Source: Aquificaceae bacterium (GTDB taxonomy: Bacteria > Aquificota > Aquificia > Aquificales > Aquificaceae). From it: a stretch of DNA of 64,000 nt. Position 1 is the first letter of the stretch, and every line of letters begins with the position of its first letter. Position numbers and translations under genes: made by a program. The stretch spans positions 1 through 64,000 of the forward strand of contig JALWEG010000001.1 in assembly GCA_027014155.1 (NCBI GenBank). The letters run 5' to 3'. Below the pieces are notes generated by a model. That model searched no databases and had not been told where the DNA came from. It saw only the letters and a program-made list of their open reading frames with translations. Positions 1-64,000 of the stretch are shown one piece after another.

Positions 1-1
1 G

Positions 2-706
2 GGTGAGCCAAAGGATTATAACGAGTATAAGGAACGCAAAAAGGCTAAAGAGGTAAGGTTCATAAATGAAAGCGTTCTCAAAAAGGTACTTGAGGGTGAA
101 ATAAAAACAGAAAGAGAACTCTGGGAAGAGGTTAAGGGAAAAGAGGAGACAAAGCCTGCCGTTGAGTCCGTGAACCAGCCGCATGCGAGTATAAACCGCA
201 TCACCTGGACTACCGAAGGCGGAGAGTTATACAACGAGGAGGCTGTCTATATCGGCTCTCCTTTTTCCGTCTTTATCCACTTCAGGAACGAGAATTACAT
301 ATCTATGGTGAAATCCGCTCTCAGGTTCACCCAGATAGGCGGGAATAAAACCACGGGAATGGGATACGCTGAGGTCAGCTTTGAGGAGGATAGAGGTTGG
401 CTAAAGGACTACGTTGAGGATAAAACCAGTAAGATGGTATCCCTGTCTCCCACCTTTAAAGATGATTCTTTTTTGCTGGAGAGCAGTTATTACGACCTCT
501 TTCCTGTGCTATCTGCGGTTGATAATTACTACGGCCGTATATCGGGACAGATATGGAAGAGAAGGTGCATTTATCTGACAAAAGGCTCAAGCCTAACTCT
601 TAAAGAACCGAAGGATTTTTACGGCGAGCTTAAACCGGCACTCTCCGCCGGAGATAGAATCATATACCATTACGGCTTTGCCTTTCCGCTGTATGTGAGG
701 GAGTAA
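2..706 (+). CDS. csm4: Csm4-like RAMP subunit of type III-A CRISPR complex (5' partial)
   Basis: The frame is open from base 2 to the TAA at 704-706, so the true start lies before the window; about 234 codons are present. This looks like the C-terminal part of Csm4, the Cas5-like subunit that caps the foot of the Csm effector and holds the 5' handle of the crRNA. Seen directly: a glycine-rich RAMP loop (GGNKTTGMGYAEV) near base 345, and csm5 starting 2 bp after the stop. The GTG at 170 is an internal codon, because protein-like sequence continues upstream of it. Another Cas5-like RAMP, such as a type III-D Csx10, cannot be excluded from this fragment. Confidence 0.75.
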   Translation, partial: GEPKDYNEYKERKKAKEVRFINESVLKKVLEGEIKTERELWEEVKGKEETKPAVESVNQPHASINRITWTTEGGELYNEEAVYIGSPFSVFIHFRNENYISMVKSALRFTQIGGNKTTGMGYAEVSFEEDRGWLKDYVEDKTSKMVSLSPTFKDDSFLLESSYYDLFPVLSAVDNYYGRISGQIWKRRCIYLTKGSSLTLKEPKDFYGELKPALSAGDRIIYHYGFAFPLYVRE

Positions 707-708
707 TT

Positions 709-1818
709 ATGAAGCTGAGGACAATAACACCCGTTCATATCGGTGACGGTGAAGAGATAATCCCTTGGGAGTATCAGAAAGATACGGGAAAAGTGGGTAT
801 ATTCCCGGTTGAGCACATCGTAAAGGAGCTTACAAATTCTTACTTCGGTCAGAGGCTCAGAAACATACTTCTGAGCCTACGGAATGATGTCCGCGACTTT
901 GGCTTTTCAAGGCACCTTGGGGATTTTGTCAGAGATAACAGATTGAATTTAAACCCTTTATATTCCCTTGAATGTAAAACTTCCCTCAGGGATAGAGAGT
1001 TCAAATCAATAAAGTCCCATATCAAGAGTGTGGAAGGTGTTTACATACCAGGTTCGGAAGTTAAGGGAGCGCTCAGGACGATATTTATCTTTGGAGTTTT
1101 TTTAGACAGTATAAAAAGGGACGACGATAAATATTTGAGAGGAATAATACAGTCTATCAAATACGCTCTCACTCTTGAGTCAAAGGATAAGGACCCGTGG
1201 AAGACCGCAATGGAAAGGATTGAAAACCTGTTTTTCAGATACACCGGGTTGGAGGACGCCAAGTATGACCTCTTTAAAGCTGTTGTTGTCAGCGATTCTA
1301 AACCGATATCTCCGGAGGAGGTTCTTTATATTGATAGCATAGGTCTCGTTGGTTCTAACCGCGGTTTCTCTGAACCGCACGAGCTTATAAAGCCGGGTTC
1401 TGAATTTGATATAAACATACAGATAGACGAGGAACATAAAAAAGCTCTAAAAAAGGTCAGCCAGAACCCTTACATTGATAAGCTGACCCTTGAGTTTTTG
1501 CAAGAGAGCGCGAGCACCTTTTACGGGTTTCTCTTGGAAGAGGACGCCGGATTTTTCCAAAGGCACGGCATAAACGGGGCTATAAACGACCTGTCAAAGA
1601 TTAACGCTTTAAGAAAGAAGGGAAGTTTTCTGCTCAGGATTGGGAAACATCAGGGTTTTCTTAGCATAACGGTTATGCTCCTTCTTAAAAAGGTGAACCC
1701 CAAGCTATACGAGAAGGTCTATAGAGAGGTAGTTCCAATGGCACGGAACGAGCTGAACAAAACGAGAAAGATAACCGGAGAAGGAAGCGTCTTGGGTTGG
1801 TGCGCAGTAGAGTTCTAA
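709..1818 (+). CDS. csm5: Csm5 family RAMP protein (type III-A CRISPR effector)
   Basis: 369 residues. Csm5 is the Cas7-like subunit at the head of the Csm backbone and takes part in crRNA 3' maturation. The N-terminus carries the family signature TPVHIGDGEE (residues 7-16). A second typical block, YIPGSEVKGALRT, lies near residue 110. The C-terminal part has a glycine-rich segment near residue 300 (RIGKHQGF). It starts 2 bp after csm4, so the two are cotranscribed. The catalytic Cas10 (csm1), csm2 and csm3 are not in the window and should lie just upstream. Length is normal for the family. Confidence 0.88.
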   Translation: MKLRTITPVHIGDGEEIIPWEYQKDTGKVGIFPVEHIVKELTNSYFGQRLRNILLSLRNDVRDFGFSRHLGDFVRDNRLNLNPLYSLECKTSLRDREFKSIKSHIKSVEGVYIPGSEVKGALRTIFIFGVFLDSIKRDDDKYLRGIIQSIKYALTLESKDKDPWKTAMERIENLFFRYTGLEDAKYDLFKAVVVSDSKPISPEEVLYIDSIGLVGSNRGFSEPHELIKPGSEFDINIQIDEEHKKALKKVSQNPYIDKLTLEFLQESASTFYGFLLEEDAGFFQRHGINGAINDLSKINALRKKGSFLLRIGKHQGFLSITVMLLLKKVNPKLYEKVYREVVPMARNELNKTRKITGEGSVLGWCAVEF

Positions 1819-1875
1819 CTATGGTTTCTTAGGTCAAGCTCTTTGTCAGAACCCTGCACCTAACAAGGTTATTAA

Positions 1876-2142
1876 ATGATTGTGAAGTATTTGGTTGCCT
1901 ACGATGTTTCCGACACCGGCAGGAGGAGTAAACTCTCAAGGTTGCTGAGCAAATACGGATACCGTATTCAATTGAGCGTCTTCTATCTTCCGGATATAAG
2001 CCGTGGTGAACTGGACAGGCTTTACATGGAAGCAAAAAGGTTGGTAAATCCAAGGCAGGACAGGGTGTTTTTCTATCCGGTGGAGGAGATAGAGGTTTTT
2101 GAAGGCTATCCCATAGAGTTTTGGAATATAGAGATAATATGA
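1876..2142 (+). CDS. cas2: Cas2 (first copy), CRISPR adaptation protein
   Basis: 88 residues, a full-length Cas2. Cas2 forms the central dimer of the Cas1-Cas2 spacer integrase. Seen: the ferredoxin-like first strand with the conserved aspartate (YLVAYDVSDTGRRSK, residues 5-19) and the RIQLSVFYL strand near residue 31. It begins 57 bp after csm5, and its stop overlaps the cas1 start by 4 bp (ATGA at 2139-2142). A second, different Cas2 follows cas1, so this operon holds cas2-cas1-cas2. Confidence 0.92.
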   Translation: MIVKYLVAYDVSDTGRRSKLSRLLSKYGYRIQLSVFYLPDISRGELDRLYMEAKRLVNPRQDRVFFYPVEEIEVFEGYPIEFWNIEII

Positions 2143-3017
2143 GCCACAGGCGTTTTCTCGTGGCCTTCGGAAGAGCGAACGTAAACAAGAAGGGTGAACG
2201 GCTGAGGGTGTCCAACGGTTCGGGTTCAACGGAGGTGCCGGTGCGATATTTAGAGGCTCTCGTGTGTGTAGGTTCGGCCAATATGAGTGCCGAGGCAATC
2301 AACCTTTTGACTTTGAACAGAGTTCCTGTGTACTTTATGTCAAAGTTTGGCACACTTAAAGGTTCACTTCTCCCTCAGACCATCTCAAGCAGAAACAAAA
2401 ATAGGTTAAATCAATACGGTGCCTTTAAAAACAAAAGGCTTAAGGTTGCCTGCCGCATAGTAATAGAGAAAATACTTTCAGTTGAGAGACTCTATGAACT
2501 TAATCTTAGCGCTGCAAAGAGGAGAGTTTCTAAAGCAAGAAGTATTGAGGAGCTTATGGGTATTGAGGGTGAAGTATCCAGAAAGATGTTTGATAAGTTC
2601 AGGGAAAATATAGCCGGCAGTAGCCTGGACTTTAAAGGCAGGTCTTACAGACCACCTACAGACCCCGTAAACGCTTTGCTCAGCTTGTCTTATACACTTG
2701 CATACTCACTTGCACTTCCGTTGGTTCTGTTTCTCGGATACGACCCCTATATTTCATTCTTACACTCAAAGAGAGGAACCCATGCATCTTTTTGCTCGGA
2801 CGTTATAGAACCCGTGAGACCCATTATCACAAAGAGGTTGGAGGAACCTATAAACTTGAAAACTTTCTCAGAGAAGGATTTTCTCAAGTCCGGAAAGGGA
2901 TTCTATCTTAAAAAAGACAGCTACAACAAGTTTTTAAACTGGTTTGAAGGTATAAAGGACGAAGTCTTAGAGGGTATAAAGGCCTCGCTCGTAGGTATAG
3001 GAGATAGTATGAGATGA
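2139..3017 (+). CDS. cas1: Cas1 CRISPR integrase
   Basis: 292 residues from ATG 2139. That start is preferred over the in-frame TTG at 2121 because it gives the ATGA overlap with cas2. Cas1 inserts new spacers at the leader-proximal repeat. The metal-binding residues are visible: glutamates in GIEGEVSRK (residues 141-149), His209 in FLHSKRG, and Asp221/Glu224 in CSDVIEPVRP. The N-terminal beta domain has the usual VGSANMSAEAINLL block near residue 44. The stop overlaps the second cas2 start by 4 bp, so the three adaptation genes are likely translationally coupled. Confidence 0.95.
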   Translation: MSHRRFLVAFGRANVNKKGERLRVSNGSGSTEVPVRYLEALVCVGSANMSAEAINLLTLNRVPVYFMSKFGTLKGSLLPQTISSRNKNRLNQYGAFKNKRLKVACRIVIEKILSVERLYELNLSAAKRRVSKARSIEELMGIEGEVSRKMFDKFRENIAGSSLDFKGRSYRPPTDPVNALLSLSYTLAYSLALPLVLFLGYDPYISFLHSKRGTHASFCSDVIEPVRPIITKRLEEPINLKTFSEKDFLKSGKGFYLKKDSYNKFLNWFEGIKDEVLEGIKASLVGIGDSMR

Positions 3018-3259
3018 AAAGATATGTAGCTTGTTATGATGTTTCTTCCAATTCAAAGCGGACAAAGATTATGAAACGTTTGAAGAACAAAGGCTTTCAC
3101 GCACAGTTTAGCTTCTTTGAGCTGGAAGGAGACGTGTCTGTAGATGAAATAAAGGAGTTGCTTGATACCGCAGACAGGTTTGCACTCATAAGGTTGAGTT
3201 CTAAAAGTGAGATAAGGCGCATAGGCAGTCTATCTGAAGATACAAACTGGGTGCTGTAA
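3014..3259 (+). CDS. cas2: second Cas2-like protein, divergent from the first
   Basis: 81 residues. The N-terminus (RYVACYDVSSNSKRTKIMK) has the Cas2 first strand and conserved aspartate, and the FHAQFSFFEL strand follows near residue 29. The rest matches the 88-residue Cas2 upstream only loosely. The C-terminus (GSLSEDTNWVL) is unlike that of the first copy. It overlaps cas1 by 4 bp and ends 3 bp before the degenerate distal repeat of array 1. Either the pair forms a heteromeric Cas2, or one copy serves another role; nothing in the sequence decides. Confidence 0.85.
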   Translation: MKRYVACYDVSSNSKRTKIMKRLKNKGFHAQFSFFELEGDVSVDEIKELLDTADRFALIRLSSKSEIRRIGSLSEDTNWVL

Positions 3260-3262
3260 AGA

Positions 3263-3739
3263 ACAGCAATCCCTTTCTTTCTAGGGATAACTTCAACAAA
3301 GCTCTACAGGCTAAAAGCCAGACTGGAAAGAAAACAGTCGCAATCCCTTCCTTTGCAGGGATAACTGCAACAAAGATTAAAAAAGAATTTGTCAGGGAGG
3401 CAAGCAAGTCCAGTCGCAATCCCTTCCTTTGCAGGGATAACTGCAACCTTCTTTTCTAGAGACGTATAGGACCTCTTGCCTGTCGCAATCCCTTCCTTTG
3501 CAGGGATAACTGCAACGAAACAAGATATGGTTAACACGACGGTTGCCAATAGGAAAGGTCGCAATCCCTTCCTTTGCAGGGATAACTGCAACGATATGTA
3601 ATTACCCCAACAACCGGGATCTGCTATGCTATGGTCGCAATCCCTTCCTTTGCAGGGATAACTGCAACAAAATACCGGACTGGCACTTGAAGCGGCTACG
3701 CTTTGTCGCAATCCCTTCCTTTGCAGGGATAACTGCAAC
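3263..3739 (-). CRISPR. CRISPR array 1: seven 35-bp repeats, six spacers
   Basis: Repeats lie at 3263-3297, 3337-3371, 3413-3447, 3482-3516, 3558-3592, 3634-3668 and 3705-3739. Spacers are 39, 41, 34, 41, 41 and 36 bp. On the + strand a repeat starts GTCGCAATCC and ends GATAACTGCAAC, with an internal ATCCCT/AGGGAT inverted repeat. The first repeat is degenerate, marking the distal end, and the leader is on the right, so transcription is leftward. In that orientation the repeat ends in ATTGCGAC, a typical 8-nt crRNA 5' handle. Confidence 0.98.
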
Positions 3740-3974
3740 CCTTCTTCTGGACATATTGAGGCACAAGGGTTTCAGAAGGCGGGAAGGCAAGTTTTTACCA
3801 TAAAGTTCAAATTTTAACGCTCTATGAGCGACTTCCTTCCCGAGTGCATGGCTCTAAGCTCAGAGCCGTTTTTAGCCCTATTCAGTTGCCAAGGTAGCTG
3901 GGCGCTCCTGCGTCGCCCCTTACTGGCTCTTATTATACACGCATTTCCAGAAAGTCAAATTATGATATTCCTCA
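3740..3974 (-). promoter_or_regulatory. CRISPR leader of array 1 with internal promoter
   Basis: 235 bp adjoining the last canonical repeat, 95 percent identical (11 mismatches, no gaps) to 12213-12447 beside array 2. On the - strand it contains TTGACT (3958-3953), 15 bp, then TATAAT (3937-3932), giving a predicted start near 3925 and about 185 nt of transcribed leader before the first repeat. It also contains hairpins GGCTCT-N6-AGAGCC (3850-3867) and GGGCG-N9-CGCCC (3900-3918), and a CTTCTG/CAGAAG inverted repeat next to the first repeat. The 64 bp from 3975 to the next gene hold nothing I recognise. Confidence 0.85.
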
Positions 3975-4038
3975 GGTTAATTTTTGAACTTTCGGATTCT
4001 GTGTCAGGAATTAGGATTTAATCCCGTTATTCAATAGT

Positions 4039-4926
4039 ATGATGAGAAAGCTCGGGAAGAAAAAACTCACGGCTGTAATTATAGTCTTGGCATTACTGAT
4101 TAGGTTCCTACCCCAGGAGCTGCCTCTCTTAGACAAATACGGCGACGAGTACTTTAACTCGGCGATAGTCAAAGCCGTCACTACATACGCGGCTGCCAGA
4201 ATCATTAACGCCATAGTGTCGGTGGCAAAGGAAACGGAGGTGGAGGTCGGTTTTTCCTTCCTATTCTCGGGCTCCTCTACCATCCATGTAGGTCAGTTTC
4301 TTGACCCCGTTGACGATGCGGTAGAGCGCCTATCAACGGTTCTTACGACTTCCATAGCCTCTTTGGGACTGATGAAGATATCCAAAGAGATACTCCAGTT
4401 CTACACACCCAAGCTCATCTCTTACATGCTGCTGCTTCTGATACCCGGTATATGGTGGTTGAGGTTCAGGAAGTTCTCAAGGTTCTTGATGAATCTCATG
4501 GTACTGCTTCTCGCTTTGCGATTGGCTCTACCGGTAAGCGGCATCGTGAACAACACTATATATGCAGATGTATTTGAGCCTCAGATTCAGGAGTCCCTTG
4601 AAATCCTCAGCCTTGTGGGAGATGACGAGGAGCTTTCGGCCGACGAGGATAAGGGATTTATAGATAACTTGAAGGATAAGGCAGATGCATTGAAAGAGGG
4701 AGCCAAGCGTCTGTGGCAAAATAAGGGAGAAATAGTTAACGCCTTGGTTGGCCTCTTGTTGCTTTACATAAGCATGGTAGTCGTGCAGGTTATACTGATA
4801 CCCCTTATCGTAATCTGGGTCTTGATAAAGCTGGTGAATACCCTCTTTGAGAAACGGCTCTCCATAGAGGACGTTATGGAAGCTCTGGGAAGAGAAAGGC
4901 AAAAGGAGGGAAGCGATGTCAAGTGA
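4039..4926 (+). CDS. membrane protein of unknown function, paired with a PrsW-like protease
   Basis: 295 residues, no family recognised. A basic N-terminus (MMRKLGKKK) precedes a first membrane segment at about 10-26. There are further hydrophobic stretches near 130-165 and 235-270. Between them is a soluble, acidic loop (about 185-225, with DDEELSADEDKG). The C-terminus is charged. The stop overlaps the start of the PrsW-like gene (ATG 4916), and an AAGGAGGG ribosome site for that gene sits inside this one, so the two are coexpressed. It lies directly behind CRISPR leader 1. A partner or substrate of the protease is a reasonable guess, but only a guess. Confidence 0.6.
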   Translation: MMRKLGKKKLTAVIIVLALLIRFLPQELPLLDKYGDEYFNSAIVKAVTTYAAARIINAIVSVAKETEVEVGFSFLFSGSSTIHVGQFLDPVDDAVERLSTVLTTSIASLGLMKISKEILQFYTPKLISYMLLLLIPGIWWLRFRKFSRFLMNLMVLLLALRLALPVSGIVNNTIYADVFEPQIQESLEILSLVGDDEELSADEDKGFIDNLKDKADALKEGAKRLWQNKGEIVNALVGLLLLYISMVVVQVILIPLIVIWVLIKLVNTLFEKRLSIEDVMEALGRERQKEGSDVK

Positions 4927-5701
4927 GAAGAAGAAGTTTTTCATAATCCAAGTGATACTTATACTCGTTTCCCTCTTCATAATGGTTGCGTTCGGCGTAG
5001 AAGAAAAGAGGATTTTCTTCATATTCAAGTACGAGAAATATACCACTCAGTTTTTCGCTTCCGTAGCCTTCATCGTGGCCTCAATCTATATGCTACTGCT
5101 CACCTATTGGTATAACAACGAGGACAACTCCTTCAGATGGAGATTGTCCCTTGAGCTTCTGTTTATTTCAGGAACGCTGTCCGTGCTGTTTTCTTTAATC
5201 TTGTACCGAATCCTTACCCCAATATTGATGATGGACCCAACTTTAAAGCTTTTAACCTCAGCCGGTGCACATGCAGGGTTGGTTGAGGAAGCGGGCAAGT
5301 TGCTTGCAGTGCTTGCCTTACCGACCGTCAGGAGATTCATAAGAGACGGCAGGACGGGGCTTTATGCGGCAACGCTCTGCGCACTCGGCTTTGCCTTTAT
5401 AGAGAACATAAGCTATTTCACAAGGTTTGAGTCAGTTCTATATACACGCTTTAATCCCGGACATGCGGTTTTTTCCTCTATATGGGGCTACGCTCTTGGC
5501 AGGCTGTATGCCGGGGAGATAAGGCTTTCCGACTTCGCGAAATACATGGCGCTGGGCATGCTCCTGCATGCAAGCTGGAACTATTTAGCCAGCCTCCACC
5601 AGTTGGCTTTCTGGATTTTATACATACTCGTCTCCGTATACGGACTTGTGTACATAAAGAGAAGGCTGAGTGAGAGTCCGAGGACAGCGGCAGCGAATTG
5701 A
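4916..5701 (+). CDS. PrsW-like intramembrane metalloprotease
   Basis: 261 residues with about seven membrane segments. Motifs of the PrsW (M82) family, related to Abi/CAAX proteases, appear in order: VEEAGKLLAV (about residue 122), ALGFAFIENISYF (about 157), PGHAVFSSIWGYALGR (about 181) and GMLLHASWNYL (about 212), supplying the conserved EE, EN, H and H. In Bacillus, PrsW makes the site-1 cut in the anti-sigma factor RsiW. Here the gene ends 37 bp before an operon encoding a sigma-like protein and its likely inhibitor, which makes a role in sigma control attractive but unproven. Start ATG 4916 follows AAGGAGGG. Confidence 0.8.
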   Translation: MSSEKKKFFIIQVILILVSLFIMVAFGVEEKRIFFIFKYEKYTTQFFASVAFIVASIYMLLLTYWYNNEDNSFRWRLSLELLFISGTLSVLFSLILYRILTPILMMDPTLKLLTSAGAHAGLVEEAGKLLAVLALPTVRRFIRDGRTGLYAATLCALGFAFIENISYFTRFESVLYTRFNPGHAVFSSIWGYALGRLYAGEIRLSDFAKYMALGMLLHASWNYLASLHQLAFWILYILVSVYGLVYIKRRLSESPRTAAAN

Positions 5702-5725
5702 AAGTGGAAGTTAGGGTGGTATAAT
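5698..5725 (+). promoter_or_regulatory. promoter of the calp operon
   Basis: TTGAAA (5698-5703), 16 bp, then TATAAT (5720-5725), a near-consensus sigma-70-type promoter. It overlaps the stop of the PrsW-like gene. The predicted start near 5732 leaves only about 6 nt before ATG 5738, so the first message would be almost leaderless. It makes the downstream four genes a separate transcription unit from the two membrane-protein genes. Confidence 0.7.
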
Positions 5726-5737
5726 CTTCATGGGGTT

Positions 5738-6238
5738 ATGTTCAAGTTTGAGGAGAGCGTTTGGGAACGTGTATCCTTCCCGGAACTTTCTCTGGGCCAG
5801 TACGATGAAGAGAGGGTATGGTATCACATAGAACCCAAGGGGCGTGCGTGGAACATTAAGAAGAAAAGGCCTTTTATAGTGGTCAAATGCACTCAAAAAC
5901 ACGTTTATCTGCTTCTTTTGACCACCCTGGAGCTTAACGTGTACAGGTGCAAGCTTGATAGAGCCTACGGAATAGGCACCTTTTTACCTGAGGTGCTATT
6001 AAAAGAGTGCAAGATTAAGGAAAGAAGATGCCGCTGGATGGGTGAAAGGTCTCGCATATTTAAAAGAAGGTTGGGTAAAAACGAGTGCAGGATAGTGGTT
6101 AGAATCTCCAAAAAGCTGCTTGCCAAGAATTCTACCCTGTGCGGGGAGTGTAAGGAAAGCGTATTTGATGACCAGGTTAGGTTTATAGTAGAGGAGGAGC
6201 TTGAGGGTTGGAAGCTAAGGAATTCGGGGAGCTTGTAA
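5738..6238 (+). CDS. small MazF/PemK-like protein at the head of the calp operon
   Basis: 166 residues, basic, not assignable to a named family. Two blocks recall the MazF/PemK SH3-like fold: a KKRPFIVVKCTQKHVYLLLLT strand pair (residues 42-62, like the RPxxVVS block of MazF) and FDDQVRFI (143-150, like the DQIRTV segment). It also carries a CGEC pair of cysteines near 135-138 and other scattered cysteines that might bind metal. Its 3' end overlaps calpS by 31 bp. In the studied Sulfurihydrogenibium module only CalpT is the MazF homologue, so this would be an additional component. The fold is inferred from short motifs only. Confidence 0.5.
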   Translation: MFKFEESVWERVSFPELSLGQYDEERVWYHIEPKGRAWNIKKKRPFIVVKCTQKHVYLLLLTTLELNVYRCKLDRAYGIGTFLPEVLLKECKIKERRCRWMGERSRIFKRRLGKNECRIVVRISKKLLAKNSTLCGECKESVFDDQVRFIVEEELEGWKLRNSGSL

Positions 6239-6879
6239 AAGCTCTATTTGATGGCACGATAGACAACAGAAGGTATCAGAAGCTATTTAGCTACCTTGCG
6301 GGCATAATAAATAGAAAGAGCAAGGGAAACCTGAACTACCAAGACATCAAGGACCTAACGAGCGCCTTCATCCTTAAGCTTTTAGAGAATAAAGAGAGGG
6401 TTTCAACTTTGCTAAGTGAGCCTTCGGAGCTGAGGGCGTATATATCCACCTCCGCCCGCAACTTCTTAATAGATTTCTTAAAGAAGGACAAGAGCAGGAA
6501 GTTTGAGATAGCGGAATCGGACATGTCGCAGGAAGAAGAAGAAAAAACACCCTTTATGGATAGGGTGGCGGCACCTGAGATTGTTAGAACCTACGAGCTC
6601 ATGGAGCTTAAGGAAACATTCAAAAAGAAGGTAAAGACCGAGAACGTTAAGTATTTTTGCTACATGCTGGATTCAAAGAGGTATAAGTGTCTGTGGGGCA
6701 ATAAATCCGATGATGCTATCTACAAGGACGTATCGCGCAAAAGGCGGGTAGTTGAGGAATTCGGAGACGAGCTTAAGAGACTTGGGATTACGAGAGAGCT
6801 TATGTTGGAGTTTACCAAGGTAGTGCTGTCAGAAACCTGCGAAAAACTTCGTTTAGAGTTATGTAAGGAGGTGGAATAA
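6208..6879 (+). CDS. calpS: CalpS-like ECF-type sigma factor
   Basis: 223 residues from a TTG start at 6208, chosen because GAGGAGG (6191-6197) lies at the right distance. Residues about 25-95 resemble sigma region 2: QDIKDLTSAFILKLLENKE followed by LRAYISTSARNFLIDFLKK. The C-terminal part (about 135-200) would take the place of region 4 but is weak. In the described CalpL/T/S system, CalpS is an ECF sigma factor held inactive by CalpT and freed when CalpL cuts CalpT. Position (directly before calpT and calpL) and size fit that role. It overlaps the upstream gene by 31 bp and is 2 bp from calpT. Confidence 0.75.
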   Translation: MEAKEFGELVKALFDGTIDNRRYQKLFSYLAGIINRKSKGNLNYQDIKDLTSAFILKLLENKERVSTLLSEPSELRAYISTSARNFLIDFLKKDKSRKFEIAESDMSQEEEEKTPFMDRVAAPEIVRTYELMELKETFKKKVKTENVKYFCYMLDSKRYKCLWGNKSDDAIYKDVSRKRRVVEEFGDELKRLGITRELMLEFTKVVLSETCEKLRLELCKEVE

Positions 6880-6881
6880 AG

Positions 6882-7742
6882 ATGTCCCCCCTGCATGAAA
6901 TACTGGAGCTTTATAAAAGCGCTCTGAAACCCGAAGAGGACTACGAGGAGATACAAGGGCTGGACATAGAAGCTCCACCGCTACCGAAGGACGTATCTCC
7001 CAAAGAGGTAGAACCGGTAGAAGAACCCGAGGAGGGAGATGTGATAGAGATTTTCCCCAGCCCGGACGGAATGGAGATGTATCTTCTCGTATTCAGAATA
7101 TACGTAAACGGCTACGTTGAGTTGCTTCCGCTCTCAAAGTTTTGGGAATTGGCAACGCCCGACGACGTTCTCGTGAGCGTGAACGGGGAACATTTCATCG
7201 TAGAGACAGACCTTGGCTTTGAGGTTCCTTTGGAGAACTTCCCAAAAAGGTTCGGAAACAGGCGGATATTTAAGGTTGCACAGCTTACCCCTGAGCAGAT
7301 GCAGGAGGTAGACGATGTCTATGAAGGGAGGAAGAGGGGAGTTGGGGGTATGTGGGGAGGGGTTAAGGTGGAGTTTAAGACCCTTGAGAGCAAGAGTTAC
7401 TTCTCTATTTTCGTAGAAACGGTCGTGGAAGATGAAAGCCTTGCGGAGCTTAGTGCCTTCTTTGAAGAGCACAGAAGGCTTGCCTCCGTCGCAGGTGAGA
7501 AGGAACAGACTTGGGGTAGGAAGGGGGAAATAGAGTGGTTTTACGACTCTGAGACCCAAAGGCTAATTCTTCTCCCGGACAAAAGCCTTGTAGGAAAGGA
7601 GAAGAGGATTTTGCTTGAGGCAGGGGAGGATAGGATAGTCCTTTTTGAGGGTAAGCTTCCCGAAAAGATAGAACTCCCCCTTGCTCCCGAAAGCTACGAC
7701 TACTCTCTGCTTGAAGAATCACTGAGGATTGAAGATGTTTAA
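6882..7742 (+). CDS. calpT: CalpT-like MazF-fold protein, likely anti-sigma substrate of CalpL
   Basis: 286 residues, ATG 6882 after AAGGAGGTGG. Layout: an acidic N-terminus (1-50), a MazF/PemK-like segment (about 50-145, beginning EEGDVIEIFP), a basic-to-glycine linker (148-160, GRKRGVGGMWGG) and a beta-rich C-terminal domain (160-286). In the published system CalpT is a MazF homologue of about 33 kDa that binds the sigma factor CalpS and is cleaved by the cA4-activated protease. Size, fold hints and gene order agree. The exposed linker is a plausible cleavage region, but that is inference. Its stop overlaps the calpL start at 7735. Confidence 0.7.
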   Translation: MSPLHEILELYKSALKPEEDYEEIQGLDIEAPPLPKDVSPKEVEPVEEPEEGDVIEIFPSPDGMEMYLLVFRIYVNGYVELLPLSKFWELATPDDVLVSVNGEHFIVETDLGFEVPLENFPKRFGNRRIFKVAQLTPEQMQEVDDVYEGRKRGVGGMWGGVKVEFKTLESKSYFSIFVETVVEDESLAELSAFFEEHRRLASVAGEKEQTWGRKGEIEWFYDSETQRLILLPDKSLVGKEKRILLEAGEDRIVLFEGKLPEKIELPLAPESYDYSLLEESLRIEDV

Positions 7743-9426
7743 AGTTCTAAACGAGTCCCAAAAGATAGCTCTGCTTAAGGATTTCCTCAGAAAACCATCG
7801 GCTATATCCGCTCGGGACATTGATAGGCTTTTGGAGAGCTTCCCCTTTGAGAGCGCTCGGCTCAATTACCTGAGCCTTCAGGTCTTCAGAGCGAGGAAGG
7901 ACATAGTCCCTCCGGAAAAGCTTTCTTCCAAGCTGGGGATTAATACGGAGACTGCCAAAGAAATCCTCGGTTCTGAGGAGAGGTATGCCGTATTTCCGGT
8001 GGTTAATCCGGGGAATAGAAAGGCGCAGCTGGTGAAAGCTCTCCTGGTACCAATAAGAGGGGAGAGGGTTATTCTTATAGGTGGTGAGCCACCTGAGAAC
8101 CTAAGCCTCTTGGCTAAGCTCTCCGGAACCGGATTCGCAATAGCCTTTAGCTCGGAGTTTGACTGGAAGGGAAGCAGCTCTTACATGCTTTCCGTATATG
8201 CGTCTTTGGCCTTTCACGGCAAGTTTAGAGATTTGGCCTTCACGGGGGTTATAACTCCGGAAGGAGAGCTTGAAGAGGTGAGCTTTCTCAGAGAGAAGAG
8301 AGAGTTTTGCAAAAAAGAGGGAATCCCTCTCGTTTACCCCTCAAGTTGTATGAAAGACCTGAGGGACCTTGAAGGCTTTATCTTATCTCTTTCAATACCG
8401 CTCGCCTCTTTACCTTCAACAGATCCCTCTCCGTTCTTGAGGGAGTTCAAGTTTGAAGAGGCTTACATAAGAGATGTCTTTCATCTGTCTTACCCTCTGA
8501 TTTACGGAGAATCCTTTGAGGAAACTGTAGAATCCTTCGGCAACTTTGCAGATTGGCTTGAAGTTGTATCTACCCGGCTCAAGAGCATAAATGAGAACTA
8601 CCTACCGATTAAGGTGGGAATAACCAGCAAGGTTCTGGCAATGACATTTTACTTGGGTTCCGTGCTGGCAAAGTCAAGGCTTCCGGTTGATTTCTACCAG
8701 TACGACAGGGGAACCTATCGGGTAGCGTTTTCGCTTTCCAGCGACAGAGATGTGCCCGATACGCAAGCCGTGGAGAAGCTCGTTAGCGTCAGCAGACCTA
8801 AAGATGTTAAGGAGATATTCGTCAATCTCAAAACCAAGATAGAGGGAAGGGAAGATGCTCTTGAAATAAAGCTACCGGAGGGGGAACATCATGACGATAA
8901 CCTCCTTGAGCTTGCCTTCTACGTGAGCAGGGAGATAAAGTCGGTGGGAAGAGGATGCAAAAAGCTGCACCTGGAGGTTTCCAATCCCTTCTCCTTCGCA
9001 CTGGGGTATTTCTTGGAAGATTATGTCTGTCTTGAGCTTGTTCATAAAGGTAAAGTGGTCTATGCTCTCGCTCCTTCGGAAGACGGACATTTATACCTGC
9101 TGAACGCTTTCTCTCTCAATATGCTTGAAAAGGGTAAAGCGTTGGTGGATATAGAGGAGCTATCTATGCAAGAGGCGGTTAGAGTTCTTGATGGCGGATA
9201 TGAGTCTTATATATCCCACGGTGCTACAGCTCAGGTGCTATCTAAGATGCTCAGAAGGGAGGTTCAATTGAGGAGGGAGCCGATAAAGCTCAAAGCCGGG
9301 GACAGAGCTTTGGTGTTCCAGATAAAAAAACGACCCGCGGAGGGACAGGTGTTCACCGAGGAAGAGATTGAAGACATAGTAAAAGCCAACAGGTTCAGCT
9401 TTTTCCTGATAAAGGTTTTCTACTGA
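7735..9426 (+). CDS. calpL: CalpL: Lon protease-SAVED sensor fused to a DUF1874/AcrIII-1 (Crn2) ring nuclease
   Basis: 563 residues from ATG 7735, overlapping the calpT stop; a TTG at 7729 is the alternative. Residues about 85-222 are a Lon-type proteolytic domain. WKGSSSYM places Ser147 where Lon has its catalytic serine, and TGVITPEGELEEVSFLREK places Lys188 at the catalytic lysine. Residues about 235-450 form a SAVED sensor with two CARF-like halves (PIKVGITSKVLAMTFYLG near 291; VSNPFSFALGYFL near 415). Residues 452-563 match the DUF1874 family, AcrIII-1/Crn2 cA4 nucleases: YLLNAFSLNML (454-464), YISHGATAQVL with candidate catalytic His495, KLKAGDRALVF (518-528), and RPAEGQVFTEEEIE. So a cA4-switched protease would carry its own off-switch. 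It converges on hipB with a 32-bp overlap. Confidence 0.88.
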   Translation: MFKVLNESQKIALLKDFLRKPSAISARDIDRLLESFPFESARLNYLSLQVFRARKDIVPPEKLSSKLGINTETAKEILGSEERYAVFPVVNPGNRKAQLVKALLVPIRGERVILIGGEPPENLSLLAKLSGTGFAIAFSSEFDWKGSSSYMLSVYASLAFHGKFRDLAFTGVITPEGELEEVSFLREKREFCKKEGIPLVYPSSCMKDLRDLEGFILSLSIPLASLPSTDPSPFLREFKFEEAYIRDVFHLSYPLIYGESFEETVESFGNFADWLEVVSTRLKSINENYLPIKVGITSKVLAMTFYLGSVLAKSRLPVDFYQYDRGTYRVAFSLSSDRDVPDTQAVEKLVSVSRPKDVKEIFVNLKTKIEGREDALEIKLPEGEHHDDNLLELAFYVSREIKSVGRGCKKLHLEVSNPFSFALGYFLEDYVCLELVHKGKVVYALAPSEDGHLYLLNAFSLNMLEKGKALVDIEELSMQEAVRVLDGGYESYISHGATAQVLSKMLRREVQLRREPIKLKAGDRALVFQIKKRPAEGQVFTEEEIEDIVKANRFSFFLIKVFY

Positions 9427-9667
9427 GAGGCTCGCATAGGAAAGGCTCTTCTTTCCTGAATGGATTGAAGGGGGTAATGCATAGGTCATAACCCAAAACT
9501 CTGAGTATGTGTTCCATCTTCACGAACCTTATGCTTCCAAGCCTTCCGTTCTCAAGGTTGCTGATGACCTGCCTTGAGAGTCCGACCTTTCTTGCAAACT
9601 CTTCCTGAGTCCACCCCTTTTCCTTTCGCCTCTGCCTTATGAGCTTCCCGAGTCTTTCGTAGTCCAT
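9395..9667 (-). CDS. hipB: HipB-like XRE family antitoxin/regulator
   Basis: 90 residues. An XRE helix-turn-helix fills the N-terminal two thirds: IRQRRKEKGWTQEEFARKVG followed by LSRQVISNLENGR (about residues 9-42). A C-terminal tail follows. A GGAGG ribosome site precedes the ATG at 9667. It is 23 bp downstream of hipA, the reverse of the usual hipB-hipA order. Its last 32 bp overlap the end of calpL on the other strand. It is expected to bind HipA and repress the operon. Confidence 0.85.
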   Translation of the reverse strand: MDYERLGKLIRQRRKEKGWTQEEFARKVGLSRQVISNLENGRLGSIRFVKMEHILRVLGYDLCITPFNPFRKEEPFLCEPLSRKPLSGKS

Positions 9668-9690
9668 AGCTCACGCCTCCTTTACTCTTT

Positions 9691-10854
9691 TTAAGCGTGT
9701 GTGAGTGCCTTTTCCCACTCCTTGAGCATCTTGTTTCCTATCTCCCTAAAGCTCGGCTCTTCCTTCACGTATTCCTTTACTTCTTCCATCTCTTCCCTTA
9801 CGGCGACCTCGCACTCTTGGTAAAGCTCCTCAGCCTCTTCCTTGGACAGTCCGCAGAACCTCATGCCGAAATCCGTGAGTTTATCTCTACCGTGCCACCT
9901 CTTTGTGCCGTGCATAAAGAGTGCAGGCCTATCGTCGGGAACGTAAACTGTAGTGCACACCACATCGTAGGCGGGAGCGAGCCTTATCTCTGAAAAGTCG
10001 TCCCTGTATATAAGTCCAAAATTCTTTAAGTGAGCGTCTCCGTTTCTCAAGAGGAAGTTCATGACCATGAGCTTGTAGTAAGCCTTGAGGTCTTCCTCCG
10101 GAAAGGTGGAAAACAGTTTTATGACCTTTGCTATCTGCTCGTAGCTCCCTTCATACTTGGACTCCCTTACCTTACCGAGTAAGGAGGCTGTCTCCTCAAA
10201 TCCGAGGTATTCTCTGCCTGTTCTGTCGTAGGTGAATCTCTCTACCACGAGAAACTTACCACCCTTGGAAAGGTGTGTAGTGGGAGTCTTTATTCCCGCT
10301 CTCTTTACAGCTTTCATGCAAAGGTATTCATTCCTTGCAAGCTCAGGGTATTCGTTCCCGAAGGTTTTGATTATGTATTCCCTAATTTCAAGTGCGACCT
10401 TATTCTCAAGAGAGGCTATGGTCTTGGGTTGAACTCCCGAGATTGCGTTCTTGTAGAGGAAGATACTTAGCAAGAGTTTAAATGTATCCCATGTATCGTT
10501 CTCAAGCACTTCTTCAAGGGAAAGGACTTTATCTTCTTTGAGTCCTTCTTTGCCCTCAAGCATTATTCTTCCTTCCACTCCTGCGGCGAGGTAGTAGAGC
10601 ATGATAAAGTCGTCAGCCTTTCCCTCTCTCTTGTTTATCAGGTTTCTGAGAAGCTCAAATAGATAGCCTTCGGGAATGAAGGAATCAAAGAAAGGGTGTA
10701 GGTGAAAGCTGCTAAGGTAGATACGCTGTGTGTTTGGCATGGATAGGCAAAGGTGTGTATCCGCTTTGTCCGAGTATTCAAAGACATACTCTCTGCTTGA
10801 GTTCTCAAAGAGTATACCTATCAAATTTCCTCTGTGGAAAGCTTTTATGTCCAT
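9691..10854 (-). CDS. hipA: HipA family serine/threonine kinase toxin
   Basis: 387 residues, somewhat shorter than E. coli HipA (440). Kinase landmarks are present: SGVQPK (139-144, the P-loop-like segment), RNGDAHLKNFGLIY (270-283, catalytic loop) and LAPAYDVV (292-299, metal-binding aspartate). HipA phosphorylates glutamyl-tRNA synthetase and causes dormancy. The gene is first in a two-gene operon with hipB. A GTTTA-N9-TAAAC inverted repeat at 10859-10877, just before the start codon, is a candidate operator. Location between CRISPR parts suggests a defence or stabilisation role, which is inference. Confidence 0.9.
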   Translation of the reverse strand: MDIKAFHRGNLIGILFENSSREYVFEYSDKADTHLCLSMPNTQRIYLSSFHLHPFFDSFIPEGYLFELLRNLINKREGKADDFIMLYYLAAGVEGRIMLEGKEGLKEDKVLSLEEVLENDTWDTFKLLLSIFLYKNAISGVQPKTIASLENKVALEIREYIIKTFGNEYPELARNEYLCMKAVKRAGIKTPTTHLSKGGKFLVVERFTYDRTGREYLGFEETASLLGKVRESKYEGSYEQIAKVIKLFSTFPEEDLKAYYKLMVMNFLLRNGDAHLKNFGLIYRDDFSEIRLAPAYDVVCTTVYVPDDRPALFMHGTKRWHGRDKLTDFGMRFCGLSKEEAEELYQECEVAVREEMEEVKEYVKEEPSFREIGNKMLKEWEKALTHA

Positions 10855-10858
10855 TTCA

Positions 10859-10877
10859 GTTTACAAAAATGATAAAC
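10859..10877 (-). promoter_or_regulatory. candidate operator upstream of hipAB
   Basis: Inverted repeat GTTTA-N9-TAAAC centred 14 bp upstream of the hipA start codon. Further upstream on the - strand lies TTGACA (10893-10888), but no good -10 sits at the right distance from it. The site is in the right place for HipB autoregulation but does not match the E. coli HipB operator. Confidence 0.35.
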
Positions 10878-10930
10878 AATCGGAAAATGTCAAGTTATAT
10901 AGACAATCCTACGGCTTTGGGGATAAGTCC

Positions 10931-11857
10931 TCAGCAGGGAGTAAACCTGACCAATTTTATCAGTCTCAGTGTGTTGGTCAACTTACCTACTAACTCTTTA
11001 AGCTCTTCCAGGTCCATGGGGTCTATGTATCTTAGAAGTTTGCTTATGCGCCTTATCTGTTCTTCACTGAGGTTGAACTTGGATTTAATTATGATTTTCA
11101 AAGCTTCCCTGGATACAGCTCTTTGAACTTTGCGCCTTTCCCAATAGGAGAGCTTGAAGGATACAGACCTGCAGTACCCGCTCTTGTATAGAGGACATAT
11201 AGTTATTCTGTAGGTTGAGGTGTCAACGTGGTTTACTCTAAAGAGGAGGGTGTGCACGTTTTCAGAGGTTATGGTTGGGCAGGAGTAGTCTATGCTATCT
11301 TTGTATATTCTTATATTTCTGCTTAAGTAGCCGGAATCCTTCTGTCTTGCAGACAACATAGCACTTCCGAACTTTACTTCCACGAAGTATATGTCGCTAT
11401 CCGAACAGGCGAGCACGTCAAAACCGCTGTTGTTCACTTGTTTGGAGTAGGTGAGTATCTGCAAGTTTTTGACCGAATCCGTATCCAATCCCAGCACATC
11501 TCCGATGTATTCTGCAAATCTATCGTTGCGAGATGCCTTCTCTAAAAAGATTTCCGCTATCTTTTCACCTATTATTCCCTTTATGTTCCTGTCGTGGCCG
11601 GAATACCCGAACCTACCGTTCACGACCATGTCGTAGGTTAAATCCTCTATCAATCCTAATACCTCGCTGGCTATGCTCTCTATAATTTTGTCCTCTATTA
11701 CAGAGGTGGCTATAAAGGTCAGTGCCTTTTTTGCTATACAACCTGCGGTTCCTGCAAGGAAGGGGATGGCAGGTATTGCAAAGGGAAAAGCCTGCGCGCT
11801 TGAGGTAAATAGCAGGCTTCCTATGAGTCCGAGGGAAACTAACCTTTTCCTCATCAT
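10931..11857 (-). CDS. exported PD-(D/E)XK nuclease-like protein
   Basis: 308 residues. The N-terminus (MMRKRLVSLGLIGSLLFTSS, cleavage expected after AQA at 23) is a signal peptide. A second hydrophobic stretch (about 24-55) may anchor the protein. The core has the elements of a PD-(D/E)XK nuclease: Glu98 in GIIGEKIAEIFL, Asp147 in NNSGFDVLA, then Glu160-x-Lys162 in DIYFVEVKFG after 12 residues. The C-terminus (250-308) is basic and helical. No specific family is recognised. A nuclease fold with an export signal beside a CRISPR array is unusual. The gene runs away from array 2 and ends close upstream of hipA. Confidence 0.6.
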   Translation of the reverse strand: MMRKRLVSLGLIGSLLFTSSAQAFPFAIPAIPFLAGTAGCIAKKALTFIATSVIEDKIIESIASEVLGLIEDLTYDMVVNGRFGYSGHDRNIKGIIGEKIAEIFLEKASRNDRFAEYIGDVLGLDTDSVKNLQILTYSKQVNNSGFDVLACSDSDIYFVEVKFGSAMLSARQKDSGYLSRNIRIYKDSIDYSCPTITSENVHTLLFRVNHVDTSTYRITICPLYKSGYCRSVSFKLSYWERRKVQRAVSREALKIIIKSKFNLSEEQIRRISKLLRYIDPMDLEELKELVGKLTNTLRLIKLVRFTPC

Positions 11858-11930
11858 AGTATATGAGAACTTCTATGGGGACCGGTTTCTGACATGTGAG
11901 GGTTAACATACAGATTGAACGTTGTGAAGA

Positions 11931-12212
11931 GATGCAATCCCTTAGTTTCCAGGGATAACTTCAACCCAGACTCTCAAACGGCAAACATAAGTTCGACACA
12001 ATCTATATGCCGAAAGAATGGCTAGAAGGGTCGCAATCCCTTTCTTTGCAGGGATAACTGCAACTTTCCCCCTCAGCTTGAGGGGAATGATCGAGATTCT
12101 GTCGCAATCCCTTTCTTTCCAGGGATAACTGCAACCGGCAAGAAGACGGAGTACTACCAGCTTCCTAACGGAAACGTGTCGCAATCCCTTCCTTTGCAGG
12201 GATAACTGCAAC
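11931..12212 (-). CRISPR. CRISPR array 2: four 35-bp repeats, three spacers
   Basis: Repeats lie at 11931-11965 (degenerate), 12030-12064, 12101-12135 and 12178-12212. Spacers are 64, 36 and 42 bp. The rightmost repeat equals the array 1 consensus. Moving away from the leader the repeats pick up 1-2 changes, then about eight in the last. Orientation matches array 1. The 64-bp distal spacer is far longer than the others. Confidence 0.96.
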
Positions 12213-12447
12213 CCTTCTTCTGAGAATATTGAGGCACAACGGCCTCAGAAGGCGGGAAGGCAAGTTTTTACCATAAAGTTCAAATTTTAACGCTCTATGA
12301 GCGATTTCCTTCCCGAGCGCATGGCTCTAAGCTCAGAGCCGTTTTTAGCCCTATTCAGTTGCCAAGGTAGCTGGGCGCTCCTGCGTCGCCCTTTACTGGC
12401 TCTTATTATACACGCGTTTCCAGAAAATCAAATTATGATATTCCTCA
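12213..12447 (-). promoter_or_regulatory. CRISPR leader of array 2, near-copy of leader 1
   Basis: 235 bp, ungapped, 11 mismatches to leader 1; six of these fall in the 32 bp next to the repeat. The - strand promoter is kept as TTGATT (12431-12426), 15 bp, TATAAT (12410-12405), and both internal hairpins are kept. The CTTCTG/CAGAAG inverted repeat beside the first repeat is also preserved, here extended by one pair. Identity stops sharply at 12447. The 54 bp from there to the next gene hold nothing recognised. Confidence 0.85.
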
Positions 12448-12501
12448 AGGTAAAAAAGGAAAAGGAAAGCAGCTTGCTGGTTTATCAAAAGAAAGTGCCG
12501 A

Positions 12502-12864
12502 TTAATCTTTGATTTCTAAAATAGCTTCTTCGTAGTACGTTATTTTCTCCGCATCGTGGTATATCTGTAGGTATTGTTCAACGGCTTCCTTACTACAATC
12601 TATCAAAATATCCATTAAAGCTTCCGGTATAAAGGTATCTACGATAACTATTATCCCTTTACCGTCGTACATATCCGGTATGACGAAAGCTGAATTGAAG
12701 ATTGTGTCATCGGCCTTGTTTATTTTATCTTTATACTCAGCGTAGTAGCATTTATCAACGTCAAAATTAAAGCGTGATATGTCCAGGCGCCTTCTTTCGG
12801 CAAGTTCAAAAAGCATATCCTTAGATAGTGATGCAATACTTTGGTTTTCCCGTTCCTTACCCAT
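12502..12864 (-). CDS. hypothetical protein beside CRISPR leader 2
   Basis: 120 residues, not recognised. Helical and acidic, with no signal peptide or membrane segment. A central block (SAFVIPDMYDGKGIIVIVD) reads as two beta strands, followed by a helical C-terminus rich in tyrosine and glutamate. The DNA looks AT-richer than the core genes to its left in transcription order, which suggests recent arrival. It stands alone between leader 2 and the bax-like gene. A TATAAA lies about 10 bp before its ATG at 12864. Confidence 0.5.
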   Translation of the reverse strand: MGKERENQSIASLSKDMLFELAERRRLDISRFNFDVDKCYYAEYKDKINKADDTIFNSAFVIPDMYDGKGIIVIVDTFIPEALMDILIDCSKEAVEQYLQIYHDAEKITYYEEAILEIKD

Positions 12865-12909
12865 ACCAATTATTTATAACTGCTCACTTCAGCTATTTCT
12901 GACATATCT

Positions 12910-13770
12910 TTACTCAACGGCGTGAAAAGAGAGGTCAAGCTTGCAGTTGTCGTATCTCTTGAGGTCGTTGGCCAATATCAGCCTTTTTATCTTTCTGACG
13001 TATCTCTCCCTTTGCACCGAGTAGAACCTCATGGTATCGGCAAGCTCAAGGGAGTCCTGTGTATAAAAACGCTTCTGCCTGAAGCCTCTATAAGCCCAAC
13101 CCACGTTTAGGGTATAGATGTAGTTCTCCACGGACTCCAATAGGTTCTCAAAGCTTCTTAGCTTAATGTTGGTTCCCACAACCCTTATGTGTTTTGCGTT
13201 CTCTTTGAAAGTCCACATTCCGAAGGAGTTGTTGGCCACCCTGAAGGCTCTTGACCTTCCCCAACCGCTCTCTATGGCAGCCTGAGCCAGCAGCAGGCTG
13301 ACGGGAACAGGCATAACCTTGTCCAGTAGCTCTTCTACGCTCTGCGCTCTGTATTTGGAGAGCAGATACTCAAGATATCCCTTCTCAAGCTCGGTAATCT
13401 GCTCTCCCTTTTCTATCTTGCCCAGTATCCTCAGAAGGTTCTCCCTCTCCTGGGACACCCTGTAGTTGGCTATCAAAGCTGAAGGAAGCAGGGCGTTTAT
13501 AAAGAGTCTCTTTCTGTCTTCGGGCTTTACCTCGCTCAGGTCAAGGTTTGAATAGACGACCGGCTTTACCCTCTCGCACTCTATCTCTTCCACCTCTCGG
13601 GGCGTGGCAAAGTCCCTGTAGAGTATGTTCACATCGCTCAGTTCAAGGGTGCTTAGGCTGTGCTCTCCCAAGGTGGATACCTTCTTAACGTTCAGGGAGA
13701 GGAATGCCACGCCGAAAACTGCGAAGGTTAGAAGTGCTAAGGCCAAGATGAGTTTGTGTCGCATGGTCAA
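12910..13770 (-). CDS. Bax/FlgJ-type glucosaminidase-domain protein
   Basis: 286 residues. A basic N-terminus and one membrane segment (about 5-26) act as signal anchor. The C-terminal half is an endo-beta-N-acetylglucosaminidase domain: LLLAQAAIESGWGRSRAFRV (catalytic glutamate) then ANNSFGMWTF and the VENYIYTLN region, as in E. coli Bax. It would cut glycan strands of peptidoglycan in the periplasm. Its start overlaps the end of the G3E GTPase gene by 4 bp, so it belongs to a three-gene - strand operon with that GTPase and the symporter. Confidence 0.85.
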   Translation of the reverse strand: MTMRHKLILALALLTFAVFGVAFLSLNVKKVSTLGEHSLSTLELSDVNILYRDFATPREVEEIECERVKPVVYSNLDLSEVKPEDRKRLFINALLPSALIANYRVSQERENLLRILGKIEKGEQITELEKGYLEYLLSKYRAQSVEELLDKVMPVPVSLLLAQAAIESGWGRSRAFRVANNSFGMWTFKENAKHIRVVGTNIKLRSFENLLESVENYIYTLNVGWAYRGFRQKRFYTQDSLELADTMRFYSVQRERYVRKIKRLILANDLKRYDNCKLDLSFHAVE

Positions 13771-14684
13771 ATTAGACTATTAATATATTCTAAATTGCTA
13801 AATTTGCCAATCAGAACCAAGAAGGACTCTCCCTCGTAATCGGTTGCCGGCTCGCCTATTTCATAGTCTCCAAAGACGTAGTGGACGTATACGGGATGCT
13901 CCAGCTCCTTTAGCTTGACTATGCCTTTGGCTCTGTAAACCTGCTCGGGGAGGCTTTTCAGGTAGCTTTCCAGGCTCTCGTAAGGCATCTCGTCTTTAAA
14001 CCTCACTACCCTCTGGGAAAGGCCGTGCCCGTGGCCGCTCTCCACGGAACGAAGGACTTCCATAGGACTGCCTACACCTTCAAACACCTCTTTGGGCACC
14101 TTACCCCTCACTGCTCTGTAAATTACGTAAGGATTATCTTTATCGTCCTTTGCGAACATATTTTTAAGTTTGTATTTGGCCTTTATGCTCTTTACCTCTT
14201 TCTCAAGCTCCTCAAGCTCCCTTTGCGATACGAGGTCGGTCTTGTTGAGGACTACGATGTTGGAAGAGGCAAGCTGGTACTTGGCGGTCTCTTCATCTTT
14301 GTATCTGTGGAAGTTCTTGCTGTCTATAACGCACAGCACCCCTTCTAAGGAACACCCCACGGTTTTTAGGCTGAACATTATGGGAAAAGGCTCGGAAGTT
14401 CCTGATGTTTCCACTACGACCACCTGCGGTGAGTATTCTTGTATCAGCTTAACCATGGAGCTTTCAAACTCCTGACTCAGCTTGCAGCATATACAGCCCT
14501 CGGATATCTCAAGAACCTGAGAGTAAACCTTCTCAATTATGCTCCCGTCCAGTCCCACCTCACCGAACTCGTTGACCACCACGGCCACCCTTTTGTCTCT
14601 CAGGTGTTCCTTAACGGAGTTCAGTATCAGGGTCGTCTTTCCGCTACCGAGGAAGCCGGTGATGACAAAGGCGGACACTTTCAT
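13767..14684 (-). CDS. CobW/G3E family GTPase (metal chaperone type)
   Basis: 305 residues. Walker A GFLGSGKTTL (residues 9-18), the metal-binding GCICCKL motif (about 64-70), and base-recognition NKTDL. The C-terminus has a CobW_C-like domain. A short His-rich stretch (ESGHGHGLSQ) near residue 218 could hold metal. G3E GTPases deliver zinc, cobalt or nickel to target enzymes; the target here cannot be read from the neighbours. It overlaps bax (4 bp) and the symporter gene (4 bp). Confidence 0.88.
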   Translation of the reverse strand: MKVSAFVITGFLGSGKTTLILNSVKEHLRDKRVAVVVNEFGEVGLDGSIIEKVYSQVLEISEGCICCKLSQEFESSMVKLIQEYSPQVVVVETSGTSEPFPIMFSLKTVGCSLEGVLCVIDSKNFHRYKDEETAKYQLASSNIVVLNKTDLVSQRELEELEKEVKSIKAKYKLKNMFAKDDKDNPYVIYRAVRGKVPKEVFEGVGSPMEVLRSVESGHGHGLSQRVVRFKDEMPYESLESYLKSLPEQVYRAKGIVKLKELEHPVYVHYVFGDYEIGEPATDYEGESFLVLIGKFSNLEYINSLI

Positions 14685-15868
14685 TTCACAAACCTGTCAA
14701 CTATCTTTGCTCCGTTCAGGTCTCCCCAGACGTTCGTGGCAGTCCTTAGCATGTCAAGGAATCTGTCCACGGCTATTATCAGGCCTATACCCTCTAAGGG
14801 TATGCCCACCGAACTCAGAACCAGCGTCATCATAACGAGCCCGGCACCCGGTATTGCGGCGGCGCCTATGGAGGCGAGGGTGGCCGTTAGGAATATGGTT
14901 ATCATCTGTCCCAGAGACAGGTCTATCCCGTAAACGTTGGCTATAAAGACCGCCGCCACGGACTCGTACAGAGCCGTCCCGTCCATGTTTATGGTGGCTC
15001 CTAAGGGCAGAACGAAGCCGGCGGTCTCCTTCTTCACTCCCGCCTTCTCCTCGGCCACCTGCATGGAGACGGGCAGGGTTGCCGCACTTGAGGCGGTAGA
15101 GAAGGCCAGCAGGGGCGCTTCTCTAACCTGAAGGAAGTACTTATAGGGGTTGTATCTCCCTATCAAAAAGCCCAAGATGGGTAGAGTTATAAAGGCGTGA
15201 ATGGCCAGTCCCAGCACCACGGCAAGGGCATACTTCCACAGGGACAGGAAGGCCTCTATACCGACGCTGGCCACCATGAAGGAGACCAACGCGAATACCC
15301 CGATAGGGGTCAGCTTTATAATCCACTTGGTCAGGTTTATGAGAGCCTCATTTATACCCTCAAAGAAGTCCTTCACGTGAGTGAGGTACTCCCTCTTTAC
15401 CGTCAGCATAGCCAGCCCCAGCATCACGGCGAAGAAGATTATCTGCAGAACGTTCCCCTGAGCCATGCTTTGAAGGGGGTTGGAGGGAATCAGGTTAAAG
15501 ATTATGTCCCTGAGGGTGAGCTCCTTCACCTCGGGCGCCTCTGGCTTGGAGCTTATCTCAAATCCCTTGCCCGGCTCAAGCAGGTTTACTACCACGAGGC
15601 CCACCAGAACGGACAGAGCGGTGGTGCAAAAGTAGTAGAGCATGGTCTTTATCCCCACGTCCCTGAACTTGCCCATGTTCCCCAGTCCCAGCATGGCTAT
15701 GAAGACGGAGGTAAAGACCAAGGGGACTATAATCATCTTCAATAGGCTTAGGAATATGTCTCCCAGTATCTTTATAGACAGACCTGCCTGCGGCAGGTAT
15801 ATTCCCACTATCGCCCCCGCCACTATGGCCAGAATCGTTAGATTCTCTATGCTGAGAAGCCTTTTCAT
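14681..15868 (-). CDS. DAACS family dicarboxylate/amino acid:cation symporter
   Basis: 395 residues with eight membrane helices and two re-entrant loops. Landmarks of the GltP/DctA family: SMAQGNVLQIIFFAVMLG (about residue 132), the serine-rich loop AFSTASSAATLPVSM (about 255) and GATINMDGTALYE (about 292). It imports aspartate/glutamate or C4-dicarboxylates with Na+ or H+. First gene of the - strand operon, divergent from mqnA with 83 bp between start codons. Substrate not predictable from sequence alone. Confidence 0.92.
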   Translation of the reverse strand: MKRLLSIENLTILAIVAGAIVGIYLPQAGLSIKILGDIFLSLLKMIIVPLVFTSVFIAMLGLGNMGKFRDVGIKTMLYYFCTTALSVLVGLVVVNLLEPGKGFEISSKPEAPEVKELTLRDIIFNLIPSNPLQSMAQGNVLQIIFFAVMLGLAMLTVKREYLTHVKDFFEGINEALINLTKWIIKLTPIGVFALVSFMVASVGIEAFLSLWKYALAVVLGLAIHAFITLPILGFLIGRYNPYKYFLQVREAPLLAFSTASSAATLPVSMQVAEEKAGVKKETAGFVLPLGATINMDGTALYESVAAVFIANVYGIDLSLGQMITIFLTATLASIGAAAIPGAGLVMMTLVLSSVGIPLEGIGLIIAVDRFLDMLRTATNVWGDLNGAKIVDRFVK

Positions 15869-15927
15869 ACCGACTCCTTAGGATTATAACCAATTCCCCA
15901 CCCGCTACCATGAGCCACGTCGGGGCT

Positions 15928-15933
15928 TATAAT
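15928..15933 (+). promoter_or_regulatory. -10 element of mqnA
   Basis: TATAAT followed by an expected start near 15940, 12 nt before ATG 15952. No convincing -35. This element argues against the upstream ATG at 15910, which would lie ahead of the transcript. Confidence 0.5.
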
Positions 15934-15951
15934 AAAAGCCTTCCGTCTGCA

Positions 15952-16674
15952 ATGCTCAGGGTAGGTAAGGTTAAGTACTTGAACACGCTACCCCTCTTTT
16001 ACAGGCTTGAGGGGTTTGAGATAGTAGAGGGGCACCCTTCGGAGCTGGTTGAGAAGCTAAGAGCGGGGGAGATAGATGCGGGGATAGTTTCTTCCGTGGA
16101 GTATCTTTTGGGCAAGGACAGGTATCTGCCCCTGCCCGACGTTTCCATAACCTCAAGGGGTAGGGTCTGTTCCGTCCTCCTGCTCTCCAACAAGAGGTTG
16201 GAAGATATAAAGAAAGTCAAGCTGACACCCAGCTCTCTGACCTCCAGGCTCTTGCTGAGGTTTGTGCTGAAGGAGGGCTACGGGAGGGAGTTTGAGGAAG
16301 TTGAGGGTGGAGAGGACGCACTCCTGTCCATAGGCGATGAGGCTCTTGAGCTTAGAGACCGCTACAGGTTCTACTGGGATTTGGGAGAGGAGTGGTTTAA
16401 ATTAACGAATCTGCCCTTCGTTTTCGCTCTATTCTTGGTTAGAAAGGAGGTCCCCAAGTTCTGGGTCAACCTCCTGCGCTCAGAAATCTGGAGGTCAAGG
16501 ACCGAGTTCTACAGGGACCTGCGAGCGGGACGGGTGTCCGTAGAGGGCTTTAGCGAGGACTTTATAAAGACCTACTTTAGCTCCTGCATATCCTACTCTC
16601 TAAGAGCCGAAGAGGTTGAGGGCCTGAGATTGTTCTTCAGGTTCGTTAAAGCTTATAATACTAATCCAAAATGA
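15952..16674 (+). CDS. mqnA: MqnA, chorismate dehydratase of the futalosine menaquinone pathway
   Basis: 240 residues from ATG 15952. The in-frame ATG at 15910 is rejected because a TATAAT lies between the two and the family begins with the strand LRVGKVKYLNTLP. MqnA dehydrates chorismate to 3-enolpyruvylbenzoate. It has the periplasmic-binding-protein-like fold, with the AGEIDAGIVSSVEYLLG segment (about 50-66) shaping the ligand cleft. The product feeds menaquinone-type quinones used by anaerobic and microaerobic respiration. Its stop overlaps the gspD start (ATGA at 16671). Confidence 0.92.
   Translation: MLRVGKVKYLNTLPLFYRLEGFEIVEGHPSELVEKLRAGEIDAGIVSSVEYLLGKDRYLPLPDVSITSRGRVCSVLLLSNKRLEDIKKVKLTPSSLTSRLLLRFVLKEGYGREFEEVEGGEDALLSIGDEALELRDRYRFYWDLGEEWFKLTNLPFVFALFLVRKEVPKFWVNLLRSEIWRSRTEFYRDLRAGRVSVEGFSEDFIKTYFSSCISYSLRAEEVEGLRLFFRFVKAYNTNPK
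16630..16659 (+). promoter_or_regulatory. candidate promoter of gspD inside mqnA
   Basis: TTGTTC (16630-16635), 18 bp, TATAAT (16654-16659). The predicted start would be about 5 nt before ATG 16671, giving a nearly leaderless message, much like the calp operon promoter. Confidence 0.4.
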
Positions 16675-18614
16675 CAAGAATAAAGGGGATTCTGATACTC
16701 CTGCTGACGGGCCTTCTCTTTGTCCACGCCTCCGAGAAGCAGTTAGAAAAGCTGATAGAGCAGTATAAGAAAGAGGGAAAGATAGTTCTCAACTTTGAGT
16801 CCGTTGAGGTGTCCACGGTAGCCAAGCTGATGTCCGAGCTTACGGGAAAGAACATAGTCCTGCCCGGCAACATAAGGGGCAAAATCTCTATAAGCTCCAC
16901 CAAGCCCGTCAGCGTGCAGCAGGCGTGGGACATATTCACCTCCATGCTGTCCACCATGGGTTTCGCCATAACGGAGGACGGGGGGGTGGTTAAGGTTCTC
17001 CCCTCTTCCAACGTTCCCACCGTGGCCACCTTAGGTGAGCCCGAATCGGGGGGGGACGTAAAGGTGTTCGTATATACGGCGGCTTACTCCAACGCTCAGC
17101 AATTGATAAACGTTATAAGGCCATTCCTGTCTCCCTTCGCGAGGGTGGCGGTTCATACCCAGACCAACACCCTCATCTTGGCGGACATCGGCGATAACAT
17201 AAAAAAGGCTAGACAGATTCTCAAGATAATAGATACCAAGGATAACTCCCTTGAGATAAAGGTGTACAGGCTCAAATACCTTAGCGTTCAGGACGCTACG
17301 AGAACCCTGAGCGTGCTGGCATCTTCCTTCGGCAAGGTGGGGGTGCAGGTGCAAATTACCTCCAGCCAGGAGGCGGGTAGCGTAATAGTTATAGCACCCC
17401 GCAAGGTTCACGAGGTAATCGCCGATGTGCTGTCCCAGATAGACACGGAGGACATACTGGACGAGCAGAGGAACTTCTACGTTATACCCCTGAGATACAC
17501 CTCAGCAAAGGAGATAGCAAAGACTTTGGGAGGGATACTTAAATCTCAAGGTAGTAGAGGAAGGATTCTGCAAAGAGTCTTAAAGAAGGGTAAGAAGAAT
17601 AAGAAAGCAACCCGCAAGGGAGGGATATTTCTCTCCACCTCTTCGGGAATGAGGATAAGCTTTGACGAGGGCACCAACTCGGTTCTGGTTTACGCAACCC
17701 GTGAAGAGTACGAGGAACTTAAGGAGCTTATACAGAAGTTGGATACCCGCAGGAAGCAGGTGCTCATAGCCGCCACCATAGTAGAGACCTCTACCCGTAA
17801 GCTCCTTGATATAGGCGTTAGGTGGCAGATTTTGGGAACCCAGGGAGCCGCCACCTTCAGGGGAGGCTCCGAGAACGACATCTACAGCTCCTTCCTCAGC
17901 GGGAACTTTCTCGTGGGCGTGTTCACTCCCTCGGGGGAGAAGGTCTCCGTAGGCGGAACGGAACTCTTCTTTCCTGAGCTTGCCATACTCTTTTCTCTGA
18001 TAGAACAGGGGAGCGGTTTCAATATCCTTTCCAACCCCAAGGTTCTAACCTTAGACAACAAGGAGGCGAGCATAAAGGTGGGGCAGGTGATACCCTTCGC
18101 CTCGGGCGTCAAATTTGACGTAAACGGACAGCCGATAATAACCTATGACTACAAGGAGGTGGGCTTAGACCTTCAGGTAGTCCCTCACATATCCGAGGAG
18201 AACCTCAGACTCTCCATAACCCTCAAGCTTCAGGAGATAATAGACTTCATAAACCCTCAGGTGGGAGGGCTCAGCTACACGGTGCCTGTGACCTCCAACA
18301 GAGAGATAAACTCCGACGTATTCATAGAGAACGGAGAGACCATAATCTTGGGCGGACTCGTTAGCTCCAAAACCCTGCGAACCTCCGACGGCGTGCCCAA
18401 ACTCAAGGAGGTGCCCATACTGGGCAACCTCTTCAAAAAGGAGGTCAAGCAGAGCGATAAGACCACTCTATTTATCTTTATAACCCCCTATGTCATAAGC
18501 TCACCCCAGGAGCTAAGCCGACTCACCGAAAGGCACAAGGAGATGGCCAACAAGCTCAGGGAGCTATCCAGGAGAAGGAACGCGGATAAAGAAGGTGATG
18601 AAGAAGATTTCTAA
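16671..18614 (+). CDS. gspD: GspD, type II secretion system secretin
   Basis: 647 residues. Signal peptide (about 1-20), then the N0/N1-type domains (NFESVEVSTVAKLMSELTGK near residue 42 and VYTAAYSNAQQLINVIRPFL near 131), further N domains around 195-320, and the C-terminal secretin barrel (about 360-620) with the typical VPILGNLFKK block and the final FIFITPYVI. It forms the outer-membrane channel of a type II secretion or related pilus system. gspN follows in overlap. The other gsp genes are not here. Confidence 0.92.
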   Translation: MTRIKGILILLLTGLLFVHASEKQLEKLIEQYKKEGKIVLNFESVEVSTVAKLMSELTGKNIVLPGNIRGKISISSTKPVSVQQAWDIFTSMLSTMGFAITEDGGVVKVLPSSNVPTVATLGEPESGGDVKVFVYTAAYSNAQQLINVIRPFLSPFARVAVHTQTNTLILADIGDNIKKARQILKIIDTKDNSLEIKVYRLKYLSVQDATRTLSVLASSFGKVGVQVQITSSQEAGSVIVIAPRKVHEVIADVLSQIDTEDILDEQRNFYVIPLRYTSAKEIAKTLGGILKSQGSRGRILQRVLKKGKKNKKATRKGGIFLSTSSGMRISFDEGTNSVLVYATREEYEELKELIQKLDTRRKQVLIAATIVETSTRKLLDIGVRWQILGTQGAATFRGGSENDIYSSFLSGNFLVGVFTPSGEKVSVGGTELFFPELAILFSLIEQGSGFNILSNPKVLTLDNKEASIKVGQVIPFASGVKFDVNGQPIITYDYKEVGLDLQVVPHISEENLRLSITLKLQEIIDFINPQVGGLSYTVPVTSNREINSDVFIENGETIILGGLVSSKTLRTSDGVPKLKEVPILGNLFKKEVKQSDKTTLFIFITPYVISSPQELSRLTERHKEMANKLRELSRRRNADKEGDEEDF

Positions 18615-19239
18615 GTATCTGCTCTACCTCTTTATCATCTTGGTCTTGGTTCCCCTCACCTTTCTCTTTACGCTGCCCAAGTTCTTTCTCCTGAACGAGC
18701 TTCTGGAGAGAAGCGGCATCTTCCTTTTGAACGGCAAGGTTGAAGAGGGATTTACCTACTTAAGGGTTAAGGATATGCGACTCTTTGCCGGCTCTCGGGA
18801 GGTGGCTCGGTTTCGGGAGGGCTACCTTAGGCTATCTCCCATCGGTATTGAGGCAGGGGCAAGGTGTGAAGGGAAGGGAAGCCTCAGCCTCAGCAGAAGC
18901 CTTTTTGGGACTTTGACCCTTGAGCTTAAAGGGCTTTCCTGCCTTGAGGGTGTGGATTTGGCATCGGGTAAGGTCAGGCTCAAGGAGGGAGCCGAGGGCA
19001 GGCTGAGCGTCAAAGGCGTAAAGATTGAGAATCTGAGCTTGGACGAGGTTATTTTGAAGTTCAATGGCTCAAAGGTAGATGTGGTGGTTAAGACGGCCGG
19101 CTCGGAGTTCAGAGGCAAGCTCAAGGTTGACTGGAAGCCCAATCTATTGGACTCTCGCGTGTCGGGAACGCTCAAAAGCCGGATTATGAGCTTGTCCGTT
19201 GGCGGAACCTTGGGAGGTTTGCACGTTAAGGGGCCCTAA
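18598..19239 (+). CDS. gspN: GspN-like type II secretion protein
   Basis: 213 residues from ATG 18598; a GTG directly before it (18595) is the alternative. One N-terminal membrane anchor (about 7-27), then a beta-rich periplasmic domain of repeated short strands (for example GSLSLSRSLFGTLTLELKG near residue 96), in keeping with GspN/GspC-type proteins that sit between inner membrane and secretin. It overlaps gspD by 17 bp. Sequence similarity is low; the call leans on topology and position. Confidence 0.65.
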   Translation: MKKISKYLLYLFIILVLVPLTFLFTLPKFFLLNELLERSGIFLLNGKVEEGFTYLRVKDMRLFAGSREVARFREGYLRLSPIGIEAGARCEGKGSLSLSRSLFGTLTLELKGLSCLEGVDLASGKVRLKEGAEGRLSVKGVKIENLSLDEVILKFNGSKVDVVVKTAGSEFRGKLKVDWKPNLLDSRVSGTLKSRIMSLSVGGTLGGLHVKGP

Positions 19240-20201
19240 ATCATACTCTTGGCCAGCTGGGTGAACTTCCTTATGGAGTTTACAGACCTCAGGAACTCCC
19301 TCTTCTCGTAGCCCGAAAGGTTTATCAGTTCATAGTCCCTTATCCCCTCTTTACCCAAAACCACCGGGACGCCTATACATATGTCCTCTGCCTCGTAGTG
19401 TTTTGCCACCTCGCCGGCTAAGTATGCGGAGCAGGGCAGAACCCTTCCCCTATCGTTTATTATCGCCTCCAGCATGAGAACTACCGACGCGGCCGGCGCG
19501 TAGTAGGCGGAGGTTCCCATAAGCTTGACTATGCTGCCTCCTCCCAATCGGGTCTCCTCTATGACCTCGTCAATCTCCTTGGCGCTGAGAACTTCCTCAA
19601 GGGGCTTGTTGCCTATAAAGCTGTTAGACATCACGGGCACCATGAAGTCTCCGTGGGTTCCCAAAACCAGAGCCCTTATGTCGGAGTAGGATATATCCAC
19701 GGTGCGCCGGACGTAGGTCTTGAATCTGGCGGAGTCAAGAACTCCGGCCATACCCACCACCTTGCGGTGGTCAAAGCCCGTAAGCTGTATGGTGGTGTAA
19801 GTCAATATGTCAACGGGGTTGGACACCACTATAACTACGGAGTGGGGCGCATACTCCCTTATAGCGTCCGTGAACTTTCTGAGGATTTTTATGTTCTCGC
19901 TAAGCAGCTCCTCTCTACTCATGGAACCCCTGCGGGGTATTCCTGCGGTTATAACCACCACGGAGGAATCCTCAAGGGCTCTGAAGCCCTCCACATCGTA
20001 GGATACGCCCTCTATATGTATATCCCGTCCCATCAGGACGGCCATCTGCTTCAGGTCTATGGCCTTGGCCTTGGCCGGTTCAAGGCCTCCCTTGTGCCTT
20101 CCGAAGAGGCACATGTCTCCCAGTCCCAGAACGGCACTCAGGTAGGCCACGTTCTCGCCCACCTTGCCGACACCTATGATGGAGATTTTCTGCCTTCTCA
20201 T
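19236..20201 (-). CDS. mdh: malate dehydrogenase (LDH-like type)
   Basis: 321 residues. Rossmann motif GVGKVGENVA (residues 10-19), NAD-binding VITAGIPRRGSMSREELL (about 83-100) with the arginine pair of malate-type enzymes, VVVSNPVDILTYT (about 121-133), and the catalytic histidine in LGTHGDFMVPV (about 181-191). It interconverts malate and oxaloacetate, a step of the reductive TCA cycle used by Aquificales. It overlaps lysS by 4 bp and converges on gspN. Confidence 0.9.
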   Translation of the reverse strand: MRRQKISIIGVGKVGENVAYLSAVLGLGDMCLFGRHKGGLEPAKAKAIDLKQMAVLMGRDIHIEGVSYDVEGFRALEDSSVVVITAGIPRRGSMSREELLSENIKILRKFTDAIREYAPHSVVIVVSNPVDILTYTTIQLTGFDHRKVVGMAGVLDSARFKTYVRRTVDISYSDIRALVLGTHGDFMVPVMSNSFIGNKPLEEVLSAKEIDEVIEETRLGGGSIVKLMGTSAYYAPAASVVLMLEAIINDRGRVLPCSAYLAGEVAKHYEAEDICIGVPVVLGKEGIRDYELINLSGYEKREFLRSVNSIRKFTQLAKSMI

Positions 20202-21901
20202 TGGGGTCTCAGGTGAGGAAAGAGGATAACCTCCCTTATGGAGTCCGTGTTGGCCAAGAGCATCAAAAGCCTATCTATTCCTATGCCCTCTCCCGCCGTG
20301 GGCGGTAGTCCGTATTCCAACGCTCTTATGAAGTCCTCGTCCATGTCCATGGCCTCCTCGTCCCCCATCTCCTTTTCCTTCAGCTGTTCTAAGAACCTCT
20401 CCTTCTGGTCAAAGGGGTCGTTCAGCTCCGTGTAGGCGTTGGCCAGCTCGTAGGTGGCCACTATAAACTCAAACCTCTCCACGAGGTCGGGGTCCTGCCT
20501 GTGGGTCTTTGCGAGGGGAGATATAAGTTTGGGGAAGTCAAGCACGAAGGTGGGCTGCAGTAGGTCTCCCTCGGCCACCTTCTCAAAAATCTTATCTATG
20601 AGCTTTGCGTGGGTCAATCTCTCGGCGTGCTTTACCTCCAGCTCCATGGCCAGCTTCCTGACCTCTTCCACGTTGCCTAAGAAAAACTCCTTACCTCTGC
20701 CCGTCTTCTCCTCCAACAGCTCAAAGTACCTTACCCTTTTGAAGGGGGGAGTAAAGTCCAGCTCAATCTCTCCGTAGCGGAGCTTTAAGGTCCCCAACGT
20801 GTTTTCCAGCAGGAAGACGAACATCTCCTCGGTAAACTCTATCAGGTCGTTGTAGTCCCAATAGGAGGCGTAGAACTCCACCATCGTGAACTCGGGATTG
20901 TGGGTTCTGTCCACACCCTCGTTTCTGAAGTTCTTTCCTATCTCGTAAACTCTGGGAAAGCCTCCCACGATTAGTTTCTTCAGGTAGAGTTCCGGAGCTA
21001 TCCTCAGAAAGAGGTTCATGTCCAAGTAGTTGTGATAGGTTATGAAGGGCTTGGCGGCGGCGCCGCTGGCTATCGGTTGGAGTATGGGCGTTTCCACCTC
21101 CACAAAGCCGTATCTATCAAAGAACTGCCGCATCAGAGAGATGACCTTGCTCCTGAGCAGGAAGATACTTCTGGCCTCCTCGTTTGCTATCAGGTCTAAG
21201 TATCTCTGTCTGTATCTAAGCTCTACGTCCCTTAGGCCGTGCCACTTTTCGGGCAGCGGGTGCAGGCACTTGGACAGAAGCTCAAACTCCTCCACCTCTA
21301 CCGTCAGCTCCCCGGTTTGGGTTCTGAAGAGTCTGCCTTTAACTCCCAGTATGTCTCCTAAGTCTATGTAATCTTTGAAGAACTTAAACCTCTCTTCCCC
21401 TAAGATGTCCTTGCGCAGGTATATCTGGATTTTACCGCTCAGGTCTTGAATGTGTCCGAATATGGCTCTTCCCATCTCCCTTATGGCCACCACCCTGCCG
21501 CCTAAGGACACTTTCTCGTCCTGTGGCTCTCTGTCGTATCTCTCCTTAAGCTCTCTGATACTGTTTTCCGCCTCAGAGCCGAGCTTGGCATCTACTATGC
21601 TGAGTTTGCCCTCCACCCGCAGGAGTTTGCCTTCAAAGATGTACTCCTTTTTCGGCTCCACCTGCTCCTGAGTAAACACAAAAATTTCCAGGTTCTCGTC
21701 GGAGAGGCGAATCAAAAAGCCCTCTTCCACATTGGAAACCCGCTTCGCCACCCCTTTGACGCTGACTCTTTCACCTTTTGGCTCGTCCTCAAACCTGCTC
21801 CTGACGTTCCCTATGAAGTCGGTAATCTCAAATCTGTAGGGGTAGGGGTTTATTCCTTTATCTCTGAGTTCCTTTAGTTTTTTTAGCCTCAGCTCTTCCA
21901 T
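20198..21901 (-). CDS. lysS: lysyl-tRNA synthetase, class II
   Basis: 567 residues. An N-terminal OB-fold anticodon domain (about 50-180) is followed by the class II core: motif 1 around RSKVISLMRQFFDRYGFVEV, motif 2 around VYEIGKNFRNEGVDRTHNPEF and motif 3 near the end (PPTAGEGIGIDRLLMLL). It charges tRNA-Lys. The chain is somewhat longer than E. coli LysS (505), mainly from an insert around residues 375-440. mdh follows with 4 bp overlap, and tilS lies 14 bp upstream. Confidence 0.95.
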   Translation of the reverse strand: MEELRLKKLKELRDKGINPYPYRFEITDFIGNVRSRFEDEPKGERVSVKGVAKRVSNVEEGFLIRLSDENLEIFVFTQEQVEPKKEYIFEGKLLRVEGKLSIVDAKLGSEAENSIRELKERYDREPQDEKVSLGGRVVAIREMGRAIFGHIQDLSGKIQIYLRKDILGEERFKFFKDYIDLGDILGVKGRLFRTQTGELTVEVEEFELLSKCLHPLPEKWHGLRDVELRYRQRYLDLIANEEARSIFLLRSKVISLMRQFFDRYGFVEVETPILQPIASGAAAKPFITYHNYLDMNLFLRIAPELYLKKLIVGGFPRVYEIGKNFRNEGVDRTHNPEFTMVEFYASYWDYNDLIEFTEEMFVFLLENTLGTLKLRYGEIELDFTPPFKRVRYFELLEEKTGRGKEFFLGNVEEVRKLAMELEVKHAERLTHAKLIDKIFEKVAEGDLLQPTFVLDFPKLISPLAKTHRQDPDLVERFEFIVATYELANAYTELNDPFDQKERFLEQLKEKEMGDEEAMDMDEDFIRALEYGLPPTAGEGIGIDRLLMLLANTDSIREVILFPHLRPQ

Positions 21902-21915
21902 GGGAGTAGATAATT

Positions 21916-22874
21916 TTACTTGATTTCAATCACGCAAATCCTCTTGCCTTTCCTGACCACCTCTCTGAAGGAATCTATCTTAAGACGGCCGCCCCTTTGC
22001 AGAAGTCGCCTGACCATCTCTATCTTCCTAAAGTCCGAAAGCCCCAGCCACATGCCTATCACCCTCCTCTGGATAGCGAGGGGCTGTGAGCACAGAGCCT
22101 CTACTGAGAGGCAGCCTTTTTCAATCTCGGCTCTTTCTAATGCCTCCTGAGCAAGCCGCTTCAGAAGTTGGTTCTCCGCTCTGAGAATCTCCCTCGTTCT
22201 TAGGAAGGTTTCCTCAGGTTAGGGTTTATCTCCCTCATGAGGGGGAGTATTCGGTGTCTTACTTTATTTCGGTATAGGGAGAGGTCCGCGTTGGTGCTGT
22301 CCTCCACCCAGCCGAGGTTTTTGGCCTTAGCGTAGCTCAGAATCTCCTCTCTCTTAGCCAGATACAGCGGCCTGACTATGTCTGCGCTCCTCGGCTCAAA
22401 GCCCAGAAGGCCCTCAAGGGCGGCTCCCCTGGTGAGCCATATAATAGAGGTCTCTAAGAGGTCGTTAAGATGGTGAGCGGTGGCTATAAGCTCAAAGCCT
22501 TGGGAATCTTTGATCTTTCTTAAGAACCCGTATCGCAGCTTCCTTGCCGTCTCTTCAAGGTTTCCCCCGCTCCGGAGTGCCTCTTGCTTCACATCGCCCC
22601 TTTCTACAAAGATTTTTAAACCCCTCTGGCGAGCGAACTCTACGGAAAACTCTTCGTCTCTGAGTGCCTCTTGTCCCCGCAAACCGTGGTTGTAATGGGC
22701 TAAGGCTAAATCCTCAATGCCGAGGAATTCTCTCAGCTCAAGGAGTGCGTCGCACAGAACTACCGAGTCCACCCCTCCGGAGAAGGCTATCAGGAGCTTG
22801 CTCCCCTTCGGAATTACCCTCTCCTGCCGTTGGAGCTTTATGATTTTCCTCAAAAGGCGACTGACTTCTTTCAT
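21916..22874 (-). CDS. tilS: tRNA(Ile)-lysidine synthetase TilS, with a frameshift
   Basis: The N-terminal 224 codons (22874-22203) read cleanly as TilS: SGGVDS PP-loop near residue 30, AHYNHGLRG, and the ATAHHLNDLLET block. They then stop at TAA 22200-22202 right after INPNLRKPS. In the -1 frame the protein continues without a break as EETFLRTREILRAENQLLKR and on through QRRVIGMWLGLSDF and SFREVVRKGKRICVIEIK to TAA 21916-21918, giving about 319 residues, normal for the family. The shift point is at CTG-AGG near 22215. TilS makes the AUA-reading isoleucine tRNA and is essential, so a 1-base sequence error or recoding is more likely than loss. Confidence 0.85.
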
Positions 22875-22928
22875 TGGTAAATTAGAAATCTTACCTTCTA
22901 TCAGCCATTATGCAACCTGCAGCCTTAT

Positions 22929-22966
22929 TAAGCAACTTTTGCTTACTTATAAGCAATTTTTGTTTA
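22929..22966 (+). promoter_or_regulatory. tandem operator-like palindromes upstream of dsbC and tilS
   Basis: Two near-identical dyads: TAAGCAA-CTT-TTGCTTA (22929-22945) and TAAGCAA-TTT-TTGTTTA (22950-22966). Their centres are 21 bp apart, two helical turns, so two dimers could bind side by side. They lie in the divergent region between tilS and dsbC. The binding protein is unknown. Confidence 0.55.
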
Positions 22967-23050
22967 TATTGTTCACCAGACTTGCCTTAGGTGGGCCAAT
23001 GTGTGAGATAATACTTTAGATAAAGAGGGAAGGTGGGCGAGGGAGAGGTC

Positions 23051-23142
23051 GCTTGGGTGTCCAAAAGCCGCCTGCCGGGGATATGGACACCTGTATTTTG
23101 GCGGGATACAAATGCCCCGGCACTTGGCCGCGTGTGGGCGGT
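23051..23142 (+). ncRNA. possible structured RNA or cis-regulatory leader upstream of dsbC
   Basis: A GC-rich block in an otherwise AT-rich gap. Complementary segments: GGTGTCC (23056-23062) with GGACACC (23085-23091); TGTAT (23092-23096) with ATACA (23106-23110); and TGCCGGGG (23073-23080), inside the first loop, with CCCCGGCA (23115-23122), which makes an H-type pseudoknot. CCGCC (23068-23072) could also pair with GGCGG (23100-23104) in the second loop. No known riboswitch class fits. It ends about 20 bp before dsbC. The fold is inferred by eye. Confidence 0.4.
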
Positions 23143-23162
23143 TTAAGTAAAAAGGGAGTTTT

Positions 23163-23906
23163 ATGCGAAAGTTTGGAGCTATCTTTTTGGCGGGAGCGTT
23201 GGCCTTGGGAGCGCAAGGTTTGGCTAACGCAAAGGCGTGTCCTTCGGAGAAGGAGATAAAGGAAAAGGTAAAGGAGCTGGTGCCGAGGAACTTTCAGGTT
23301 GCCGATATAAAGGAGCTTTCCCAGGTTAGGGGATTGTGTCAGGTGGTAATAAAGATGGGCATCAAGCCCGTGGTGTTCTATACGGACAAAAAGGCGGACT
23401 ATATACTCGTCGGGAATCTCTTAGACCTCAAGGAGAAGAAGAACCTAACGGCAGAGGAAACCCAGAAGTACGCCAAGCTGGACAAGGCAACGCTGAGAAA
23501 GCTGGAAAAGCACGTAAACATAGTCTATAACGGCAAGGCAAAGAAGTACATATACTTTATCTCCGACCCGGATTGTCCCTTCTGTAAGAAGGCGGAGCCT
23601 GTTCTGAAAGAGTGGGCCGATAAAAACAACGTAGCCCTTAAGGTGATTCTATTCCCTCTACCTATACACCCTCAGGCCAAGGATAAGGCGGTGGCTCTTA
23701 TATGCGACAAGAAGGGTTTAGAGGACGTTCATAACAATTACACCTCAAAGAACATGTGCGAGAAAGGAAAAAAGGCGGTTGAAGCTAACTTGAAGTTCCT
23801 CAACGAGTTGGGTGTTAGCGGCACTCCTACACTCATAGGAATGAACGGCAACGTTATACAGGGTCTTCCCCGCTCTGAAAGCGAGCTGGACTCCCTGGTA
23901 GATTGA
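23163..23906 (+). CDS. dsbC: DsbC/DsbG-like periplasmic thiol:disulfide isomerase
   Basis: 247 residues. Signal peptide (1-23, cut after ANA), a dimerisation domain (about 25-110) and a thioredoxin fold with active-site CPFC (Cys138, Cys141) in ISDPDCPFCKKAEPVL, plus the cis-proline loop GVSGTPTLIGMNG near 217. It would reshuffle disulfides of exported proteins, such as the c-type cytochromes or secretin in this window. Two extra cysteines (in ALICDKKG and NMCEKG) resemble the structural pair of DsbC. It stands alone between the structured leader and its own terminator. Confidence 0.88.
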   Translation: MRKFGAIFLAGALALGAQGLANAKACPSEKEIKEKVKELVPRNFQVADIKELSQVRGLCQVVIKMGIKPVVFYTDKKADYILVGNLLDLKEKKNLTAEETQKYAKLDKATLRKLEKHVNIVYNGKAKKYIYFISDPDCPFCKKAEPVLKEWADKNNVALKVILFPLPIHPQAKDKAVALICDKKGLEDVHNNYTSKNMCEKGKKAVEANLKFLNELGVSGTPTLIGMNGNVIQGLPRSESELDSLVD

Positions 23907-23915
23907 AAAGCCTCC

Positions 23916-23937
23916 GGAGGAGCTTTGCTCCTCCTTT
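23916..23937 (+). terminator. intrinsic terminator after dsbC
   Basis: GGAGGAGC (23916-23923), TTT loop, GCTCCTCC (23927-23934), then TTT. A perfect 8-bp stem with a short U tract, 10 bp after the dsbC stop. Confidence 0.8.
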
Positions 23938-23994
23938 AACTCTCCCCAAGCTTATTTTGATAAGTATTTCCTTTGGTGTATATTAAACTTCTGT

Positions 23995-25650
23995 ATGAGA
24001 CAGGTAGGGATAGTCTTGGGTATCAAGCCCTCCAATCCTTTAGAGTTCTGGGTGGGGGTTGAGGAGGGGAAATACCTGCAGCTGGACGATGTGGTCGTTG
24101 CCCTCAGTCGGATTGACGGCTCTTCACAGGATATAAAATTCTACGGCATAGTCCAGGAGGTTGAGAAGTTCCTTGAGGGCGTTGAGTTGGTTTACGAGAA
24201 CAGGCTCGCCAAGGAGGGGGTTCTACCGGCGAACATGGCTTACATGGCGAAGGTCTTCATCACGAGGATAGAGCCGGAGGTCTTCATTCCCCCTACTCCC
24301 GGAGATGCCGTCTTCAGAGCCGAAGGGGAAGAGCTGGAAAAGGCCATGTATTACGACGGCATGAGGACTAAGATTCCCGCAGGTATCTCCAGAGGGGGAG
24401 ACGTCGTATATCTGAACTACGACTTTATAAACGGAAGGGAGGGCGCCCACGTTTCCATATCTGGCATGTCGGGTATAGCTACCAAGACCTCTTACGCTCT
24501 CTTCTTGATAAACTCCATCTTTCAGACGGCGGACGACCGGGAGAGGATTCACGGCTTGATATTCAACGTTAAGGGGAAAGACCTGCTCTGGATTGACAAA
24601 AGGAGTAAGAAGTTCAGCCAGATCCACAGAGAGGCCTTCCTCAAGATGGGCTTAAAGCCGGAGCCGTTTACCAACGTGAGCTTCTACGCTCCTCCGGCTG
24701 AAGAGGGTTCTACCGTTCCCCGAAGCAAGGAGAGACTTAAAGATGTGGAGGTTTACTCTTGGAGCATGAGAGAGTTCGCCTATCAGGGATTGATACGCTT
24801 CATGTTCGCGGAAGGGGAGGAGGGAACTTCCAATTTGCACTACGTCATAGACAGGGTGGCCGATAGGCTCTTTTACCTATCCGCTGACAGTCCGGAGGAG
24901 GTCCTCCTTGACGAGAGTGGCCACGAGATAGAGAGCTTGGACGGACTTTACCGCCTGATGCAGGAGATTTTAGAGAATAAAGACGACGATAAAGAGAGCT
25001 ACAGGAATTGGTTCGGAACGGCCGCGCCGGCCACCGTGTACGCCTTTCTCAGAAGGTTTCATCACGCTGCCAATCACTGCAGGAGTCTCGTATCCCCTAC
25101 GAGGGGTTCGGGTATAGATTGGAAGCGGAGGCAGTTGAACGTAATAGATATATCCGACCTGCACGGCGTTGCCAAGATGTTTGTGGTGGGCGCTGTTCTC
25201 AAGAGGATATTCAAGGAGAAGGAAGAGAGCGGAAATCCGTATCCTAAAATCTTCGTAGTTCTTGACGAACTTAACAAGTATGCTCCCAAGGAGAGATGGA
25301 GTCCCATAAAGGAGATTCTTCTTGATATAGCCGAGCGGGGCAGAAGCTTGGGAGTGATACTTATAGGTGCACAGCAGACGGCCAGCGAGGTGGAGAAGAG
25401 GGTGGTGGCGAACGCCGCCGTTAAGGTAACGGGAAGGCTTGACAGCAGTGAGGTGATGAGCAAGGAGTATGAATTCCTAACCGGAAACTTCAGACAAAGG
25501 GCCATAATGCTCAAGAAGGGAAGTATGATTCTCTATCAGCCTGACGTTCCCAACCCGGTGATGATTAGTTTCCCCTTGGCTCCCTGGGCTACCAAAAAGG
25601 AGGAGGTGGAGGAAGAGGCCCATGTTCCTGAGGAGTTTGACCACTTTTAG
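23995..25650 (+). CDS. HerA-like DNA translocase ATPase with atypical Walker A
   Basis: 551 residues. An N-terminal HAS-barrel-like domain (about 1-110) precedes a HerA/FtsK-type ATPase. Walker A is odd: GMSGIATKTS (residues 157-166) has the K-T-S but not the usual G-S/T-G-K. Walker B is KIFVVLDELNKYAP (about 416-429), followed by the sensor region VILIGAQQTASEV. HerA normally works with the nuclease NurA in DNA end resection or phage defence, yet no NurA is adjacent. The 3' end overlaps the amidase gene by 29 bp. Confidence 0.82.
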   Translation: MRQVGIVLGIKPSNPLEFWVGVEEGKYLQLDDVVVALSRIDGSSQDIKFYGIVQEVEKFLEGVELVYENRLAKEGVLPANMAYMAKVFITRIEPEVFIPPTPGDAVFRAEGEELEKAMYYDGMRTKIPAGISRGGDVVYLNYDFINGREGAHVSISGMSGIATKTSYALFLINSIFQTADDRERIHGLIFNVKGKDLLWIDKRSKKFSQIHREAFLKMGLKPEPFTNVSFYAPPAEEGSTVPRSKERLKDVEVYSWSMREFAYQGLIRFMFAEGEEGTSNLHYVIDRVADRLFYLSADSPEEVLLDESGHEIESLDGLYRLMQEILENKDDDKESYRNWFGTAAPATVYAFLRRFHHAANHCRSLVSPTRGSGIDWKRRQLNVIDISDLHGVAKMFVVGAVLKRIFKEKEESGNPYPKIFVVLDELNKYAPKERWSPIKEILLDIAERGRSLGVILIGAQQTASEVEKRVVANAAVKVTGRLDSSEVMSKEYEFLTGNFRQRAIMLKKGSMILYQPDVPNPVMISFPLAPWATKKEEVEEEAHVPEEFDHF

Positions 25651-26815
25651 CTTCATACTTTTGCTTCTGCTTGAGCTTGTCTTTGCGGGGATACCTTTAA
25701 GCTCCCGCTACGGCGTGTACGATGGCAAGGTCAGAGTGGTTTTTGAGCTTCCTGAAGGAGCAAAGTTCCGCATATACTCTCAGGACGAGGAAGGTGTCGT
25801 TTTCGTAGAGATAAGAGGTGTCAAGGATACGGGGAAGCTGGTACTTCCCGCCTTCTGGAACTGGCACATATCCAAACACGACTGGGGTGTTCGTGTAGGG
25901 CTGCACCATAGGGGCAACATACGCGTGAAATATCTATTCTTAAGAAACCCCAACAGGCTCGTTATAGACATATACAGGGAGAAGAGGGTGTTCCCGTCTC
26001 CCGAGCGAAGGCAGGAGGTAGAACTTGCGGCTACGCACGGCGAAAAAGACCCCCTCAAGGACTTCATAGTTAGGCTGCTCGCCACGCCGGTGATAGACGA
26101 GACCAAGGTAATCGTGATTGATGCGGGGCACGGAGGAAAAGACCCCGGAGCGATAGGCTACGGGGGTTTGAAGGAAAAATACATAAACCTCTCCATAGCC
26201 AAGCTCCTTGCTCAATACCTGCGCAAAGATGGGAGGTTTAAGGTAATCCTGACGAGGCGCGGAGACTACTTCGTTCCGCTTCACAAGAGGGCAAAGATAG
26301 CTCTGCTCAACAGAGCAGACCTCTTTATAAGCATACATTCGGACGCCGCACCCAAGGGGAGAAGGCGCGCTAAGGGAACCCAGATATTCGCCCTCTCTTA
26401 CAAAAGAGCCATAGAAAAGAAAAGGCAGATAGTCAGGAACGACAGCTACGCAAAGCTGGTTCTGGGCAAGGCGGTGAACAGCGGCTCCCCCGTGGTGAAG
26501 AAGATTCTCGCAGACCTTGCCATAGACGTCACCCTCTACGAGAGCGTCCAGTTCGGTAAGACCGTTGCCTTAGAGCTAAAGAGCGTTCTCAAGCGGGAGG
26601 TCCACTTTAAGGGAATAAGACGTGCGGGCTTTGCGGTTCTGAAAACCCCCGGCATACCTTCGGTTCTGATAGAAACGGCCTTCATAACCAACCCCGAGGA
26701 AGCTAAGCGCTTGGCGAATCCTGAATTTAGAAAGAAGCTGGCGTGGGCCATATATAGAGCGGTTGTCAGATACTTCTACGGTGAGGACTACAACTTCAAG
26801 CTGGTCAAGTATTGA
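25622..26815 (+). CDS. amiC: N-acetylmuramoyl-L-alanine amidase (Amidase_3, AmiC type)
   Basis: 397 residues. Signal peptide (about 1-22), an AMIN-like beta domain (about 28-125), then the zinc amidase: VIVIDAGHGGKDPGAIGYGG (about 161-180), the LTRRGDYFVPLHKRAKIAN-like block, ISIHSDAAPKG, and the C-terminal PSVLIETAFITNPEEA with the catalytic glutamate. It cleaves stem peptides from glycan during daughter-cell separation. It overlaps the herA-like gene and, by a single base, the next gene. Confidence 0.93.
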   Translation: MFLRSLTTFSFILLLLLELVFAGIPLSSRYGVYDGKVRVVFELPEGAKFRIYSQDEEGVVFVEIRGVKDTGKLVLPAFWNWHISKHDWGVRVGLHHRGNIRVKYLFLRNPNRLVIDIYREKRVFPSPERRQEVELAATHGEKDPLKDFIVRLLATPVIDETKVIVIDAGHGGKDPGAIGYGGLKEKYINLSIAKLLAQYLRKDGRFKVILTRRGDYFVPLHKRAKIALLNRADLFISIHSDAAPKGRRRAKGTQIFALSYKRAIEKKRQIVRNDSYAKLVLGKAVNSGSPVVKKILADLAIDVTLYESVQFGKTVALELKSVLKREVHFKGIRRAGFAVLKTPGIPSVLIETAFITNPEEAKRLANPEFRKKLAWAIYRAVVRYFYGEDYNFKLVKY

Positions 26816-27363
26816 TGGAGGACTTCCTCAAGGAATTGGAAAGGGAAAGCCTCAGGATAAAGGGGGAGTTCTTCCTATCACCGCGGGAGCGGTTGTTCTT
26901 GGATTTCATAAGGGAAAAGGGAATTCCCAAGGAGATAGCCCTCGCAGGTATAAGGAAGTGCTACGGAGAGATTCCACCTCGCAGGCGTTCCAGGTATCCC
27001 CTCTTTCTGTGCCTAAGACAAGTGATGGAAACCTACGAGGAGTTTTTAAGGAAAAGGGCCCAGGAGATGGAAATAGATTGGGAGAGGATATTCAAACTCA
27101 AGCTGGAAGCGGTCAAGGAACTCTTAGAAAGTGAACCGCCCATGCCAGGAAGCGAAGAGGAGGCCGAAGAAATATTGAAGGAGGTAGAGAAGGAAGTTTT
27201 CAACCGGCTCTGGGGGCAGCTAAACGAGGAGCTCAAGAGGGAGATAGTTAGAAAATTCCGAAAGTTTAGGAGGGAAGAGGAGCTTTTTAAGGAGCTTGTA
27301 AAGGAAGAGCTGAGAAAGATTTACCGTATTCCTGTCCTATCCCTTTACGTGGATTCCTTATAA
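26815..27363 (+). CDS. conserved hypothetical protein, helical and charged
   Basis: 182 residues from ATG 26815, whose first base is the last base of the amidase stop; TTG 26812 is the alternative. Almost entirely helical and highly charged. The N-terminal 60 residues look like a small DNA-binding or winged-helix-type domain (LSPRERLFLDFIREKGIPKE then ALAGIRKCYGEIPPRRR). Residues about 105-175 are a Glu/Lys-rich coiled coil. No family recognised. It is sandwiched between the amidase and hemC, 12 bp before the latter. Confidence 0.6.
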   Translation: MEDFLKELERESLRIKGEFFLSPRERLFLDFIREKGIPKEIALAGIRKCYGEIPPRRRSRYPLFLCLRQVMETYEEFLRKRAQEMEIDWERIFKLKLEAVKELLESEPPMPGSEEEAEEILKEVEKEVFNRLWGQLNEELKREIVRKFRKFRREEELFKELVKEELRKIYRIPVLSLYVDSL

Positions 27364-27375
27364 TCTTACGAGGAT

Positions 27376-28287
27376 ATGAGGGTAAAGATAGGAACCAGAA
27401 AGAGCAAGCTGGCTTTGTGGCAGGCCAACTTTGTCAAGGACTTCCTGGAAAGGCACCACGGCATTGAGGTGGAGCTGGTAAAGATTACCACCAAAGGGGA
27501 CAAGATGCTTGACTCCCCGCTTGCCAAGATAGGTGGAAAAGGCCTGTTTGTGAAAGAGATAGAGGAGGCTCTGCTCAGGGGAGATATAGACCTTGCGGTT
27601 CATTCACTCAAAGATGTCCCCATGGCTCTGCCCGAGGGCCTGAAGCTGGGAGCCATAACCCGCCGCGAGAGTCCCTACGACGTTCTCCTCTCAAGGGAGA
27701 ACTTGACCTTGGAGGAGCTACCTGCGGGAGCTAAGGTGGGAACCTCATCTCTGAGAAGGCAGGTGCAGCTGAAGAGACTGAGGGGAGACCTGAAGGTTGA
27801 GGTTCTGAGGGGGAATGTGGACACGCGCGTCAGGAAGCTCAAAGAGGGGATATACGATGCGATAATCCTCGCCCACGCCGGCGTGAAGAGAATGGGCTAC
27901 GAAGGGGAGATAACCCAGATACTTGAGGACTTTATCCCCGCCGTAGGACAGGGGAGCTTGGCCATAGAGATAAGGGAAGGGGATTCGGATATAGAAAGAT
28001 TGATAGAGGGACTAAACCACCGGGAGAGCTACATATCCGCCCTTTGTGAGAGAGCATTTCTTAGGGAGCTTGAGGGAGGCTGTCAAGTTCCCATAGGAGC
28101 CTTCGCACGGGTGAAGGGGGAAAGGATAAACCTGAGGGGATTTTTGGCCGATTTGGAAGGCTCCAGGTTCATAGAGGGAGAGGTTCAAGGTAGTATCCGC
28201 GATGCTCAGGAGATAGGCAAGAGGCTTGCACAAGACATTCTGGTGAAGGGAGGTAGAGAAATTCTAAAAGAGATTTACGGAGGTTAA
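27376..28287 (+). CDS. hemC: hydroxymethylbilane synthase (porphobilinogen deaminase)
   Basis: 303 residues. Starts with the family signature [29 protein letters not shown] and [15 protein letters not shown] (about 73-87) carry the catalytic region, GTSSLRRQ (about 120) binds the cofactor, and [11 protein letters not shown] (about 236) holds the cysteine that anchors dipyrromethane. It polymerises four porphobilinogens for heme, fitting the heme A and cytochrome genes in the window. A hairpin follows at 28299. Confidence 0.97.
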
Positions 28288-28298
28288 AGGAAAACCCC

Positions 28299-28318
28299 AC
28301 CCGTCCGTAAGGACGGGT
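28299..28318. terminator. hairpin between convergent hemC and fadL-like genes
   Basis: ACCCGTCC, GTAA loop, GGACGGGT: a perfect 8-bp stem. There is no U tract on the + strand; on the - strand it is followed by GGGGTTTT, so it may serve the leftward gene better. The CCGTCCGTAAGG core recurs in the IS605 right-end hairpin at 31346. Confidence 0.6.
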
Positions 28319-28339
28319 AAGGGCAGGGAGGTAGTGGTG

Positions 28340-29611
28340 TTAAAACTTCCAGTTCAATCCTACGGATAGAGAGTTTTGAGCGTTCTTGGCACCTACCATG
28401 ACAGCACCGCCGGCGGCTTTGGTTTCAACCTTCTTTTCAAAGGCTCTTACGTAAGAGAACTCCACGCTGAAGTTCTGAGATACCTGATAGCCTATACCCA
28501 AGGTAAGATGATGCTCGGATATGGCGGGAAATCCTACAAGGTTGAACCACTCAACGTTGTAATCTGGAAAAGGAGCGGCAAAGTTAGGAATGTTGTTTAG
28601 ACCGGCAGTGGGATCTTGTATGTTTTTGGACTTTATGGGAGTTTTTCCGTAGTTCCAACCGGCTCTGAGAGCAAGCTTGGGAGTGGGCTTAAACTCGGCA
28701 CCCAGGCCGAAGACCCACTGGTTCTTCCAGTTAAAGTCCCCGTATCCGTCGGCACCGGACCAATCTATCCACCTTAAATCCACACCTACCTTCAGGTTGT
28801 CCGTAGGGGTTATACCGAAACCGAAGGCAAGCTCCTGAGGTTGCTGGAGCTTCATATCTTCAAGGACCCCGTCGTCGTTGGAGTCAAACACCCTCTTGTA
28901 GGTCATAGACACGGGAGACTGGTAGGTTATACCGGCGTAGGCCATGCCACCTATGTTGAAGCTGGCACCCAGCTGGAATCCCAAGCCTAAATCCTGGGCC
29001 TGTCCACCGCCCGCGTTCCAACAGGTGTCGGGGTTTAAGGGGTTGGCACACATAAGAGCTCCTATGTCCAGAGAACCCCAAGCTATGTGCAGAGCACCCG
29101 ATAGGGTAATCATCTCGTTCACCTTAACGGCCACGGCGGGAATCATTCTCATGAACTGGAAAGTGGTGTGCATCTGAGAAAGCATAGGGTCTTTATTCCT
29201 GTAATCAACACCCATACCGGAAACACCGAAGGCACCTATACCTACGGCTACCTTGTTATTTAGCTTGTGAACTATTCCTATCTCGGGAACCAGGAAAGTA
29301 TCCGCAGCGCTCTTCACATAGCCCCTTGTTTGGAGGGTTGGTCCACCCATAAAGGAAAAGTCCATCTTTGAGTATGCCTTAACCGTAGGCATGAAAAGGA
29401 TTCCACCGAAGCTTACGTTAAAGCCATCGTAGTTGGCCATCCATGCGGGGTTTCTGAATATCGCATCTGCCGCACCTACGGGCATACCGACACCTATTCC
29501 ACCCATAGCTCTTGAAGCCGGAGTCAGACCTATAAGGTTGTCTCCGTTGGTGGCAAAGGCAGCAGTCATACTTGAAAGTATTACCGCTCCTGCAAGTATA
29601 GATTTCCTCAT
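28340..29611 (-). CDS. FadL/TodX (OmpP1) family outer-membrane transporter
   Basis: 423 residues. Signal peptide (1-20, cut after AFA), then the typical N-terminal plug [20 protein letters not shown] with the family's N-terminal asparagine motif. The rest is a run of amphipathic beta strands ending in the aromatic LNWKF expected of an outer-membrane barrel. A cysteine pair ([14 protein letters not shown]) probably forms a disulfide in a surface loop. It would let hydrophobic substrates cross the outer membrane. Single gene, converging on hemC. Confidence 0.9.
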
Positions 29612-29674
29612 CTTACTTACCCCCTTCCGAGTTTTTTCCTAACTTACCATCATAAGTTTTATCTCCTTAGCTCT

Positions 29675-30976
29675 TTATTTAAATTTCTTATAGGCTGTTA
29701 AACGAGGATTATTTACTACACTTCCCACCAAATCGTATCCCTCAACCCTATCTACCTTAATCTGCAACATCTCTCCTTCCCTAACAGGTTCCTCACTCTG
29801 GACGTATATAACCCCATCGACCTCGGGTGCCTGAGCGTAGCTTCTGCCCAGGGGAACGGGAAACTCCTCCGAAAAGCCGTCTATTAACACCTGTAGTTCT
29901 TTGCCTAAAAAGCTTTCATTTTTCTTTTCCGTTATCTTGCGCTGAACCCGTAAAACCTCTTCTTGCCTTCTTAGCTTTTCTTCTTGGGATACGGAATCCT
30001 TTAAACTGAAGGCGTGCGTTCCCTCCTCGTGGGAGTAGGTAAACACCCCGAGCCAATGGATATACCCTTCTTCAACAAAAGACAGGAGTTTATCAAAATC
30101 TTCCTTTCCTTCTGTCGGATAGCCTACGATGAGGGTGCTCCTGATTACGGCATCGGGAACCCTCGTGTGTATTCTATCGATAAGCCCCCTTACGAACTTT
30201 TCCCCGTAGCCTCTCCTCATACTCTTGAGAACCTTGTCGGATACGTGCTGGAAGGGTATATCAAAGTAAGGCAGAACCTTCTCGGAGCCGGCGATGAACT
30301 CTATAAGCTCCAGGCTGACCTCGGTAGGATACAGGTAAAGGAGCCTAATCCACCTTATACCCTCTACCTTTTCCAGCTCCTCAAGGAGTTTAATCAGGTA
30401 GCCCTTGCCGTAGAGGTCTCTGCCGTAGTAGGTGGTATCCTGAGAGACCACGTTTATCTCCTTTACTCCCAGGGAGGCTAAGTGTTTGGCTTCCTCTATC
30501 AGGTCTTCAATTCTCCTTGAGATGTGCCTGCCCCTTATTTGGGGTATGGAACAGAAAGAACAGAGTCTATTGCAACCTTCCGCTATCTTTAGGTAGGTGT
30601 AAGACTTAGGTGTGCTAACCCACCTTTTGACCTTTTGGGTGGGCGGCTCAAATCCCAGATACTTTATCACCTCGTCCCAGCTGTTTACGCCAAAGAGAGC
30701 CTGAGCCTCGTGAAGCTCCTCCTCAAGCTCCCTCCTATACCTTTCAACCAAGCAACCCATGGCCACCACCCTCTTGCCGGAGCCGGCCAGCTCTATTATG
30801 GTCTCCACCGACTCGCGTTTGGCCTCCTCTATAAAGCCACAGGTGTTCACTATCACCGTATCGGCTTCCTCAACGCTACCCACAAGCTCTACTCCGCAGG
30901 CCTTGAGCTTACTTACCAGTATCTCGCTGTCAACCAAGTTTTTAGAACACCCTAAGCTTACCAACGCCAGCTTCAT
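29675..30976 (-). CDS. rimO: RimO, ribosomal protein S12 methylthiotransferase
   Basis: 433 residues. N-terminal UPF0004 domain with MKLALVSLGCSKNLVDSE and NTCGFIEEAK, and GCLVERY. Radical-SAM cluster in EGCNRLCSFCSIPQIRGRH (CxxxCxxC). C-terminal TRAM domain (about 365-430). The CSKNLVDSE start distinguishes RimO from MiaB. It adds a methylthio group to an aspartate of S12. Confidence 0.95.
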   Translation of the reverse strand: MKLALVSLGCSKNLVDSEILVSKLKACGVELVGSVEEADTVIVNTCGFIEEAKRESVETIIELAGSGKRVVAMGCLVERYRRELEEELHEAQALFGVNSWDEVIKYLGFEPPTQKVKRWVSTPKSYTYLKIAEGCNRLCSFCSIPQIRGRHISRRIEDLIEEAKHLASLGVKEINVVSQDTTYYGRDLYGKGYLIKLLEELEKVEGIRWIRLLYLYPTEVSLELIEFIAGSEKVLPYFDIPFQHVSDKVLKSMRRGYGEKFVRGLIDRIHTRVPDAVIRSTLIVGYPTEGKEDFDKLLSFVEEGYIHWLGVFTYSHEEGTHAFSLKDSVSQEEKLRRQEEVLRVQRKITEKKNESFLGKELQVLIDGFSEEFPVPLGRSYAQAPEVDGVIYVQSEEPVREGEMLQIKVDRVEGYDLVGSVVNNPRLTAYKKFK

Positions 30977-31012
30977 GAGGCTTATAGTTTAACTAAACTT
31001 ACACCCTAAGTC

Positions 31013-31373
31013 CCCTTCCGTAAGGGAGGGTTGTGCAGAGCGTCGCCCGCAAGGGCGTTCTGGGGTTGCACGTAGTGGGGTGAAGAACTAAAATAATTTA
31101 TGCATGTGGAGAGCTAAAGGGGTGTGATGCCAGCCTCCACCTTGGTGGTAAAAGGTTTGTAGTAGATTAAAAACAAAAGGATTTAGGGTTCACCCACCTG
31201 ACGGGTGGTAGGGTCGGAGCGACCCGAACTAACGCCTGTGGGGAGAGCTCTGGCGGGATACTCTCAGAGGAGGGTGTTAGCCATCTCTCGTTGAAGCAGG
31301 AATCCCCATGCGGGTCTTCCGGGTGGGAGTAATCTCTACCGGAAGCTCCGTCCGTAAGGGCGGAGAGGTTCAC
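31013..31373 (+). mobile_element. TnpB-less IS200/IS605 remnant with omega-RNA-like right end
   Basis: The 407-bp gap between rimO and hyuA is filled by this. Left hairpin: CCCTTCC-GTAA-GGGAGGG (31013-31030). Right hairpin: CTCCGTCC-GTAA-GGGCGGAG (31346-31365), followed by AGGTTCAC. Between them lies a translated TnpB C-terminal tail (31171-31332) including the GAAGCAGGAATCCCC segment common at IS605 tnpB 3' ends. A further hairpin CGCCC-GCAA-GGGCG sits near 31045. No transposase or TnpB body remains. Boundaries are estimated from the hairpins. Confidence 0.7.
31171..31332 (+). pseudogene. C-terminal tail of a TnpB nuclease gene
   Basis: An open frame without start (stop TAA at 31168, stop TAA at 31330). 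It reads GGRVGATRTNACGESSGG then ILSEEGVSHLSLKQESPCGS, the recognisable tail of TnpB proteins, in which this DNA also encodes the guide-RNA scaffold. The catalytic RuvC and zinc-finger parts are absent. Confidence 0.75.
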
Positions 31374-31383
31374 GATAAAAGTA

Positions 31384-33351
31384 ATGAAATCCGTAGGGGT
31401 TGATACCGGAGGCACGTTTACGGATTTCGTTTGGATTGAGAACGGTGAGCTTAAGGTTTTCAAGGTTCCCTCTACCCCTGCTGACCCCTCTAAGGCGGTT
31501 CTGGAGGGTCTAAGGGCGATAGGCGGCGAGGGCAGACGGGTACTTCACGGGACCACCGTGGCTACGAACGCTCTCTTGGAAAGGAAGGGAGCCAGAACGG
31601 CTTTCATAACCAACAGGGGTTTTGAGGACATAATAGAGATAGGCAGACAAAACAGGGAAGAGCTTTACAACCTCAAATACCGCAGACCTGAACCCCTCGT
31701 AGGTAGGGAGCTGAGGTTCGGTCTTTCCTGTAGAGTGGACTACAAGGGTGAGATTCTACAGGAGCTGAGCGACGAGGAACTAAGGGAGCTGGTAAACTCC
31801 CTAAGGAAAGCCAGAGTTGAGTCGGTAGCGGTATGTTTTCTGCACTCTTACGCAAACCCCGTTCACGAACAGATTGTAGGAGAGGTGCTCGGAGGGGAGG
31901 GTTTTTACGTTTCCTTATCGCACGAGGTCCTTAGGGAGTTCAGGGAGTACGAGAGAAGCTCCACCACTGTAATAAACGCTTACGTATCTCCTAAGATGGA
32001 ACGCTACCTAAGGAATATCCAAAGTTCCTTGAGCGAAAGGGACAGGATAAGCGTAATGCAGTCTAACGGAGGACTTATCTCCGTTGAGGAGGCCTCAAGG
32101 TATGCGGTAAGAACCATACTTTCGGGCCCCGCGGGGGGCGTTATAGGCGCTCTGAACGTAGCCAAACTGTCGGGCTACGAGAGGCTAATAACCTTTGATA
32201 TGGGCGGCACTTCCACCGATGTATCTCTGGTGGATACGAAGCCCTTGGTAAGCTCCTCTTCAAAGATAGAGGGCCTTCCGGTGGGCATAACCATGATAGA
32301 CATACACACCGTGGGAGCTGGAGGAGGTTCTTTGGCATACGTGGACGAGGGTGGTGCCCTCAGGGTAGGTCCCCAGAGCGCGGGTGCGGACCCGGGTCCC
32401 GTTTGCTACGGTAGGGGAGAGGGTATAACCACAACGGACGCCAACCTCTTTTTGGGCAGGCTGAGGGCGGAGTTCTTTCTGGGCGGGAGCATGAAGGTTT
32501 ACCCAGATAGGGTGAAGGAGTATATGGAGAGGTTCGCCGCAGACGCAGGCTTGAGTGCGATGGAGCTTGCGGAGGGCATAATTGAGGTGGCCAACACCAA
32601 CATGGAGAAGGCCATAAGGAAGGTTTCCATAGAGAGGGGATACGACCCGAAAGAGTTCGTTCTGGTCTCCTTCGGCGGTGCGGGAGGGCTTCATGCGGCG
32701 GAGCTGGCCAAGATGGTGGGGGTGAAGAGAGTCCTGATTCCCCAAAACCCGGGAACCCTGTCAGCCTTAGGCATGCTCATGGCGGACGTGGTCAAAGACT
32801 ACTCTTACACGGTGATGCTACCCCAAGAGAGCGCAAGCTACGAAGAGATGCTCAAGCTCTTTGAGGGTTTAGAAAAAAGAGCTCTGGAAGAGATGGCCGC
32901 AGAGGGCTTTCCGAATCCCGTGATAGAGAGGGAGCTTGACCTTCGCTACAGAGGTCAGTCCTTTGAGATTCGAGTGCCCTTTACGCCGGACTACAGGCAG
33001 GCCTTTGAGGAGCACCACAGGAGGCTTTACGGCTACAGCTTTGAGGACAGAGAGGTAGAGGTGGTAAACCTCAGACTCAGAGCCGTAGGGATAACCGACA
33101 AGCCCCGGATAAAGGGCTTTCAGAGCAAGAGAGAAACCGTGGTCGACGAGGCGTTTCTGGGCTACGAACGGTTGATTTATCACGGTGAGATTCTAAAGGC
33201 CGGTGTATACCTGCGGGATAAACTGGTATGGGGCAACAGGATTGAGGGGCCAGCGGTCGTGGTGGAGTATTCCTCTACCACCTTTTTACCTCCGGAGAGC
33301 CTCGCTTACGTGGACAGGGTAGGAAACCTCGTGGTGGAAGTATGTTCTTAG
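31384..33351 (+). CDS. hyuA: HyuA, N-methylhydantoinase A / oxoprolinase family subunit
   Basis: 655 residues. N-terminal hydantoinase A block GVDTGGTFTDFVWI (residues 5-18), FDMGGTSTDVSL (about 264) of the actin-like ATPase core, and GAGGGSLAYVD (about 311). It uses ATP to open five-membered imide rings such as hydantoins or 5-oxoproline, usually with a HyuB partner, which is missing here. Its ATG is 10 bp after the IS605 right end, so the likely ribosome site (GAGAGG, 31363-31368) lies inside the element. It overlaps murD by 10 bp. Confidence 0.9.
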   Translation: MKSVGVDTGGTFTDFVWIENGELKVFKVPSTPADPSKAVLEGLRAIGGEGRRVLHGTTVATNALLERKGARTAFITNRGFEDIIEIGRQNREELYNLKYRRPEPLVGRELRFGLSCRVDYKGEILQELSDEELRELVNSLRKARVESVAVCFLHSYANPVHEQIVGEVLGGEGFYVSLSHEVLREFREYERSSTTVINAYVSPKMERYLRNIQSSLSERDRISVMQSNGGLISVEEASRYAVRTILSGPAGGVIGALNVAKLSGYERLITFDMGGTSTDVSLVDTKPLVSSSSKIEGLPVGITMIDIHTVGAGGGSLAYVDEGGALRVGPQSAGADPGPVCYGRGEGITTTDANLFLGRLRAEFFLGGSMKVYPDRVKEYMERFAADAGLSAMELAEGIIEVANTNMEKAIRKVSIERGYDPKEFVLVSFGGAGGLHAAELAKMVGVKRVLIPQNPGTLSALGMLMADVVKDYSYTVMLPQESASYEEMLKLFEGLEKRALEEMAAEGFPNPVIERELDLRYRGQSFEIRVPFTPDYRQAFEEHHRRLYGYSFEDREVEVVNLRLRAVGITDKPRIKGFQSKRETVVDEAFLGYERLIYHGEILKAGVYLRDKLVWGNRIEGPAVVVEYSSTTFLPPESLAYVDRVGNLVVEVCS

Positions 33352-34562
33352 TTTGGGGATTGGGCATCAGCGGGAAAGCGGCCCTTAAGCTTTTAAAAAG
33401 TAAGGGGTTTAAGGCGGTAGCCGGAGACGACCGTGAAAATCCGCACCTGTGGAAGGAGATGCTCGGTGAAGTTGATTGCGTAGTTCTATCGCCGGGTGTG
33501 CCACCCAATCACCCTTTATGGAAAGAGGCTATCAGGAGGGACATAGAGGTAATCGGAGAGACGGAGCTCGCTTACAGGTTCTTTAGTGGAAAACTGGTGG
33601 CAATAACCGGAACGGACGGAAAATCTACAACCACCGAGCTGACCTACAGAATGCTCAAAGCCTCCGGTCTGGAAGTTTACAAGGGTGGAAACATAGGGCT
33701 GCCCTTCTCAAGCGTGGTGTTGGAATCCCCAAACTCCACCGTGGTTCTGGAGGTTTCCTCTTTTCAGGGTAAAACCTTGAAGGACTTTAGGCCGGACGTA
33801 GGTGTCTTCTTGAACTTTTCCAGAGACCACTTGGACTGGCATCCCTCTTTGGAAGACTATCTGGAAAGCAAGTACAGGATTTTTTCCAACCAGGAGCGTG
33901 GAGATTCTCTTATCTTAGGAAGGAACCAGCCGGAGCTTCTGGCTACTCCCTCAAGGGCAAGACGTATTTTCCTTTGGAGAGAGACCTTACCCTTTGATGA
34001 AAACAAAGTCAAGCTCCCCGGAAGGCACAACTTGGAGAACCTCGCTGGCGCGGCTCATGCGGCCATGAGCTTGGGAGCGACCTGCGAAGCCGTTGAGGAA
34101 GTGGCCTACACCTTCGGCGGACTGCCCTACCGGCTTGAGTTCTTGGGAGAGTTCTGCGGACTCAAAGTTTATAACGACTCTAAATCCACCACCGTGAACG
34201 CCCTTAAGGCGGCCTTGGAAAGCTTTGGGGACGGGAGCGTAATACTTATAGCCGGGGGAAAGGACAAGGGAGACGACTTTTCCCTCGCTAGGGAGTTGGT
34301 CAAAAGAAAGGTGGTGTACGCTTTTTTGATAGGTGAGACGGCAGGCAAGATAGCAAAAAGCTGGGAAGACGCAACCGAGTGTGAGCTGTGTAAAGACCTT
34401 AAAGAGGCCGTTGGCAAAGCCTTTGAAAGAGCTAAGGAGGCGAAGGTTCTTCTCTTTTCTCCTGCATGCTCTTCCTTTGATATGTTTGAGAGCTATGCGG
34501 ACAGGGGAAGAAGCTTTAATGAGCTGGTTCAGCAATCGGCAGGTAAAAGCGCCTGCGGATAG
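33342..34562 (+). CDS. murD: MurD, UDP-N-acetylmuramoylalanine-D-glutamate ligase
   Basis: 406 residues, slightly short for the family (about 430-450). N-terminal Rossmann-type GLGISGKAAL (6-15), VLSPGVPPNHPLW, ATP-binding ITGTDGKSTTTEL (about 89-101), FLNFSRDHLDWH and the C-terminal YNDSKSTTVNALKAAL. It adds D-glutamate in peptidoglycan synthesis in the cytoplasm. It starts inside the end of hyuA, so the two may be cotranscribed despite unrelated functions. Confidence 0.95.
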   Translation: MFLVWGLGISGKAALKLLKSKGFKAVAGDDRENPHLWKEMLGEVDCVVLSPGVPPNHPLWKEAIRRDIEVIGETELAYRFFSGKLVAITGTDGKSTTTELTYRMLKASGLEVYKGGNIGLPFSSVVLESPNSTVVLEVSSFQGKTLKDFRPDVGVFLNFSRDHLDWHPSLEDYLESKYRIFSNQERGDSLILGRNQPELLATPSRARRIFLWRETLPFDENKVKLPGRHNLENLAGAAHAAMSLGATCEAVEEVAYTFGGLPYRLEFLGEFCGLKVYNDSKSTTVNALKAALESFGDGSVILIAGGKDKGDDFSLARELVKRKVVYAFLIGETAGKIAKSWEDATECELCKDLKEAVGKAFERAKEAKVLLFSPACSSFDMFESYADRGRSFNELVQQSAGKSACG

Positions 34563-34597
34563 CCACCTATCTATCTGTTATATAATAAGAAAGCATT

Positions 34598-35353
34598 ATG
34601 AGTGGAAAGATTGTTTACGATGGGGCAGAGCACAAAGTTTTCGTCTTTGAGGAGCTTACTCCCGCGAGCGCCGTCCAAGCGAACCAATACCTCATAATTC
34701 ACGGCGATACGGGGGTGCTGTTAGACCCGGGGGGACATAAGGTATATTCAAAACTGCTTTCCGACATATCACTACTTATACCGCCCAACAACATAAAGGC
34801 CATATTTCTATCCCATCAAGACCCAGACATAGTGGCCTCAATAAACGGCTGGCTCATGACCACCAAGGCCGAAGCGTGGATATCCAAGCTGTGGACGAGA
34901 TTCCTTCCTCACTTTGGACTTGACAGCCAATTGGAAGGGAGAGTTAACTCCATAGACGACAGGGGTACCAAACTCATAATAGAAGGTTGTGAACTGGTAG
35001 TTCTGCCGGCACACTTCCTACACTCACCGGGCAACTTCCAGATATACGACCCCTGCTCTAAGATTCTCTTTTCGGGAGACTTGGGCGCTTCTCTGGGACA
35101 GGATTATATCTTCGTTGAGGACTTTGATAAGCACGTGCAGTATATGGAGGCCTTCCACAAGAGATATATGGCCTCTAACAAGATTATGAGGCTCTGGGCA
35201 AACATGGTAAGGCAGCTGGATATAGATATAATAGCTCCCCAGCACGGAGCCATATTTAAGGGAAAGGATATGGTTGAGAGATTCATAACTTGGATTGAGA
35301 ACCTTGAGTGTGGCGTGGACTTGATGACCCAGGAGCATTACAGGGTGCCATGA
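34598..35353 (+). CDS. ODP-type (oxygen-binding diiron) MBL-fold protein
   Basis: 251 residues. A metallo-beta-lactamase fold with the metal ligands of flavodiiron proteins: His73, Asp75 and Asp77 in LSHQDPDIV, a histidine in PAHFLHSPGNF, the bridging aspartate in LFSGDLGAS and the last histidine in IAPQHGAIF. It lacks a flavodoxin domain, so it is not a complete flavodiiron reductase. Stand-alone ODP proteins bind O2 and serve sensing or chemotaxis in other bacteria. A TATAAT (34581-34586) precedes it. The stop overlaps the sco start by 4 bp. Confidence 0.8.
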   Translation: MSGKIVYDGAEHKVFVFEELTPASAVQANQYLIIHGDTGVLLDPGGHKVYSKLLSDISLLIPPNNIKAIFLSHQDPDIVASINGWLMTTKAEAWISKLWTRFLPHFGLDSQLEGRVNSIDDRGTKLIIEGCELVVLPAHFLHSPGNFQIYDPCSKILFSGDLGASLGQDYIFVEDFDKHVQYMEAFHKRYMASNKIMRLWANMVRQLDIDIIAPQHGAIFKGKDMVERFITWIENLECGVDLMTQEHYRVP

Positions 35354-35952
35354 GGAAGTTAGCGGCTTTATTGATACCTTTGGTAATCTTTCTCTTCTCC
35401 TGTGAAAGCAAACCTAAGGAAGAAGCCACACCCAAAAGTGAGTTCAACGGTGTGCTTTTGGAAGAACCCGCCTACGACTTTGAACTGACCACCGTCGGTG
35501 GCAAAAGGGTAAAACTTTCGGACTTTAAAGGCAAGCTGGTCTTTATATTCTTCGGATATACCCACTGTCCGGACGTATGTCCCGCGGCACTCCAGAACTT
35601 GGCCAAGATGATGGAGCTCCTTGACCCAAAGGAAAGGGAGCAGGTTCAGGTGATAATGATTAGCGTGGACCCAGAGAGGGATAAACCCAACGTGGTTGAC
35701 GAGTATGCCAAGTACTTTTATCCCACCTTCGTAGGACTGACGGGAAGCCTTGATGAGATTAAGGAGGTTGCAAAGAGGTATAAGGCCTTCTTCAAGAAGG
35801 CTGAAGGAGAGTCGGCGTCGGGCTATCTGGTTGACCACACGGCTTACGTGTATCTGATAGACAAGGCGGGCAACCTGAAGCTGCTTTACTCCTCTTCTAA
35901 GCAAAAGCCCCAGCTTATGGCCGAGGACGTTAAGAAACTTTTGGAGGAATGA
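35350..35952 (+). CDS. Sco1/SenC family copper chaperone lipoprotein
   Basis: 200 residues from ATG 35350 (ATGA overlap); an upstream GTG at 35308 is rejected because the lipoprotein signal begins at MRKLAALLI. Lipobox FLFSC (cysteine 18). Thioredoxin fold with the copper site CPDVC (in YTHCPDVCPAAL) and the distal histidine in YLVDHTAYVYL. Sco proteins deliver copper to the CuA centre of cytochrome oxidase. Followed by a PCuAC gene, a classic partnership. A second Sco lies in the oxidase operon. Confidence 0.92.
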   Translation: MRKLAALLIPLVIFLFSCESKPKEEATPKSEFNGVLLEEPAYDFELTTVGGKRVKLSDFKGKLVFIFFGYTHCPDVCPAALQNLAKMMELLDPKEREQVQVIMISVDPERDKPNVVDEYAKYFYPTFVGLTGSLDEIKEVAKRYKAFFKKAEGESASGYLVDHTAYVYLIDKAGNLKLLYSSSKQKPQLMAEDVKKLLEE

Positions 35953-35953
35953 T

Positions 35954-36403
35954 ATGAGACTGCTTATTTCCTTAATGCTTCTGGTGTCGCTGTCCTTTGC
36001 GAAGCCTAAGATAGTTGTGGAAGAGCCTTGGGTCAGAGCCGTACCACCTGTATCCACCATGAGCGCGGCCTTCTTTGAGATAGAGAACGAGGGCGACGAG
36101 GCGGATACCCTTCTGGGCGTCAGCTCTCCCGTGGCGGAGATTGTTGAGATGCATGCCACCGTGGAGGAAGACGGCGTTATGAAGATGAGGCGCATGGAGA
36201 AGGTGGTGATTCCGGCCAAGGAGAGCGTGGAGTTCAGGCCGGGTGGCAAGCACATAATGCTCATAAACCTAAAAAGGCACCTGAGGCCCGGGGACAAGGT
36301 GAAGCTAATTCTCAACTTTGAGAAGAGCGGCAAGGTAGAAGTGATGGCACCCGTCAAGGGCATGCACATGGACATGGAGGAGCACCATAAGGGGCATCAC
36401 TGA
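35954..36403 (+). CDS. PCu(A)C copper chaperone
   Basis: 149 residues. Signal peptide (1-16, LSFA). The copper site is spread as in PCuAC: MHATVEEDGVMKMRRM (about 65-80, His and Met ligands) and GGKHIMLINL (about 96-105). A His/Met-rich tail (MHMDMEEHHKGHH) adds binding capacity. It hands Cu(I) to Sco or directly to the CuA subunit in the periplasm. It is 1 bp after the sco gene. Confidence 0.93.
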   Translation: MRLLISLMLLVSLSFAKPKIVVEEPWVRAVPPVSTMSAAFFEIENEGDEADTLLGVSSPVAEIVEMHATVEEDGVMKMRRMEKVVIPAKESVEFRPGGKHIMLINLKRHLRPGDKVKLILNFEKSGKVEVMAPVKGMHMDMEEHHKGHH

Positions 36404-36428
36404 ATTAGCTCTCGTAGTTATCCTCTCC

Positions 36429-36857
36429 GTGCTTCTGCTCTCCTGCAGCTCTCAAGAGATAGGCCTGCCCGACCTTAAGCTTGAAAGCACGAGCGGTGAA
36501 AGAGTAAGCCTCAGGAGTTTGCTGGGCAAGCCGGTGCTCCTATATATCTGGAGCGGCACCTGTGTGGGACATACCAAGGACCTGAAGAGACTCGCAAAGA
36601 TGAACCTGCAGGGCGTTGAGGTTGTGTCTGTGGCCATAGGTATGGAAAAGAAGGACGTGGAAGGCACCTACTCCCAGATAGGTATAAGCTCTCCCAACTT
36701 CAGAACCTTGCTTGACAAGAAGATAGAGATTTCGGACTACATAACGCTGGTGTTCCTGCCCTACACTCTCATATACGATGAGAGGGGAAGGCTCACCAAG
36801 AGGCTGGCGAAGCTCCCCGATGAGGAAACCCTTAGAAAGCTCTTGGCTTCCCACTGA
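36429..36857 (+). CDS. thioredoxin-fold (TlpA-like) lipoprotein, start codon uncertain
   Basis: 142 residues if read from GTG 36429, but that start leaves only VLLLSC before the lipid cysteine. The frame is open back to 36345, and the upstream codons spell a proper signal sequence (IRGITELALVVILS). There is no ATG, GTG or TTG there; ATA 36387, 6 bp after GGAGG, or ATC 36396 are possible. The domain is thioredoxin-like, yet the active site is TCVGHTK with a single cysteine, so it is unlikely to be a simple reductase. It may be a third copper or heme-handling protein of this cluster. Confidence 0.7.
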   Translation: MLLLSCSSQEIGLPDLKLESTSGERVSLRSLLGKPVLLYIWSGTCVGHTKDLKRLAKMNLQGVEVVSVAIGMEKKDVEGTYSQIGISSPNFRTLLDKKIEISDYITLVFLPYTLIYDERGRLTKRLAKLPDEETLRKLLASH

Positions 36858-36874
36858 TTGGCATACCTTTTGCA
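36858..36874 (+). promoter_or_regulatory. sigma-54 type promoter of the nitrate reductase gene
   Basis: TTGGCATACCTTTTGCA: GG and GC separated by exactly 10 bp with the TGGCA and TTGCA blocks of a -24/-12 promoter. The predicted start is about 36885, next to ATG 36886, which implies a leaderless message. Nitrogen assimilation genes are classic sigma-54 targets. Confidence 0.65.
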
Positions 36875-36885
36875 TATAGAGGTTT

Positions 36886-38916
36886 ATGGAGGAGAAGACC
36901 TTCCAGTGTCCTTACTGCGGAGTTGGGTGTGGACTTTATATAGATGACAGAGGTAGGATAAAGGGGGACTTCCAACACCCTGCCAACTTAGGAGACCTGT
37001 GCAAGAAGCCTATCTACCTACCCAAAGTTTTGGACGAAGGAAGGCTGGGAAAACCACTTTATAGGGAGAGCAAAGACAGACCTTTTAGTGAGGTAAGCTG
37101 GGAGGAAGCTTTCACAATTTTGAAGTCCAAACTTACAGAATTGTCCCCGAAGGAGACCTACTTCTACATCTCCGGACAACTGCTTACCGAGGACTCTTAC
37201 GTCATAAACAAGTTCGTAAAGGGGCTCTTGGGTGTCAACAACATAGATGCCAACTCAAGGCTCTGCATGGCTTCGGCCGTGTCCGCCTACAAGTACGCCT
37301 TCGGCTCGGACGGGGTTCCCTGTACTTACGAGGATATAGATGACGCCGATGCCTTTATCTTTGTTGGCTCCAACGCCGCCGTGTCTCACCCTGTCCTATT
37401 CAAGAGGGTCCTAAGGAGGAGAAGGAAGACCGACCAGATGGTCGTGATTACTATAGACCCCCTTGAGACGGAGACGGCAAGAAAGAGCGACCTGCACATA
37501 CAGATAAGGGCGGGCACGGATACAGTGCTACTTAACTCGGTTCTCTACGTGCTCCATCGGGAAGGTTGGCTTGACTTTAGATTCATAGATACCTACACCG
37601 AGGGCTTTGATGAGGCTCTGAGGGTGGCTCAGGACTTTCCGCCGGAAACGGCCGCCCAGATTTGCCAGATTAAAGAGGAGGACATATACATACTTGCCAA
37701 AATCTTCGCCCAGAGCAGGAAACTTATATCCTTCTGGTGTCAAGGGCTGAACCAATCGGTGAATGCGGTCTCCAAGAACCTTGCGCTGATAAATCTGCAC
37801 CTGGCAACGGGAAGGTTGAACGCCAAAGGTTGTCCCTTCTCCCTTACGGGACAACCCAACGCGATGGGTGGCAGGGAAGTGGGCTACCTTTCCAACGGCC
37901 TACCCGGCTACAGGGACGTTAGAAATGCCGAGGATAGGAGGTTTATGGAGCATTTCTGGAATGTGGATAGGATAGAGCCCCGGCCCGGAAGGACGATAAC
38001 CGAGGCCATAGACGCTATCCTGTCGGGTGATGTAAGGTTGCTCTGGGTGGTCTGCACAAATCCGGCCGTGTCCTTGCCCGAGCTGGATAAGGTGAAGAAA
38101 GCTCTATCTAAGGTCTTCCTCGTGGTTCAGGACGCTTACTGGAACGACACCTGCCGATTTGCGAACCTTATACTGCCCGCCTCTCAGGTGGGGGAGAAGG
38201 AAGGGGTGATGACCGGCTCGGATAGAACCTTAACCCTCTGCAGAGCTTTCAAAGAGCCTTACGGCGACTCAAAGCCCGATTGGCTCATATTCGCGCAGCT
38301 CGCTCAAAGTATGGGAAGAGGTGATATGTTTCCCTACGAAGAGTCCAGAGATGTATTTGATGAGTTCAAACTCACGACCGAAGGTCGTCTGTGCGATATA
38401 TCAAAGCTCAGCTACGAGGAGCTTCCCGCTCGTTGGGGCAAAAGGTGGCTATACGAGGAGCTTAAGTTTCCAACTCAAAGCTCAAGAGCCAGGTTTTACC
38501 CGGCCAAGTTCACCGTAGCGAGCGAGAGGGGACGCTTCATACTCATAACGGGCAGGTTGAAAAACAACTGGCACACCATGACACGAACGGGTAAGAGTCC
38601 GGAACTTCTGAAGAGGGAGATTCCACCTTACGTAATCATGAACCCAAAAGATGCGCTGGAGCTGGGTATAGGGGAAAGAGACCTTGTGAAGCTGAGTTCC
38701 GACAGGGGTAGCGTAGAGAGGGTTGTGGTTTTTGGAAACATAAAGAGGGGACACGTGTTCGCACCCTTCGGTTACCCTTACGAGCTTGCCGAGCCTATTA
38801 ACCTGCTCATCAGCGACCGCTACGACCCAATATCCAAAGAACCCGACCTCAAGTTCGCAGGGGTTGACGTAATCAAGCTCAAAGGCGCAGAAGAGATAGG
38901 GAAGGGAGACCTATAG
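36886..38916 (+). CDS. nasA: assimilatory nitrate reductase catalytic subunit (NasA/NarB-like)
   Basis: 676 residues. The N-terminal [4Fe-4S] site is CPYCGVGCG with the fourth cysteine in LGDLCKKP. The molybdenum ligand region is SRLCMASAVSAYKYAFGSDG (residues 124-143), with the cysteine typical of nitrate reductases. Further bis-MGD contacts are SFWCQGLNQSV, GQPNAMGGREVG and the C-terminal TGRLKNNWHTMTRTG. It reduces nitrate to nitrite in the cytoplasm. It ends without the extra Fe-S domain of larger NasA. No nitrite reductase or transporter is adjacent. The sigma-54 promoter upstream supports nitrogen control. Confidence 0.85.
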   Translation: MEEKTFQCPYCGVGCGLYIDDRGRIKGDFQHPANLGDLCKKPIYLPKVLDEGRLGKPLYRESKDRPFSEVSWEEAFTILKSKLTELSPKETYFYISGQLLTEDSYVINKFVKGLLGVNNIDANSRLCMASAVSAYKYAFGSDGVPCTYEDIDDADAFIFVGSNAAVSHPVLFKRVLRRRRKTDQMVVITIDPLETETARKSDLHIQIRAGTDTVLLNSVLYVLHREGWLDFRFIDTYTEGFDEALRVAQDFPPETAAQICQIKEEDIYILAKIFAQSRKLISFWCQGLNQSVNAVSKNLALINLHLATGRLNAKGCPFSLTGQPNAMGGREVGYLSNGLPGYRDVRNAEDRRFMEHFWNVDRIEPRPGRTITEAIDAILSGDVRLLWVVCTNPAVSLPELDKVKKALSKVFLVVQDAYWNDTCRFANLILPASQVGEKEGVMTGSDRTLTLCRAFKEPYGDSKPDWLIFAQLAQSMGRGDMFPYEESRDVFDEFKLTTEGRLCDISKLSYEELPARWGKRWLYEELKFPTQSSRARFYPAKFTVASERGRFILITGRLKNNWHTMTRTGKSPELLKREIPPYVIMNPKDALELGIGERDLVKLSSDRGSVERVVVFGNIKRGHVFAPFGYPYELAEPINLLISDRYDPISKEPDLKFAGVDVIKLKGAEEIGKGDL

Positions 38917-39023
38917 GCTTCTTAGGGTAAAATTTGCGTCTAAATAAGAAGAAACACACGCTTGCATTGCATAGGTTCTCTTCCAAGACTAAGATTATTA
39001 GTTAGGAGACTGGGAACGTAGAG

Positions 39024-40079
39024 ATGGCTCAGGAGAATAAAACAGAAAAGGCCACGCCACATAGGCGGAGAAAGCTAAGGCAAGAGGGAAACGTAGCCAA
39101 GAGTCCGGAGATAGCAAGCTCCCTTACGGTCCTTATCTCTTCAATAATCATATTCTTTACCGGTGCTCTGGTTTTTAGAGAGGTTATCTACTACCTCGCC
39201 AGCGTTTCCCACATAACGCCGGGTAGCTTTCAGCCTACGGTTCGGGAGATATTCAGAGATACCTTCACGAGCATAACTAAGCTGCTGATACCTCTGTTCA
39301 TAACCACGTTGTTTATAGTTATACTCTCCCACATCGCTCAGTTCGGTTTTATCTTCACCCTTAAACCTCTTCAGTTTAAGCCGGAGAGATTGAACCCCTT
39401 AGAGGGTATAAAGAAGATGCTCTCTTTAACCACCCTATTTGAGCTGGTGAAGAACTCCCTAAAGGTGGTTCTTCTCTTGGGTGTAGCTTTGTTCGTGCTT
39501 AAAGGCAGCTTTGAGATGGTGGTAAGCTCCAGTCAACTACCCCTAAGAGAGGGGCTGATATCCTTTATAAACCTGCTCTTTAAGGTAGTAATCATCCTGG
39601 GCGTCGTAGCCTTCTTCATAGCTCTAATGGACTTAGCCTACAAGAAGTGGGATTACGAGAAGAGGATAAGAATGTCCAAGCAGGAGGTTAAAGAGGAGTA
39701 CAAACAATTGGAAGGTAATCCTCACATAAAGGCAAAGCTCAGAAGCAGAATGAGGGAAATCTCCCGCGGTCGTATGATGGAGGAGGTGCCCAAGGCCAGC
39801 GTAGTAATTACCAACCCTACCCACATAGCGATAGCTCTCAAGTACGACCCGGAAGAGGATAAAGCTCCCAAAGTTGTAGCAAAGGGAAAGGGAGACATAG
39901 CTCAAAGGATAGTTAACATCGCCAAGGACAACGATATCCCAGTTTTGGAGAGAAAAGAGCTTGCAAGAGCCCTTTACCCTGCGGTAGAGGTAGGTCAGGA
40001 GATACCCCCCCAGTTTTACAGGGCCGTGGCCGAGATAATCGCCTTCGTTATGTTCAGACGCAAGAGAGCTTACGCTTAA
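39024..40079 (+). CDS. flhB: FlhB, flagellar type III export gate protein
   Basis: 351 residues. Cytoplasmic N-terminus with the family start ENKTEKATPHRRRKLRQEG, four membrane helices (about 30-210), and the C-terminal domain with the self-cleaving NPTH motif in VVITNPTHIAIALKYDP (about 258). It switches substrate specificity of flagellar export. Isolated here from other flagellar genes. The 107-bp gap before it holds no clear promoter. It overlaps accD at the stop codons. Confidence 0.95.
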   Translation: MAQENKTEKATPHRRRKLRQEGNVAKSPEIASSLTVLISSIIIFFTGALVFREVIYYLASVSHITPGSFQPTVREIFRDTFTSITKLLIPLFITTLFIVILSHIAQFGFIFTLKPLQFKPERLNPLEGIKKMLSLTTLFELVKNSLKVVLLLGVALFVLKGSFEMVVSSSQLPLREGLISFINLLFKVVIILGVVAFFIALMDLAYKKWDYEKRIRMSKQEVKEEYKQLEGNPHIKAKLRSRMREISRGRMMEEVPKASVVITNPTHIAIALKYDPEEDKAPKVVAKGKGDIAQRIVNIAKDNDIPVLERKELARALYPAVEVGQEIPPQFYRAVAEIIAFVMFRRKRAYA

Positions 40080-40882
40080 GGAAGAAGTTGCAGTAGGGTT
40101 TCTTTTAGGTCTTTCCTGTGAACCACCATATCTATCTGGCCCTTTTCAAGGAGAAACTCGGCACGCTGGAAACCTTCGGGAAGCTTCTGCTTTATGGTTT
40201 GCTCTACGACTCTGGGCCCTGCGAAGCCTATAAGTGCTTTGGGCTCTGCCAAGATCACATCTCCCAAAAAGGCGTAGCTGGCCGACACGCCACCCATGGT
40301 AGGGTCGGTTAAAACGGTTATGAAGGGGATTCCCTTTTCTCTGAGGAGTCCCACGCCCAGGGCGGTTTTAGCCATCTGCATCAGGGAAAGGATACCCTCC
40401 TGCATTCTCGCTCCGCCGGAACTGGTTATGGACACGTGGGGAATACCCCTTTCTAAAGCCCTCTCACAGGCTCTAAAGAATCTCTCCCCTACCACCGAGC
40501 CCATACTTCCGCCTATAAATTTGAAGTCTAATACGGACAGGATAAGCCTTTTCGCTCCCAGCTTGCCCTCCACCACGTAGAGGGCCTCTGTCAGACCGGA
40601 GCTTTCCTGCGCCTTCTTCAGCCTATCCTTGTAGCTCTTGGTATCTTTGAAGTTGAGGGGGTCTGTGGGCAGTATGTTCTCAAAGAGAACTTCCCTATCC
40701 TCCTGCTCAAGCAGAGAGTCAACCCGTTCTTTGGCTCCCATAGGAAAGTGGTAGTTGCATTTGGGACATACCTTCAGGTTCTTTTTAAGGTCGGGAACGT
40801 AGAGCAAGGTTTTGCAGTCGGGACACTTGGTCCAGAGGTTCTCTTGCTCTTTCTTCTTAAAGAACCTATCAAGGATACCCAT
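40076..40882 (-). CDS. accD: AccD, acetyl-CoA carboxylase carboxyltransferase beta subunit
   Basis: 268 residues. N-terminal zinc ribbon with CPDC and CPKC (about residues 20-42), then the crotonase-like core with GGSMGSVVGERF (about 123) and ITSSGGARMQEGILSLMQMA (about 152). Together with AccA it moves the carboxyl group from biotin to acetyl-CoA for fatty acid synthesis. A biotin enzyme, so bioB at the window's end is relevant. Slightly short at the C-terminus. Confidence 0.96.
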   Translation of the reverse strand: MGILDRFFKKKEQENLWTKCPDCKTLLYVPDLKKNLKVCPKCNYHFPMGAKERVDSLLEQEDREVLFENILPTDPLNFKDTKSYKDRLKKAQESSGLTEALYVVEGKLGAKRLILSVLDFKFIGGSMGSVVGERFFRACERALERGIPHVSITSSGGARMQEGILSLMQMAKTALGVGLLREKGIPFITVLTDPTMGGVSASYAFLGDVILAEPKALIGFAGPRVVEQTIKQKLPEGFQRAEFLLEKGQIDMVVHRKDLKETLLQLLP

Positions 40883-40967
40883 GACCTTATAAAGTATGGT
40901 ATCACCACTGCCTTCTTCTTCGCTTAACTACGGTCGCCATAGGTTATGCTACTCATGTTGGAGAGCC

Positions 40968-41231
40968 ATGGAAGAATCCCTTGCTCTTTTGATAGGCGTG
41001 CTCTCGGGCTTTCTGTACACGGAGCACATCTACAGACAGGCGAGAGCTTTTCCAAAAAAGAATCCTTTGCTGTCCTTCTGGATAAGGTTTGTAGCAGTTG
41101 CCATTTTAAGTATATTGCTGCTCAAAAGTTTACACCTGGAGGCATTCCTATTTTTCTCCCTCGGGTTTATCATGGCTTTATTTACGAACACTTTGAGACG
41201 GGGGCTCTTACATAGAGGCGGACTTCTGTAA
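40968..41231 (+). CDS. small membrane protein, possibly AtpR/AtpI-like
   Basis: 87 residues from ATG 40968; the frame stays open upstream to 40896 but that part looks non-coding. Three hydrophobic segments (about 4-20, 38-54, 57-72) with a short basic end ([10 protein letters not shown]). The pattern resembles small ATP synthase assembly proteins such as AtpR, but no ATP synthase genes follow; tRNA-Arg does. Weak call. Confidence 0.5.
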
Positions 41232-41272
41232 GACAGGTAAAGTCGTGTATAATGAATACCTCAAGTACGCGA

Positions 41273-41349
41273 GGGCCCGTAGCTCAGATGGATAGAGCAG
41301 GGGATTTCTAATCCCCAGGTCGGAGGTTCGAGTCCTCCCGGGCCCGCCA
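41273..41349 (+). tRNA. tRNA-Arg (anticodon TCT)
   Basis: A complete cloverleaf: acceptor GGGCCCG/CGGGCCC, anticodon stem GGGGA-TTTCTAA-TCCCC with TCT, T stem GGAGG-TTCGAGT-CCTCC, discriminator G and encoded CCA (41347-41349). TATAAT at 41248-41253 gives a start about 14 bp upstream. TCT reads AGA and AGG, the dominant arginine codons here. Confidence 0.98.
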
Positions 41350-41524
41350 TCAGCATTATCCCGCGAATCGCACCCGGAGAAAGTAATTGTTTACTCTTAT
41401 TCTATAAGAATTATTTTCATTTCTTAATGCGCCTATAAATAATATTTATTATCTGAACAAGACAGTTGTTATATGCTAACCTTTCTGAAAGAAAAGCATA
41501 TAAAGCCTTAAGGAGGTCCAAGGC
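41350..41524 (+). promoter_or_regulatory. regulatory region of the cytochrome oxidase operon
   Basis: 175 bp, clearly AT-rich against its surroundings. It contains a palindrome ATAAAT-AAT-ATTTAT (41435-41449), a possible -10 TTATAT near 41470, and a strong AAGGAGG ribosome site (41510-41516) for ctaE. The palindrome sits where an oxygen- or redox-responsive regulator could bind; the regulator is unknown. Confidence 0.4.
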
Positions 41525-42304
41525 ATGGCGCACGAAGTTGCTCACCACGGAGAGCACGAGGTCAGTATTTGGCCTCTGCCGGTAGGTGTAGGCGTTCTCT
41601 TAATTCCCTTAGCCATCACCGCCTTCTTTGCATGGAAGGCTCCCCTTGCAGCTCTACTTGCGGGAGGCGTAGGCTTAGCCTTGATAATCGTAGGTGCTAC
41701 GGGCTGGGCTTACGAGTTCTTCACCAAGGGCCACGACGAGGGCCACGGCTGGATAGCCATATTCTTCTTTATCATCTCCGAGATAATCATCTTCGGAACC
41801 ATGTTCGTCGCCTTCTGGATGGCGAGGGTAAACCATGCGGAGGTTTGGGTAAACAGCTGGATTCCCGAAGGTTTGAGCCTCAGTATTCCGGCGTTCCTGA
41901 CGCTCGTTCTCTGGGCTTCAAGCTTTACTATATGGAGGGCAGAGGTCGCGCTGGAACAAGGAAGCAGGTCTAAGGCTACCACTTACATACTCATAACCAT
42001 GGCTCTGGGGATACTCTTTACCGTTATGCACGTAAGCGAGTGGGTCCACCTGTGGCATCAGGGCTTTACACTCATGTCCAACATGTACGGCACGGGCTTT
42101 TACGCTCTCACCGGGATACATACCTCCCACGTTATAGTGGGCCTGATACTCCAAGCCTACGCTCTCATGTTCATACTCTCGGGCAAGATGAACGAGAAGA
42201 AGATGACCATGTTCAGCGCCACCGTAGCTTACTGGCACTTCGTTGACATAATGTGGCTCTTGGTGGCAAGCACCGCTTACGTAGTAGGTGGACTCCACAT
42301 CTGA
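41525..42304 (+). CDS. ctaE: cytochrome c oxidase subunit III
   Basis: 259 residues, seven membrane helices. A His-rich N-terminus (MAHEVAHHGEHEV) is followed by helices with the subunit III signatures FFIISEIIIFGTMFVAFW (about 76-93) and the C-terminal YWHFVDIMWLLV (about 234-245). It stabilises the catalytic core. First gene of the operon ctaE-sco-ctaC-ctaD, an order that differs from the common ctaC-ctaD-ctaE. Confidence 0.95.
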   Translation: MAHEVAHHGEHEVSIWPLPVGVGVLLIPLAITAFFAWKAPLAALLAGGVGLALIIVGATGWAYEFFTKGHDEGHGWIAIFFFIISEIIIFGTMFVAFWMARVNHAEVWVNSWIPEGLSLSIPAFLTLVLWASSFTIWRAEVALEQGSRSKATTYILITMALGILFTVMHVSEWVHLWHQGFTLMSNMYGTGFYALTGIHTSHVIVGLILQAYALMFILSGKMNEKKMTMFSATVAYWHFVDIMWLLVASTAYVVGGLHI

Positions 42305-42310
42305 GGTGCC

Positions 42311-43093
42311 ATGGGCAAGATACTGGTATTTCTCCTTATGACCCTCTGTCTGGGTATGGCCAATCCGTCCTCCTACAGGACTATTCAGGAGGACTTCTTT
42401 GACGCTCGCTATCTGAGAATAGACGAGGCCGGCCATCTGGGCAAAAGGATAGAGGACATAACCCTCTTGCTTCCGGAAGGCAAAAGGAGGCTCAGCTCCT
42501 TCTTGGGCTCAAAGCCTCTGGTGCTGATTCCTGCTTACTACACCTGCAACGGCTCGTGCCCCGTTCTGCTGAGTAAGCTGACGGATAAACTGAGCGAGCT
42601 TAAAGACGATTTCACGGTTCTGGTTCTTTCCTTTGACAGAAAGGATACTCTTCAAACCCTGAAAAGCTTCGCCGACAAGCTCCGGCAGGCTAAGGTCTCA
42701 AGGTGGAAGTTCGCCCTAATAGACCCGAAGGACATAGAGAGCTTCTCCCGCTCAACCGGATTTAGGTTCTTTTACTCTGAAAGGGACAAGAGTTTTATCC
42801 ACCCTACGACTATGATATTCGTATCTCCCGACGGGATAATAACGAGATACCTGTACGGCGTAAACCCCTCTACCGCAGACCTCAAGCTCGCCCTTTTGGA
42901 CGCCAAAAGGGAGCATATAAAGCCGAGCGAGATAGTGGACATGGCGCTGCTCATGTGCTACACCTACGACCCGAGCCGCAGTAAGTACGTAATAAATCCC
43001 CTGCTGATGTTCGGAGGGCTCGGCTTTGCCCTGGTGGGCGTGGTAGGTGCGATAGTCTTCTCTTACGGCAGAACAAATAAAGGAGGTGTTTAA
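42311..43093 (+). CDS. Sco1/SenC-like copper chaperone with C-terminal membrane anchor
   Basis: 260 residues. Signal peptide (about 1-18), thioredoxin-like core with the copper site CNGSCPVLL (about residues 79-87) and the distal histidine in KSFIHPTTMIFV (about 160), then a C-terminal membrane helix (about 233-252) instead of a lipobox. It inserts copper into CuA of the oxidase encoded on either side. Distinct from the lipoprotein Sco at 35350. Confidence 0.9.
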   Translation: MGKILVFLLMTLCLGMANPSSYRTIQEDFFDARYLRIDEAGHLGKRIEDITLLLPEGKRRLSSFLGSKPLVLIPAYYTCNGSCPVLLSKLTDKLSELKDDFTVLVLSFDRKDTLQTLKSFADKLRQAKVSRWKFALIDPKDIESFSRSTGFRFFYSERDKSFIHPTTMIFVSPDGIITRYLYGVNPSTADLKLALLDAKREHIKPSEIVDMALLMCYTYDPSRSKYVINPLLMFGGLGFALVGVVGAIVFSYGRTNKGGV

Positions 43094-43095
43094 GC

Positions 43096-43854
43096 ATGGC
43101 GCGTTTAACGGCTCTACTTTTGGGCTTGATAACCGCAGCGCTGGCCGAGGAGGTCTCTGCAAAGGATATGCCCGCGGCGCTGTGGGATACCCTGAACGAG
43201 ATATGGCTTGCTCTCTCGGTGGTCATATACCTGATCGTCGCGGTCCCCTCTCTGATTTTCATGATTAAGTACAGATATAAAAGGGGAGAAAGGGAAATGG
43301 GAGACCAGGAGCACGAGGGACACTGGGGGCTTGAGGCTCTGTGGACCATAGTCCCCTTAATAGTGGTCATCTATCTGGCAACCCACGGCTTTGCCATATT
43401 CAAGGAGATGAGAACTCCCCCAAAGGACGCCTTGGAGATTAAGGTAACGGCCTTCATGTGGGGTTGGGAGTTTGAGTATCCCAACGGCAAGAAGGTTTAC
43501 GCCTTCTTCAAGCAGGACAAAGATGCGGTCAAAGGCTATCGGGCGCAGGAATTTGAGAAGCCCTTGCTGCCCGTAGGCAGGCCCATAAAGGTGAACCTGA
43601 CTTCCAAGGACGTGATTCACGCCTTCTATCTAAGGCCCGCCAAGGTGGTTCAGGACGCCGTTCCCGGCAGAAATACCTATCTGTGGTTTCAGGTAAACGA
43701 GGCCGGAGAGTACTGGGTGTTCTGCAGAGAATACTGCGGCACATGGCACTCAAGGATGTTTGCCAAGATAAAGTTCGTGCCCGAGACCGAGTTCAATAAC
43801 TGGCTCGGGGGCAAAACCGCCTTGAAAAAAACCGATGAAGGAGGTGCGCTCTGA
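43096..43854 (+). CDS. ctaC: cytochrome c oxidase subunit II
   Basis: 252 residues. Signal sequence, two membrane helices (about 35-60 and 77-98), then the periplasmic cupredoxin. The CuA site is intact: histidine in KDVIHAFYLRP, then CREYCGTWHSRM (cysteines, His and Met). No C-terminal cytochrome c domain, so it is an aa3-type, not caa3-type, subunit. A GGAGG site overlaps the end of sco; its stop overlaps ctaD. Confidence 0.96.
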   Translation: MARLTALLLGLITAALAEEVSAKDMPAALWDTLNEIWLALSVVIYLIVAVPSLIFMIKYRYKRGEREMGDQEHEGHWGLEALWTIVPLIVVIYLATHGFAIFKEMRTPPKDALEIKVTAFMWGWEFEYPNGKKVYAFFKQDKDAVKGYRAQEFEKPLLPVGRPIKVNLTSKDVIHAFYLRPAKVVQDAVPGRNTYLWFQVNEAGEYWVFCREYCGTWHSRMFAKIKFVPETEFNNWLGGKTALKKTDEGGAL

Positions 43855-45458
43855 TGAGAGAGGCGATTCACATAGAGAAGCCTTGGTTTTCAGCGTCGCT
43901 TAAGGAGTGGATATTCACCACCGACCACAAGAAGATAGGAATCATGTACGGGATTACCTCTTTAGTGTTCTTTATCGTAGGTGGAATAATGGCTCTGGGT
44001 ATGAGAGTGGAGCTATTTAACCCCGGCACCCAGCACGTTTCTCCCGATACCTACAACTACTTCTTGACGGTTCACGGAGCGCTCATGCTCTTGTGGTGGG
44101 CTATAGGAATCTGGGGAGCCTTCGCCAACTTCCTCATACCTCTGATGATAGGAGCCAGAGATGTGGCCTTTCCGAGATTAAACGCCTTGGGCTACTGGAC
44201 CTTTTTCGCCGCAAGCGTGATAGCTCTGATAACGTTGATACCGGGCAATCAAATAATGCACATGTGGACGGGATACCCGCCCTACTCTGCCAACCCCAAC
44301 TCCGGGCTTACCGCTCTCTTCGTCTTTATATGGCACCTGACGGGTGCGGCCTCCATAATGGGTGCCATAAACTTCCTGACCACCGTAGTGAGAATGAGGG
44401 CTCCCGGCATAGGCTTCTTTAATATGAACCTGTTCCTGCACGGCGTATCGTCCATGAACCTCATACAGCTCTTGGGAATACCCTCCATCGCTGGCGCCGT
44501 CACCATGCTGTTCCTTGACACCTACGTTGGCACCAACTTCTTCAACCCCGCCAAAGGAGGGGACCCAATCCTTTATCAAAACCTCTTCTGGTTTTACTCC
44601 CACCCGGCGGTTTACGTCATGGTTCTGCCCGCCTTTGGGGTAATATCCGAGATAGTGTCCACCTTTGCCAGAAAACCCATATTCGGCTACAAGTCCATGG
44701 TGGTCGCTATATGGGCGATAGCTCTCGTGGGCTTCATGGTTTGGACTCACCACATGTTCGTCTCGGGAATTCCCGACTGGGTGAAGATACTCATGTCCTA
44801 CACCACGGTGTTGATAGGAGTTCCCACCGGAATCAAGATATTCAACTGGGTAGGGACCCTCTACAGGGGAGCCGTGGTCTATAAAACTCCCATGCTCTAC
44901 GCTCTGGGAGCCATACTCATGTTCCTGATAGGTGGACTTACGGGAATACCCCTCGGACTACCGGCCTTTGACATAGCGGTTCACGACTCTTACTTCGTGG
45001 TGGGACACTTCCATTACGTTCTGGGTATGGCTGTTACCCTCGCAGCCTTCGGGGGGTTCTTCTACTGGTGGCCTAAGGTGACGGGTAGAATGTATTCAGA
45101 AGCCTTGGGCAAGTTGAGCTTCTGGACTATAATCGTCGGTTCCAACGTTCTATACTTCCCCCAGCTGATAGTAGGTCTCAGCGGCATGCCCAGGAGGTAT
45201 TACGACTACCCCGTGATAGGCGAGTGGATAACCCTCCACCAGATTCAGACGGTGGGAGCCTTCGTACTCGCCTTCGGAATTCTTTTGGGGATTATAGCTC
45301 TCATAAAAGGTACCTTAAGCGGAGAGAAGGCGCCTGCCAACCCGTGGATGAGCAACTCTTTGGAATGGAGGCTCCCTTCACCACCACCACCCCACAACTT
45401 TGACGAACCTCCCAAGGTAGAGAAGGACTACTGCCCCCACGGATACTGTAAGTTTTAA
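43854..45458 (+). CDS. ctaD: cytochrome c oxidase subunit I (A2-type heme-copper oxidase)
   Basis: 534 residues, twelve membrane helices. Low-spin heme ligand in FLTVHGALMLLWW, CuB histidines in FWFYSHPAVYVMVLP and WTHHMFVSG, and heme a3/a ligands in VVGHFHYVLGMAV. The YSHPAV form, lacking the glutamate of HPEVY, marks the A2 branch of oxidases. It reduces O2 to water with proton pumping. The operon ends at the hairpin 45479. Confidence 0.97.
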   Translation: MREAIHIEKPWFSASLKEWIFTTDHKKIGIMYGITSLVFFIVGGIMALGMRVELFNPGTQHVSPDTYNYFLTVHGALMLLWWAIGIWGAFANFLIPLMIGARDVAFPRLNALGYWTFFAASVIALITLIPGNQIMHMWTGYPPYSANPNSGLTALFVFIWHLTGAASIMGAINFLTTVVRMRAPGIGFFNMNLFLHGVSSMNLIQLLGIPSIAGAVTMLFLDTYVGTNFFNPAKGGDPILYQNLFWFYSHPAVYVMVLPAFGVISEIVSTFARKPIFGYKSMVVAIWAIALVGFMVWTHHMFVSGIPDWVKILMSYTTVLIGVPTGIKIFNWVGTLYRGAVVYKTPMLYALGAILMFLIGGLTGIPLGLPAFDIAVHDSYFVVGHFHYVLGMAVTLAAFGGFFYWWPKVTGRMYSEALGKLSFWTIIVGSNVLYFPQLIVGLSGMPRRYYDYPVIGEWITLHQIQTVGAFVLAFGILLGIIALIKGTLSGEKAPANPWMSNSLEWRLPSPPPPHNFDEPPKVEKDYCPHGYCKF

Positions 45459-45478
45459 TTTCAGGTTAATTTAAACTG

Positions 45479-45499
45479 AGCCCCCTTCGGGGGCTTTTT
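45479..45499 (+). terminator. intrinsic terminator of the oxidase operon
   Basis: AGCCCCC, TTC loop, GGGGGCT, then TTTTT. The strongest intrinsic terminator in the window. It separates the oxidase operon from ctaA-ctaB. Confidence 0.92.
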
Positions 45500-45557
45500 C
45501 TTTGATATACTTTTTTGACGATTTTTATCCTTTCTTTAATCGCTATAGGAGTTTGAA

Positions 45558-46439
45558 ATGGCCAGAAAGCTTCTGCTCGCCACCGTAATCATAACTTACA
45601 TACTCATGGTGTTCGGAGGAATAGTCACCTCTACCGGTTCGGGTTTGGGCTGTCCGGACTGGCCCCTATGCCACGGCCAGCTGCTCCCCTTCCAGATGAA
45701 GGAGGAAATTCCCACTCCACCGGCTCCCATGGTGGTGAAGACGGAACTCCAACCCTGGATAGAGCAGACCCACAGGATACTGGGAGGGCTTGCGGGACTG
45801 CTCATGATAGCCTCGCTGGTTTCGGTCTGGAGGTTGGGGGGCTTTCCCAAGAAGGCTATGCTCTGGGTCTTCTTCATGTTAATCTTAGAAGCCCTTTTGG
45901 GCATGAGGGTGGTTATAACCGAGTCCCCACTCCTTAAGGAGTTTCTCCACTACGTCTATACGACCTCACACTTAATTCTCTCCGTAATAATCCTCTCAGG
46001 ACTCGTTTTGGCGCACTACGCCGCCTCCGCCAAGGAAGCAAAGAGCAGGATTCCCTTCTCGGAGGCCTTCTACCTTCTGATAATGCTTCAGGTGCTCATA
46101 GGGATACTGGTCAGGTACGTGAAGGCCGCCGACTTCAACACCTTCGCATACTTTCTCCACGTAGTTTATGCCATGGGGCTGGTGATATTCACCCTCTACC
46201 TGATGGTAAAGAGCTTCAGCAGATACACTCTAATCACCTTCCTGCTGGTATCCGCCCAAATTGTCGCAGGAGTTGCCACGATAATAACCAAGTTCTTCCT
46301 CCCGGTTCTATTCTTCCACATAGCCATAGGATTCCTATTGGTTATATGGGCCTCCTACATGGTTGCACCCGAGCTTTTAAAGGGTAAGATATTAGAGGGT
46401 GGTGAAGAAGCTCAGGGAGAGGAAGTAAAGGCATGGTAA
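45558..46439 (+). CDS. ctaA: CtaA, heme A synthase
   Basis: 293 residues, eight membrane helices in two similar halves. Typical GGIVTSTGSGLGCPDWPLCHG (about residues 21-41) with the cysteine pair, EQTHRILGGLAG (about 73) for one heme ligand, and FHIAIGFLLVIW near the end. It oxidises the C8 methyl of heme O to make heme A for the oxidase upstream. It overlaps ctaB by 7 bp. Confidence 0.95.
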   Translation: MARKLLLATVIITYILMVFGGIVTSTGSGLGCPDWPLCHGQLLPFQMKEEIPTPPAPMVVKTELQPWIEQTHRILGGLAGLLMIASLVSVWRLGGFPKKAMLWVFFMLILEALLGMRVVITESPLLKEFLHYVYTTSHLILSVIILSGLVLAHYAASAKEAKSRIPFSEAFYLLIMLQVLIGILVRYVKAADFNTFAYFLHVVYAMGLVIFTLYLMVKSFSRYTLITFLLVSAQIVAGVATIITKFFLPVLFFHIAIGFLLVIWASYMVAPELLKGKILEGGEEAQGEEVKAW

Positions 46440-47314
46440 GTAAAACCGCAACCTACACCTCACTCCTCAGAGAGTATCTGCTCCTTACAAAGCCCGGCGT
46501 GGTGATGCTGGTTTTGATTACAACCTTGGGCGGTATGTATATAGGTGCCAAAGGCAATTTAGACCCTCAATTGGTGCCTTGGACCTTGATAGGAACGGGG
46601 CTCGCGGCCGCCGGTTCTGCGGTTCTCAACATGGTGTTTGACAGGGACATAGACAAGGTTATGGAGAGGACCTCAGAGCGTCCCCTTCCCAAGGGAACCG
46701 TTAACACCCAGGTGGCGGTGGTTTTCGGCTTAGGGTTAATCCTTCTTTCCTTCATAGTGTTGATAACCTTTGTAAACCTGCTTTCGGCCTTCCTTGCCAT
46801 GCTGGCCTCCTTCTCCTACGTGGTGATTTATACCATGCTCCTCAAGAGGAGAACTCCCATAGCTACGGAGATAGGAGGCATATCGGGAGCATTGCCCCCG
46901 GTGATAGGCTACGCTGCCGCCACGGGACAGATAGACCTGAAGGCTCTGGTACTATTTCTGATAATGTTCATGTGGCAACCACCCCACTTCTGGGCTTTGG
47001 CGATAAAGTACAAGGACGACTACAGAAAGGCCGGCGTGCCTACGCTGCCGGTATCAAGGGGCGTGTTCATTACCAAGGTAAAGACCTTACTTTACACAGC
47101 CTCTTTACTCCCCTTAAGCGTTCTACCCTATGTTCTGGGAATGGTAGGGCACGTATACCTCGTGGTGGCTTCTGCCTTGAGCGTGGTTTACATACTTCTT
47201 ACCTTAAAGTTTCTCTTCTCCAAAAGGGAAGAGGGGATAAAGCTCTTTCTCTTCTCCATAATCTACCTTTCTGCTATTTTCGGGCTCTTCATAGTGGACC
47301 TGGTAAAAGCTTGA
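46433..47314 (+). CDS. ctaB: CtaB, protoheme IX farnesyltransferase (heme O synthase)
   Basis: 293 residues, UbiA superfamily with about nine membrane helices. The two Asp-rich motifs are NMVFDRDIDKVMERTSERPL (about 64-83) and KYKDDYRKAGVPTLP (about 190-204), and MWQPPHFWALA is typical of CtaB. It adds a farnesyl group to protoheme. The next gene begins 1 bp after its stop. Confidence 0.96.
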   Translation: MVSKTATYTSLLREYLLLTKPGVVMLVLITTLGGMYIGAKGNLDPQLVPWTLIGTGLAAAGSAVLNMVFDRDIDKVMERTSERPLPKGTVNTQVAVVFGLGLILLSFIVLITFVNLLSAFLAMLASFSYVVIYTMLLKRRTPIATEIGGISGALPPVIGYAAATGQIDLKALVLFLIMFMWQPPHFWALAIKYKDDYRKAGVPTLPVSRGVFITKVKTLLYTASLLPLSVLPYVLGMVGHVYLVVASALSVVYILLTLKFLFSKREEGIKLFLFSIIYLSAIFGLFIVDLVKA

Positions 47315-47315
47315 G

Positions 47316-48569
47316 ATGAGAGCGTGGTTTCTACTCTTCGTCCTATCCATAGGTGCGGGGGGTTCCTTCGCCCTACTGGTGGCTTTGAGTAGAACTCCGG
47401 TTCTTGAAAGATTCTTCCCTCCCAACTACTTTTACCACGCCCTCGTTGGACACGTAGATTTGGCGCTCATAATGGGCCTCATATCCTTCCTGATAGCTCT
47501 GTGGCACTGGGTCTTTGAAGAGGAAGGCGGCCTGTCAGAAAAGCTCCTTGCCTACGCGGGAACATTTTTAGTATTTATCACCGCTCTGCTCGCTCTGGGA
47601 CAGCCCGTTCATAACAACTACGTTCCCACCATAGTCTATCCCACCTTCTTTCTCGGACTGCTTTTGTATCTCATGGCTATGCTCTTGGTCTCTTTGAGAT
47701 TCTCCAGCTACATGCCGGAGACGTTTTCCACCACCTCCGCGGGTAGGTTCTTCCTCTCGGTTTCCGTACTCGTATCCTTTATAACGGTCATAACCTTCCT
47801 GCTCTCTGTGGTGAAGATAAAGTATATGGAAGAGCTGTATCTCTTCTTTGAGAAGCTCTTCTGGATTCCCGGCCACGTTCACCAGTTCGTAAACGCCCTT
47901 CTTCTCTTGAGCTGTTGGTATCTGATTCTGAAGGTTTCCGGCAGGGATACAGAGTTGAGATTCAGGTACCTAAACTACCTGCTGGTACTCTTCCCACTTT
48001 TGCTGGCTCTAACTCAGCTGATAATCTCAGACCCCATATCGCCGCAGGCGAAGTTCATAACTACGGTCGCTTACGCCGTAGGCATAGGTATTCCCACCTT
48101 GGTCAACGGAGGCTTTATCCTCTACAGGCTGGGGAAGGAGACGGGATTTTACGAGAACACCTTAAGGATATCAATACTACTCTACTTCATCGGAGCCGGC
48201 ATGGGATACTTGGGCGTGGGCACAGACCTGCGGGTCCCGGCACACTATCACACGGTAATAGGCAGCATACTGCTGAGCGTGATGGTGCTTACCTACCACC
48301 TGCTAAGGGAGCTTGGTTACAGAAGGGGGGAGCTGCCCAAGGTGGTCAAGCTCCAGCCTTACCTCTACGGTCTGGGTATGTTCCTGTTCGTTATGGGTCT
48401 CTTCTGGGCAGGGGTGCTCGGAGCGCCGAGGAAGACGCCCGGTGTGGCTTACATAGACTCTCCTCTCCTCATGGCCTACATGGCGCTTATGGGACTGGGT
48501 TCGGTGCTTTCCGTGCTCGGAGGTGTCATATTTGTTTTATACTCTTTGTATTCGGTTCTCAGGAGGTAG
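47316..48569 (+). CDS. divergent heme-copper oxidase subunit I-like membrane protein
   Basis: 417 residues, about twelve membrane helices. Several histidines align with subunit I ligands: ALVGHVDLALIMG (His46, low-spin heme position), KLFWIPGHVHQFVNAL (His187, where oxidases have FWFYSHPAVY) and VPAHYHTVIGSIL (His310 and His312, where they have VGHFHYVLG). The HH pair that completes CuB in ctaD (WTHHMF) has no counterpart, and the cross-linked tyrosine position is altered. So heme binding looks possible but normal O2 reduction does not. Lying behind ctaAB it may be a heme-handling or NO-related protein; function unknown. Confidence 0.7.
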   Translation: MRAWFLLFVLSIGAGGSFALLVALSRTPVLERFFPPNYFYHALVGHVDLALIMGLISFLIALWHWVFEEEGGLSEKLLAYAGTFLVFITALLALGQPVHNNYVPTIVYPTFFLGLLLYLMAMLLVSLRFSSYMPETFSTTSAGRFFLSVSVLVSFITVITFLLSVVKIKYMEELYLFFEKLFWIPGHVHQFVNALLLLSCWYLILKVSGRDTELRFRYLNYLLVLFPLLLALTQLIISDPISPQAKFITTVAYAVGIGIPTLVNGGFILYRLGKETGFYENTLRISILLYFIGAGMGYLGVGTDLRVPAHYHTVIGSILLSVMVLTYHLLRELGYRRGELPKVVKLQPYLYGLGMFLFVMGLFWAGVLGAPRKTPGVAYIDSPLLMAYMALMGLGSVLSVLGGVIFVLYSLYSVLRR

Positions 48570-48572
48570 AAG

Positions 48573-48986
48573 ATGGCCGACGTAGCTCACAAAGACGACG
48601 CTTACGAGGCTCTGAAAGAGGCGAAAGTGGTAGCGGTGATAGGTATATCTCCCAAGAAAGAGAGGCCTTCTTACTGGACTACCGAAAAGGTAATAAACAA
48701 GGGCAAGCATAAGGTATATCTCGTAAATCCCAGATACGCCGGAGAGAAGATATTCGGCATAGAAGTCCTTCCCTCTTTGAAGGACGTCCCGGAACCGATA
48801 GACATAGTCAACGTATACAGAAATCCGGCCCATGCCGAACCCATAGTCCAGGAGGCCATAGAGGTGGGTGCAAAGGTGGTGTGGTTCCAGCCCGGAGCAG
48901 AGAACTACGAGGTGATAGAGAAATATAAGGACAAGATAAAGTTCGTTTACGAAGCCTGCATAGGTGTGGAATCCAGCTACCTTTAG
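48573..48986 (+). CDS. CoA-binding (YccU-like) protein
   Basis: 137 residues. A single Rossmann-like CoA-binding domain: AKVVAVIGISPKKERPSYW (about 18-36), KVYLVNPRYAGEKIFG, a central IDIVNVYRNP and WFQPGAEN. The family binds CoA or nucleotides, with no settled role. It is the last gene of the ctaA operon, 3 bp after the oxidase-like protein, and converges on thpR. Confidence 0.85.
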   Translation: MADVAHKDDAYEALKEAKVVAVIGISPKKERPSYWTTEKVINKGKHKVYLVNPRYAGEKIFGIEVLPSLKDVPEPIDIVNVYRNPAHAEPIVQEAIEVGAKVVWFQPGAENYEVIEKYKDKIKFVYEACIGVESSYL

Positions 48987-48992
48987 CGGGCC

Positions 48993-49565
48993 TCAGGAGG
49001 AGCCGTTGTCCTTTTCTCTTAAGTAGAACTCCTCAACCACCGTGTAGGCGGGCCCTACGCTGGACAGGGAGCTGGATATTAGAGCTATCCTGTCAACCCT
49101 CTCTTCGCCGAACACGAAGTTCTTGTATCTGTCAAGTATCCCCCTGAAAGGCCGATGCTCTACGAACTTGAGACGGCAGACCGTAACGTGGGGATAGAAG
49201 GGCTTGCCTTCGGGATTAATTCCCACCCTCTTGTTTGCTCTCGTAATCTCGGCAGAGACCCTCTTTAGCATGTTTGCGCCTCTGCCCACGCCTATCCACA
49301 GGATTCTCGGCCTCCTTCTGTCGGGGAACACGCCCAACGCCTTGTACTGAACGCTGAAGGGTTTCAACCTCTCCGCGAGCATCTGAAGGTTCTTTATTAC
49401 GTCTATAGCCTTATCTCTGGATATATCTCCCAGGAATTGATAGGTTATGTGTAGGTTCTGGGGCTCAACCCACTTGCCGTGTACTATCTCTTTCGTGTCC
49501 TGCTTGAGTTTTTCCACTCCTTCGTAAATCCTTTGGGTGGTAAAGAATCCAACGAAGGCTCTCAT
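48993..49565 (-). CDS. thpR: ThpR, RNA 2',3'-cyclic phosphodiesterase
   Basis: 190 residues. Two HxT/S-type motifs of the 2H phosphoesterase family: HITYQFLGD (about 38-46) and HVTVCRLK (about 124-131). It opens 2',3'-cyclic phosphates at RNA ends. In this window cyclic-oligonucleotide turnover is of interest, but the sequence is of the ordinary ThpR type. Divergent from folE. Confidence 0.88.
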
Positions 49566-49635
49566 GACTCACTTATTGTATCAGTGTATCATTTATCATA
49601 GACCCCCTTTGTGCAGGCTGTTATCTTGGTTTTCC

Positions 49636-50187
49636 ATGATAGACAAGGAGAAAATCAGGAAGGCAATTAGATTGTTCCTTGAGGGTATAGGAGAAGACCC
49701 CGACAGGGAAGGGCTGAAAGAGACCCCCGATAGGATAGCCCGTATGTGGGAAGAGTTTGAGAGCTTGCGCTCCTTTGATATGAAGCTGTTTGAGGAGTTC
49801 GGCAACTACAACGAGATGGTGCTGGTTAAAGACGTCAGGTTCTACTCCCTATGCGAGCATCACCTCTTGCCCTTTTTCGGAAAAGTGCATATAGCTTACA
49901 TACCCGACGGCGTTATATGTGGACTTTCCAAACTGGTAAGGACCGTCAGAGCCTTTGCTCTGCGTCCCCAGGTTCAGGAGAGGCTCACAGACGAAATCGC
50001 CGACTTCCTTCAAGAGCAGTTAAAGCCCAAGGGCGTGGGCGTAGTTATAGAAGCCGAACACCTGTGCATGTCCATGAGGGGAGCCATGTCTCCGGGGCAT
50101 ACTACCACCACCTCCGCTTTGAGGGGAGTCTTCCTTGAGGACATAAAGACGAGAGAGGAATTCCTCAAGCTCATCAAGGGTGTGTAG
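49636..50187 (+). CDS. folE: FolE, GTP cyclohydrolase I
   Basis: 183 residues from ATG 49636; the frame is open farther up (to 49537) but lacks family sequence there. Seen: [17 protein letters not shown], zinc site [13 protein letters not shown] (about 71-83), [20 protein letters not shown] and the second cysteine in [11 protein letters not shown]. It makes dihydroneopterin triphosphate for folate and queuosine synthesis. Confidence 0.96.
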
Positions 50188-50205
50188 GGTAGAATAATTA
50201 ATCCC

Positions 50206-50562
50206 ATGTATTACGCGGTGCTCGTTCTCTTCGTCGTGGTATCACTGCTCCTTATAGGTATAACCCTCCTCCAGAAGGGAAGCGGGGGTATGGGAGCCGC
50301 CTTTGGTAGCGGCATGGGACAGTCCGTGTTCGGTGCCGGGGGTATGGACACCATACTGACCAAGATTACCTACTGGCTGGGAGCCGCCTTCTTGATATTG
50401 GCCATAATCCTTTCGGTTATGCCCAAAGGTCAAAAGGAGTCGGTAATAAAGCGTGTAGAACCCGCGCCACAATCCAAGCCTGTAGAGCAAAAAGAACCTG
50501 AGCCTCAACAAAAGACCCTCGGACAGGATAACGGAGAGCGGGCACCCAAAAAGGAACCTTGA
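50206..50562 (+). CDS. secG: SecG, preprotein translocase subunit
   Basis: 118 residues. Two membrane helices (about 3-22 and 53-73) around the glycine-rich SecG loop KGSGGMGAAFGSGMGQSVFG (24-43), and a Gln/Lys/Glu-rich cytoplasmic tail (about 78-118) longer than in E. coli. It belongs to the SecYEG channel. Its stop overlaps the TTG start of prmC. Confidence 0.94.
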   Translation: MYYAVLVLFVVVSLLLIGITLLQKGSGGMGAAFGSGMGQSVFGAGGMDTILTKITYWLGAAFLILAIILSVMPKGQKESVIKRVEPAPQSKPVEQKEPEPQQKTLGQDNGERAPKKEP

Positions 50563-51365
50563 GGCTTTCTCAGCTGCTCAAAAGCTTCAGCGACAGAGAT
50601 TCCCAGATAATCCTTGCACATCTGTTGGGACTAAAGAGTTCAGAGCTTTATCTGGCGCAGGACAGGGAACTGGAGGAGGAAACGGTAAAGGGCTTTTATC
50701 GCTTAATGGAAGAGAGGAGAAAGGGTGTACCTGCCGCTTACCTTATAGGCGAGTGGGAGTGCTTGGGCAGAGTATTCAAGCTCAGAGAGGGCATACTGGT
50801 GCCCAGACCGGAAACGGAAATCTTGATAGAGAAGGTTTTAAAGCTCTTACCTGAGAAAGGAGAGGTTTCAGGCTACGAGATAGGTTTGGGGAGCGGATGC
50901 ATATCGGTAAACCTATTGGCCGAGAGAGAGAACCTAAAGATGTGGGCCTGCGATGTGAATCCCGACGCCGTAGAGCTGAGCCTGGAGAATGCAGAACTTC
51001 ATGGGGTTAGGGACAGACTCATGGCGCTGGTGGGAAGAGACTTTGAGCCGGTAAAGGGAAAGAAGTTTAGCTTCGTGGTCTCAAACCCCCCCTACATACC
51101 GGAGGCTGCATGGAGGAACCTGCCGCCGGAGGTTAAGATGGAGGCCAAGGAGGCTCTGATAGGTGGCGAAAGGGGCTACGAGTTTTACGAGAGGATAGCT
51201 CCGCAGCTATCTGAATATATAACTGATAGAGGGTTTGCCGCCTTTGAGATCGGACACGACCAGGCTCAGATTGTCAAGGAGCTGCTCGGCAGGGAGAGCT
51301 TTAAGGTTAATATATATAAAGACTACAGCGGACAGGACAGAGTAGCCATAGCATGGAAGTATTAG
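50559..51365 (+). CDS. prmC: PrmC (HemK), release factor glutamine methyltransferase
   Basis: 268 residues, start TTG 50559 (overlapping the secG TGA; AAAAAGGA upstream). N-terminal helical domain (1-75), then a class I methyltransferase with VPRPETEILIEKVL (about 81), motif I EIGLGSGCISVNLL and the signature VVSNPPYIPEA (about 167-177). It methylates the GGQ glutamine of RF1/RF2. It overlaps the next gene by 13 bp. Confidence 0.94.
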   Translation: MRLSQLLKSFSDRDSQIILAHLLGLKSSELYLAQDRELEEETVKGFYRLMEERRKGVPAAYLIGEWECLGRVFKLREGILVPRPETEILIEKVLKLLPEKGEVSGYEIGLGSGCISVNLLAERENLKMWACDVNPDAVELSLENAELHGVRDRLMALVGRDFEPVKGKKFSFVVSNPPYIPEAAWRNLPPEVKMEAKEALIGGERGYEFYERIAPQLSEYITDRGFAAFEIGHDQAQIVKELLGRESFKVNIYKDYSGQDRVAIAWKY

Positions 51366-52579
51366 GCCTATTGATAGGCGTCTTCTTCTTTATCCTCTTG
51401 GAGGGCTTCTTCGCCGGTTCGGAGATAGCTCTTCTGAGTGCGGACAAGGGACTTCTCAAGAGCGTTGCGAAGAAGAAGAACTTGGGTTTCGTCCTGCGCT
51501 TTCTGGACAATCAGGAGGAGTACATCACCCTTACTATGCTGGGCTACACGGTCAGCATAGTGTTCGCCGCCACCCTTTACACCCTATCCCTCATGAGCTT
51601 GGCAAGGAACTTTCCCCAGATAGAGGGTTTTGAGGTCCTACTGGCCGAGACCTTGGTTGTCTTCACCATAATATTCGGTGAAATCATACCCAAGAGCCTC
51701 TTTCAGCACAACGCCAACAGGATAATCATTCCCAGCCTCTTTCTGCTTGACAAGCTCAGGGTTCCTGTAAAACCCCTCCTCCTTCTCTCCAAGGTGATAA
51801 GTAGAACCATATCAAAAAGATTTACCAGAGGAAGCAGCTACCAAATTAGGAGAAGGGACGTAATAGAGCTTCTCAGAGAGGAGGCCTCGCTGCCCGATTA
51901 CGAAAGGCTCATGGTATCCAACATACTCTCCTTCAGGGACAGGAGGGTGGGAGAGATAGTCAAGCCCCTGTACGAGGTAGTCATGATTTCTGAAAACGCC
52001 AGCGTCAAACAGGCGGTTGAGAAGATAAAGGAGAGCGGATACTCAAGGATACCCGTTTACAGGGTCAGAGTTGATGACATAGTTGGCTACATAAGCGCCT
52101 ATGACCTGATAGACAGAAGGAACCACGAGCCCATAAAGAGGTTCGTGAGGGAGATAATAGTGTTTTCCGAATACACTCCCCTGCCCCAGGTGATAGAGAG
52201 GTTTAACGAGAAAAAGGAGCACATGGGTATAGTGGTGGACGAAAGGGGTGCGATAGTGGGGATAATAACCCTTGAAGATATAGTGAAGGAGATTATCGGA
52301 GAGATACACGACAACAAGTCCAACGGAGAGATCATAAAGGAGATAAGCAAGGACAAGTGGATAGTTGACGGCAAACTGGAGCTGAGCGAGTTTGTCAGAA
52401 TAACCGGTATTAGAGTTCCCGAGGGCAACTACAGCACCGTGGGCGGATACATAGCTTACCTTAAGGGAGGAATCCCGGCCAAAGGGGAGACTTTAAGAGA
52501 AAACAGCTACACCTTTAAGGTTATAGACTCAGACAGCAGGAGGGTTAAAAAGGTCTTGGTGGAGAAGACCCACCAATGA
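51353..52579 (+). CDS. CNNM/CorC (HlyC) family membrane protein with CBS domains
   Basis: 408 residues. N-terminal DUF21 membrane domain (about 1-175) with GFFAGSEIALLSADKGLLK, a CBS pair (about 200-310) and a C-terminal CorC_HlyC domain (about 325-405, GNYSTVGGYIAYLKGGIP). The family exports or senses Mg2+ or related divalent ions. It overlaps prmC and, by 4 bp, radC. Confidence 0.92.
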   Translation: MEVLGLLIGVFFFILLEGFFAGSEIALLSADKGLLKSVAKKKNLGFVLRFLDNQEEYITLTMLGYTVSIVFAATLYTLSLMSLARNFPQIEGFEVLLAETLVVFTIIFGEIIPKSLFQHNANRIIIPSLFLLDKLRVPVKPLLLLSKVISRTISKRFTRGSSYQIRRRDVIELLREEASLPDYERLMVSNILSFRDRRVGEIVKPLYEVVMISENASVKQAVEKIKESGYSRIPVYRVRVDDIVGYISAYDLIDRRNHEPIKRFVREIIVFSEYTPLPQVIERFNEKKEHMGIVVDERGAIVGIITLEDIVKEIIGEIHDNKSNGEIIKEISKDKWIVDGKLELSEFVRITGIRVPEGNYSTVGGYIAYLKGGIPAKGETLRENSYTFKVIDSDSRRVKKVLVEKTHQ

Positions 52580-53256
52580 GATACAGAGGCAAACCCATAA
52601 GAGAGCTTCCGGAAAACCTGAGACCCAGGGAGAAGCTCCTGCAGAAGGGAGAGAAGGTACTATCGGACGAGGAGCTGCTGGCTATCCTGCTGAGTTCCGG
52701 CACCAAGGGCACCGATGTGGTATCCCTCTCAAAGGAAGTTCTCAAGCTGGGCTGGGATAGACTGAGGGAGATGCCGGTGGACGAACTTATGAGCTACAGA
52801 GGCATAGGCAAGGTGAAAGCTTTGAAGATAAAGGCGCTGATAGAGCTGGCGGACAGAATGAACAATCCCTTTTCGGGCGCATGCATCACTTCGCCTTCGG
52901 AAGCTTATGAATTCCTTAAAGACAAGTTTGATGGTAGGAAGGAGAGCCTTATCGCTCTATACCTTGACACGAGCCACAGGCTCGTGGGACTTGAAGTGGT
53001 GGCGGTGGGAACCTTTAACACGGTGCACGCCCTTCCCAAGGACATACTCTACAGAGCCGTGGAGCTTTCGGCTTACGGCATAATAGTGTCCCATAACCAC
53101 CCCGGCGGTGATGCTCGGCCCTCAAAGCAGGACGAGCTTTTCACTCAGCGCTTGAAGGAGGCCTGTAAGCTTCTGGGTTTTGAGCTCATAGACCACATAA
53201 TCTTGGACGGAAGGTGTGAGCACTACTCCTCTATGAGAGAAGTGGGGTTGATATGA
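52576..53256 (+). CDS. radC: RadC family JAMM/MPN protein
   Basis: 226 residues. N-terminal helix-hairpin-helix (about 30-95), then the JAMM metalloprotease-like domain with SHNHPGGDARPSKQD (about 172-186) supplying the His-x-His and Asp ligands. Function is unsettled; it is not needed for DNA repair in most tests. Its stop lies inside the hairpin at 53254. Confidence 0.95.
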   Translation: MRYRGKPIRELPENLRPREKLLQKGEKVLSDEELLAILLSSGTKGTDVVSLSKEVLKLGWDRLREMPVDELMSYRGIGKVKALKIKALIELADRMNNPFSGACITSPSEAYEFLKDKFDGRKESLIALYLDTSHRLVGLEVVAVGTFNTVHALPKDILYRAVELSAYGIIVSHNHPGGDARPSKQDELFTQRLKEACKLLGFELIDHIILDGRCEHYSSMREVGLI

Positions 53257-53273
53257 GCCCCCGGAGGGGCTCA
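53254..53273. terminator. hairpin between convergent radC and the peroxidase gene
   Basis: TGAGCCCC, CGGA loop, GGGGCTCA: a perfect 8-bp stem overlapping the radC stop codon and ending 5 bp before the peroxidase stop. It could serve both strands, although neither side has a clear U tract. Confidence 0.6.
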
Positions 53274-53278
53274 CGTAT

Positions 53279-54361
53279 TCAGTGGGATTTTGATTTGCTT
53301 ACGCCTTGAGCTGCCTCGGGTTTGGGTGTCTTATCGGTGCTGGGTGGCAGGAGGGGATACTCAACCTTGGGTCTTTCCCCGGTCAGGGTTTTCAGGAAGG
53401 CGGTAATCTTATCTACCTCTTCCTTGGATAGCTTTATACCCAGCTGGGTGGAGGCCATTATCTCCACAGCGTCCCTCAAGTTCCAAACTACGCCGGAGTG
53501 GAAGTAAGGGTAGGTTAGCTCTACGTTCCTGAGAGAGGGAACCTTAAAGACGTACTTGTCGCTGGCCGTTTTGGTTATCTGGTACCTACCCTTATCCCCC
53601 GGAGGCAGTATGTCGGCTCCGGGCTTTTCCGCCAGGCCGAAGGGTGCGTAAGAGCTTCCACCTACGTTTATGCCGTTATGACAGCTGGCACAGCCCTTTT
53701 CTATAAAGAGCTTGAGCCCCTCCTTCTCGGTTTTATTGAGAGCCTTCAGGTCTCCCTTCAGGAACTTATCAAACCTTGAGTTGGGTGTCAGAAGCGTAGC
53801 CTCAAAGGCTTCTATGGCCTTGGCCACGTTATCAAAGGTGACGGGGTCCTTATCCCCCTTAAAGGCCTTCTTGAAGAGCTTAACGTATTCGGGAATGCTC
53901 TTTAAGGTTTTAACCACCCTGTCGGGTGAGTTGTTCATCTCCACCGAAGCCTGTATAGGTCCCTTTGCCTGCTCTTCCAAGTCCTTAGCCCTTCCGTCCC
54001 AGAACTGTGCCGTATTGAACACGGCGTTGAATACGGTCGGTGCGTTTCTGGGCCCCTTCTGCCAACCGTGGCCGATGGAGGTCTCCACGTTATCCGTTCC
54101 CCCTAAGCCTACGTTGTGGCAGGTGTTGCAGCTTATCAGATGCGAGCGGGAAAGCCTGGGCTCAAAGTAGAGCATCTTGCCCAGATGTACCAGCTCCGGG
54201 GTGAGCTTAACGTTCTTGCCGGGAATCTTGTCCACCTTTTCAGGTATGGGCTTGAATAACTTCTTAGCCTTCTCTAAAAGCTCTTTGTCTTCCGCACTTC
54301 CTCCGAAAGCCACCACGGCTCCCAACAGAACACCGGCCACTATCGTCCTTTTCTTTCCCAT
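53279..54361 (-). CDS. diheme cytochrome c peroxidase (CcpA/MauG family)
   Basis: 360 residues. Signal peptide (1-19), then two heme c sites: CNTCHN (about residue 79) and CASCHNG (about 227). The SRSHLISC and YFHSGVVWNLRDAVEIM blocks are typical of bacterial CCP. It reduces H2O2 to water in the periplasm with electrons from cytochrome c. A Pro/Lys-rich tail ends the protein. Single gene. Confidence 0.92.
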   Translation of the reverse strand: MGKKRTIVAGVLLGAVVAFGGSAEDKELLEKAKKLFKPIPEKVDKIPGKNVKLTPELVHLGKMLYFEPRLSRSHLISCNTCHNVGLGGTDNVETSIGHGWQKGPRNAPTVFNAVFNTAQFWDGRAKDLEEQAKGPIQASVEMNNSPDRVVKTLKSIPEYVKLFKKAFKGDKDPVTFDNVAKAIEAFEATLLTPNSRFDKFLKGDLKALNKTEKEGLKLFIEKGCASCHNGINVGGSSYAPFGLAEKPGADILPPGDKGRYQITKTASDKYVFKVPSLRNVELTYPYFHSGVVWNLRDAVEIMASTQLGIKLSKEEVDKITAFLKTLTGERPKVEYPLLPPSTDKTPKPEAAQGVSKSKSH

Positions 54362-54500
54362 TTCCTATCACCTCCTTGAAACTTATCTTACATAGAGATT
54401 ATACCATAATTTAATTAATTATCAAGTGCAAATTTATTTCAATAAGTAAACGGTTGATTTCCCCATCGCCGGGTAATAAATCAAGTAAGATAATAGCCTT

Positions 54501-56066
54501 ATGGAGGGAAGAGAGGTAAAACTGGGAGCCTTCGTAGTTTTGGCCTCTTTAGCCTTCGCCTTCCTCGTACTGACCTTCGGAGACCTACCCTTTCTCAACC
54601 CTCCTTCCAAAGAGTATGTAGCTTACTTCAAGAACGTGGGAGGTCTCACCAAGGGTGCAGAGGTTAGGGTGGCCGGAATAAGAGCCGGAAAGGTAAAGGA
54701 TATATCTCTCGTGAAGAATAAGGTTAAGGTGGTCTTTGAGATAAGCCGGGACATCACCATATACGCCGACGCCTCCGCCAGCATAGGAACTTTGGGCTTG
54801 ATGGGGGACAAGTACCTGTCGGTAAACCCCGGAAGTCCGGACCTGGAACCCCTGAGAGAGGGTGCGACCCTGACCTCTACCAGGGACATAGCCGACACGG
54901 ATACCCTAATCAGAGAGATGACCAGGACCGCAAGAAGTTTCAAGAGGCTCGCCTCAACCATGAACCAGATACTGAGGGAGAACCGGGAAAGCCTGAGAGT
55001 TGCCATAAACAGCTTAGAACGCCTGTCTGAGACCTTGAGCAGGTTCACCGAAGGCAACGCCGAGACCTTGAGCGCCACGCTGAACAACCTGCAAAGCTTG
55101 ACGGAGGAGCTAAATAGAACCCTTCCGGACACCTTAGCCTCTTTAGACAGGCTGACCACCCTGCTGTCTTCCATGGCCGAGGAGAACCGTGGAAACGTAA
55201 GGGTTTTGGTGGACAACCTTGCAACCTTAACCACCGCTTTGAGGGATACCCTGCCAGAGCTTACCTACAACGTGAACGAGCTTGCCAAGAACGTCAGCCT
55301 CCTCTTTGCCGAAAACAGGGAAAATATCAGGGGTGTCCTCACAAATTTGAATTACATCACCGACAGCCTTAGGAGGAGCACCGAAAAGATAGACACTATA
55401 GTTTCCAAGATAGAGCGGGGTGAAGGGAACTTGGGGAAGTTGGTTTACGATGAGAAGCTCTACCACGACATATCAAAGGCGGCTCGGCTCCTGGGACAGG
55501 CGGGTGAGGTTATAGACAAAACCAACATATACGCGGGCTTCAGGGGAGAAGTTTACGAAGGAGGCGGCTCTAAGGGTATATTCAGCCTTATAGTTCAGCC
55601 CGATAAGGATAAGTATTACGTGGTGGAGCTGGTGGGAGACTCAAGGGGCAGGGTTTACAAGGAGGAGTTCTTAAACGGTGAGGTCAGCGTGAAGAAAGAG
55701 TTCAAGCCCGAGATAACCGTTCAGTACGCGAGAAACTTCTTCCTCTTTGATAGGGTGTTAACCCTCAGGGGCGGACTGAAGGAGTCCTCCGGAGGCATAG
55801 GACTTGACCTGTATCCCATACCTTCTACCAAGCTCTTCCTTGACCTGTGGGAGTTCGGCAGAAGGGACAGACCTTCGGACAGGGACCTCAAGCCCATACT
55901 CCAGATAGGTGTCTCCTACAAGTTCCATTCACCCCTCTACGTTCGCTTTGGGGGGGACGACATACTTAACCAAAAACTGAGAGGTTTTTTCTTCGGAGCG
56001 GGATTGTTATTTACGGATAATGACTTAAAATACTTAATAGGTGGCTTGGGTATACCCATGCCCTAA
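54501..56066 (+). CDS. MlaD/MCE-domain protein with C-terminal beta-barrel-like domain
   Basis: 521 residues in three parts. An N-terminal anchor (about 6-26) and one MCE domain (about 35-115, FKNVGGLTKGAEVRVAGIRA). A long helical region (about 125-330) built of heptad-like repeats rich in Leu, Asn and Thr. A C-terminal stretch of amphipathic strands (about 345-521, including LQIGVSYKFHSPLYVRFGG) like an outer-membrane barrel. MCE proteins ferry lipids between membranes. One chain spanning inner membrane to outer membrane would be an elegant bridge. No MlaE/MlaF ABC partner is nearby. Confidence 0.8.
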   Translation: MEGREVKLGAFVVLASLAFAFLVLTFGDLPFLNPPSKEYVAYFKNVGGLTKGAEVRVAGIRAGKVKDISLVKNKVKVVFEISRDITIYADASASIGTLGLMGDKYLSVNPGSPDLEPLREGATLTSTRDIADTDTLIREMTRTARSFKRLASTMNQILRENRESLRVAINSLERLSETLSRFTEGNAETLSATLNNLQSLTEELNRTLPDTLASLDRLTTLLSSMAEENRGNVRVLVDNLATLTTALRDTLPELTYNVNELAKNVSLLFAENRENIRGVLTNLNYITDSLRRSTEKIDTIVSKIERGEGNLGKLVYDEKLYHDISKAARLLGQAGEVIDKTNIYAGFRGEVYEGGGSKGIFSLIVQPDKDKYYVVELVGDSRGRVYKEEFLNGEVSVKKEFKPEITVQYARNFFLFDRVLTLRGGLKESSGGIGLDLYPIPSTKLFLDLWEFGRRDRPSDRDLKPILQIGVSYKFHSPLYVRFGGDDILNQKLRGFFFGAGLLFTDNDLKYLIGGLGIPMP

Positions 56067-56102
56067 GAAAGGGGCTTGAATTTCCTCCTGAAGAGGGTGC
56101 AG

Positions 56103-57185
56103 ATGTTTGAGAGAGAGATACTTAACCTGCTGAAGGTTAACCTGAATCTCAAGGATAACGAGAGAATTCTTATATTCACCGACACCGAGAAGGAGTATTT
56201 AAAGGAGCTTCTACCCGAGTTCAGAGAGGTAGCCCTGCGTATCACGCCTCACGTCAAGAGTATGTGCTATGCCTCCCTCAAGGTGCACGGAACCGAACCC
56301 CCACAGGAGCTGTGGAAGCTGACCTTTGGGGAGGAGGCCGTAAAGGAGCTGTCAGAGAGGGGACTCCTGAAGAGGATACTCCTAAAGGAGAGCTTCCCGG
56401 AGGAGGAGGTTATAGGTCTCCTTAAGGAGAAGGCAAGAGAAGTTCCCCAGGTTGTCGTAGCTTTTCCCTATTTTTCCACCACCCACACCTTTTACAGGAA
56501 GGTCCTGACCGATACCTTCGGGACGAGATACGCCTCCATGCCCCTCTTTGACCCTTCCATGTTTAAGGGCCCCATGGACGTGGAGTGGGATTACGTGGCA
56601 AAGCTGAGTGAAGATATAGCTCACCTGCTTACCGAAGGCGAATGGGTTCACGTGGTAGCTCCCTCCGGAACCGATATGGAGTTTCTCATAAAGGGGCGTA
56701 GAGCCATAGGAGATACGGGGCTCTTTCACAATCCGGGAGAGTTCGGGAACCTTCCTGCAGGTGAGGCCTTCGTAGCTCCAGACGAGAGGGAAGCTTACGG
56801 GAAGCTGGTGGTGGAGTATGCACCGGACAGGAAGCTGGAGAGGTCTATAACCTTCAGGTTCAAGGAAGGTGCCGTTGAGATGATAGAGGGTTTTGAAGAT
56901 TACAGATACTTCATAGAGGACGTATTTAAGAAGATGCCCGCCGCCAGATACATAGCCGAGTTCGGGGTAGGGACAAATCCCAAAGCCAAGAGGCCCGACA
57001 ACGTCTTGGAAGCGGAAAAGATTTTGGGTACGGTGCACATAGCCATAGGGGACAACCATACCTTCGGTGGAACCAATAAGGTTTCCTTTCACACGGATTA
57101 CGTAGTTTTTCAGCCCACCGTAGTTATAGGAGGAAAAGGATGGGAAAAGAAGTTGCTGGAAAGGGGAAGGCTCCGCAGGATATAA
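56103..57185 (+). CDS. M29 family (thermophilic) aminopeptidase
   Basis: 360 residues from ATG 56103 after AAGAGGG; TTG 56076 and GTG 56097 are in-frame alternatives. The metal site is in the C-terminal half: EFGVGTNPKAK, EAEKILGTVHIAIGDNHTFGG and SFHTDYVV, as in AmpS/AmpT. It removes N-terminal residues from peptides with a dinuclear metal centre. Its last 46 bp overlap the start of the Crp-family gene. Confidence 0.88.
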   Translation: MFEREILNLLKVNLNLKDNERILIFTDTEKEYLKELLPEFREVALRITPHVKSMCYASLKVHGTEPPQELWKLTFGEEAVKELSERGLLKRILLKESFPEEEVIGLLKEKAREVPQVVVAFPYFSTTHTFYRKVLTDTFGTRYASMPLFDPSMFKGPMDVEWDYVAKLSEDIAHLLTEGEWVHVVAPSGTDMEFLIKGRRAIGDTGLFHNPGEFGNLPAGEAFVAPDEREAYGKLVVEYAPDRKLERSITFRFKEGAVEMIEGFEDYRYFIEDVFKKMPAARYIAEFGVGTNPKAKRPDNVLEAEKILGTVHIAIGDNHTFGGTNKVSFHTDYVVFQPTVVIGGKGWEKKLLERGRLRRI

Positions 57186-57862
57186 AGCTTGACTTCCTCA
57201 AGGAAGTCCACCTGTTTGAGGACCTCAACCAGGAGGAGCTAAAAGAAGCGGTCAAGTACATGACCATAAAGGAGTACGAAAAGGGGGATTACCTCTTCTT
57301 TGAGGAGGACGCGGAACCGGGAATCTTCATACTCATAGAGGGACTTGTGAAGTTGGTTAAGGAGACCCAAGACGGCCGCATGGTTATAGTTAGGCTCGTG
57401 TTTCCCGCGGACATATTCGGTTGGATAGAGTGGGGTAAGAAGACCCCCAAGAACACCTATACGGCCATATCCGTTTTAAACTCCAAGGTGCTTTACATAT
57501 CCAACAAAGACTTCATAAACTTGGCAATCAAATACCCCGCTTTGGCCATAAAGATGACCTGCGACGCCACAGCAAATCTCCTGAATACCTACGAGATTCT
57601 CAAGAGCATAGCCTCAGGCAGGGTTGAAGAGAGGATAGCCAAGATACTCCTTGAGCTGGCCGACAGGATAGGGAAAAAGATGAACACCTCAATAGTCATC
57701 GCTACCCCCCTAACGAGGCAGGACATCGCCGAGATGACCGGCACCACCGTGGAGACGGCGATAAGGGTCATGAGCAAGTGGAAGAAGCAGGGGATAATCA
57801 ACACCGAACGGGGATACATAGAGATTTTAGATAGGGAGCAGTTGGAGAGGCTTTTGGTTTAG
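57140..57862 (+). CDS. Crp/Fnr family transcriptional regulator
   Basis: 240 residues, ATG 57140 preceded by AGGAGGAAAAGG. N-terminal cNMP-binding beta roll (about 22-140, with EPGIFILIEGLVKLVK) and C-terminal winged helix (LTRQDIAEMTGTTVETAIRV, about 190-209). There is no cysteine cluster, so it is not an FNR-type Fe-S sensor. The Arg-Ser phosphate-binding pair of true CRP is not obvious. The ligand is unknown. Candidate regulator for respiratory genes in the window. Confidence 0.9.
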   Translation: MGKEVAGKGKAPQDIKLDFLKEVHLFEDLNQEELKEAVKYMTIKEYEKGDYLFFEEDAEPGIFILIEGLVKLVKETQDGRMVIVRLVFPADIFGWIEWGKKTPKNTYTAISVLNSKVLYISNKDFINLAIKYPALAIKMTCDATANLLNTYEILKSIASGRVEERIAKILLELADRIGKKMNTSIVIATPLTRQDIAEMTGTTVETAIRVMSKWKKQGIINTERGYIEILDREQLERLLV

Positions 57863-57877
57863 AATAGATATACCAAA

Positions 57878-58281
57878 ATGGGTAGGTTATCCGCCTTAGC
57901 GTTTTTGGCTTTCTCAATCCTTCTGATGAGTGTAGCGGAGCCCGTCAGAGTTCCGAGAGAGACCCAGAACATAGTCATAGACGTGGTTGATTCTGAGGGT
58001 AAGGTTCACAGGCTTAAGGGAATCAGTTGCAACGGCAAGGGATACCTGAGGGTGAGAAAGGGAAGCGTTGAGTACTCCATCTCCTTAAAGTCTATAAAAG
58101 AGATAAAGGTATTGGAGAAGGGTCCAAACAAGGTGCTCCTGAGAGTTATAACCCTTGACGGAGTAAGCGACAACTTTAACGTATCTCCCTCTACAATATG
58201 CATGTCCGAATCCAAGATAGGGGAGGCAAACTTCTACATAAAGAACGTCCAGAGCATAACCTTCAGACACGGAGAGAAGAA

Positions 58282-58285
<4 letters not shown>
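57878..58285 (+). CDS. exported hypothetical protein upstream of ctpA
   Basis: 135 residues. Signal peptide (about 1-20), then a small beta-rich domain with two cysteines (GISCNGKGYL and STICMSESK) that could form a disulfide. No family recognised. Its stop overlaps ctpA (ATGA at 58282), so the two are coexpressed, and it may be a partner or substrate of that protease. Confidence 0.6.
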
Positions 58286-60907
<2,622 letters not shown>

Positions 60908-60934
60908 ACAGAGGATAATAGCACGAAGGTGGTT

Positions 60935-61031
60935 CGGGAGAGGAAGGGAATCGAACCCTCCGGAGACTCCTTTGTGGAGCCTCCCACGGGATTTGAAGTC
61001 CCGGGGCGGCACCAGCCTACCAACCTCTCCC
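60935..61031 (-). tRNA. selC: tRNA-Sec (anticodon TCA)
   Basis: Reading leftward from 61031: an 8-bp acceptor stem GGGAGAGG/CCTCTCCC, anticodon stem-loop GGGACTTCAAATCCC with TCA, a long variable arm (GGGAGGCTCC and its partner) and discriminator G at 60935. CCA is not encoded. The first 15 bases overlap the end of selB, whose TAG stop (61019-61017) lies inside the tRNA. Confidence 0.95.
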
Positions 61032-62774
61032 GGAACGTTTCCAGATGCGCCTGTTTCCACGCCTTACGGTTAAGCCCATATAGTCTAAATACTCCAGCAA
61101 CGGTATGAGGTACTTTCTCGTCAAGCCCAGCTTCGCCTTGGCCTCCTGTAAGGAAAATTCATCTCCCAACTCTCTCAGTCTCATTACAAAGCTTTTTAGC
61201 AGACCGTCGGAAATCAAAAGTCCGTTTCCGAGGTCGTGGACCAATCCCTCCTTTACAGCTCTTTGAATGTATATCTTTTCTACTCCTTCACTCAAGAGGC
61301 GTTTTTCCTCTACTATGTCCTCGGAAAGTCGCTCGGTTAGTTCTTCCATAGCTCTTTGATTACTTGCCTCCTCCGTTCTCTTAAACAAAGCATTACCTTC
61401 TATCGTAAAATTCTCAAAATCTCTCAATAGGTATCTAAGCACCGAGTAGCTAACTCCCAAGCTCTTCTGTAGCATAGAAAGCCTCAATCCTGTCTCCGGC
61501 GATAGCTCCTGTAGGAGTTCTTTTAGTTTTCCCTTAAGACGCTCTATAAGCTTGATAGAGAAAAACCTTCCCTCTATCTTGTAGGCTATGTGGATAAGGT
61601 TTTTTGGGTTTAACCCTTCCCCTGTAAGTCTCCTAAAGAGTTCTGCGCTAAGTCCCTCTTTGCTCCACTCCTCAAGCAGGTAAAGCTCAAAGGAGTTTTT
61701 GAGTAAGTATAAGCGCTCTTTTATGAACTCCTTTCTGCGAATCTTGGGATAAGGGTGCAGGACATGGGCACCACCTAAGAGCCTTCCGGAAGAGTTGAGC
61801 ACCACAATTCTATCTCCCCTCTTTAATACTATCTCTCTCTCAATCCTCAGCAGGTAGGTGCCTTCCGAAATCTTTCTTATCCTGCCTTGCGTTTCCATCA
61901 TGCCACAAAAGACACTGTAGCGTGCGCTCGGCTTCAGCTTAAGCTCTGTTGAGATTATGCTTTCCTTGCTCTTTATATAGCTCCCAGGCTCCAGTAGCCA
62001 CGCTCCCCGTTCCACCTTGTCCTTATCCAAACCGGGTAGGTTCACGGCAACCCTTTCTCCGGCCACAACTTCTTTGACAAAGGAACCGTGATTCTGGAGC
62101 TTCCTGACCTTGGCGACTATTTCGTAGGGTTCTACGCTAACCTCTTCCCCTTCCTTAAGCTTTCCTTCCACACAGCTACCTCTGACCACGGTGCCAAATC
62201 CTTTCACCACAAAGGCCGAGTCTATGAAAACCCTTAAGGGTTTATCCTCTGCATCATGGCTAAAGTCCTTGATTATGCTCTTGAGCCTGTCCTTGAGTTC
62301 TTCAATACCCTCCATAGTGAGGACGGAGACGCTTACGATGGGGAGGTTAAAGCCTTCCTTTTCCAAAATCTCCTCAAGCTCTCGCCTTCTTTCGCTTAGC
62401 AATTCCTTATCTACCTTATCCACCTTGCTCAAAGCCACAACTCCCCGGTCTATTCCTAAAGCCTTGGCCACTCTTAGGTGTTCCAAGGTTTGGGGTTTAA
62501 CTCCCTCGGTAACGTCTACCACCAGCAAAAGTCCTTTTGCTGAGACAATGCCTGCAATGGCGTTCTTTATAAACCTTTCATGTCCTGGGACGTCTATAAA
62601 CTCAAGCCTTACCCTTATATCCGGAAAGTCCAGGTAGGCAAAGCCTAAGTCTATACTCAAACCCCTCCTCTTTTCCTCCGGCAGCCTGTCGGTGTCAATT
62701 CCTGTGAGAGCTTTTATTAAGCTGGTCTTACCGTGGTCTACGTGGCCTGCCGTGGCAAAGAGGCAATACCTCAT
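61017..62774 (-). CDS. selB: SelB, selenocysteine-specific elongation factor
   Basis: 585 residues. EF-Tu-like GTPase start FATAGHVDHGKTSLIKALTG (residues 6-25), RGLSIDLGFAYL, FIDVPGHERFIKNAIAGI and base-recognition SKVDK. The C-terminal half carries winged helices (about 370-585) that bind the SECIS hairpin. It brings Sec-tRNA to UGA. Directly followed by, and overlapping, selC. No UGA-containing selenoprotein was found in the window. Confidence 0.95.
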   Translation of the reverse strand: MRYCLFATAGHVDHGKTSLIKALTGIDTDRLPEEKRRGLSIDLGFAYLDFPDIRVRLEFIDVPGHERFIKNAIAGIVSAKGLLLVVDVTEGVKPQTLEHLRVAKALGIDRGVVALSKVDKVDKELLSERRRELEEILEKEGFNLPIVSVSVLTMEGIEELKDRLKSIIKDFSHDAEDKPLRVFIDSAFVVKGFGTVVRGSCVEGKLKEGEEVSVEPYEIVAKVRKLQNHGSFVKEVVAGERVAVNLPGLDKDKVERGAWLLEPGSYIKSKESIISTELKLKPSARYSVFCGMMETQGRIRKISEGTYLLRIEREIVLKRGDRIVVLNSSGRLLGGAHVLHPYPKIRRKEFIKERLYLLKNSFELYLLEEWSKEGLSAELFRRLTGEGLNPKNLIHIAYKIEGRFFSIKLIERLKGKLKELLQELSPETGLRLSMLQKSLGVSYSVLRYLLRDFENFTIEGNALFKRTEEASNQRAMEELTERLSEDIVEEKRLLSEGVEKIYIQRAVKEGLVHDLGNGLLISDGLLKSFVMRLRELGDEFSLQEAKAKLGLTRKYLIPLLEYLDYMGLTVRRGNRRIWKRSGRGW

Positions 62775-62780
62775 CTGTTA

Positions 62781-63782
62781 TCATACGGGAGCTTCTTTCC
62801 TCTTAAACCCGAGGTCTTTAAGGAGCTGATAGTCCTTTTTTATATCTCTCCCGGCGCGGGTGAGGTATCCTCCCACCATCATAGCGTTGGTCATGAGGAC
62901 GGCCATACCGTGGAAGTCCCGTAGGTTCTGCTCCCTACCGCCGCACAATCTCAACTCCGCTTTAGGATTTGTGAACCTGAACATGGCTATAACCTTCAAG
63001 GCTTCCAGAGGCGTTATTCCGGGCGCGCTCTCCATGGGCGTTCCCTCTATGGGCATCAGAAAGTTCAGGGGTATAGAATCTACTTCAAGCTCTCTGTAGG
63101 TCATGGCGAGATCAACCCGGTCTTCTGGGGTTTCACCCATACCGAATATACCCCCACAACAGGTTGAGAGGCCTACTCTTTTTATCCTTTTTATAGTCTC
63201 GTACCTGTCTTCCCATTTGTGGGTGCTTACGATGTTTGGGAAGAAGCGCCTGCTGGCCTCAAGGTTGTGGTTGACCCTCTTCACACCGGCCTCTTTAAGC
63301 CTCATAAGACTCTCCTCGTCAAGGGTTCCTGCAGACACGCATACGTTTATCGGTAAGGCTTCCTCCTCCTTGACCTTCCTTACCGCCTTAGATATTATCT
63401 CTACCTCTTGTGGCATAGCCTGCCTGCCGGCAAGCACGACGCAGTACCTGTTGGCTCCAAACTCAACCCCCCTATGCGCGCCCTCAACTATCTCGTCCTC
63501 CGGAACCAAGTTGTAAACGTTTATTGGGGTTTTGTAGAACTTGGACTGGGCGCAGAACTTGCAATCCTCCGAGCAGGCTCCGCTTTTGGCGTTTATTATG
63601 GAGCAAAACTCAAGCTCCCTTTCCGGGAAGAACTTGTCTCTGAGCTTCTGAGCGAAGTGGGTCAAAAATGCCACGTAGTTGTCGGGCAGCTCAAGGAGAG
63701 CAAGAGCCTCCTCTTTGCTCAAAGGCTCATAACTTGCAGCCTTGTTGTAAGCATCTATTATTAAGCTCTCGTAAGCGTCCAT
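62781..63782 (-). CDS. bioB: BioB, biotin synthase
   Basis: 333 residues. Radical-SAM cluster SGACSEDCKFCAQSKFYKT (CxxxCxxC, about 68-86) and the [2Fe-2S] ligands in VCVSAGTLDEES, VGLSTCCGGIFGMGETPEDR and the AELRLCGGREQN arginine block. It inserts sulfur into dethiobiotin. 6 bp upstream of selB on the same strand. It serves biotin enzymes such as acetyl-CoA carboxylase (accD here). Confidence 0.96.
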   Translation of the reverse strand: MDAYESLIIDAYNKAASYEPLSKEEALALLELPDNYVAFLTHFAQKLRDKFFPERELEFCSIINAKSGACSEDCKFCAQSKFYKTPINVYNLVPEDEIVEGAHRGVEFGANRYCVVLAGRQAMPQEVEIISKAVRKVKEEEALPINVCVSAGTLDEESLMRLKEAGVKRVNHNLEASRRFFPNIVSTHKWEDRYETIKRIKRVGLSTCCGGIFGMGETPEDRVDLAMTYRELEVDSIPLNFLMPIEGTPMESAPGITPLEALKVIAMFRFTNPKAELRLCGGREQNLRDFHGMAVLMTNAMMVGGYLTRAGRDIKKDYQLLKDLGFKRKEAPV

Positions 63783-63837
63783 ATCTCGACCTCCAAAGGC
63801 TTAATCGGTAAGGTATCCTATCATACCTCAAGTATGC

Positions 63838-63843
63838 TATAAT
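63838..63843 (+). promoter_or_regulatory. -10 element of initiator tRNA
   Basis: TATAAT 18 bp upstream of tRNA-fMet; no clear -35. Confidence 0.5.
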
Positions 63844-63860
63844 TTAATATCCATCGGCAA

Positions 63861-63934
63861 CGCGGGGTAGAGCAGCTTGGTAGCTCGCCGGGCTCATAAC
63901 CCGGAGGTCGGGGGTTCAAATCCCCCCCCCGCAA
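63861..63934 (+). tRNA. initiator tRNA-Met (anticodon CAT)
   Basis: Complete cloverleaf closely resembling E. coli tRNA-fMet: unpaired C1-A72, D arm AGAGCAGCTTGGTAGCTC, anticodon stem CCGGG-CTCATAA-CCCGG with the three G-C pairs of initiators, T loop TTCAAAT. CCA is not encoded. The 66 bp after it hold nothing recognised. Confidence 0.97.
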
Positions 63935-64000
63935 TATCCCTTAATTGCAAAATTTTGGGTAAGCTATGCCCTTGTTTTACCCGTATGTTGATTATCCCGT

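Follow-up and report, generated by a model that had tools for sequence, protein, structure and literature searches.

A Fourth Gene, Encoding a Protein with a Predicted MazF-Like Fold, in the Calp Operon of Aquificota

Organization of the Calp Operon

The window analyzed here, a 64,000-nucleotide stretch of DNA from an Aquificaceae bacterium, contains four overlapping or nearly touching genes on the + strand at positions 5738–9426, in the order P1, CalpS, CalpT and CalpL; all four genes of the Calp operon claimed by the original prediction were found. Calp is a bacterial antiviral alarm in which a CRISPR signal activates a protease, which in turn frees a gene-control factor, and both the descriptions and the reconstitutions of this cascade comprise three proteins. 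The first gene (5738–6238, + strand, ATG start) encodes P1, the product of the fourth Calp gene, a protein of 166 residues with a predicted MazF-like fold and a four-cysteine (Cys4) motif. It overlaps by 31 nt with the gene for a CalpS-like ECF sigma factor of 223 residues (6208–6879, + strand, TTG start), which is followed after a gap of 2 nt by the gene for a CalpT-like anti-sigma factor of 286 residues with a conserved putative cleavage region (6882–7742, + strand). The last gene (7735–9426, + strand, ATG start) overlaps by 8 nt with that of CalpT and encodes CalpL-Crn2, a 563-residue fusion of a Lon protease (S149/K188), a SAVED domain and a ring nuclease.

CalpS matched the ECF sigma factor model TIGR02937 weakly (3e-5, under the curated cut-off) and CalpS from Sulfurihydrogenibium YO3AOP1 with an E-value of 2.9e-12. 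CalpT matched the PADLOC entry Unk_02 (1e-9), while CalpL matched the solved CalpL in the PDB (4e-13). The S–T–L gene order and the Lon Ser–Lys dyad are shared with the YO3AOP1 CalpL/CalpT/CalpS system (PDB 7qda, 8b0r and 8b0u), and the window CalpT has a putative counterpart of the YO3AOP1 CalpT cleavage region. The dyad residues S152/K193 correspond to S149/K188 in the window CalpL and are kept in 24/24 CalpLs. The CalpT region aligned to A195/S196, a putative cleavage region according to the sequence alignment, is rich in small residues in most of 22 CalpTs; the first residue of the solved CalpT10 is S196 of YO3AOP1 CalpT. CalpT has been described as a MazF-like anti-sigma factor (PMC11417357; PMC9704534), and its MazF-like domain is degenerate: an RP dipeptide occurs in one of the 22 sequences, where it is off-register.

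Across loci, the majority of the gene junctions overlap or are ≤3 nt apart, consistent with the tight, coregulated arrangement that had been proposed. The only element that stood out upstream of P1 was a TATAAT-like −10 sequence. In the window, a TATAAT sequence at 5719–5724 (+ strand), ≈18 nt 5′ of the P1 start, resembles a sigma-A −10 element and is the probable promoter of the operon. Such an element (TATAAT with ≤1 mismatch, TA....T required, within the 45 nt before the P1 start) was present at 23 of 27 loci, compared to a mean of 9.2 and a maximum of 16 in shuffled sequences. Since the gene order recurs in ≈60 loci and P1 is under purifying selection (see below), the operon is real, far beyond chance.

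Distribution of P1

At 61 of the 62 Aquificota calpS loci surveyed, a P1 homolog immediately precedes calpS. These include the YO3AOP1 type locus, whose CalpL is 100% identical to PDB 7qda. The published YO3AOP1 complex is described as tripartite, without P1 (PMC11417357), but the YO3AOP1 genome has P1 upstream. P1 is therefore not the extra gene it was originally taken to be, but the rule in Aquificota, including the very operon that had been used for comparison. The gene is present rather than absent at related loci and a MazF-like fold is predicted for its product (see below), the two points on which the original prediction stood to fall.

A genome-wide profile search found P1 in 57 of 151 genomes, representing 21 genera. 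All full-length matches lie just 5′ of calpS and nowhere else in these genomes; away from calpS, the search gave just a decayed remnant (L204) and a single weak match. P1 is also missing where CalpS is missing, at one locus with CalpT and CalpL (L225) and another with a lone CalpL (L222). In the survey of Aquificota loci, P1 was absent at one calpS locus (G014), and it was not detected in three Calp loci outside Aquificota that were found by a wider CalpL search. Because of these four loci, P1 appears to be dispensable for some Calp systems. A scan of genome contigs yielded eight loci, all from Aquificota. Searches of viral contigs and of phage and plasmid records (the latter two with CalpL as the query) gave no matches, and CalpL was not found in two small phyla other than Aquificota.

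The dN/dS ratio of P1 was 0.10–0.23, similar to those of CalpS and CalpT and indicative of purifying selection. We considered the possibilities that P1 was a peculiarity of the window genome, which is ruled out by the locus survey, or a chance open reading frame, which is ruled out by the homologs together with the dN/dS ratio. By synteny, P1 is almost certainly the fourth component of the Aquificota Calp operon.

Sequence and Predicted Fold of P1

P1 had no match in Pfam, NCBIfam or the PDB sequences. None of the 46 P1 members reached the cut-off of the Pfam PemK_toxin model, and there was no PemK match anywhere in the window genome. The PADLOC model C3a162 (PDLC01080, “unknown function”) matched 15 of the 46 P1 proteins, the best being that of YO3AOP1 (4e-58). 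It gave no direct match to the window P1, falling short of this and most other members; judged through its relatives, the window P1 is a probable distant member of the C3a162 family. The PADLOC entry is silent on function, fold and any connection with Calp; the C3a names presumably come from a 2019 accessory-gene catalogue.

Structure prediction drew on the sequences from the window and related loci (n = 7), and the models of two different P1 sequences were of low confidence due to this limitation (pLDDT of 61 and 52). With the model of the window P1, all 19 entries at Z ≥ 2 were MazF, Kid, CcdB or ToxN; with the second model, the same was true of all 50 matches listed, with Z up to 5.8, although values of Z < 8 can arise from a common structural arrangement. 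A Foldseek search with the P1 model returned nothing usable. Comparison of the P1 profile with that of PemK/MazF gave a score of 25.0, which was reached by none of 200 column shuffles (maximum 17.8). The alignment comprises ≈39 columns and places RP on RP, with the Thr in register. The models and the profile comparison support a MazF/PemK-like SH3 barrel as very probably the fold of P1. The original prediction of a MazF-like first protein is borne out to the extent that the low-confidence models match only MazF/CcdB/ToxN folds.

The equivalent of the MazF catalytic Arg–Pro is R44–P45 (5867–5872, + strand), found in 46/46 homologs. T62 (5921–5923, + strand) corresponds to the catalytic Thr and is Thr in 32 and Ser in 14 of the 46. 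Catalysis by MazF depends chiefly on Arg25 and Thr48; in MazF7, a Ser stands in for the Thr (PMC7354611). P1 members share as little as 17% identity with the window P1, yet R44 and T/S62 are present in all 46; CalpT lacks this pair. Alternatively, the RP may be conserved for a structural role. Four cysteines, C91, C98, C135 and C138 (6008–6151, + strand), each present in 45/46 homologs, form a putative zinc site, probably a zinc knuckle. The two sequence blocks that had first suggested a MazF-like protein fared differently: the RP of KRPFIVV is invariant, whereas DDQVRFI is not conserved in the P1 family and was dropped, its resemblance to MazF probably being due to chance. P1 resembles the MazF/PemK/Kid toxins (PF02452) in its predicted barrel and in the RP and T/S that occupy the catalytic positions in every member, but it falls below Pfam detection, has the additional Cys4, lacks a MazE-type antitoxin and is tied to a sigma factor gene. 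The profile comparison between P1 and CalpT was weak (P = 0.036), and we do not claim that P1 is a duplicate of CalpT.

The Crn2 Domain of CalpL

The gene starting at 7735 had been described as Lon–SAVED, and both domains are indeed present; that description left out a C-terminal Crn2/AcrIII-1 (DUF1874, STIV_B116-like) domain at 9085–9423 (+ strand), which matched PF08960 at 9.8e-20 (71 bits, compared to a cut-off of 26). In an alignment of the domain with STIV B116, AcrIII-1-type proteins and Csx1-Crn2, its predicted catalytic residue, His495 (codon 9217–9219, + strand), falls on the histidine of the GHDST motif in STIV B116 and its kin; this position is His in 9/9 fusions. The nine CalpL-Crn2 fusions form a single clade. 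The ring-nuclease histidines of the SAVED domain are lost in 9/9 fused CalpLs and kept in 15/15 unfused ones. The Crn2 fusion and the loss of the equivalents of H345/H392 in the SAVED domain set the window CalpL apart from the YO3AOP1 CalpL, to which it bears only a distant similarity. From its sequence, the window CalpL appears to carry a built-in off switch in the form of Crn2.

The closest parallel is Csx1-Crn2 of Marinitoga piezophila, which also combines an effector with a Crn2 that has the catalytic His, and is self-limiting by design (PMC7293037). That fusion was called so far unique (PMC7293037), and it is the one such fusion mentioned in parts of a 2025 ring-nuclease survey (PMC12409355). 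The window fusion differs in that the partner of Crn2 is a Lon–SAVED protease that has lost the SAVED ring-nuclease histidines.

Discussion

The best overall explanation, to which we assign a probability of roughly 0.4, is that P1 acts as an RNA-cleaving or RNA-binding subunit of the MazF type, silenced in the CalpS/CalpT assembly. P1 would be co-translated with CalpS and kept silent in a resting CalpS/CalpT(/CalpL) assembly, in which the catalytically degenerate CalpT would stand in for an antitoxin, or for a second MazF protomer, on P1. Upon production of cA4 by Cas10, CalpL would cleave CalpT, freeing CalpS for transcription and P1 to act on RNA. At the window locus, the signal would then be ended by the Crn2 fused to CalpL, not by the SAVED domain. 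Taken jointly, RNA cleavage by P1, its inhibition by CalpT and its subsequent release are proposed tentatively, with somewhat less than even odds.

A role in regulating the sigma factor would explain the association of P1 with CalpS just as well. P1 might be a non-catalytic MazF-fold regulator that acts on CalpS as another anti-sigma factor or as a sigma chaperone, or that competes with CalpT, and its zinc knuckle would then shape the contact with the sigma factor; this ranks just below the RNA-cleaving subunit and is nearly as likely. CalpT sets the precedent as a MazF-like anti-sigma factor itself (PMC11417357; PMC9704534), P1 overlaps calpS rather than calpT or calpL and goes missing together with CalpS in L225 and L222, and the Cys4 is conserved as strongly as the RP. 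On the other hand, a purely structural partner need not hold Arg–Pro and Thr/Ser in 46/46 sequences, whereas the RP is lost from CalpT, the MazF-like anti-sigma factor already known. In G014 and in the loci outside Aquificota, CalpS also does without P1.

It is considerably less probable that P1 represents a new Cys4 (zinc-ribbon-type) family that binds RNA, DNA or RNA polymerase and shares only a β-hairpin with MazF. While the lack of Pfam, NCBIfam or PDB sequence matches, the short (≈39-column) profile alignment and the low pLDDT are all consistent with such a family, two models of different sequences gave only MazF/CcdB-type folds, and in the register of the alignment, the catalytic residues of MazF are matched by the RP and T/S that never vary in P1. 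The idea that P1 belongs, as the toxin, to a separate toxin–antitoxin unit, sited by chance at Calp loci, would account for the MazF-like catalytic residues but is largely refuted by the genome-wide survey and very improbable, since only the decayed remnant L204 and one weak match lie away from calpS, no small antitoxin ORF sits beside P1, and the next gene is always calpS.

Returning to P1 as an RNA-cleaving subunit, the complete scheme would be a four-part switch, in which a single cut by cA4-activated CalpL in CalpT, a dead MazF holding back both partners, releases CalpS and an active ribonuclease P1 together, with one clade using Crn2 as a timer that replaces the SAVED ring nuclease. We regard this scheme as a whole as speculative and rather unlikely.

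If nearly every Aquificota Calp operon, the type locus among them, encodes P1, the reconstitutions carried out so far miss one component, and adding this single gene makes the old question of whether the endpoint is a toxin or transcription directly testable. The SAVED ring-nuclease histidines were lost in precisely the clade to which Crn2 was added, and this amounts to a clean natural experiment; it seems that type III effectors need an off switch, and that the switch can be moved.

Organization of the Calp operon

The four-gene Calp operon described in the original prediction was indeed found at 5738–9426 on the forward strand, with neighbouring genes that overlap or almost touch. It encodes, in order, P1 (166 aa), a CalpS-like protein (223 aa, TTG start), a CalpT-like protein (286 aa) and a CalpL-like protein (563 aa), in which a Lon-SAVED body related to the solved CalpL (4e-13) is followed by a C-terminal DUF1874/STIV_B116 domain. 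A TATAAT hexamer (5719–5724) lies ≈18 nt 5′ of P1. TATAAT-like hexamers occur no more than 45 nt from the start of P1 in 23 of 27 loci, against a mean of 9.2 and a maximum of 16 in shuffles. P1 is thus probably the first gene of an operon with a housekeeping promoter and a very short leader. Just 5′ of P1 on the same strand (4039–5701), a 295-aa membrane protein is followed by a PrsW-family intramembrane protease (4916–5701; PF13367, 3e-22). Anti-sigma factors are known targets of PrsW proteases; no homolog was found at the other Calp loci checked.

The CalpL of genome G075 is identical to PDB entry 7qda, which identifies this genome as Sulfurihydrogenibium YO3AOP1. There, a P1 gene of ≈159 aa with a GTG start is located directly 5′ of calpS, and its TAA overlaps the calpS start. 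The CalpL/T/S complex has been described as tripartite (PMC11417357).

Distribution of P1

The window P1 had no match in Pfam, NCBIfam, PADLOC or PDB sequences. The PADLOC family C3a162 (“unknown function”) did not match it either, but matched YO3AOP1 P1 (4e-58) and 15 of 46 P1 members, and the family is therefore already catalogued. No function or Calp link for C3a162/P1 was found in the accessible literature.

A single-sequence search detected P1 homologs in nine of 151 genomes, all of which also encode CalpS, CalpT and CalpL, and an HMM search revealed divergent P1 genes directly 5′ of calpS at most remaining Calp loci. With a profile built from 46 homologs (A6), applied genome-wide and blind to position, P1 was found in 57 of the 151 genomes, representing 21 genera. 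The unexplained matches each had CalpS immediately 3′, with the exception of one weak match and a truncated 80-aa remnant without calpS in a decayed Calp locus (L204 3604–3846, genome G029). P1 had been predicted to be an extra gene, which was not borne out: it lies 5′ of 60 of 62 distinct calpS genes, or 61 counting a copy cut by a contig edge (L095), and is missing upstream of calpS only in genome G014, although these counts are not independent events, since the genomes are related. The P1 stop and calpS start overlap, most commonly by 4 nt, or are ≤3 nt apart in nearly all loci, and several loci (L124, L126, L205, L207) have a tandem pair of P1 genes. The dN/dS of P1 in close pairs (0.10–0.23) is similar to that of CalpS and CalpT.

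P1 was not detectable at three Calp loci beyond Aquificota (G249, G281, G294), and was absent from two Aquificota loci, L225 (CalpT–CalpL, no CalpS) and L222 (lone CalpL). Thus, within Aquificota, P1 accompanies CalpS. The four-gene operon is conserved, its genes are coupled, and P1 is restricted to CalpS loci. In L225 (4247–6638, contig C1 of G121), which has CalpT and CalpL but neither CalpS nor P1, CalpT may act with a different partner.

Several variants were observed. The window's own genome (G000) contains a second complete Calp locus beside Cmr genes (L089, contig C59, ≈17873–21173, reverse strand), deeply diverged from the window's and encoding a 152-aa P1-like protein, CalpS, CalpT and a 480-aa CalpL without Crn2. 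Genome G057 has three separate P1–CalpS–CalpT–CalpL operons (L082, L083, L084), one cut by a contig end and two followed by a cas10-like gene. In L126 (3160–6660, G041), CalpT and CalpL share one 640-aa frame, preceded by a tandem pair of P1 genes and by CalpS; this is either a fusion or an assembly effect. The calpS gene of L202 (3647–4314, G011) is broken into two frames and may be a sigma-factor pseudogene; P1, CalpT and CalpL are intact at this locus. Type III loci also encode SAVED-like proteins of ≈332 aa that lack a Lon domain and have a hydrophobic N-terminus (L226 3747–4745, L227 3284–4279).

Predicted fold and putative catalytic residues of P1

AlphaFold2 models, with input limited to seven sequences, were weak for both the window P1 (pLDDT 61, pTM 0.58) and its L140 homolog (pLDDT 52), and Foldseek by itself gave no usable match for the P1 model. 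When Foldseek candidates were re-aligned with VIA-align 2, all 19 entries with Z of at least 2 for the window P1 were MazF, CcdB or ToxN (best Z 4.5), and all 50 listed for L140 were MazF, Kid or CcdB (best Z 5.8). Two different P1 sequences thus point to the same single fold, though such Z scores alone are weak. The P1 profile scored 25.0 against an Aquificota PemK/MazF profile (maximum 17.8 in 200 column shuffles), pairing the MazF RP with R44–P45 and the MazF Thr with T62. Among the 46 homologs, R44 and P45 never vary, position 62 holds T in 32 and S in 14, and each of four cysteines (Cys4) is present in 45. The key catalytic residues of MazF are Arg25 and Thr48, and a Ser variant exists (PMC7354611). 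The MazF likeness originally predicted is supported, as are a MazF-like fold, a retained catalytic pair and the Cys4 motif. CalpT is also MazF-like, with a PLT/PLS-like motif in most members, but has no in-register RP; of the two, judged by these residues, P1 looks like the member that could still be catalytic.

Fusion of CalpL to Crn2

The C-terminal domain of the window CalpL (PF08960, 9.8e-20) had been missed in the original prediction. Nine CalpLs, including the window's, bear Crn2, and form one clade (100/100) in a tree built without this domain. The Lon dyad is kept in 24/24 CalpLs. All 15 unfused proteins have His at the positions of both YO3AOP1 SAVED H345 and H392; none of the nine fused proteins has His at the aligned positions, although their alignment has gaps near H392, and a coarser one set another His there in the window CalpL. 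No conserved His replaces H392 in the aligned stretch, and H495, the His of Crn2, occurs in 9/9 fusions. H392 substitutions strongly attenuate the YO3AOP1 CalpL ring nuclease (PMC11417357). In fused CalpLs, the ring-nuclease brake has apparently shifted from SAVED to Crn2. The known precedent, Csx1-Crn2, was called so far unique (PMC7293037) and is the sole fusion mentioned in the available part of a 2025 survey (PMC12409355). Stand-alone Crn2-like proteins in related genomes (L090 1371–1718, L092 3553–3879, and L091 1812–2420, with the match inside a 202-aa frame) are close kin of the CalpL-fused domain by BLAST.

Possible role of P1

P1 would be an RNA-acting subunit that is silenced inside the CalpS/T assembly until cA4-triggered cleavage of CalpT releases it; we assign this reading as a whole a probability of roughly 0.4. 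The nearest rival, with which the coupling of P1 to CalpS agrees just as well, is that P1 is a non-catalytic CalpS partner, which we consider only slightly less likely. P1 is the fourth component of the well-studied Calp system, nearly universal and as yet uncharacterised.

Follow-up and report, generated by a model that had tools for sequence, protein, structure and literature searches.

The sequence analysed here, referred to as the window, comprises 64 kb (positions 1–64,000, forward strand) of contig JALWEG010000001.1 from Aquificaceae bacterium GCA_027014155.1, a heat-loving bacterium. An uninterrupted open reading frame at 7735–9426 (+), with an ATG at 7735 and a stop codon at 9424–9426, encodes a protein of 563 aa; in the mechanical ORF list, a TTG start occurs two codons before this ATG. 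The product is a Lon-SAVED protease of the CalpL type whose C terminus is extended in frame by a Crn2/DUF1874 domain. Its gene is the last of a complete Calp operon (166-aa orf, CalpS, CalpT, CalpL) that is located beside a type III-A CRISPR system.

The first gene of the operon (5738–6238, +) is conserved and encodes a product of 166 aa that matched the profile of its counterpart in ordinary Calp operons (E = 3e-11) and had no match in Pfam. It is followed by a gene encoding a CalpS-like ECF sigma factor of 223 aa (6208–6879, +; profile match to ordinary CalpS, E = 1e-19; TIGR02937 at E = 3e-5, under the curated cut-off). The gene directly upstream of the fusion gene, overlapping it by 8 nt, encodes a 286-aa homologue of the anti-sigma factor CalpT (6882–7742, +; profile match to ordinary CalpT, E = 5e-22), the partner postulated in the preliminary description of this locus. 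PADLOC Unk_02 was common to this protein and to the CalpT of contig C59, on which the same genome carries a type III-B-like locus with ordinary CalpL, CalpT, and CalpS. No sequence match to the window CalpT was found in the PDB, and its structural model (pLDDT 75) gave a weak match to a MazF/CcdB-like fold (E = 1e-3). By profile comparison, all three upstream genes matched their counterparts in ordinary Calp operons, among them the Sulfurihydrogenibium-type locus L113. At the eight other fusion loci with upstream DNA present, the sigma factor and CalpT genes occurred throughout and the 166-aa orf occurred at six.

Directly upstream of the operon, at 4039–5701 (+), lie a membrane-protein ORF and a gene encoding a PrsW-family intramembrane protease (PF13367, 3e-22). 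PrsW cleaves an anti-sigma factor in Bacillus. Neither gene was found at the other fusion loci. On the opposite side, HipB-like HTH and HipA-like genes (9395–10854, −) are convergent with the fusion gene, and the HipB-like HTH ORF shares 32 nt with the 3' end of the latter.

The type III-A genes in the window are csm4, truncated at the contig start, and csm5 (170–1818, +; TIGR01903 at 1e-9, below cut-off, and TIGR01899 at 3e-27). Cas2-cas1-cas2-like genes follow at 1876–3259 (+), as judged by sequence and by reciprocal matches to the same gene order at locus L036. Repeat finding identified a CRISPR array of seven repeats (3262–3744) and a second array of four repeats of the same family (11930–12217), so that the Calp module is bracketed by two arrays with the same repeat; a near-identical stretch of 277 nt (95%) after each array probably represents a leader. 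In the same genome, contig C25 carries cas10 (HD and intact GGDD), csm2, and csm3, and would fit upstream of the csm4 gene of the window, a join of contigs that we infer. At another fusion locus, L032, the fusion operon runs directly into cas10, likewise with an intact GGDD, followed by csm2–csm5 and a Csx1-like gene.

Domain architecture of the fusion protein

The Lon protease domain (residues ~83–228; 7981–8418, +) was aligned with S152/K193 of SsCalpL, which identifies Ser149 (codon 8179–8181) and Lys188 (codon 8296–8298) as the Ser-Lys dyad. Lys188 had been named correctly before, whereas the serine previously given as Ser147 is Ser149. The dyad was retained in all 41 proteins compared, nine fusions and 32 ordinary CalpLs. 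The Lon part matched CalpL (7qda) among PDB sequences (E = 4e-13), PADLOC returned SAVED_LON_TM (E = 1e-32) and CRISPR-Lon (E = 3e-26), and profile-profile comparison of the fusion with CalpL gave E = 6e-43. An AlphaFold model of the 563-aa protein (pLDDT 87, pTM 0.74) matched the fold of CalpL 7qda over 500 columns (E = 7e-22) and that of CcaCalpL (E = 9e-17). The SAVED domain (residues ~229–449; 8419–9081, +), placed at residues 235–450 in the earlier reading, was recognized by its fold match to CalpL and to the viral vSAVED. The SAVED family model matched weakly (NCBIfam, 7.6e-4), since the second half of the domain is strongly diverged.

The C-terminal domain (residues 452–563; 9088–9423, +) matched PF08960 (STIV_B116-like) at E = 9.9e-20 and 71 bits, above the curated cut-off of 26 bits. 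Sequence matches in the PDB were STIV B116, SIRV1 ORF114, AFV3-109, AcrIII-1 (6scf), and Csx1-Crn2 (8y6z/8y7f), and the corresponding part of the AlphaFold model matched the folds of AFV3-109 (1e-7) and AcrIII-1 6scf (2e-7). Profile search and structure prediction thus both bear out the proposed DUF1874/Crn2 identity. The predicted active site comprises His495 (codon 9217–9219), R533, and E536, corresponding to the active-site residues H47, R85, and E88 of SIRV1 gp29. Across the aligned fusions, N457, S460, N462, H495, R514, Q529, R533, and E536, the equivalents of SIRV1 N8, S11, N13, H47, R66, Q81, R85, and E88, are invariant. The fold and all of these residues are shared with Crn2/AcrIII-1 proteins such as SIRV1 gp29 and STIV B116; in contrast to these small stand-alone proteins, the Crn2 of the fusion is a domain of a protease.

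With respect to its Lon-SAVED order, Ser-Lys dyad, fold, type III CRISPR context, and the CalpT and CalpS genes directly upstream, the fusion agrees with the ordinary CalpLs SsCalpL and CcaCalpL, and it is accordingly a variant of CalpL, from which the intrinsic ring-nuclease residues described below are absent. Ordinary CalpLs, for their part, carry no Crn2 domain. The Csx1-Crn2 protein of Marinitoga likewise joins a messenger-activated effector and a C-terminal Crn2 in one chain. Its effector is a CARF-HEPN ribonuclease, however, while the N-terminal part of the fusion is Lon-SAVED. The Marinitoga protein also consists of 563 aa with His495; as the two proteins differ in the type of their N-terminal half, this agreement is a coincidence.

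Distribution and phylogeny

The phylogenomic count located the fusion in nine of 136 Aquificota genomes (G000, G003, G012, G014, G019, G020, G028, G039, and G067). In G019 the gene is divided between two contigs, and G067 carries two complete copies and a fragment. Two complete fusion operons (L043 and L044) were observed in a single MAG, S141_94. A scan of one genome per species across 84,980 species, based on short conserved patterns that distant relatives would escape, returned full-length fusions solely in Aquificota MAGs. Nine complete, separately assembled copies and additional partial ones of the same architecture rule out a chance fusion or an assembly artefact.

In the tree of Lon-SAVED sequences, the fusions form one clade, set apart by a long branch (support 100/100). 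The Crn2 tree was weakly resolved and placed the fused copies near stand-alone Aquificota copies and apart from the main viral groups. Fusion Crn2 domains were about 33–40% identical to Crn2 of a phage collection; with a best match of 40% and a tree that, poorly resolved as it is, separates them from most viral sequences, recent acquisition from a virus is not supported. A scan of viral sequences for copies of the fusion gave matches to the Crn2 domain only. As a control, vSAVED (AcrIII-2) was sought in the phage collection and not found, and PDB 9r8s was used instead. In G033 (L039:1374–3275), a stand-alone Crn2 gene adjoins a divergent Csx1 gene (PF22230, 2e-30).

The SAVED domain of the fusions lacks the ring-nuclease residues of ordinary CalpL

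The SAVED domain of ordinary CalpL is itself a ring nuclease that degrades cA4 (PMC11417357, PMC12409355). In SsCalpL, a composite site is formed between monomers, to which one face contributes H392 and the opposite face R361/K364/K366 (PMC11417357), and equivalent residues occur in CcaCalpL and viral AcrIII-2 (PMC12751052). K364E and H392A/E strongly impair the ring-nuclease activity of SsCalpL, and H345 supports cA4 binding and protease activity (PMC11417357).

We compared these positions, in SsCalpL numbering, between nine complete fusions and 32 ordinary CalpLs. H345 was present in all ordinary CalpLs and in none of the fusions, and H392, K364, and S451, each present in 30 of the 32 ordinary proteins, were likewise absent from all nine fusions. 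R361 occurred in 32/32 ordinary CalpLs and was kept in seven of nine fusions, indicating that the lower face of the site is not wholly lost. The pocket residue S391 is also replaced in the fusions. The SAVED segment is 114–125 aa long in fusions versus 130–155 aa in ordinary CalpLs. No substitute conserved histidine was found in the fused SAVED domain, where H250 and H437 are the only conserved ones and H437 aligns with SsCalpL H474, which is dispensable for cleavage. Given the shortened segment and the lack of a substitute, the loss of the residues does not depend on the exact alignment. H392 and K364 are a trait of the CalpLs studied so far and do not define them.

Where dS was measurable, omega was 0.13–0.17 for SAVED, within a range of 0.07–0.24 across all fusion domains. 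The SAVED domain is therefore under purifying selection and still needed, which rules out that it is decaying. The loss of SAVED residues and the gain of Crn2 fall on a single branch, and their association thus counts as one evolutionary event. The preliminary description had regarded ring-nuclease activity as a new addition to CalpL; as the SAVED domain of ordinary CalpL already possesses it, the residues point to a replacement instead. Judged by these residues, the built-in off-switch of SAVED appears to have been lost, with the fused Crn2 in its place. AcrIII-2 (PDB 9r8s), whose SAVED domain is related to that of CalpL, would be the mirror image of the fusion, since vSAVED has no Lon but retains the ring nuclease (PMC12751052), whereas the Lon-SAVED part of the fusion lost its residues.

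Proposed mechanism and alternative explanations

We propose, with a probability of roughly two thirds, that in this CalpL-type CRISPR protease SAVED remains the sensor and the fused Crn2 replaces its lost off-switch; cA4 binding, CalpT cleavage, and cA4 turnover are predicted steps of this mechanism. Upon infection, Cas10 would produce cA4, and binding of cA4 by SAVED would lead to self-assembly of the fusion protein. Lon would then cut the anti-sigma factor CalpT, so that CalpS is freed and transcription is changed. The C-terminal Crn2, fixed 1:1 to the protease, would cut cA4 in place of the SAVED-SAVED composite site, and sensing and signal removal would be two sites competing for one ligand, as in Csx1-Crn2. 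The Marinitoga protein has a kcat of 8.8 per min and displays strong but time-limited activity, and its H495A variant acts longer (PMC7293037); the same 1:1 timer logic is expected here. The analysis supports the earlier idea of a self-limiting protease.

As H345 supports cA4 binding in SsCalpL and is lost in the fusions, the sensor role of the fused SAVED domain is not secured. Crn2 might itself be the cA4 sensor, its dimer bringing the proteases together while SAVED serves as a structural or filament element. The replacement of the pocket residues H345, S391, H392, and S451 would fit this explanation, as would the mean pairwise identity among fusions, which is highest for Crn2 (49%, versus 38% for SAVED). 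However, we consider it unlikely, as SAVED is under purifying selection and retains the CalpL fold, a fast ring nuclease would make a poor sensor, and it is the CARF domain that senses in Csx1-Crn2. The altered pocket might also reflect a changed ligand, be it a different cyclic oligoadenylate or some related messenger; Crn2 would then remove cA4 that is produced in parallel and serves mostly other effectors. Taken as a group, SAVED domains recognize a variety of messengers (PMC11229360), and cA4-type effectors occur in the same genomes (the ordinary CalpL on C59, the Csx1-like gene in L032). Yet no positive sign of another ligand was found, and permanent 1:1 coupling offers the greatest benefit if both domains act on one messenger, which renders this explanation improbable.

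Even less probable is that SAVED retains ring-nuclease activity through an altered chemistry, with Crn2 as an additional, faster ring nuclease. The retention of R361 in most fusions would be in line with residual catalysis, and in SsCalpL the double change H345A/H392A partly restores cleavage relative to H392A (PMC11417357). All fusions have nevertheless lost both K364 and H392, changes at which strongly impair SsCalpL, and have no conserved histidine to substitute.

In CalpL, activation and signal removal share one composite site and are therefore hard to vary separately; in the fusion they appear to be uncoupled, so that effector and timer are separate but paired 1:1. The fusion would also allow one to ask whether it is the duration of the CRISPR transcriptional response or its threshold that the off-switch determines, a question left by PMC11417357. 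After Csx1, CalpL-type proteases would be the second class of effector joined to Crn2. Csx1-Crn2 was described as so far unique (PMC7293037), and the ring-nuclease survey reports seven Crn2 loci only and, in its accessible part, mentions no fusion other than that with Csx1. No CalpL-Crn2 fusion was known to the preliminary description, and we found no report of one in the open literature, which covered this survey, the AcrIII-2 and Crn4 papers, a type III effector survey, the 2025 CRISPR classification, and a CARF/SAVED review; subscription papers, preprints, and supplements lie outside this scope, so that priority is unproven.

Ordinary CalpLs without H392 in genomes carrying the fusion

The only two of the 32 ordinary CalpLs without H392 (AHH to APS) are L114 in G003 and L115 in G019, and both of these genomes also carry the fusion. 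Three genomes hold an ordinary CalpL together with the fusion, and the ordinary CalpL encoded in the genome of the window retains HH. If the losses were random among the 32 proteins, the chance of both falling in those three genomes would be 0.006, a figure to be read with the facts that L114 and L115 are sister sequences in the Lon-SAVED tree, so that the loss of H392 in ordinary CalpLs counts as one event, and that binning errors are possible. We tentatively suggest that an ancient Calp lineage may have split sensing and destruction of the messenger between two domains: SAVED could have lost catalysis after the capture of Crn2, and the ordinary CalpL that belongs to a second CRISPR system could, in two genomes, have lost its catalytic histidine because the fused Crn2 clears cA4 throughout the cell.
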